Shown: positions 1 to 23,780 of the stretch, one piece after another
Numbering within the stretch: position 1 is the stretch's first letter
How the letters are laid out: every line of letters begins with the position of its first letter
IMG/VR virus record: IMGVR_UViG_3300033388_003217
Location: 1-23,780 of that record
Strand: one strand, 5' to 3'
Length of the DNA: 23,780 nucleotides
DNA from: a virus
The notes under the pieces: model-generated
Database searches by the model: none
What the model was told of the DNA's origin: nothing
What the model saw: only the letters and a program-made list of their open reading frames with translations
Program-made: the position numbers and the translations under genes

Positions 1-360
1 GATCTGCTTAATGATGTCCGGACTTTGGCAGTTACCGGAAATAAGGAACTTACCGAAACAGGTAGGACAGCATATGATGAATACATTTATAATTTGAAAA
101 GAGTCCGGTATCTGGTACTGGATGATCTTGGGACAGAAAAGCAAACCGACTTTGCGAACTCGGTTCTTGATAATGTCATCGATGCAAGATATCAAAAGTC
201 TAAAGCCCGGCATACAATCATAACAACAAACCTGTCCCCAAAACAATTACAAGAGAATCAAGGGCATGTAAGAATCTTATCAAGGATCAATGATGTGGGT
301 GTATTAATCGAGACCACCACCCAATACAGAAAAACGGAAGTAAGCATAAAAAGGATTTAA
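1..360 (+). CDS. DnaC/IstB-type AAA+ helicase loader, C-terminal part
   Basis: The reading frame is open from the first base of the window, so the N-terminus and Walker A are outside. The visible 119 residues hold a Walker B segment (YLVLDDLG, from about base 109) and, about 40 residues later, a sensor-1 strand (TIITTNL) followed by a short helix. That is the usual DnaC/IstB order. The family uses ATP to load the replicative helicase onto single-stranded DNA. The DnaB-like helicase gene at 919 is the obvious partner. The TTG at 25 is only an internal codon. An IstB transposase helper is the alternative, but no transposase is present. The family is clear; its role as this phage's loader is inferred from position. 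Confidence 0.8.
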   Translation, partial: DLLNDVRTLAVTGNKELTETGRTAYDEYIYNLKRVRYLVLDDLGTEKQTDFANSVLDNVIDARYQKSKARHTIITTNLSPKQLQENQGHVRILSRINDVGVLIETTTQYRKTEVSIKRI

Positions 361-461
361 TAGCCAAATTTAATGAAAGGGCTATAACCCTATACTGGGA
401 TATAAAAAAATGCTTAATCTTAAAATTATAAGGCAAATCAAAGGAATAAAGGGGGATTAAA

Positions 462-707
462 TTGGAAATCAAAAGCATATTTGACCAAATGCGCAAAGAC
501 CAATTGATTCTGCAAGAAAAAGCTGATCTATATATTCGGTATATGCTTAACGGCCGACATAAATTTACTTATCGGGTTACTACATGGGGGCCAGATACTA
601 TTCGAATAGATTACAGAAATGCAGTAAGGAAGAAGTGCCATCATATTGTGAATCAAACTAAATTTATAGAGAAGGTAACATTTTATACAAGGGAGGCGGT
701 AAAATGA
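462..707 (+). CDS. Hypothetical protein, 81 aa
   Basis: I do not recognise this protein. It starts at a TTG preceded by a strong AGGGGGATT-type ribosome-binding site, and no in-frame ATG lies near the 5' end. The sequence is basic and aromatic-rich (for example FTYRVTTWGPDTIRIDY around residues 35-51), without a membrane segment or cysteine motif. It overlaps the next start by four bases (ATGA), so it is probably translated with the two genes that follow it. Position between the helicase loader and the helicase suggests a replication-related accessory role, but nothing in the sequence proves it. Confidence 0.6.
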   Translation: MEIKSIFDQMRKDQLILQEKADLYIRYMLNGRHKFTYRVTTWGPDTIRIDYRNAVRKKCHHIVNQTKFIEKVTFYTREAVK

Positions 708-922
708 AGATTACAAGCCGGACAGTCGGGGTAACCCTAATCAAGCGGGTCCAGGAAGAAGAATTCGAACCATTTGAAATTCAAGTACATGATGCCTGCG
801 TTGTGATAGATGCCAATAGAAAGGAATTGGTCAAGCTCCGAAAACAAATGTACAAGCGATTGGAAAAAGAACTTGATGGCCTTATTAACAAGCGCCTGCA
901 GGATTTGGAGGATAATGGATGA
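704..922 (+). CDS. Hypothetical protein, 72 aa
   Basis: Unrecognised small protein. The first half is strand-like with alternating hydrophobics (residues 1-32). The second half is a charged helix rich in Lys, Glu and Leu (residues 37-70) that could form a coiled coil or bind a partner. The ATG is preceded by GGGAGG and overlaps the upstream stop (ATGA). Its own stop overlaps the ATG of the DnaB-like helicase. This tight coupling to the helicase gene suggests a helicase-associated factor, which is inference only. Confidence 0.65.
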   Translation: MKITSRTVGVTLIKRVQEEEFEPFEIQVHDACVVIDANRKELVKLRKQMYKRLEKELDGLINKRLQDLEDNG

Positions 923-2514
923 AGCAGGCTGAGCTGAGCAGACGGGAAAGGCAAGTCATGATTGGGATGATTGCCAGTACCGAATACCTACAGGATATTG
1001 AACCGATATTAGATTTGAAATGGGTGCAGTCCAGGGATGCCGCAACAATCATGACCTGGATCTTGGAATACTATCAGGAATATGAGAAAGCGCCTGGCTC
1101 TATAATTCAGGACATTTATTACAAGAAGCTTAAAAAGAAGAAAATATCAGGGGCTCAAGCAGAGGTCATCGAAGAAGCCCTGGAAAGCCTATCCAACGAA
1201 GCCCTGGATTGGGAAGCTGAAGATCTTCAGTATTACCTTGACTCTGCCGTTGAATATTGTCAGGAATGTCAATTGCAGGAACACGGGGAGCAGATCCAAA
1301 ATCTTACCGAGAATGGGGACAAGGACGAAGCCCTGATCCTGACGAATGATTTTACCCCAGTTGATATAATCCGGTCGGAGGGGGTAATTCCCTTTGCAAC
1401 GGATGAGCAGAAAATCAATATGTTTAAAGCCAGGGGCAACTCCCTTATCAAATACCCCGGCGACCTCGGCAATTTCCTTGACCCCTATATGATCAAATCA
1501 GCCTTCGTAGTTTACCTCGCCCAAAATAAAGGTGGTAAATCTTTCAATTTGATGGATTCTGCTTTACGGGCTGGCATGCAGGGACACAAAACCATGTTTG
1601 TTCAAGCTGGGGATATGACCCAGGAGCAAATGGAATTAAGAATGGCAGTTTACATTTGTCAATTATCTGATCAAGAAATGTATTGCAAAACAATGTACAT
1701 CCCGATTCTGGATTGCATTCATAATCAATTGGGATCTTGTGAGCTGGATATCCGGAACAATGAAGAAGAGGGGCCGTTCGAAACTGATGGGAAAGACTGG
1801 CTCCAATCTGAAATGCATTACAGCGACCTTACTGAGGCGGTTAAGCATTACCCAAGGCACAAACCCTGCTATGAGTGCATACGGCAAAAGAATCGCACAT
1901 ATACCGATTTTAAAGGGACAATCTGGTATAAAATCCGGCATAAAACTGATCCCCTGGATCTTGCCACCTTTAACACAATCCAGAAAGCGCATGAAAAGAA
2001 GTTCAATTCCTATTTCAATGCCATCCAAAACATCCGGTTATTTTCCTACCCCAGTGATGGGATGACTATGTCAATAATGGAAAGACAATATAACATTTTG
2101 GCAAAAGAGGGATTTGAGGGGGAAGTGGTCGTTGCCGATTATTTGGATTTGTATGCCCCTGATAAAGCGGCGGGTCATATGCAACCGAGGGATCAGAATA
2201 ATTACATTTGGAAAAGGGGGCGGAGATTTTCTCAGGAATACGGAACCCTACTTATTTCTGCAAGCCAATCAGATGCGCAGGGGTTTGATGCTACATTATT
2301 ATCAAAGAAGAATTTCTCGGAAGATAGGCGCAAGCTCGATCATGTGACTGGCATGATAGGATTAAATATGACCACCCGGGAAAAGCGCCTGGGTTTGATG
2401 CGCATGAATGAAATAGCCTCCAGGGATACAGACGGAACAAAGGTTATCAATGTAATGCACCGATTACAAATGGGACGGCCAATATTAGGCAGTTTCTTTT
2501 ACAGTTTCTTTTAA
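919..2514 (+). CDS. DnaB-like (SF4) replicative helicase with cysteine-rich insertion
   Basis: A 531-residue RecA-fold ATPase expected to unwind DNA at the phage replication fork. Residues 1-150 are helical, like the DnaB N-terminal domain. The P-loop is atypical (AQNKGGKS, residues 201-208). Walker B is VVVADYLDLY (403-412), closely matching the DnaB form with a DYL core. It is followed by a SASQ segment like the DnaB ALSQ motif, and the C-terminus ends in a GRPILGS strand. Between the Walker motifs is an insertion of about 130 residues with C266, C274, C317 and C320, a plausible zinc-binding unit not found in ordinary DnaB. The start uses GGAGG and overlaps the upstream stop. The helicase loader at 1-360 is its likely partner. 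A RecA-like ATPase of other function is possible but less likely. Confidence 0.82.
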   Translation: MKQAELSRRERQVMIGMIASTEYLQDIEPILDLKWVQSRDAATIMTWILEYYQEYEKAPGSIIQDIYYKKLKKKKISGAQAEVIEEALESLSNEALDWEAEDLQYYLDSAVEYCQECQLQEHGEQIQNLTENGDKDEALILTNDFTPVDIIRSEGVIPFATDEQKINMFKARGNSLIKYPGDLGNFLDPYMIKSAFVVYLAQNKGGKSFNLMDSALRAGMQGHKTMFVQAGDMTQEQMELRMAVYICQLSDQEMYCKTMYIPILDCIHNQLGSCELDIRNNEEEGPFETDGKDWLQSEMHYSDLTEAVKHYPRHKPCYECIRQKNRTYTDFKGTIWYKIRHKTDPLDLATFNTIQKAHEKKFNSYFNAIQNIRLFSYPSDGMTMSIMERQYNILAKEGFEGEVVVADYLDLYAPDKAAGHMQPRDQNNYIWKRGRRFSQEYGTLLISASQSDAQGFDATLLSKKNFSEDRRKLDHVTGMIGLNMTTREKRLGLMRMNEIASRDTDGTKVINVMHRLQMGRPILGSFFYSFF

Positions 2515-2523
2515 GGGGGAAAG

Positions 2524-3282
2524 ATGACAACACCACCAGAAAGTCAATTGAAAAGTTTGTTAAAAAATCCTGAGTGTTTAAGGAATCAACCCCAAACATT
2601 TTTTGATAAACATCACAAAAAAATAAATAAAGATTTAAAAAAGCATGTTCTTGGTAGAGGGGAAATGGAATTTGACTACAAATCATTAGAAGAAAAGACT
2701 CAGGAAAACCTTGACCGAATGAGAGAACATTTTGAGAATGAAAAAATCCATATCAAAAGGATGCCGAAGATCTCTTTTGATCTGAAATGCCAGGGATTAG
2801 TGAAATACAAAACTCCAATGACAATGCGATTGGATAAGGGAACAGTTGCCGCCGCTACCCTGCCATTGGATCATAAATCAATGGATGAAATGATGCAGGT
2901 TTTAAAAGCAAAGCTTGAAAAGATGGAACCAGCGTTTACAAGGATAGCAACAATCGGTACAGGCATTGGGCATTTAGCCAGGGCGCAGGCAAAGCACTTC
3001 TCGATTACCCCGCCCCCTGGAACACAGGTAATGGTTATAGATAGTTTGTCGGATTTAAAGATGGCAGAACAAGCCCTGAGACTAATGGGACAAGCCGGGA
3101 TCAGGGGAATGGAGGCTGGTAAGAATATGCGGGAAGCCCTGCTGGCGTTGAGTGAATGTGGGGCTGGCAAAAAAAAGAAAAGAAAAGATTTTATAAATCG
3201 GGATGAGGGAGTATTATATAGTAGAGAGCAATCACAACGGTGGGCTAATAGTTACTCCCACAAAAGACCAAAGAAACTTTAA
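2524..3282 (+). CDS. Hypothetical protein, 252 aa
   Basis: Unrecognised. It starts at ATG after AAGGGGGAAAG, 9 bases past the helicase stop. The N-terminal 90 residues are charged and helical, with a coiled-coil-like stretch around residues 55-80. The middle (about 90-190) alternates helices with small hydrophobic strands and contains a Gly-rich TIGTGIGHLARA segment (about 143-154) and a strand VMVIDSLSD (about 169-177). This resembles a Walker B strand, but there is no P-loop. The C-terminal 40 residues are very basic (GAGKKKKRKDF), suggesting nucleic-acid contact. A promoter-like AGTATTATATA lies inside its 3' end (3210-3220), upstream of queD. Function unknown. Confidence 0.7.
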   Translation: MTTPPESQLKSLLKNPECLRNQPQTFFDKHHKKINKDLKKHVLGRGEMEFDYKSLEEKTQENLDRMREHFENEKIHIKRMPKISFDLKCQGLVKYKTPMTMRLDKGTVAAATLPLDHKSMDEMMQVLKAKLEKMEPAFTRIATIGTGIGHLARAQAKHFSITPPPGTQVMVIDSLSDLKMAEQALRLMGQAGIRGMEAGKNMREALLALSECGAGKKKKRKDFINRDEGVLYSREQSQRWANSYSHKRPKKL

Positions 3283-3303
3283 TCATTTAACAAGGAGAAT
3301 CAA

Positions 3304-3732
3304 ATGTATTCGGTAATCAAAAAAACAAGATTTGAAATGGCGCACAAACTGACTGAAGCATTCGCAGAAGAATGCAAGGAAATTCATGGACATTCCTATA
3401 CATTGGAAGTCATTGTCAAATCGGAATCCCTGGATAATTTTGGAATGGTAATGGACCTCAAACTTTTGGGCAATATCATCCAGGAAAGAGTCATTAAGGA
3501 TCTGGACCACAAATGTCTGATTTTTGAAGAAGATCCCATCTTCCCGGCCCTGCAGGGAATCAATGAATCTCTGGTCACCCCAACAAAATACAATCCCACC
3601 GCAGAAGCAATGGCCGAGAATATTCACAGCATCCTTTATCCTGAACTTACCCGGATGGTGCCCCTATTGCATTCCCTGATAATCCGCCTGCATGAAACCG
3701 AAACCGGCGCTGTTGAATTTACAAGGAGCTAA
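3304..3732 (+). CDS. queD: 6-carboxy-5,6,7,8-tetrahydropterin synthase (QueD)
   Basis: QueD converts dihydroneopterin triphosphate, the product of FolE, to 6-carboxytetrahydropterin, the second step of 7-deazaguanine synthesis. The 142-residue protein has the usual family length. It shows zinc ligands H14, H28 and H30 (the last two in IHGHSY), the nucleophile C24, the LDH catalytic pair D68/H69, and E131 near the C-terminus in a HETETGAVEF segment. AAGGAG lies just upstream of the ATG. The gene ends one base before queE. Together with queE, queC, folE and dpdA downstream it forms a DNA-modification pathway. A 6-pyruvoyl-tetrahydropterin synthase would be the close alternative, but the neighbours make QueD the safe call. 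Confidence 0.93.
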   Translation: MYSVIKKTRFEMAHKLTEAFAEECKEIHGHSYTLEVIVKSESLDNFGMVMDLKLLGNIIQERVIKDLDHKCLIFEEDPIFPALQGINESLVTPTKYNPTAEAMAENIHSILYPELTRMVPLLHSLIIRLHETETGAVEFTRS

Positions 3733-3733
3733 A

Positions 3734-4414
3734 ATGTTGAGAGTCGTAAGTATATTCACAAGTATTTCCGGCGAGGTTGGGGGATTCCCTCAAGGCTCTA
3801 TGACCCAGTTTGTTCGATTCGGTGGGTGCAATCTTTGTTGCCAGTATTGCGATACAGCGAATACCCAGCCCATGGATTCCGGCCAAGAGATGGAGGTGGG
3901 AGATATTGCCCAAATCCTGCTCCAAAGGGGTATCAAAAATGTGATTCTAACTGGGGGTGAGCCTCTGCTACAGGATCGCAAGGAATTGGCAACCCTGACC
4001 CGCCTATTGCATGAAAAAGGTTACCGATTCTCCATTGAAACCAATGGCACTATTCGGGTCCCATTTGCCCTGCGCCCTACTTGCAGTTTTGTTATGGATT
4101 ACAAAATGGATATGCCGGAACTTATGCAGGATGAAAGATTCCTTTCTTTGGGTACAAACGATTTTGTAAAGTTCCCCATTCCAGATCGGCAAACCCTTAT
4201 GATGGCAATTGAAATCCAGCGCCGGTTATATCAAAGGGGATGCGTGGCTAAATTTGCTTATTCCCCCATATTTGACCGGGCCGGGGATACTGAGATAGCT
4301 TTTAACCAAACGGCTTGTTCTCAGGCATGTCTGAGCATTATAAACGCATTATCCGAATGCAGGATGGATGCCATTCTTAATCTGCAGATCCACAAGATTA
4401 TCAATGCAGAATAA
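3734..4414 (+). CDS. queE: 7-carboxy-7-deazaguanine synthase (QueE), radical SAM
   Basis: QueE rearranges 6-carboxytetrahydropterin to 7-carboxy-7-deazaguanine (CDG) using a 4Fe-4S cluster and S-adenosylmethionine. The cluster motif is CX3CX2C (C32, C36, C39 in GGCNLCCQYCD). It is followed by the GGEP SAM-binding motif (74-77) and an ETNGT segment. The protein is 226 residues, normal for QueE. I take the ATG at 3734, which has AAGGAG six bases upstream and begins LRVVSIFTSISGE, the typical QueE N-terminus. The longer frame from 3692 only overlaps queD. An extra cysteine (C35) lies inside the cluster motif. The gene is followed by an AT-rich hairpin and the leader of the next gene. Confidence 0.93.
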   Translation: MLRVVSIFTSISGEVGGFPQGSMTQFVRFGGCNLCCQYCDTANTQPMDSGQEMEVGDIAQILLQRGIKNVILTGGEPLLQDRKELATLTRLLHEKGYRFSIETNGTIRVPFALRPTCSFVMDYKMDMPELMQDERFLSLGTNDFVKFPIPDRQTLMMAIEIQRRLYQRGCVAKFAYSPIFDRAGDTEIAFNQTACSQACLSIINALSECRMDAILNLQIHKIINAE

Positions 4415-4421
4415 AATAAAT

Positions 4422-4541
4422 AAAATATATTTTTATATTTTGCGGTTAGAGAGTATTATATAATATCAAGGATTAAAAAATAATCCAAATTAAATTTAAT
4501 TTTTTACTAAGGAGTACGAAAAATACTAAGGAGTACGAAAA
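4422..4541 (+). promoter_or_regulatory. Structured AT-rich leader between queE and the D/N-tract gene
   Basis: This 127-base gap holds several elements. At 4422-4441 an A/T-only 8-bp hairpin (AAAATATA, loop TTTT, TATATTTT) could end the queDE transcript weakly. At 4452-4464 GAGTATTATATAAT gives a strong -10-like box without a good -35. At 4470-4486 GGATTA/TAATCC forms a small hairpin. At 4487-4502 a perfect 16-base palindrome (AAATTAAATTTAATTT) runs into six T residues. A duplicated ribosome-binding site follows (4505-4542). The most economical reading is a transcription restart for the 4542 gene, with the palindrome as an operator, attenuator or weak terminator. All of this is sequence-pattern inference. 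Confidence 0.45.
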
Positions 4542-4542
4542 A
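4505..4542 (+). repeat. 19-bp perfect tandem duplication carrying the Shine-Dalgarno site
   Basis: The unit TACTAAGGAGTACGAAAAA occurs twice back to back (4505-4523 and 4524-4542). The last A of the second copy is the A of the ATG at 4542. Each copy carries an AAGGAG ribosome-binding sequence, but only the second is followed by a start codon; the first would run into ATA. The duplication gives the mRNA two adjacent Shine-Dalgarno sites, which may raise ribosome loading, or it may simply be a recent slippage product. Confidence 0.9.
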
Positions 4543-5120
4543 TGGCCAAAAAGAAAAAAGTCGACATGAAAGATCTGGATGCCCTGAAAAAAGTTGGAAA
4601 AGAACTTCAGCTCATTGTGAATCCCACGGATGCCAAGGACAAGAAAATCACCATTTCCAAAGGCAAGATTGAGCAGGTGAAAAAGAAACTTAAAGAGTGC
4701 GGCGCCTGCCTGACCACAGCGGATGAAATTTCCGACGAGCTGGCCTTTGTCTTGAAAAAACTCAAAGTTGAAATCCCGGAACCCGAATCCGATGATAACG
4801 ACAATGACAATGACAATGACAACAATGATGACAACGATAATAATGATAATGACAACAACGATAATGATAATAATGATGACAACAATGATGACGACGACAA
4901 CAATGATGATGACGCCCTCACCCTTGATGAAGTCATGAAAATGAAAAAAGATCCCCTGAAAAAGCTCATCAAAGAAAAAAAGATGAAGATCAAAGTTTCC
5001 GGCAAAAAAGTTGGTGACCTGCGGGATGAAGTTGCCGCCTTCCTCGGCCTGTCTGAATCAGATGACAATGATGAGGATGACAATGATGATGACGACAAGA
5101 ACAATGACAACAACGACTGA
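4542..5120 (+). CDS. D/N-tract nucleic-acid-binding-type protein, first part (frame open to TGA at 5118)
   Basis: A 192-residue product with modules joined by Asp/Asn-only linkers. Residues 1-82 form a Lys-rich helical domain. Residues 84-124 are a pure D/N tract. Residues 125-172 form a small helical domain (about LTLDEVMKMKKDPLKKLIKE) resembling Rho-N/SAP-type nucleic-acid-binding folds. A second D/N tract begins at residue 174. The frame stops at TGA (5118-5120) inside that second tract, while D/N coding continues in the +1 frame from 5119 into a basic C-terminal region. A single extra base (T5118) explains the break. Restored, the protein would be 352 residues. The start has the duplicated SD. 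It sits inside the deazaguanine cluster; a DNA-binding or genome-organising role is only a guess. Confidence 0.75.
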   Translation: MAKKKKVDMKDLDALKKVGKELQLIVNPTDAKDKKITISKGKIEQVKKKLKECGACLTTADEISDELAFVLKKLKVEIPEPESDDNDNDNDNDNNDDNDNNDNDNNDNDNNDDNNDDDDNNDDDALTLDEVMKMKKDPLKKLIKEKKMKIKVSGKKVGDLRDEVAAFLGLSESDDNDEDDNDDDDKNNDNND

Positions 5121-5151
5121 TAATGATGATGACAACGATGATGACGACGAT
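4791..5151 (+). repeat. GAY/AAY low-complexity tracts encoding Asp/Asn linkers
   Basis: Two stretches, 4791-4913 and 5061-5151, consist almost only of GAT, GAC, AAT and AAC codons with a few GAG and AAG. In frame they read D and N; in the next frame M, I and T; and in the third frame stop codons (TGA, TAA). A one-base change therefore either kills translation quickly or switches to an M/I/T-rich product. The mixed use of synonymous codons reduces exact repeats, which hints at selection for the amino acids rather than simple microsatellite growth. Confidence 0.85.
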
Positions 5152-5601
5152 TCCCTGGAAGACAAGGTAAAAGCCGCCACCAAACTTGATGACCTCAAAG
5201 AGATCTGCGCCGACAATGCCGATGAGTTCGGTAAACTGGCAAAGAAGAAAGCCCTGAAAAAATTCAAGGGTCTTGAGGGTGTCCGTGAGCTGAAGGCAAA
5301 GATGTGCAAAAAGCTCGGCATCGTAATTGAAAAGAAAGCCCCGGCCAAAAAAGGTCCCAAAAAACCCGGTGTCATTGCGACCATCGTTACCCTGATCAGC
5401 TCTAAACCCATGAGCAAGAAAAAACTGCTCAAGGAATTGGTCAAGGCATTCCCGGATCGTGATGCTGACAAGATGGAAAAGACCCTGAATATCCAGGTGC
5501 CCAACCGTATCAGAAAGGAAAAGAATGAATCCCTGACTGAGAACAAAAAAGGCAAATGGCTCTTCAAAAAGACTGTCGGCGACATCAAAAAAACCAAATA
5601 A
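5104..5601 (+). CDS. D/N-tract protein, second part (winged-helix C-terminal domain), frame-shifted
   Basis: This is the downstream half of the 4542 gene, in the +1 frame. After D/N codons (5119-5151) it encodes a helical Lys-rich module (about LEDKVKAATKLDDLKEICAD) and then a winged-helix-like domain. That domain has helices around KPMSKKKLLKELVKAFPDRD, a recognition-type helix near LNIQVPNRIRKEK, and a C-terminal wing ending GKWLFKK. Winged helices of this kind are common in phage DNA-binding proteins. There is an ATG at 5104, which overlaps the upstream stop, but it has no ribosome-binding site and would read M-T-T-T-T before the D/N codons. I therefore think this part is made by frameshift, or that the sequence has an extra base, rather than being a separate gene. 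Confidence 0.65.
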   Translation: MTTTTDNDDDNDDDDDSLEDKVKAATKLDDLKEICADNADEFGKLAKKKALKKFKGLEGVRELKAKMCKKLGIVIEKKAPAKKGPKKPGVIATIVTLISSKPMSKKKLLKELVKAFPDRDADKMEKTLNIQVPNRIRKEKNESLTENKKGKWLFKKTVGDIKKTK

Positions 5602-5604
5602 TCT

Positions 5605-5671
5605 GACTATCCTTATAGTCTAATTTACCGAAAAAATCCCTGGCGGTGGTTCAACTGCTTCCAGGGATTTT
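5605..5671 (+). terminator. Two hairpins between the D/N-tract gene and queC
   Basis: At 5605-5620, GACTAT-CCTT-ATAGTC forms a 6-bp hairpin followed by TAATTT. At 5633-5671 a perfect 11-bp stem (AAAATCCCTGG with CCAGGGATTTT) encloses a 17-base loop (5644-5660). The A-run before and T-run after the second stem give the look of a bidirectional intrinsic terminator, although the T tract is only four bases. The right arm lies about 10 bases from the queC ribosome-binding site (GAGGAG, 5677-5682), so the structure could instead tune queC expression. No preQ1 riboswitch motif is visible here. Confidence 0.55.
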
Positions 5672-5690
5672 GTATAGAGGAGAGAAATCA

Positions 5691-6377
5691 ATGGGAAAAG
5701 TATTACTTTCATTATCAGGTGGGGTTGATTCAACTACCCTTTTGGCATGGCTACTTGCCGGCAATTCAGAGGTCACAGCCATCTCATTCAAATACGGTTC
5801 CAAGCATAACAAATATGAAAACGAAGCGGCCCGGCAACTTGCTCACCATTATGGGGTTGAGCTGATTGAATTGGATATCCAGCAGGCAATGATAAATATC
5901 CAATCAAACTTGCTGTCATCTGGTGGGGCTATTCCAGAGGGGCATTATGAAGAAGAATCCATGAAGTCAACAGTTGTCCCGGCCCGTAATATGATCTTCC
6001 TTTCAATAATGGCAGGCATAGCAGAAAGCCGGGGATTAGAAGGGCTCGCCATTGGGGTCCATTCAGGCGACCATGCCATCTATCCGGACTGCCGCCCCGA
6101 GTTCATAACTTCCATGACCAAATCAGTCCAGCTCGCAACGGACAACCAAGTCCAGTTTATCATGGCACCTTTTATTGATTATGGTAAAGGCAAAATCATT
6201 CAAACCGGAATAGCCCTTCCCAGGCCAGTCCCCTACCGATTAACCCGAACCTGTTATACCGACCAGCCCCTGGCTTGTGGTAAATGCGGGAGCTGTGTGG
6301 AGCGCCTTGAAGCCTTCCAGGTTAACGGCATAACTGACCCCATCCAATACGAAACAGATGCCATAGGAGAAATCTAA
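5691..6377 (+). CDS. queC: 7-cyano-7-deazaguanine (preQ0) synthase QueC
   Basis: QueC uses ATP and ammonia to convert CDG to preQ0 in two steps. The 228-residue protein has the PP-loop SLSGGVDST (about residues 7-15) and the C-terminal zinc site C188, C196, C199 and C202 (CX7CX2CX2C). Both are diagnostic. I choose the ATG at 5691, preceded by GAGGAG. The longer frame from 5646 runs back into the hairpin and adds 15 unrelated residues. The stop overlaps the ATG of folE by one base. It is an ordinary stand-alone QueC, not the amidotransferase-fused form (Gat-QueC) that makes dG+ in phage 9g, so preQ0 is the likely end product. Confidence 0.93.
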   Translation: MGKVLLSLSGGVDSTTLLAWLLAGNSEVTAISFKYGSKHNKYENEAARQLAHHYGVELIELDIQQAMINIQSNLLSSGGAIPEGHYEEESMKSTVVPARNMIFLSIMAGIAESRGLEGLAIGVHSGDHAIYPDCRPEFITSMTKSVQLATDNQVQFIMAPFIDYGKGKIIQTGIALPRPVPYRLTRTCYTDQPLACGKCGSCVERLEAFQVNGITDPIQYETDAIGEI

Positions 6378-7297
6378 TGTTTGAATATGATATAGAACAT
6401 TTTGACAGGGACATAGAAAGCCTGGCAAGGATCATTACCAGAGAGGGTCGAGAGTATGTCGGTATCTATGGCATCCCACAAGGTGGAATCCCCCTGGCAG
6501 TTGCATTATCAATATCACTTAGCCTCCCTTTGGTATCTAAAGAATCCCTGATGGACTATGATGATGAAGGGCTGGAAATTTTGATTGTGGATGACCTGCT
6601 CGACTCTGGCAAAACTTTATCAGAATGGGATGCCTATGATTGCGCTGTGATTGGATACAAACCAGAATCCCCAAAACATAAAGGCAAATTGTATGTTGCC
6701 AGGGAATTTCCACAGGAATGGATTCACTTCTTTTGGGAGCCCCCTGAAACGGAAGACCCTGAAAAACATATTACCAGGTTGATTGAATTTATCGGGGAAA
6801 ATCCTGATCGGGAAGGTCTGCAGGAAACCCCAAAAAGGGTAATCAAATCATTCAAAACACTCTACGGCGGATATGCCCAGGACCCCGAAGAGATCATGAA
6901 AACTTTTACCGAAGATGACTGCGATGAAATGGTTGTCTTGAAAGATATCACAATCCATTCCACCTGCGAACATCATATGCTTCCATTCAGTGGGGTAGCC
7001 CACATTGGATATATTCCGGATGGCAAGGTCATTGGGGTTTCCAAATTAGCCAGATTGCTTGAAATTTTCGCAAGACGGCTCCAGATACAGGAAAGGATAG
7101 GGGAGCAGGTTACTTCGGCTTTAATGAAGCATTTAAAGCCCCTTGGTGCCGTATGCGTGATAGAAGCCCGGCACTGCTGTATGACGGCCAGGGGAGTCGA
7201 ACAACAAACCACCACAATGATTACTTCCTCTTTGAAAGGGGTCATGAAAGAGAAGGCCGCTACCAGGGCTGAATTCATGCAGTTTATCAAAGGATAA
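6377..7297 (+). CDS. folE: Phosphoribosyltransferase - GTP cyclohydrolase I (FolE) fusion
   Basis: Two enzymes in one 306-residue chain. Residues 1-122 look like a type I phosphoribosyltransferase: the PRPP-binding motif ILIVDDLLDSGKT (68-80) and a WIHFFWE segment near 115-121, which recalls xanthine/hypoxanthine phosphoribosyltransferases. Residues 127-306 are GTP cyclohydrolase I: NPDREGLQETPKRV, the zinc ligands C197 and H200 in CEHH plus a cysteine at 267/268, GVSKLAR, and GVEQQ. FolE converts GTP to dihydroneopterin triphosphate, the first step of deazaguanine synthesis. The attached domain could recycle free purine base to nucleotide and so feed GTP to FolE; that is inference. It overlaps queC by one base and is followed by a small ORF and dpdA. 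Confidence 0.9.
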   Translation: MFEYDIEHFDRDIESLARIITREGREYVGIYGIPQGGIPLAVALSISLSLPLVSKESLMDYDDEGLEILIVDDLLDSGKTLSEWDAYDCAVIGYKPESPKHKGKLYVAREFPQEWIHFFWEPPETEDPEKHITRLIEFIGENPDREGLQETPKRVIKSFKTLYGGYAQDPEEIMKTFTEDDCDEMVVLKDITIHSTCEHHMLPFSGVAHIGYIPDGKVIGVSKLARLLEIFARRLQIQERIGEQVTSALMKHLKPLGAVCVIEARHCCMTARGVEQQTTTMITSSLKGVMKEKAATRAEFMQFIKG

Positions 7298-7301
7298 AAA
7301 C

Positions 7302-7466
7302 ATGTGCCTTCCAGTCATTTTTAAATGTTTAGAATCTGATGAATTTCTACCAATGATGCGCTGGTATGCCCGGGAAGAAATTGAGGAAAGGAAAATGATC
7401 CCAATGATGCCAATTGATGATGTCATAGAATTATTATTTCAATTAATGCCAACAGAGGAGAGCTGA
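7302..7466 (+). CDS. Small acidic hypothetical protein, 54 aa
   Basis: An ATG four bases after folE, with AAAGGA about eight bases upstream, opens a 54-residue frame that ends two bases before dpdA. The product is rich in Met, Glu and Ile (MRWYAREEIEERKMIPMM in the middle) and helical, with no recognised domain. The snug fit between two coupled genes, with its own ribosome-binding site and with GAGGAG for dpdA inside its 3' end, supports translation. The function is unknown, though membership of the modification operon is likely. Confidence 0.6.
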   Translation: MCLPVIFKCLESDEFLPMMRWYAREEIEERKMIPMMPIDDVIELLFQLMPTEES

Positions 7467-7468
7467 AA

Positions 7469-8494
7469 ATGTTTATTGCCGCTGGAAGCAGTGTTTGTAA
7501 TAAGACCGATCACAAGATTGCAAAACTGCTTCCTCGACTCCTATCATATTATCATATTACTGACAAAGGATTTGGTTATTCATTATGGAAATTTATTATG
7601 AAAAATAAAAAAAATAAGGTAAACTTGTTCTTGGATTCCGGGGCATTCTCGGCCTGGTCTCAAGGGGCGGAAATTGATATCAATGAATACATCGACTTTA
7701 TTAAAAAGAACAAGAAGTACATTGATGTTTATGCCAACCTGGATGCCATTGGGGACCCCGATAAAACCCTGGCGAATCAACGAATAATGGAGAAAGCTGG
7801 ATTGCGCCCGCTTCCTTGTTTCCATTATGGGGAGCCAATCAAATACCTCAAAACCTATTTAAAAGATTATGACTATATTGCCTTGGGTGGTATGGTGCCA
7901 ATCTCAACAAAGGATCTCAAGCCCTGGCTGGATGATTTGTTTGTAAACCATCTTTGCGATAAAAAAGGAAATCCCATAGTCAAGATACATGGGTTCGGGA
8001 TGACAGCTCTTTCTTTGATGCTTAGATATCCTTGGTGGTCTGTGGATTCAACCTCCTGGGTAGTCACCGGGCGCATGGGAGGTATCTTAATTCCCAGGCG
8101 GACAAATGGCAAATATGATTATAACAAAAACCCATTGAAAGTGACTGTCAGTGCGAAGTCCCCGGCTAACAAAAAGAAGGAAGCCCATTTCAGCACAAGC
8201 AGTCCTGCACAGCAAAGAATCTTTCGCAAGTATTTTGAGGCAAAAGGATTCGAGCTGGGTGAATCGACATTCCGGAAAGAAGATCCAAAGACCTATGAGC
8301 CCAAAGAAAATGAAAAATGGAACAAGAAAAAAGAATCAATAATTGAGACAGTAATCAAGCGGGGTCTTTGTAATGATTATCGCCTGCGAGATGAACTCAA
8401 TATCCTTTACTTTCTTGATCTGGAAAAGAAATTACCAACCTGGCCCTGGAAATTCAAATTGAAAGGTCGCATGAAGGGATTTTTTGAAAAATGA
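7469..8494 (+). CDS. dpdA: DpdA-type DNA 7-deazaguanine transglycosylase
   Basis: DpdA is a tRNA-guanine-transglycosylase-like enzyme that swaps guanine in DNA for a 7-deazaguanine base. The 341 residues follow the phage DpdA pattern: FLDSGAFSAW (54-63, with D56 as the likely catalytic acid/base), YANLDAIGD (88-96), a FHYGE segment (118-122), YIALGGMVP (136-144), IHGFG (173-177) and YPWWSVDSTSW (187-197, with D193 as the likely nucleophile). The C-terminal 130 residues are basic and less conserved. SD GAGGAG precedes the ATG. The last bases overlap the ATG of the next small gene. Substrate is probably preQ0, because FolE, QueD, QueE and QueC are all encoded here and no QueF or amidotransferase is seen. 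Confidence 0.9.
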   Translation: MFIAAGSSVCNKTDHKIAKLLPRLLSYYHITDKGFGYSLWKFIMKNKKNKVNLFLDSGAFSAWSQGAEIDINEYIDFIKKNKKYIDVYANLDAIGDPDKTLANQRIMEKAGLRPLPCFHYGEPIKYLKTYLKDYDYIALGGMVPISTKDLKPWLDDLFVNHLCDKKGNPIVKIHGFGMTALSLMLRYPWWSVDSTSWVVTGRMGGILIPRRTNGKYDYNKNPLKVTVSAKSPANKKKEAHFSTSSPAQQRIFRKYFEAKGFELGESTFRKEDPKTYEPKENEKWNKKKESIIETVIKRGLCNDYRLRDELNILYFLDLEKKLPTWPWKFKLKGRMKGFFEK

Positions 8495-8679
8495 TTATCT
8501 ACCTTGCGAGTACTGCTCCTGGCACCGAAGGCAAGAAGGATAGGCCCATGTGCGATATCAAAATGCGCCTTTTATCTTATTGGCATATACGGAGCAAGGA
8601 ACTCTATTCAGACCTCATTTACAAGCATATACGGCGCATCAAACGCAAGTATAAGGAGACTCCCAATGGCAAACGATAA
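8491..8679 (+). CDS. DpdA N-terminus-like mini-protein A, 62 aa
   Basis: Starts at an ATG overlapping the dpdA stop (ATGA). Residues 1-8 (MIIYLAST) and 26-33 (RLLSYWHI) match the layout of the DpdA N-terminus, which reads MFIAAGSS then RLLSYYHI at 23-30. After that point the protein is a short basic helix and ends, so the catalytic barrel is absent. Two more genes with the same head motif follow at 8830 and 8979. The internal ATG at 8666 begins another gene in a different frame. It could be a regulatory or dimerising partner of DpdA, or an unrelated small family with a shared fold start. Function unknown; the gene is likely real because of the coupling. Confidence 0.65.
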   Translation: MIIYLASTAPGTEGKKDRPMCDIKMRLLSYWHIRSKELYSDLIYKHIRRIKRKYKETPNGKR

Positions 8680-8833
8680 GAAAAAATACAAGCTGGTAAT
8701 CACCCCGTCAATTCCTGTGGTTGATCGGCATGAAATTGAAAAAGTATTGAATGATAATGGTTATTTTGTTTATGGTGGGGGGACTGATCTGACAAATGAT
8801 TCTTGTGATATTTCATTTGAGGAAAAAGAATGA
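8666..8833 (+). CDS. Hypothetical protein, 55 aa
   Basis: ATG at 8666 with AAGGAG at 8653-8658 gives a 55-residue acidic protein; the frame is open further upstream (to 8504), but that part lacks a ribosome-binding site. The sequence reads as strand (YKLVITPSIP), helix (RHEIEKVLNDNGY), strand and loop with GGGTD, then DISFEEKE. It is a compact alpha/beta layout without a family I recognise. It overlaps mini-protein A by 14 bases and mini-protein B by four bases (ATGA). Function unknown. Confidence 0.6.
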   Translation: MANDKKKYKLVITPSIPVVDRHEIEKVLNDNGYFVYGGGTDLTNDSCDISFEEKE

Positions 8834-8982
8834 AGATCATCCTTGCAGGGTCTCTTGCCGGCAAAACGAAGGAAAGGGAATATTTGTTAAGAAATAATCA
8901 TCGCTTGCTTTCCTTTTATGAGATCCACAATAAACTGTTTAATGCCCTTTTGTCTTTCAAAATTATAAGGAAACGCAGATGA
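8830..8982 (+). CDS. DpdA N-terminus-like mini-protein B, 50 aa
   Basis: Second of three small proteins sharing a head with DpdA: MKIILAGS at residues 1-8 and RLLSFYEI at 25-32, followed by a short basic tail (KIIRKRR). The ATG overlaps the upstream stop and its TGA overlaps the next ATG, so the small genes are read as one coupled string. No catalytic residues of the transglycosylase are present. The conserved spacing between the two motifs (about 16-18 residues) across all four proteins argues against chance. Function unknown. Confidence 0.6.
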   Translation: MKIILAGSLAGKTKEREYLLRNNHRLLSFYEIHNKLFNALLSFKIIRKRR

Positions 8983-9131
8983 AGATCTATTTGGCAACTT
9001 GGCTACTTGAGCCTGCACAGGGAGAGGCATTAACCAAGAAAAAAGCAAGGGAGAGATTGATCAGTTATTTCCATACTGTGGCAAAGGCAGATCAGTTTAA
9101 AAAATATGTTATAAAAGGAATTAACAAATAA
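8979..9131 (+). CDS. DpdA N-terminus-like mini-protein C, 50 aa
   Basis: Third member of the mini-protein set: MKIYLATW at residues 1-8, and RLISYFHT at 26-33, then a Lys-rich tail ending KKYVIKGINK. It overlaps mini-protein B by four bases and ends three bases before the next ATG. Same interpretation as its neighbours: a stand-alone version of the DpdA N-terminal segment, of unknown role. Divergence between the three copies suggests they are not recent duplicates. Confidence 0.6.
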   Translation: MKIYLATWLLEPAQGEALTKKKARERLISYFHTVAKADQFKKYVIKGINK

Positions 9132-9134
9132 ACA

Positions 9135-9353
9135 ATGGGAAAAATTTACTATAAGTCAAATTCATTTTGTGAGATGACTGGCTGTGATAATTACCAAGAT
9201 TATGACTGCACAGAAGACAATTGCACTCAATCTGCCAAGAAGTTTCACAAATGGCTGAAAAAGAATGGCTGGCAGGTTAGTAAAATATGCAATCATCCCC
9301 AGGTGAAAGGAAATTATGTGAATTGCCCATATTGTGGGGAATTGGTGCGATAA
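9135..9353 (+). CDS. Cysteine-rich zinc-ribbon-like protein, 72 aa
   Basis: Seven cysteines in 72 residues: C12, C17, C25, C30, C52, C64 and C67, with CPYCG at the end being a typical zinc-ribbon knuckle. H38 and H54 could complete a site. The middle (KKFHKWLKKNGW) is a basic helix. This suggests a small zinc-binding nucleic-acid or protein adaptor. The ribosome-binding site is weak (AAAGGA lies about 13 bases upstream). No family is recognised. Confidence 0.6.
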   Translation: MGKIYYKSNSFCEMTGCDNYQDYDCTEDNCTQSAKKFHKWLKKNGWQVSKICNHPQVKGNYVNCPYCGELVR

Positions 9354-9372
9354 ATTAAAAAGGAGTTAATAA

Positions 9373-9573
9373 ATGAAGCACCCATTTGCATCTATCAAAC
9401 CAGGGGCTGGCAGTAAGCATCATAAGTCCAAGCTGGATGAATTTGATGTTAAAAGTATGCGAGCCTTTTATGCCACCGGGGAGGTCTCCCATCAAGAACT
9501 GGCAGACAGGTATTGTATTAGTGTAGCCCATATCGGGAAAATATTAAGACGAGAAAGATGGCAACATATTTAA
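9373..9573 (+). CDS. Small helix-turn-helix protein, 66 aa
   Basis: The C-terminal half (residues 37-64) reads as a helix-turn-helix of the resolvase/Hin type: GEVSHQELADRYCISVAHIG then KILRRERW. The turn and hydrophobic spacing match, and a basic residue cluster follows. The N-terminal third is basic and flexible. AAGGAG lies upstream of the ATG, and the gene ends 10 bases before the sliding-clamp gene. It could be a small transcription regulator of the replication module or a remnant DNA-binding domain of a larger enzyme such as an HNH endonuclease; no nuclease motif is present. Confidence 0.7.
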   Translation: MKHPFASIKPGAGSKHHKSKLDEFDVKSMRAFYATGEVSHQELADRYCISVAHIGKILRRERWQHI

Positions 9574-9583
9574 AGGAGATACC

Positions 9584-10603
9584 ATGAAGATTAAAAAGAA
9601 GACTTTACTGGAGATTTTAGATGCCGTACAGCCCGGTTTATCAAATAAGGATATCATTGAGTTCTCTGACTCCATAACCTTCGTAAAAGGGGCTTTAATC
9701 ACTTACAATGACTTCATTGCTGTCCAGCATCCGTTGGAAGGGTCTAAGATCAAAGGAACGGTAAAAGCCGATAAACTTTATTCCCATGTCAAAAAGGTAA
9801 AAGCGGATGAAAAGGGCTTGATCCAACTCAAGGCAACCGAGGACGATCTTTTGATTAAAACCAACACCTCCCAGGCTGGTATCCCAATCATCCCCGGCGC
9901 CTCAATATCTCTTGAAGAGTTGGGAAAGGAAATCACCAAATGGAAAAAGCTACCCAGTGATTTTTTGGAGGGTATCCGGATGTCCATCTTTGCGGCTGGA
10001 ACAGATGCCAGCGAACCCAAATTAACCTGCCTACATGTTAAGAAAGGAATCGTGGAAGCCACTAATGGGCATAGGGCTTTCAGATACAAAATGGACGGAA
10101 AGATCAAAAAGGAATTTCTGCTCCCCGCTACCTCTGCCCCGGCTATCCTGAATCATCCAGTCGTTAAATATGCCGTTACAAAGAACTGGGCGCATTTCAA
10201 GACCAAAGACGGGGTGATCTTTTCAACAAGGATGTATGCTGATGTCTCCTTCCCGGACTGCTCCTTCCTATTCGATATCAAAGGGGATAAGATCAAATTT
10301 CCAGAAGGGCTTCGAGAAGTCATTGACAGGGCACTCGATTTTATTGGGGAAGATGATGAAGACAAGAACATTAAAATCGCCATAGGCAAAGACAATACCA
10401 AGATTGCCAGTAAATCAATCAAGGGATGGTTCAGGGAAAAAATCTCAAAGAAATCCAAGCGACCAGTCACCTTTGAGATTGCCCCTGAATTCCTGCAGGA
10501 TATACTGAAAACAAATGAGAAAGCAGTTATCGACAAGGAAAAGGGTTTACTGAAATTTGAATCAGAGAAGTGGGAATACACTATCAATGTCGTAGCTGAA
10601 TAA
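9584..10603 (+). CDS. dnaN: DNA polymerase III beta-like sliding clamp
   Basis: A 339-residue protein of roughly beta-clamp length (E. coli DnaN is 366). The best local match is LHVKKGIVEATNGHRAFRY (about 149-167), which mirrors the ATDGHRLA-type strand and helix in the second clamp domain. It is flanked by the repeating strand-helix pattern of the three clamp domains. The N-terminus (TLLEILDAVQPGLSNKDIIEF) also follows the DnaN start. The ring would tether the phage polymerase and other enzymes to DNA. The clamp loader at 14095 supports this. A phage-encoded beta-type clamp, rather than the T4 gp45/PCNA type, is less common. GGAGA precedes the ATG. Confidence 0.82.
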   Translation: MKIKKKTLLEILDAVQPGLSNKDIIEFSDSITFVKGALITYNDFIAVQHPLEGSKIKGTVKADKLYSHVKKVKADEKGLIQLKATEDDLLIKTNTSQAGIPIIPGASISLEELGKEITKWKKLPSDFLEGIRMSIFAAGTDASEPKLTCLHVKKGIVEATNGHRAFRYKMDGKIKKEFLLPATSAPAILNHPVVKYAVTKNWAHFKTKDGVIFSTRMYADVSFPDCSFLFDIKGDKIKFPEGLREVIDRALDFIGEDDEDKNIKIAIGKDNTKIASKSIKGWFREKISKKSKRPVTFEIAPEFLQDILKTNEKAVIDKEKGLLKFESEKWEYTINVVAE

Positions 10604-10614
10604 GGGGGGCAATT

Positions 10615-10821
10615 ATGTCTGTCAAAATTAAGGTTGCTTGTGAGATTGAAATAATTCAAAGCGGGAATTTTGGTGCTACTTGGACCCTGGAAGAAATTCG
10701 GAAAACAGGGCTCCGGGAAGCTATAGATACCTTAAACAGGATCGTAGCGGCGAACAAGGGAAAGATTAAATTTGTGGGCAAACCCAAGGCTATTTCATTC
10801 ATCCATACCGAGGACTTGTAA
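10615..10821 (+). CDS. Hypothetical protein, 68 aa
   Basis: Small protein with strand-helix-strand layout: KIKVACEIEII, then a helix from about residue 25 (TLEEIRKTGLREAIDTLNRIVAA), then KIKFVGKPKAISFIHTEDL. Start follows GGGGGG by five bases, and the stop overlaps the next ATG by one base. No family recognised. Its place between clamp and polymerase-associated genes suggests a replication accessory. Confidence 0.65.
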   Translation: MSVKIKVACEIEIIQSGNFGATWTLEEIRKTGLREAIDTLNRIVAANKGKIKFVGKPKAISFIHTEDL

Positions 10822-12044
10822 TGAAGCCGTTTTTTGGGAAAGAACAAACCAAGAGTGACCGGATTACCAAGGTGCCTACATCCTGCGCCAGCTGTGGGCT
10901 CCATAAAACAGCAAAGAATCCCAGGATCAAACCCCACGGCAAATTTGGTAAAAAGATCCTGATAATTGGGGAAGCCCCTAATCGCCGGGATGATGCCAGG
11001 GGCAGAGCCTGGACAGGTAGCGAAGGGGATTTTATCAAGGATGTATTCAAACAGAATGGAATCCATATATACCGGGATTGTATCACATCATATGCCTGCA
11101 TTTGTCCTATCCCAAAAGACAAGAAACCCGAAGACAAAGAAATTATGTGTTGCCGTAGAAAAGTAACAAAATTGATCAAAGAGTTAAAACCCAAAATGAT
11201 CTTTTTAGTTGGCTCTGCGGCTGTCCATTCTGTCATTGGGAAGAACTGGAAAAAAGGGGTCGGGGGGATGGATCGGTGGAGGGGTTGGCAGATTCCGGAC
11301 AGAGAGTTCAAATCATGGATCTGCCCCATCTTTTCTCCCAAATATGCGGAGACCCGGGACATATGGAAAAAGACAAATCTGGCTGAAGTCATCTGGTCAA
11401 ATGATATCAAGAGCGCCTTGAAAAGATTAAATGAACCCATCAAGTTCAAGGATGAGACAAAATATATAACCTATGTCGAGAACGATAAGCATTTCAAATC
11501 AATAATGCCTCGTTTACTTAAAGCAGATCTAATGTCCTTTGATTATGAGGGCACTGGATTAAAGCCCCATGCGAAGGGTCATAAGATAACCAACACGGCG
11601 GCTTGCATTGGAAAGAAAGAATGCTACTCGTGGATGAACACCCCATTGAACCAGAAGCTATTTAGAAAGGTTCTACAAACTCGCTCTATAAAGAAAAGCG
11701 CCCATAATATGGCTTTTGAGAATATGTGGTCGAGGGTTATCTTAAAGGCAAAGGTAGAGGGCTGGTACTGGGATACCATGATCAATGCCCACATCCTGGA
11801 TAATAGGAAAGGCATATCAAGTTTGAAATTCCAAACATATGTTAATTTTGGGATGGCTGATTATGATTCCCATGTCAATCCTTTCCTGCAGTCCGGGGAC
11901 GAGGAAGGAGCGAACTCATTCAATACAATTGAAAAATACATAAAACAATATGGCACCCGACCAATCTTGACTTATTGCGGACTGGATGCCATTTATGGAT
12001 ATTATTTAACCATTCTCCAAATGGCATTGGTCAAGTCATTCTAA
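10821..12044 (+). CDS. UDG-like domain fused to DEDD 3'-5' exonuclease (N-terminal half of a split PolA)
   Basis: Residues 1-200 resemble a family 4 type uracil-DNA glycosylase: a cysteine pair C22/C25 and further cysteines C93/C95 and C110/C111 that could hold a 4Fe-4S cluster, and motif 1 GEAPN (50-54) followed by GRAWTGSEG. Motif 2, normally HPS/HPA, reads FSPKY (171-175). Residues 225-407 form a DEDD proofreading exonuclease: FDYEGTG with D241 and E243, AHNMAFEN (the motif II Asp is replaced by Glu), and YCGLD (motif III). The polymerase domain is a separate gene at 12582. A UDG-superfamily domain at the polymerase N-terminus is known from phage SPO1 DNA polymerase. Proofreading is likely; glycosylase activity is doubtful given motif 2. 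Confidence 0.82.
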   Translation: MKPFFGKEQTKSDRITKVPTSCASCGLHKTAKNPRIKPHGKFGKKILIIGEAPNRRDDARGRAWTGSEGDFIKDVFKQNGIHIYRDCITSYACICPIPKDKKPEDKEIMCCRRKVTKLIKELKPKMIFLVGSAAVHSVIGKNWKKGVGGMDRWRGWQIPDREFKSWICPIFSPKYAETRDIWKKTNLAEVIWSNDIKSALKRLNEPIKFKDETKYITYVENDKHFKSIMPRLLKADLMSFDYEGTGLKPHAKGHKITNTAACIGKKECYSWMNTPLNQKLFRKVLQTRSIKKSAHNMAFENMWSRVILKAKVEGWYWDTMINAHILDNRKGISSLKFQTYVNFGMADYDSHVNPFLQSGDEEGANSFNTIEKYIKQYGTRPILTYCGLDAIYGYYLTILQMALVKSF

Positions 12045-12054
12045 GGGATTAAAC

Positions 12055-12582
12055 ATGGCTAAAAACAAAAGAAAAACAAAATATACAAAGCCCAAATGGG
12101 TTGGTGAGATACCGATGCCATTGGTGATCAGGGGAGTTGTATATAACTTCTATGCCTGCCGGGAATGCGTGTATACATTGGAGTATGATAAAGCCAGGCG
12201 CAAAAGAAAAAAATCAATTCGATTACCAGGAAATAAAAAGAATACAATGGAGGTAGTTTGCCAAGATCATCGAGCTCCCTTATTGATCAAATTTAAAAGA
12301 TGTACTTGCGGTCAGGAGCATTGGGGATTCTATTTGCGCTCCAATCCAACCTGTGTAAATTGTGGTAAATTCCCTGATCAATTTGAAGATATTGAAATTG
12401 ATAAAGTGAGGGAATATTATCGGCTTTCAGAATATTACAAAACGACTATCGAAAACCTGGGTGATCCTGATAGATGGAATTGTATCAATCGAGCCCTTTG
12501 TCTGGAGTGCACTTATGAAGATGGGTCAAGAAAGGGGATTGCCTGTAAGGAATGCCCCTCATATACTATAGGGAGAATCTAA
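12055..12582 (+). CDS. Twelve-cysteine putative zinc protein between the polymerase halves
   Basis: Unrecognised 175-residue protein. Cysteines occur as CX2C or CXC pairs: C35/C38, C69, C83/C85, C100/C103, C143, C149/C152 and C164/C167, enough for up to three zinc sites. The N-terminus is basic (KNKRKTKYTKPKW). No nuclease catalytic motif (HNH, GIY-YIG, LAGLIDADG) is visible, so it is not an obvious homing endonuclease, although its place exactly between exonuclease and polymerase domains is where such an invader would sit. It starts after AAGGGA and its stop overlaps the polymerase ATG (TAATG), implying coupled translation. It may be a polymerase subunit; this is inference. Confidence 0.7.
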   Translation: MAKNKRKTKYTKPKWVGEIPMPLVIRGVVYNFYACRECVYTLEYDKARRKRKKSIRLPGNKKNTMEVVCQDHRAPLLIKFKRCTCGQEHWGFYLRSNPTCVNCGKFPDQFEDIEIDKVREYYRLSEYYKTTIENLGDPDRWNCINRALCLECTYEDGSRKGIACKECPSYTIGRI

Positions 12583-14012
12583 TGCAGATACAAGCTACAA
12601 CCCAAGATGCCAAACGATTGATGCATGAAGGGTGCCTGGCTCTTTCGGAAGCATCTATTCAAGGCATGCGGGTTGATACCAAATATGTTAAAAAACAAAA
12701 TAAGTACCTGACGAAAAAATGTCAGATGCTTTCCAAGGATTTTGCCCGAACCAAAATAGGCAAAGTTTGGAAGAAACAATTCCTGTCCCCAAACTTCAAT
12801 TCTGATACCCAGCTCAGGGAAATCCTTTTTAAGAATCAGGGCATAAAGCCAGTCAAGAACACCAAGCCCAGTAAAAAGAACCCATTGGGGCAACCCTCTG
12901 TTGATAATGAATCCCTGGAATTGATATCCAAGGATATTCCAGATCTAAAACCGTTCATGGAATACAAAAAGCTATCCAAAGTCAACAATACTTTTCTGTC
13001 CGGGATTCTGGCAGAGCAGGTTGATGGAATTATACATCCCTTCTTTCATTTACATATTGCCAGGACATTTCGATCCAGCTCCAGTAATATCAATTTCCAT
13101 AATCAACCCAACCGGGATAAAAAACAAAAGAAGATAGTCCGCTCATCCTTTATTCCCAGTCCGGGTAATCATTTAATGGCGGCGGATTTCACCGGCATTG
13201 AAGTTGGGACATCCTGTTGTTATCATAAAGATAAAAAGATGCTCCATTATGTAAGGCATCCTGAAAAAAATAATATGCATACGGATATGGCTGTCCAATT
13301 ATACATGCTGGATAAGTTTGTGAAAGAGGGTGGGGAGAAGATTTTAAGAAAGGGAACCAAGAACGGCTTCGTCTTTCCCCAATTCTACGGCGATTACTAT
13401 AAGAATAACGCCGCTTCTCTTGCGAACTGGGGCAATCTACCCACCAAGGGTAAATTCAGCAAAAAAGACGGGGTTATACTCGCCACAAGCGGCAAGTCCC
13501 TTGGCAAGCATCTTAGGAAAAAAGGAATCCGGGATTACGATGACTTCCTTGAGCATGTTAAGAATGTTGAAAATGATTTCTGGAATAACCGATTTAAGGG
13601 TTACAGGGATTGGAAAAAAAGGAATGTTAAGGAATATTACAAAAAGGGATATCTCAAAACTTTAACAGGGTTCACCTGCTCCGGCGAGATGGGCGAAAAC
13701 GATATAAATAACTATCCCATTCAGGGGGCCGCTTTTCATATGCTCCTTAAAACCTACATCGAAGTTTATCGGCTTCTGACAAAGTATAAATTCAAAACTA
13801 AATTGATTGGACAGATCCATGATGAGCTGGTCCTGGATGCCAATCCAAAAGAAACAAATGATGTCATGGAAATTATCCAGAATGTCGCCTGTACATGGTT
13901 GCATGAAGAATTCAAATGGCTAATCGTGCCAATGGTCATCGAAGCCAATATATTTGATGTCGATGCTAATTGGGCGCAGGAGTCCAAGGTCCTTGAATTA
14001 AAGGCGGCTTAA
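12582..14012 (+). CDS. polA: Family A DNA polymerase, polymerase domain only
   Basis: 476 residues with all family A palm motifs: motif A MAADFTGIE (D202), the O-helix region KNGFVFPQFYGDYY (about 267-280), and motif C QIHDELVLD (H413, D414, E415). An ARTFRSSSSNINFHNQP segment replaces the TGRLSS...NLQNIP motif. There is no exonuclease or 5' nuclease domain. The N-terminus begins at the helix that directly follows the exonuclease in PolA (about LMHEGCLALSEASIQGMRVD), so the split is precise. The exonuclease is on the 10821 gene. I choose ATG 12582, which overlaps the upstream stop, not the frame start at 12552. It is probably the phage replicative polymerase, acting with the clamp. Confidence 0.9.
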   Translation: MQIQATTQDAKRLMHEGCLALSEASIQGMRVDTKYVKKQNKYLTKKCQMLSKDFARTKIGKVWKKQFLSPNFNSDTQLREILFKNQGIKPVKNTKPSKKNPLGQPSVDNESLELISKDIPDLKPFMEYKKLSKVNNTFLSGILAEQVDGIIHPFFHLHIARTFRSSSSNINFHNQPNRDKKQKKIVRSSFIPSPGNHLMAADFTGIEVGTSCCYHKDKKMLHYVRHPEKNNMHTDMAVQLYMLDKFVKEGGEKILRKGTKNGFVFPQFYGDYYKNNAASLANWGNLPTKGKFSKKDGVILATSGKSLGKHLRKKGIRDYDDFLEHVKNVENDFWNNRFKGYRDWKKRNVKEYYKKGYLKTLTGFTCSGEMGENDINNYPIQGAAFHMLLKTYIEVYRLLTKYKFKTKLIGQIHDELVLDANPKETNDVMEIIQNVACTWLHEEFKWLIVPMVIEANIFDVDANWAQESKVLELKAA

Positions 14013-14094
14013 TAAATTTTAAATATGAAATCTACTGGCATAGTATTATAGGATAGAAATCTATTTTATAAATTTATAAAAAGGGGGAAGCAGG
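14013..14094 (+). promoter_or_regulatory. AT-rich intergenic region with promoter-like AGTATTATA
   Basis: An 82-base gap before the clamp-loader gene. AGTATTATA (14042-14050) matches the same nine bases at 4453 and 3210, each upstream of a gene start. Two copies of GAAATCTA (14027-14034 and 14056-14063) flank it and could be an operator pair. No good -35 box is present. AGGGGGAAG before the ATG at 14095 is the ribosome-binding site. Confidence 0.35.
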
Positions 14095-15045
14095 ATGGAA
14101 TTGAGGCTAAAGTACAGACCCAAGAGTTTAAAAAAATTCAGGGGTAATAATGAAACAATCGAATCGATACAGGCGCTACATGATGCAGGGGAACTTCCCC
14201 ATTCAATTATCCTGAGCGGTCCCAAGGGATGTGGCAAAACCACACTGGGTAGAATCATTATGAAAATGGTAGGCGCCAAGGGGCAAGATAAGAAGGAACT
14301 CGACACGGGCGTTTTCAGGGGCATAGACACCGTTCGGGATATCCGGGAACAGCTTATCTACCCACCCCGAGAAGGCGATGCCAGGGCATGGTTAATTGAT
14401 GAGGCGCATATGTTGGGAGTAGGGGGAGCATCAAAAAAGAACCCTGCCCAAAATGCCTTATTGAAATCCTTGGAAGAGCCCCCTGAATACGTTTACTTTA
14501 TTCTATGCACTACCAATCCGGAGATGCTTATCCCCACCATTCGGGATCGCTGTTTTACTTTCAAAGTGGCCCCCCTTTCAAAACCAGACACAATCAAGCT
14601 GATCAAATTTGTCTGTAAAAAAGAAGGCAAAGAATATTCCAAAAAAATAGCACAAAAGATTTATAAGGTTGGGGAAGGATCACCAAGAAATTCATTGAAT
14701 CTTTTGGAAAAGGTCATTAACCTAAAATCGAATAAGAAAAAGCTCAAAATGATCAATGTGGAAAATCTGGAGGACAATGCTGAGATCATTGAACTCTGCC
14801 GGGTATTGATGGCAGGAAAGAGCTGGCCCACCTGCGCTAAGATCTTAAAGGGATTAAAAGGAAAGGAACCAGAAACCATTCGGCAGGGGATAATGGGTTA
14901 CGCTCAGTCGGTTTTATTAAATGGGAATGAGGAAGGAAATCTAATCCTCGGCTGGTTTGTATATCGCCCTACCTATGATGCAGGGATGGCAATCATTACC
15001 CAATTTTGCTACAATGTCCTTAAACGAATAGAGCCCCCATGTTAA
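14095..15045 (+). CDS. DnaX/RFC-like clamp-loader ATPase
   Basis: AAA+ ATPase of 316 residues that would open the sliding clamp and place it on primed DNA. It shows Walker A GPKGCGKTT (42-50), Walker B WLIDEAHML (99-107), sensor 1 CTTNPEML (138-145) and RDRC (150-153), equivalent to the SRC motif with its arginine finger. N-terminal RLKYRPKSLKKFRGN is the classical DnaX/RFC start. The C-terminal third (about 225-316) is an all-helical collar-like domain. No second loader subunit gene is visible, so the ring may be homomeric or use host subunits. The partner clamp is encoded at 9584. The ATG has AGGGGGAAG upstream. Confidence 0.88.
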   Translation: MELRLKYRPKSLKKFRGNNETIESIQALHDAGELPHSIILSGPKGCGKTTLGRIIMKMVGAKGQDKKELDTGVFRGIDTVRDIREQLIYPPREGDARAWLIDEAHMLGVGGASKKNPAQNALLKSLEEPPEYVYFILCTTNPEMLIPTIRDRCFTFKVAPLSKPDTIKLIKFVCKKEGKEYSKKIAQKIYKVGEGSPRNSLNLLEKVINLKSNKKKLKMINVENLEDNAEIIELCRVLMAGKSWPTCAKILKGLKGKEPETIRQGIMGYAQSVLLNGNEEGNLILGWFVYRPTYDAGMAIITQFCYNVLKRIEPPC

Positions 15046-15164
15046 CAACAGAGGAAGCCCAGGCAGTTGCTTTTTCATTGGCTTATATTGTTTTCGTGTT
15101 TATAATAATTATGATGGCTATCCCCCATAAAAAGAAAAGGAAAAAGAAAAATGGAAGAACTTGA
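15039..15164 (+). CDS. Small single-pass membrane protein, 41 aa
   Basis: A short frame overlapping the clamp-loader stop by seven bases and the next gene start by 14. The product has a hydrophobic helix at about residues 10-29 (rich in Ala, Phe, Ile and Met) and a strongly basic tail (KKKRKKKN), giving an N-out, C-in membrane topology. There is no clear ribosome-binding site, so translation would depend on coupling. Function unknown; it could be a chance frame, but the transmembrane and basic-tail pattern is convincing. Confidence 0.5.
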   Translation: MLTTEEAQAVAFSLAYIVFVFIIIMMAIPHKKKRKKKNGRT

Positions 15165-15696
15165 TTATGCAAGAGATTCCAAAATTGATGTGGATGCCCT
15201 GGATGTGGAATGGGCCAATCACACCGACTTGGAACGGCAGTATATTGAACAGGTTAGCTTTTATAAAAGGAAGGTTATATCCGCTACGGAATCGTATAAA
15301 CTCCAGCATGAAAAGCTGAAAACGGTTCGATCCAAACTGGTTTCAAAATGCCAAAACAATCCTGAGAAATTCCTTGGGAAATCAAAGGCAACCGGCCCGG
15401 AAGTGGAAGCATTCTATCGCACCCATAAAAACTATCTGAAGGCAAAGAAAAGGCTTATCAGAAAGGAAATGGCGCTGATGGAGGCGGAAGAAGAACATAC
15501 GACAGCAAGGGATATGAAAGACCTTATGCATTTCACCAGAACGAAATCATTAGAGGAGCTCAAGGATTTGATGACCCAGGAATACTTCTCAGGTCCGAAA
15601 GACCCCAGGAATATAAACAAAGAACTGCGAAAAAAGGAGAAGGCTGACAGCAGGCAGAAAAAGATTGGCGCCGGCATGAAAAGGAATAAAAGATGA
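15151..15696 (+). CDS. Coiled-coil protein, possible recombination mediator (UvsY-like)
   Basis: A 181-residue, mostly helical, charged protein. It starts with an acidic segment (KIDVDALDVEWANHT, about 11-25). Two long helices follow, with a short break around NPEKFLGKSKATGPEVEAF (about 66-84), then an EYFSGPKDP segment near 148-156 and a basic C-terminus. Many phages place a protein of this layout directly before the SSB gene, sometimes annotated as a UvsY-type mediator that helps recombinase displace SSB. With the SSB at 15886 and RecA-like gene at 17946 this is reasonable, but I have only the layout and context, not a decisive motif. It overlaps the next ATG by four bases. Confidence 0.65.
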   Translation: MEELDYARDSKIDVDALDVEWANHTDLERQYIEQVSFYKRKVISATESYKLQHEKLKTVRSKLVSKCQNNPEKFLGKSKATGPEVEAFYRTHKNYLKAKKRLIRKEMALMEAEEEHTTARDMKDLMHFTRTKSLEELKDLMTQEYFSGPKDPRNINKELRKKEKADSRQKKIGAGMKRNKR

Positions 15697-15893
15697 CACT
15701 TGAATCACTTATGATTATTGGTACTTTCTTTTTTGTCCTTATTTTTCTACCTGGATATATGCACGGGCTGGGTAGAAATTTTGGGGCCGGATTCATGCAA
15801 GGAGTCAACAAGGAATTTGACAACCAGTTTGACCATTTTATTAAAATGCAGAAAAAAGAACAACCAACCAAAAAGGAGAACACGAATGGCTAA
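15693..15893 (+). CDS. Small membrane-anchored protein, 66 aa
   Basis: Starts at an ATG overlapping the upstream stop (ATGA). Residues 5-24 form a hydrophobic helix (LMIIGTFFFVLIFLPGYMHG), followed by a Gly-rich and amphipathic part and a charged, Lys-rich tail. This is a single N-terminal membrane anchor with a short soluble domain. It overlaps the start of the SSB gene by eight bases, and the AAAAGGAG ribosome-binding site for SSB lies within its 3' end. Function unknown. Confidence 0.6.
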   Translation: MTLESLMIIGTFFFVLIFLPGYMHGLGRNFGAGFMQGVNKEFDNQFDHFIKMQKKEQPTKKENTNG

Positions 15894-17172
15894 GAAAAGA
15901 AGAGGATCTTCAATGGGTAAAGGCGCAAGAAAATCCAGGGCTTCCAGAAAGTCAGGCAAATCCTGGATCACGCTACCCGATAAGTGGGGCTATTTCAAAG
16001 AGGAAATTGATACCAGGATCAAGATGGACATCTTGCCTTATGTTGTAAAGAAAATGAAAAGACATCCTGAATTTGATAATATGTCCGAGGATGTGTGGTA
16101 CCGCTTCCCTTACAGGCTTCACCGGAATGTAGGCACCACCAAGAAATCATATCTCTGCCCTGGCACCATTGGCAAACCCTGCCCCCTTTGTGAGAAACTG
16201 CAGGAAGTATATGATGATCCGGATCTTACCAAAAAACAGGTCACAGCCCGGTCAAAGAAATTTCGCCCGGCTAAAAGATCTCTTTTCATCATCAAGGTCA
16301 AAAACGGCGACAAAAAGTTTAAAGGCAAAAAACTTATTTGGGATGTTTCCGATGCGAATTTCTTTGAAATCGTTGATAAGGAAATTGACTTGGGTGAAGA
16401 GGATTGGAATAACTTTGCCTGCCTTGAAGGCGGATATACATTAAAGGTCCGGTTCGTCGAAGAGTCCTTTGGTGATATCAAATATTGCGCCGCAGATCGG
16501 ATTGACTTTACTCCCAGGAAGGACTACACGGAAAAGATCCTAAAATCAAACCCCTGCCTGGATGATATGATCGTTCCCAATATCGAAAGCTACGATACCC
16601 TTGTTGAATTGATGGAGCCCGGCAAAGAAGAAAAGAAGGGGAAAAAGGGCGGCAAAAAGGGCGGCAAAAAGGGTGGCAAGAAAGGCGGCAAGAAAAGTTC
16701 CAAACAAAAGTTGAAGTGGTCAGACCTTGCAGATATGGATGAGGACGAATTGCTGGAGGTCTGTGAGGATTCCGGCATCGATCCGGATGACCTGGGATAT
16801 GAAGATGATGACGAACTTCGCCAGGAAATTGCCGTTGAGTTGGAAATTGAATCGCCGGATGATAATGACGACGATGATAATGACGACGATGATAATGACG
16901 ACAATGATAATGATGATAATGATGATAATGATGATAATGATAATGATGACAATGACAACGACGACGATAATGATGATATGATAACGACGACGATGACGAC
17001 GATGACAATGACAATGATAATAATGACAATAATGACGACGACAATGATGATGATGACGACGACAACAACGACAATGATGATGATGACGACGACGACGATA
17101 ATGATGATGAGAACGATAATGATGATGATAACGATGATGATGAGACTCCAAAGGAAAAAAAGCGTCGTCTAA
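15886..17172 (+). CDS. Zinc-binding single-stranded DNA-binding protein with D/N tract (frame open to 17172)
   Basis: Phage SSB of the gp32-like, zinc-containing type. The basic N-terminus (1-30) is followed by a core with H79 and C91, C99, C102 (CPGTIGKPCPLCEK), the usual zinc loop. The core runs to about residue 245, then come a KKGG repeat linker (about 249-264), a small helical SAP/Rho-N-like module (DLADMDEDELLEVCEDSG, about 280-297), and an Asp/Asn tract from about residue 325. In this frame the D/N tract switches at about 16977 into a Met/Thr/Ile stretch and ends at 17172. The D/N frame continues one base back (16980 on) into a proper C-terminal domain. One missing base (AAT read as AT at about 16978) restores a 520-residue protein ending at 17447. 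AAGGAG precedes the ATG. Confidence 0.8.
   Translation: MAKKRRGSSMGKGARKSRASRKSGKSWITLPDKWGYFKEEIDTRIKMDILPYVVKKMKRHPEFDNMSEDVWYRFPYRLHRNVGTTKKSYLCPGTIGKPCPLCEKLQEVYDDPDLTKKQVTARSKKFRPAKRSLFIIKVKNGDKKFKGKKLIWDVSDANFFEIVDKEIDLGEEDWNNFACLEGGYTLKVRFVEESFGDIKYCAADRIDFTPRKDYTEKILKSNPCLDDMIVPNIESYDTLVELMEPGKEEKKGKKGGKKGGKKGGKKGGKKSSKQKLKWSDLADMDEDELLEVCEDSGIDPDDLGYEDDDELRQEIAVELEIESPDDNDDDDNDDDDNDDNDNDDNDDNDDNDNDDNDNDDDNDDMITTTMTTMTMTMIIMTIMTTTMMMMTTTTTTMMMMTTTTIMMMRTIMMMITMMMRLQRKKSVV
16858..17144 (+). repeat. GAY/AAY low-complexity tract, about 96 Asp/Asn codons
   Basis: Almost uninterrupted GAT, GAC, AAT and AAC codons, with two GAG at the end. The frame carrying D/N is +1 relative to codon phase before about 16977 and shifts by one base after it, where GAT GAT AT GAT AAC replaces an expected GAT GAT AAT GAT AAC. 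The other forward frame is full of TGA and TAA. On the opposite strand the tract gives long Ser/Leu/His-rich frames that are shadows. Confidence 0.85.
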
Positions 17173-17447
17173 AAAAGGAAAAGAAAGCCGCCGAAAAAGC
17201 CGCAAAAAAGAAAGCGGATAAAAAGAAAGCTGACAAGAAAAAGAAAAAGGATAAAAAGGATAAAAAGAAAGGCGGCAAAAAGGGCGGCAAAAAGGGTGGA
17301 GGTAGTTCCAGCAAGCTTGCCATGAAATGCCCCTTTGCTTACCAGTACGGAAAAGAGTGGGGCGACCATGCCGAATGCGATGAAGCAGAATGTAAGAAAT
17401 ATGATAAATGCTACAAAGTATACGACAAGGCGAAGAGTGACGAATGA
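16980..17447 (+). CDS. SSB C-terminal part: D/N tract, Lys-rich segment and Cys-rich finger (frame-shifted)
   Basis: Continuation of the 15886 gene in the -1 frame. It reads D/N codons to 17144, then about 45 residues rich in Lys, Ala and Asp (17145-17270), a KKGGKKGGKKGGG linker like the one before the D/N tract, and a compact Cys domain from about 17319 with spacing CX15CX4CX5C (MKCPFAYQYG... to KCYKVYD). It ends at TGA 17445-17447. There is no usable start codon for this part alone, so it must come from the SSB frame by -1 frameshift or by correction of a missing base. The internal acid tract followed by a basic tract and zinc finger is unusual for an SSB, whose acidic tail is normally terminal. 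Confidence 0.6.
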   Translation, partial: DNDDDDDDDNDNDNNDNNDDDNDDDDDDNNDNDDDDDDDDNDDENDNDDDNDDDETPKEKKRRLKKEKKAAEKAAKKKADKKKADKKKKKDKKDKKKGGKKGGKKGGGSSSKLAMKCPFAYQYGKEWGDHAECDEAECKKYDKCYKVYDKAKSDE

Positions 17448-17493
17448 AACCCATCAAAGGAATTTGACCGGGAATTATTTTAATTGATTCACT

Positions 17494-17571
17494 GGGGGAT
17501 CGTTCAAATTGGTAGAGTCCGTTAATATCCTGCTCTACCTGGGAACTGCGATCCCCCTTTTAAAAGGGGAA
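17494..17571 (+). ncRNA. Structured leader RNA with nested stems and SD-overlapping palindrome
   Basis: The intergenic region 17448-17575 holds a 64-base structure. The outer stem is GGGGGATCG (17494-17502) with CGATCCCCC (17549-17557). An inner stem pairs GGTAGAG (17511-17517) with CTCTACC (17533-17539), and TTC/GAA (503-505 with 543-545) can extend between them. Directly after it lies CCCCTTTTAAAAGGGG (17554-17569), a perfect palindrome that contains both the end of the outer stem and the AGGGG ribosome-binding site of the next gene. The two structures share CCCC and exclude each other, so this could be a translational switch. It could also act as an intrinsic terminator for the SSB transcript (stem followed by TTTT). 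The first part resembles a tRNA D-arm, but there is no anticodon or T arm. Confidence 0.55.
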
Positions 17572-17575
17572 AAAG

Positions 17576-17956
17576 ATGGTAAGTGTATTTGCAGACAAAG
17601 GGACCCAAACCGGGGAAACAACATTGGTAGGGACTCATATATTAAAATTTGATGCTGACCGCCTTGCCATGCTATCTCTGGAAAAGGGAACATCCAAGGC
17701 GGCTATTTTAAAGGGGTTAATTGAGGAGTATCTCAGGGATCGACCAACTCTACCCAGTATGATTAAATTAGCGGTAAACAGGGCTGTAAAGCATTGGAAA
17801 GAGGTTATTGCGCCCAATACCCGCTCGGCAGGATTTGAAAAGGCACGAACTGATTATCTGAAAGAAATGAAAAAGGATCTAAAGAGTAAAAGAATTGAAC
17901 CCAATCTGATCACAACAATCCTCAAACAAATAAGGGAAAAGATATATGAAGCGTAA
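17576..17956 (+). CDS. Ribbon-helix-helix-like protein, 126 aa
   Basis: Residues 22-54 have the CopG/Arc ribbon-helix-helix pattern: a strand (HILKFDADR), a helix (LAMLSLEKG), a short turn (TSKA) and a second helix (AILKGLIEEYLRD). The rest is a helical, basic C-terminal part that may mediate oligomerisation. Such proteins usually bind DNA as transcription regulators. It lies just before the RecA-like gene and overlaps it by 11 bases. Start ATG 17576 has AGGGGAA about six bases upstream, inside the palindrome described for the leader. It may regulate its own operon; this is inference. Confidence 0.7.
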   Translation: MVSVFADKGTQTGETTLVGTHILKFDADRLAMLSLEKGTSKAAILKGLIEEYLRDRPTLPSMIKLAVNRAVKHWKEVIAPNTRSAGFEKARTDYLKEMKKDLKSKRIEPNLITTILKQIREKIYEA

Positions 17957-19124
17957 TCCTCCAATAACGATTGTTGATAAAGTCCCAAAGAAGGCCAAGG
18001 ATGTTTCTCCAGGCAAGCAGAAAAAGAAAAAGAAAAAGCTGGCGAATCAATTACAAAAAGCATCCAAAGCAGTTGCCAACGAGGATAAACCTTTTTTATG
18101 GGTACCTTGTGGATCGGTTATGTTTAATATCCGGTGCTCCGGCAGATATGATGGGGCTTTTAAAACTGGCACAATGAATAATATTATCGGCGATTCAAGT
18201 AGTGGTAAATCCATCATGGTTCTTTCCGGATTGGCCTGGGTCTCCATTATGCCAAAATTTGATCATTATCGCCTGATTTATGACGATGCCGAGTTTGCTG
18301 ACAGCTTTGATCATAATAAGCTATTCGGCCCCAAATTTGCCAAAAGAATCGAGGCGCCGGCAAAGGAAGATGATGGCACCCCAAAGATGTCAACCACAAT
18401 TGAAAACTTTTATGATTTTGTGAATGATGCCTGCGACCTTGGAATCCCCTTCATATATGTCCTGGATTCATTTGATGCAATTGATTCGGATGTCGAGATT
18501 GCAAAGGAGTTAGCAAACAGGGAACATAGGAAGGCAAAGAACCTGTCCAAGATAAAAGGTACTTTTGGTGCCACCAAGCAGAAAAAGGCTAGCCAAATGT
18601 TCCGGCATATTTGTTCCAGGTTGAAAGAAAATGATTCTGTGCTGATCATTATATCTCAAACCAGGGATAACCTGAATGCAATGTCCTTTGTTAAACAATA
18701 TAGATCAGGCGGAAAAGCCTTGAAATTCTATGCTTCCATCGAAGCTTGGTTGACCTACATTGGGCCGCTTACCCAAACGATTGATAAGATCAAATATGAC
18801 ATTGGAGTTGATACCCGGGCGAAGATTACCAAGAATAAATTCACCGGGCAGAAATCACAATGCGACTTTCCGATCTTTCCCAGTTACGGAATTGATGATG
18901 TCACTGCCTGCATTGACTTCCTGGTCCTGGTTAAATTTTGGAAGAAATCAGCCAATACAATTTCTGCTAATGAATTGAAATTTAAGGGCACCAAAAAATC
19001 AATTATTAGTTTCATTGAGAAGAAGAAAACGAAAAGGGAAAAGATCCTGTTCCTGGCAACTCAGAAATGCGCCAAAAGGATACAGAAAAAATTGGCATTA
19101 GGACGGTTGCCTAAATATGGTTAA
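17946..19124 (+). CDS. RecA-like recombinase
   Basis: 392-residue recombinase expected to form filaments on single-stranded DNA and pair homologous strands. It has Walker A GDSSSGKS (82-89), a YDDAEFADSFD strand (112-122, like RecA FIDAEHALD), Walker B FIYVLDSFDAI (169-179), IIISQTRDN (234-242, the region before loop L2) and GGKALKFYASIEAWL (255-269), which is nearly RecA GGNALKFYASVR. The N-terminal 40 residues are basic and extended. The C-terminal about 100 residues are not RecA-like at sequence level. The gene overlaps the upstream CopG-like gene and ends inside the next start. SSB (15886) and the possible mediator (15151) are likely partners, and it may drive recombination-dependent replication. 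Confidence 0.88.
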   Translation: MKRNPPITIVDKVPKKAKDVSPGKQKKKKKKLANQLQKASKAVANEDKPFLWVPCGSVMFNIRCSGRYDGAFKTGTMNNIIGDSSSGKSIMVLSGLAWVSIMPKFDHYRLIYDDAEFADSFDHNKLFGPKFAKRIEAPAKEDDGTPKMSTTIENFYDFVNDACDLGIPFIYVLDSFDAIDSDVEIAKELANREHRKAKNLSKIKGTFGATKQKKASQMFRHICSRLKENDSVLIIISQTRDNLNAMSFVKQYRSGGKALKFYASIEAWLTYIGPLTQTIDKIKYDIGVDTRAKITKNKFTGQKSQCDFPIFPSYGIDDVTACIDFLVLVKFWKKSANTISANELKFKGTKKSIISFIEKKKTKREKILFLATQKCAKRIQKKLALGRLPKYG

Positions 19125-19716
19125 AAGAAATAACCCAATTACTCGGAAACGGGGAATGAAGATGAGACAGCGCCAGGATACTGCCCTGACCCCTAAGATG
19201 CGAATCCCTGGAATGGATATCATGAAAGATCTCATCCAGGGGAATACCCCGACGGCGGATGGGGTCTATATGGTCTATTATGATTTTGATCCGCCCCAGG
19301 CATGGTCAAAAACAAAGGAAGTAGCGGCAATGGGAGTAGCTACTTATGCTGATGGTAGATGGGGATTAAACAGGAAGGTATACGCTTATATGGGACCAAT
19401 TCCCCAGCTATCTCTTCCCCCCTTAAAGGAAATCACTCCCCCATATTTGACAGCGCAGACTTTTTTTGTGGGAACATTGGATCAAGCGGCAGGGGCCAGG
19501 TACAAAACGGGACCCCATTCTCAATTCATGCTTGCCTACTTAACACCAGGGGTCGTTGGTGATTTTATCTTTTGTATGGATTCGGAAGAGATCCACCCAT
19601 ACCCAGTTGCCAGGTTAAAGATCAATAATGATGGCGACTCCAGATTCAGGGAGCTGTCACCAAAGGCAATTAAAAAATATTCTAAAATGTTGGAACATCT
19701 GAGGAAGAAAAAATGA
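19117..19716 (+). CDS. Hypothetical protein, 199 aa
   Basis: Unrecognised. It begins at an ATG overlapping the RecA stop. The N-terminal 30 residues are basic. From residue 49 the sequence is strand-rich with small turns (GVYMVYYDFDPP, VATYADGRWG, VYAYMGPIPQLSLPPL), and later a strand VGDFIFCMDSEEIHPYPVARLKI. The final 35 residues form a basic helix. This resembles an all-beta domain with Pro- and Tyr-rich loops, without a family I can name. It ends four bases into the EndoVII-like gene. Function unknown. Confidence 0.68.
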   Translation: MVKRNNPITRKRGMKMRQRQDTALTPKMRIPGMDIMKDLIQGNTPTADGVYMVYYDFDPPQAWSKTKEVAAMGVATYADGRWGLNRKVYAYMGPIPQLSLPPLKEITPPYLTAQTFFVGTLDQAAGARYKTGPHSQFMLAYLTPGVVGDFIFCMDSEEIHPYPVARLKINNDGDSRFRELSPKAIKKYSKMLEHLRKKK

Positions 19717-20324
19717 TAACAAGGAACCCTCGAATAATACTTAGGAATACCTGTGATGTTGAGCTGATCCAATTGACCAATGATACCGCCAGGGATTTGA
19801 AAAAGAGATTGTGGTTACAAGCCGGGGGTTTCTGCCCAGTTCTTAAACAAAAGGTAAAGGTTCGGGATACAGTTCTTGATCATAAGCATAAATTGAAAGC
19901 GCAGGAGTGTGGACCCTATGGTAGAGGGCTGGTCAGGGGGTCATTATTTGATCAGGTAAATGGCTTCGAGGGCATGGTTGCAAAGAAGTACAAAAAGCAG
20001 GGATTGCATAATTTTATTGAATTGCCGGAGCTGTTGAGAAACCTGGCAGATTATATAGAATTTCCCCCATGCCCACAACGCTACATTTACCCATCCGAAA
20101 AGCCAAGGGCTCCAAGGCTTATGAAAAGCGATTACAATAAGATTGAGAAGTATTATCCCCTGATGTATCCCAGGAGAACGAAAATACCTCCCTATCCCCC
20201 AGGCGGCATCAAAACAAGGGGAAAGGGGAAGAATAAGCATTTGATATACAAGGCAAAATTATCGGATAAATGGATCAAGCTCTTGGAGCTGGTTGACCAA
20301 TATGTAAAGGAGCATGGAAAATGA
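19713..20324 (+). CDS. Endonuclease VII-like (T4 gp49) Holliday-junction resolvase lacking zinc cysteines
   Basis: T4 endonuclease VII cleaves branched DNA during recombination and packaging. Residues 34-120 follow its layout: LWLQAGGFCPV, then VLDHKHK (54-60, with D56, H57 and H59 matching the catalytic DH), then GRGLVRGSLFDQVNGFEG (70-87, with N83 as the catalytic Asn) and a helix GLHNFIELPELLRNLADYIE. The four zinc cysteines of T4 EndoVII are mostly absent: only C41 remains, and the two after the catalytic motif are replaced. The fold must therefore be stabilised differently. The C-terminal third (125-203) is a basic, Pro-rich extension. Position after RecA and before Mre11/Rad50 suits a resolvase. 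Confidence 0.78.
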   Translation: MITRNPRIILRNTCDVELIQLTNDTARDLKKRLWLQAGGFCPVLKQKVKVRDTVLDHKHKLKAQECGPYGRGLVRGSLFDQVNGFEGMVAKKYKKQGLHNFIELPELLRNLADYIEFPPCPQRYIYPSEKPRAPRLMKSDYNKIEKYYPLMYPRRTKIPPYPPGGIKTRGKGKNKHLIYKAKLSDKWIKLLELVDQYVKEHGK

Positions 20325-20605
20325 AAACTGACAAATTCAAGATAGCACTCTTTATAGGTATTTTTATGCTTTTTTCATTGATGGGTTCTTATTTTAATCA
20401 TCTGGAAAGAAAGCAGACCCGCCTGGTATTAGAGGGGATTGAAACAAAGCAGACTCAGATCCTCGCATATCTGGCATGCCCCCCTGAATTGACGAGGGTT
20501 TACTACGATCCTGCTGTGGATGCACCCAAGGAGCCAAGGACAGAAATCCCAGTCAATGAGATGCTGATCCCAAAGAAAAAGAACCGGGGTGGGATGCATG
20601 ACTGA
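20321..20605 (+). CDS. Membrane-anchored hypothetical protein, 94 aa
   Basis: An N-terminal hydrophobic helix at about residues 7-24 (KIALFIGIFMLFSLMGSYF), preceded by Lys residues, then a charged helix (HLERKQTRLVLEGIETKQTQ) and a Pro-rich tail. This suggests a single-pass protein or uncleaved signal anchor; no lipobox is seen. AAGGAG precedes the ATG, which overlaps the upstream stop. It overlaps the start of the Rad50-like gene. Function unknown. It could be an inner-membrane accessory protein. Confidence 0.6.
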   Translation: MKTDKFKIALFIGIFMLFSLMGSYFNHLERKQTRLVLEGIETKQTQILAYLACPPELTRVYYDPAVDAPKEPRTEIPVNEMLIPKKKNRGGMHD

Positions 20606-21688
20606 TCACTTTGATAAGCTGGTATTAAAGAACTTCCTTTCATGGGAGAAGGGATCTTTAATTTCCATCCAGGGGTGAACATGTTTATTGGCAAATCCGA
20701 TGGAGGAAAGTCGGCTGTCATGGACTCCCTTTTCAAGCTATTTTATAACCGACCAATGGGGACTGATTTTCAATCTTGGTGGGGTGGGGAGACTTTGATA
20801 TCCTTGACGGCTTCTGGAATGAAAGCAAGATACAGAAAGGACAAGCTGGCCAGTTATGAACTCAAGGATCTCAGCTCCGGAAAGGTGACTATATTTGATG
20901 CGCCGAAAACAACCGTCCCTGACCAGATTACTAACTTCTTGAATATGGATCGCAAAATAAACTTCCAAAAACAACTTGAGAAGAAAGCTCCCATTTTCCT
21001 TTTAAGCGAATCACCGAGCGATATCTCAAAGCATTTAAATGAAGTAGCCCGGCTGGAAAATATAGACATCAGTCTTGACAAAGGAAAGAAGGAAGTCAAG
21101 AAAGGGGAAACCGAACAAAAGGCAGTTGACCTCAAGATCCATACCAAGACCAAAGAGCTGAAAAAATATGAAAACCTCGACAAATTAAATATGATGGTTT
21201 CTCATGCGGAAAAGCTCCAAAAGAATATAGACCGTAATAATGCCCTGGAATCGAGGTTGCATGAGTCCTTAGAGGATTACACCCAGGCACAGCAAAAGCT
21301 TAAAAAACTAAAGGAAAAGCTCGTCGTAGCCCCTATGATTCAGCATGCGAGCAACCTACAGGACAAAATCAAGGAATATAATGCGGCGATCAATGGATAT
21401 ACAAATTGGTTATCCGACATTGTTAATATCAAAAAGCGTCTAAGCATCATCCAGGATAAAAAGGAATTAGCCCCATATATCCGGCGATGCTCCAATCTGC
21501 TTGTGATCATAGCAGAATACGACGAAAAGATTGAAAAGCTTATTGAGACCAAAGACAGCATAGTCGAAACGAAAGATAAGATCGGGGTGACCAGGCAGTT
21601 AATCAAGATGGGCAGAAAGAAATTAAAAAAGGAATTTCCCATGACCTGCCCATTATGCAACCAAGCTGTACAGGAGGATTTACTATGA
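20598..21688 (+). CDS. Rad50/SbcC-like ATPase, N-terminal half with zinc hook (frameshift near 20655)
   Basis: ABC-type ATPase for double-strand-break processing with Mre11. From ATG 20598 the frame reads MTDHFDKLVLKNFLSWEKG, the expected first strand. It then stops at 20678 unless the frame moves by one base near 20655. The frame from 20642 continues with IFNFHPGVNMFIGKSDGGKS (Walker A, FIGKSDGGKS), a Q-loop-like region, a coiled coil of about 200 residues and the hook CPLC four residues before the terminal QEDLL. Restoring one G in a GGG run (GGGG) joins both parts into a 363-residue product. The half with the signature and Walker B is a separate gene at 23231. Alternatively translation starts at ATG 20642, which has no ribosome-binding site. 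Confidence 0.75.
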
Positions 21689-21933
21689 CATCATATTGCA
21701 ATTGTGCCACCTGTCAAAGGATTAATAAACAGATCTTGGAAAGAAAACCCCCTGTCCAGATGGAATCATGCCGGGCTTGCGGTAAAGTCCATCCTGATTA
21801 CAGATCAAAAGATGGTGTATTATTTTGTCCCTTTGCAATTGATCCGACATTCAAGGAAGAAGTAAAATCATTTCTTCCAAATACAACATATCCGTGGGCA
21901 ACCTCAAAGGATTTCAAAGATGAAAAAAAGTGA
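21685..21933 (+). CDS. Cysteine-rich putative zinc protein, 82 aa
   Basis: ATG 21685 follows AGGAGG (21672-21677) and overlaps the Rad50-N stop (ATGA). The longer frame from 21655 only adds residues without a ribosome-binding site. The protein has CNCATC (residues 5-10), CRAC around 29-32 and a further Cys near residue 48 in LFCPF, so one or two zinc sites are plausible. The C-terminal part is acidic to neutral with no known motif. It lies between the two halves of the split Rad50, and a link to that complex is possible but unproven. Confidence 0.62.
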   Translation: MTSYCNCATCQRINKQILERKPPVQMESCRACGKVHPDYRSKDGVLFCPFAIDPTFKEEVKSFLPNTTYPWATSKDFKDEKK

Positions 21934-22099
21934 TAAATGGGTCGTCATTCGAGTATCGGTTGAGGAGATGGATTATATCACCAGAGCACTCAAAGCCAGT
22001 TATGATTCTGCCTTCCTGCAAGGATTTACAAAAACAGCTGGATTCCTGCTCAATCTATATTTCAAATTGACTAAGAATATGGAGATTGAGGATGATTAA
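21920..22099 (+). CDS. Small hypothetical protein, 59 aa
   Basis: An ATG overlapping the previous gene by 14 bases opens a 59-residue frame ending eight bases inside the Mre11 gene. The product has a strand (WVVIRVSVE), a helix, and a second helix with aromatic residues (FTKTAGFLLNLYFKLTK). The order strand-helix-helix resembles ribbon-helix-helix proteins, but the match is weak. There is no strong ribosome-binding site. Function unknown. Confidence 0.5.
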   Translation: MKKSDKWVVIRVSVEEMDYITRALKASYDSAFLQGFTKTAGFLLNLYFKLTKNMEIEDD

Positions 22100-22970
22100 A
22101 AGAAGCTACAATGTGGATGGAATCTTGACCTCTGATTGGCATATGATGGAGAAGGAAAGGAATCCCCCATGCCGTACAGATCTGCATTGGAAAGCCCAAT
22201 TAAAAAAGGTCCGGCAAATTAGAGGGATGCAGAGGCTTTTCGGGTGCCCTGTTTTAAATGCCGGGGATGTATTCGAGCATTGGAAAGCCTCTCCAGAATT
22301 AATAAATTTATGTCTTAAATACTTTCCAAAAATGATGGCAGTGGCAGGACAGCATGATCTCCCACAGCATAATTTAGATCTGCTATCCAAATGCGCCTTT
22401 GAATCGCTTGTAAGGGGCGGTAAAATTAACTTCGTGACCGATTCAGGGCATTGGGGGTTCAATCATAAAAAGATTAAGTATATGACCATAAAAGGGCGCA
22501 CAATTGCTATGGCTCATATGCTACTATATAAGGATGAATTGCCTTTCCCTGGATGCAAAGCGCCGGACACCAACAAAGTATTCAAAATGTTCCCGGATGC
22601 TGATTTAATTGTGACCGGGGATAATCATATGACCTTTACTGCAAGGCAAGGCGACCAGCTCTTAATCAATCCAGGATCATTGACCCGGCATAAAGCGGAT
22701 CAGATAGATCATAAGCCCTGCGTTTTCCTATGGGATGCAAAAACAAATACGGCTATCAAGCAATTCTTAACTGTATCTCAAAATGTAATATCAAGGGATC
22801 ATATTGATGTTGCAAGCGATAAAAGGGAACAGGGGGAGGCGTTCATTGGCAAGCTCAATAACGAATGGATTGCTGACCTTGATTTTGATGATAATATTGA
22901 GAAAGCCCTGGCAGAAAATGATCTGGATAAATTAACCAAAAAATATGTATTAAAATGGGTGGACAAATGA
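22092..22970 (+). CDS. sbcD: Mre11/SbcD-like metallophosphoesterase nuclease
   Basis: 292 residues with the five metallophosphoesterase motifs: SDWHM (D15, H17), NAGDVFEHW (D59), AGQHDLP (86-91, Gln replacing the usual Asn of GNHD), AMAHM, and GDNHMTF with NPGSLTR. With Rad50/SbcC, such enzymes trim ends and hairpins and help process replication or recombination intermediates, like T4 gp47. I use ATG 22092, preceded by a GGAGATTGAGG region and overlapping the upstream stop. The C-terminal 60 residues are charged and helical and may bind Rad50. The gene sits between the two Rad50 halves, and ends four bases into the next frame. Confidence 0.88.
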   Translation: MIKRSYNVDGILTSDWHMMEKERNPPCRTDLHWKAQLKKVRQIRGMQRLFGCPVLNAGDVFEHWKASPELINLCLKYFPKMMAVAGQHDLPQHNLDLLSKCAFESLVRGGKINFVTDSGHWGFNHKKIKYMTIKGRTIAMAHMLLYKDELPFPGCKAPDTNKVFKMFPDADLIVTGDNHMTFTARQGDQLLINPGSLTRHKADQIDHKPCVFLWDAKTNTAIKQFLTVSQNVISRDHIDVASDKREQGEAFIGKLNNEWIADLDFDDNIEKALAENDLDKLTKKYVLKWVDK

Positions 22971-23230
22971 ATACTGAAAGAAAGCTTTTAAAATTAAAGA
23001 ATGAAATGAGGGATCTGGAGAAGAAGGAACAGCGTCTTACCGGAACCCTGGAAGCCCTTTTCAAAGCTGTAAAAAAGGATCTTGGTGATGATGATCTGGA
23101 CGAAAAGAATATTGTGAAAGTAGTCAGGGCGAAAATAAAAGAGCTGGAAAAGGGCAGGGGAAAAGCCCAGGATCAATTCAATGACAAGATGGAAATAATT
23201 GTAGAACGAACAGAGGCATTGGAGGCTTAA
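22967..23230 (+). CDS. Coiled-coil protein, 87 aa
   Basis: A highly charged helical protein (residues 1-35 and 55-87 as heptad-like helices, with a short break at DLGDDDLDEKN). It starts at ATG 22967, overlapping the Mre11 stop (ATGA), and its stop is immediately followed by the ATG of the Rad50 C-terminal half. It could supply part of the second coiled-coil arm of the Rad50 assembly, or act as a separate adaptor. I prefer the first idea weakly, because the C-terminal half itself begins with only about 45 residues of coiled coil. Confidence 0.65.
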   Translation: MNTERKLLKLKNEMRDLEKKEQRLTGTLEALFKAVKKDLGDDDLDEKNIVKVVRAKIKELEKGRGKAQDQFNDKMEIIVERTEALEA

Positions 23231-23780
23231 ATGAACCTTTCCAAATGTCGTAAAATAGTTGATGCCAAATTGACTGAGAGGGATTATATCCAAAAGGAGC
23301 TACTTGATCTTGAGCGCCAAAGTAAAAAGCTTCAAAAGGATAACACAGCCAGGAGTAAAGCCTACCTATTTATTGAGCAGGTGGCTGTGGCTACTCAAAA
23401 GGAATTGGAATACAATCTTAATGATATGGTAGGCGCCGGGCTCAATTCAGTTTTCGATACCCATTATGAATTCCATACTGATTTTCAAATCAAAAGATCC
23501 AGGCCGGAATGTCATATGTCCTTTAAGAAGGGTAAGCACCTGGTTGACCCTCTTGCCTTCTCCGGACTGGGGGCGGCAGATGTAGCGGCATTCTCCTTGC
23601 GTGGAGCTTCCCTTGCGATGGCTAATAGATACCGAAAGGTATTGCTCCTGGATGAACCCTTCCAGCATTTAAAAGGGGAGGAGGAAAACAAAAGGGTAAT
23701 CGACTTAATGAATACCCTTTCCCAAAAGATGGGCATCCAAATCATCTGCGTTAATGATGAGCGAGCGGCCCGGCATGATA
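23231..23780 (+). CDS. Rad50/SbcC-like ATPase, C-terminal half (partial at window end)
   Basis: Open from ATG 23231 to the window edge (183 complete codons), so the C-terminus is missing. Residues 1-45 are coiled coil. Then follow a FIEQVAVATQKELEYNLNDM helix, a FDTHYEFHTDF strand, the ABC signature-like FSGLGAADVAAFSLR (about 115-129), Walker B VLLLDEPF (about 141-148) and HLKGEEENKRV (D-loop region). The signature is SGLGAAD rather than SGGE. This is the other half of the nucleotide-binding dimer of the 20598 product. The ATG directly follows the upstream stop (TAAATG). Confidence 0.8.
   Translation, partial: MNLSKCRKIVDAKLTERDYIQKELLDLERQSKKLQKDNTARSKAYLFIEQVAVATQKELEYNLNDMVGAGLNSVFDTHYEFHTDFQIKRSRPECHMSFKKGKHLVDPLAFSGLGAADVAAFSLRGASLAMANRYRKVLLLDEPFQHLKGEEENKRVIDLMNTLSQKMGIQIICVNDERAARHD

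Follow-up and report, generated by a model that had tools for sequence, protein, structure and literature searches.

The closest described relatives of the locus analyzed here are the phage DpdA enzymes (phrog_887), 7-deazaguanine DNA transglycosylases such as those encoded by Escherichia phages CAjan and 9g (PMC6884629), beside whose genes QueD, QueE, QueC, and FolE are specified, as is likewise the case in the window, i.e., the whole stretch of DNA under analysis, comprising positions 1 to 23,780 (23,780 bases) of the IMG/VR virus record IMGVR_UViG_3300033388_003217. The Queuovirinae gene order FolE-DpdA-clamp-polymerase is also found in the window, where the clamp is assigned by synteny only. 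Whereas the cultivated-phage DpdAs examined are single polypeptides with no small module genes nearby, the window DpdA has extra modules next to it, and relatives of the window phage, unlike the cultivated phages examined, often lack the first quarter of the DpdA barrel. A keyword search of the principal study on phage DpdA (PMC6884629) found neither split enzymes nor subunits mentioned, and no description of detached DpdA modules was encountered in the literature searched, although an earlier description may exist.

According to Foldseek, the window DpdA has the same barrel as TGT/ArcTGT (PDB 1j2b, 2ash, and 4q4m). The substrate of TGT is tRNA, and its strands 1 and 2 lie within one chain, whereas the small proteins described here (hereafter minis) are encoded separately. 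To our knowledge, no separately encoded beta1-beta2 unit has been reported. In phase-variable restriction-modification systems, the specificity subunits, which are the exchangeable component of a DNA-modifying enzyme, contain repeat tracts. The minis of relatives share such tracts in what would be the interchangeable part; they differ in being phage borne and in that what is exchanged would be a quarter of the catalytic barrel and not a target-recognition domain, its effect on specificity being presumed in the present case. In split TIM-barrel and half-barrel experiments, barrel parts fold on their own, and the laboratory half-barrels are of the 4+4 type (PMC4591997, PMC5770038), as opposed to the natural 2+6 division with arrays of alternative small parts that is proposed here.

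The window locus and its three minis

The preQ0 pathway genes located at 3304-7297 are predicted to supply the product of dpdA (Table 1), which would replace guanine in the phage DNA with a 7-deazaguanine; in the last of them, an N-terminal phosphoribosyltransferase-like domain is joined to FolE. Judged by its sequence, the window DpdA is clearly a member of the phage DpdA family, as its match to the phrog_887 profile covers residues 10-289 and spans the catalytic barrel. The Asp motifs FLDSG and SVDST, to which we assign a catalytic role on the basis of TGT knowledge, are invariant across 17 aligned DpdAs. Using the model of the window DpdA, Foldseek retrieved archaeosine/queuine TGTs as the best solved structures at moderate TM-scores (0.43-0.51), while no PDB entry was significantly matched by the DpdA sequence. 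UDG-exonuclease and DNA polymerase A genes, identified through Pfam, lie downstream of dpdA. The DNA polymerase (10821-14012) is represented by a UDG-exonuclease ORF and a polymerase ORF with a 175-aa ORF in between, in contrast to the single UDG-exonuclease/polymerase ORF of records L124 and L143. Several predicted proteins with long Asp/Asn repeats are encoded at 4542-5601 and 16700-17172.

Table 1. Annotated features of the preQ0-dpdA-mini region, in window coordinates
Feature	Position	Strand	Basis
QueD-like (PTPS), preQ0 pathway	3304-3732	+	Pfam
Radical SAM QueE-like, preQ0 pathway	3692-4414	+	Pfam
QueC, preQ0 pathway	5646-6377	+	Pfam
Phosphoribosyltransferase-FolE fusion (GTP cyclohydrolase I), preQ0 pathway	6377-7297	+	Pfam
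dpdA, predicted DNA guanine transglycosylase, 341 aa, full length with fused N-terminal module	7469-8494	+	phrog_887, E 3.2e-65; AF2 model; Foldseek
DpdA N-terminal module	7469-7621	+	Model secondary structure; hhalign homology to minis
DpdA core, predicted barrel strands 3-8 (FLDSG, YANLD, PCFHY, IALGG, KIHGF, SVDST)	7622-8491	+	Alignment and model; encoded alone in relatives
Mini 1, 62 aa, type MxIYLASTAPG...RLLSYW	8491-8679	+	ATGA overlap with dpdA stop
P0005, 55-aa ORF separating mini 1 from mini 2, outside the mini family	8666-8833	+	Not retrieved when the window was searched with regular expressions and profiles
Mini 2, 50 aa, MKIILAGS...RLLSFYEI..KLF	8830-8982	+	ORF and motif
Mini 3, 50 aa, type M(K/R)IYLATWLLEPxQG...RL(L/I)SYFHT	8979-9131	+	ORF and motif

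The sequence-only reading held that the products starting at 8491, 8830, and 8979 share the N-terminal motif of DpdA, and all four ORFs and their motifs are indeed as claimed: mini 1 starts with MIIYLA and carries RLLSYW at residues 26-31, mini 2 starts with MKIILA (RLLSFY at 25-30), and mini 3 starts with MKIYLA (RLISYF at 26-31), compared with MFIAAGSS and RLLSYYHI (23-30) in the window DpdA. The start codon overlaps the preceding stop codon as ATGA at the DpdA/mini 1, P0005/mini 2, and mini 2/mini 3 junctions, and the set therefore appears to be translationally coupled. P0005 is free of the motif, has a weak phrog_5858 match (E 0.0075), and is absent from L002, a related phage recovered via its DpdA (75% identity over 160 residues).

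Minis 1, 2, and 3 occur in L002 in the window order, with 54, 84, and 78% identity, respectively; the pN/pS values between the two phages were 0.39, 0.16, and 0.13, compared with 0.19 for DpdA. All three minis are real genes. The signature of mini 1 was present in 21 of 77 records, while the type represented by mini 3 was the commonest (45/77) and, in relatives, tends to occupy the first mini position downstream of dpdA (35 records). Mini 2 resembles, by eye, a module that stands alone in record L059 and is fused to DpdA in L117, the L059/L117 pairing itself having been scored. The dpdA gene of L002 contains a large in-frame insertion with intein-like ends just before the strand-8 motif SVDST (L002:7761-9836; 691 aa in all), and long dpdA frames (636-847 aa) are also found in G006, G008, and G017. 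An ORF resembling a NUMOD4/HNH homing endonuclease (L002:9833-10174) separates dpdA from the minis in this phage.

The minis had no match in Pfam, PHROG, or NCBIfam, which agrees with the suggestion that they form an undescribed small family. Scanning viral contigs with the three minis retrieved 23 distinct records, of which 22 carried dpdA (phrog_887); the sole exception is L009, whose contig ends at the mini, and L004, which matches it over 3.7 kb bar one base, has dpdA just upstream of the mini. The reverse scan, using a DpdA alignment, located at least one mini at 75 of 80 loci, the mini-found and dpdA-found sets overlapping in some contigs, and every mini at the dpdA-found loci (189/189) was on the strand of dpdA. 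Whichever of the two served as the query, minis and dpdA were almost invariably found together, as opposed to minis occurring widely in phages that lack dpdA. A pattern scan with mini 2 recovered L002 only, and tblastn searches of 50,697 phage records with two window minis and two minis of relatives gave chance matches only. A scan of a genome collection identified one contig with a similar locus, in a Spirochaetes MAG; on this contig, a DpdA core ORF comes after the terminal part of another DpdA-like gene of a different kind (L143:27-1359). No minis were present in the nine cultivated-phage dpdA regions examined, whose DpdAs have the same kind of N-terminal segment in fused form (e.g., MRIYLAAMYTS...LESYHYI...VFLDSGAFSA). 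One further record holds a tandem pair of DpdA-like genes (L105:4048-4953 and 4953-5978) with N-modules fused in both and no minis nearby, and in another a mini is in frame with a UDG-exonuclease-DNA polymerase A (L124:7437-10175; 912 aa), which may represent chance read-through.

The shared motif and the DpdA barrel

Profile-profile comparison (hhalign) of the minis with DpdA N-termini returned a probability of 99.0% (E 2.6e-18), and the mini-family profile gave no match at E<0.01 among 24,085 small ORFs obtained by shuffling; the relation, accordingly, exceeds chance, and the minis are homologous to the DpdA N-terminus. When the window DpdA was first modeled with AlphaFold (17 sequences), residues 1-51 were unresolved (pLDDT <50). 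When the minis were included as alignment rows, the mean pLDDT was 89.4 and that of the N-terminus was 64-84, a gain which is not owed to the minis alone as fused DpdAs were also added to this second alignment. In the resulting model, the N-module comprises strand 1 (residues 2-4), helix 1 (12-20), strand 2 (23-26, within RLLSYYHI), and a further helix (37-45), and the core strands lie at 53-56, 87-89, 117-119, 136-140, 172-176, and 191-194. Two N-terminal strands are thus combined with six core strands, from which it follows that MxIYLA and RLLSYYHI represent barrel strands 1 and 2 of the model, closure of the eight-strand barrel being judged by strand count and order rather than by coordinates. 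The window strand-2 motif RLLSYYHI and the strand-3 motif FLDSG are, as we judge by eye, in register with ILGNTYHL and LTDSGGFQ of TGT, respectively.

Each mini is, therefore, predicted by the model to be a free-standing beta1-alpha1-beta2 quarter of a TGT-like (beta/alpha)8 TIM barrel. The earlier statement that nothing of the catalytic barrel follows the motif is correct for the sequence beyond it, yet the motif itself, according to the model, constitutes barrel strands 1 and 2. We also considered that the minis might correspond to a binding domain added onto the barrel but not part of it, an idea which was dropped because the core provides only six barrel strands. In TGT, the equivalent region forms part of the floor of the substrate pocket and of the dimer interface (PMC5395182).

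Core-only, fused, and frameshifted modules in relatives

In many relatives, the dpdA ORF begins just 6-20 residues before FLDSGAFSA, with in-frame stops upstream; strands 1 and 2 are therefore missing from these core-only genes, and a fused start is excluded. Sorting of 73 records by hand, with some atypical N-termini included in the fused group, assigned 25 to the core-only class, 12 to a class in which the module is out of frame or interrupted by a stop, and 36 to the fused class, among which minis were found in 24, 12, and 32 records, respectively. In other words, 37 of the 73 records have a dpdA without an in-frame beta1-beta2 unit, and 36 of these 37 possess minis, the exception being L075, which has a core-only dpdA and in which no mini was found. 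Compared with the fused records (32/36), the excess of minis among the nonfused ones is a trend that is not significant (P = 0.20), because phages with a fused module also carry minis.

A tree built from 71 DpdA cores requires 24 changes among the fused, split, and frameshifted states, and 19 between fused and not fused, of which supported branches force only 4. For certain fused modules, the closest relative was a free mini from a different phage (L117/L059, L084/L083, and L026/L060), these three pairs being the only ones used since the standalone pool holds a few fused N-termini; 15 of 25 fused modules were nearest to other fused modules. Together, the data support the view that, in the course of evolution, minis have been swapped with the N-terminal module of DpdA itself.

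Among 80 nonredundant records, 139 modules were intact and 35 had strand 2 in another frame, compared with 1 of 139 in a chance control; with two doubtful cases set aside, 33 of 172 modules (approximately one in five) are frameshifted. Tracts of (GA)4 or longer, or of seven or more G/C, are 35 to 40 times denser in the modules than outside them; 27 of the 33 frameshifted modules contain one, compared with 28 of the 139 intact ones (P = 5e-11). These tracts are built by codon choice: Arg-Glu/Glu-Arg is written as AGAGAG/GAGAGA in 95 of 181 instances in modules versus 139 of 1,370 in long ORFs, and G6 encodes 16 of the 56 Gly-Gly pairs in modules but 16 of 877 in long ORFs. Tract lengths vary among close relatives (C8/C9/C7, G8/G9/G8, and GA of 10/17/17/19 nt), and the one base by which L004 and L009 differ over 3.7 kb is a G8/G7 difference in one mini, which may reflect either population variation or assembly error. 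The window's own minis contain no slippage tracts, and repeats of the contingency-locus type are found in the relatives only. Considered as an architecture, phase variation in the relatives is well supported, and from it we infer real on/off switching within phage populations.

A different origin of the frameshifts alone, compatible with assembly of the modules in trans, would be programmed ribosomal or transcriptional slippage that yields both short and fused products, or errors of metagenome assembly. Repeats are error prone, tract lengths may partly reflect assembly because all loci are metagenomic, and many of the (GA)n cases shift alike (+1); however, G/C tracts shift in mixed directions, close relatives differ in tract length, and none of 70 complete DpdA cores was interrupted over about 61 kb, albeit among loci picked by match quality. 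Such an origin is deemed somewhat unlikely.

Proposed assembly in trans and competing explanations

We propose, with a probability of roughly 55%, that the minis are detached quarter-barrel modules of DpdA which bind the enzyme and supply or replace this quarter in trans, and which are switchable in relatives. The minis would thus associate with DpdA to provide or substitute its beta1-alpha1-beta2(-alpha2) quarter: where dpdA is core-only (strands 3-8), they would complete the barrel, whereas with a full-length DpdA they would compete with its own module or pair with it as alternative subunits. The window DpdA is complete, and the window minis are, consequently, not needed for barrel closure. 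Simple repeats inside the modules of relatives would turn single modules on or off. Exchange of the quarter would alter the DNA contexts which are modified or the dimerization of the enzyme, either of which is likely given the role of this region in the pocket and dimer of TGT (PMC5395182). The association of DpdA with the minis, the complementation, and the effect on specificity are what we infer, and assembly in trans represents the most economical mechanism. A more far-reaching proposal, which we advance tentatively and regard as doubtful, is that of a TIM barrel naturally split 2+6, with a phase-variable array of mini-subunits as its first quarter, which would give each lineage its own pattern or intensity of modification and an escape from restriction.

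The main rival is that the minis regulate a complete DpdA, which they would tune or halt by acting as competitors or as alternative partners in the dimer, with no replacement of a barrel part. Dimerization decoys and partners that direct DpdA to DNA, both suggested in the sequence-only reading, are further candidate roles. It fits the window, where minis are present despite the enzyme having its own module, as they are in 32 of the 36 fused records; moreover, the beta1-alpha1 loop-helix of TGT is within its dimer interface, so that a role of the minis in dimerization is conceivable (PMC5395182). Regulation of this kind, nevertheless, leaves unexplained both the numerous core-only dpdA genes and the fact that, depending on the phage, one module type is either part of DpdA or a separate mini, and it is judged unlikely overall. 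Still less probable is that the minis are debris from repeated partial duplications of the 5' end of dpdA, generated by recombination or homing endonucleases, surviving by chance and decaying by frameshift. The proportion of frameshifted modules and the presence of homing elements such as the NUMOD4/HNH ORF of L002 are in keeping with debris, whereas purifying selection comparable to that on DpdA, conserved order, type-specific motifs retained across distant phages, the invariable location on the dpdA strand, and tracts built by codon choice argue against it. MKIYLA-like starts are also found in other enzymes, and the motif is short, but a chance likeness between unrelated proteins that share a short beta-strand start is hardly credible in view of the profile match, the near-exclusive linkage to dpdA, and the increased model confidence for the DpdA N-terminus once minis were included in the alignment.

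Assembly of DpdA in trans, if true, would provide a natural example of an enzyme composed of a quarter and a three-quarter barrel, with interchangeable quarters, and would bear on the evolution of TIM barrels from smaller pieces. It would also mean that a phage varies the modification of its own DNA in a manner comparable to bacterial phase-variable restriction systems. A testable reason is thereby offered for the existence of a family of approximately 50-residue proteins that is absent from Pfam, PHROG, and NCBIfam, and dpdA genes without an N-terminus serve as a warning against writing such genes off as broken.
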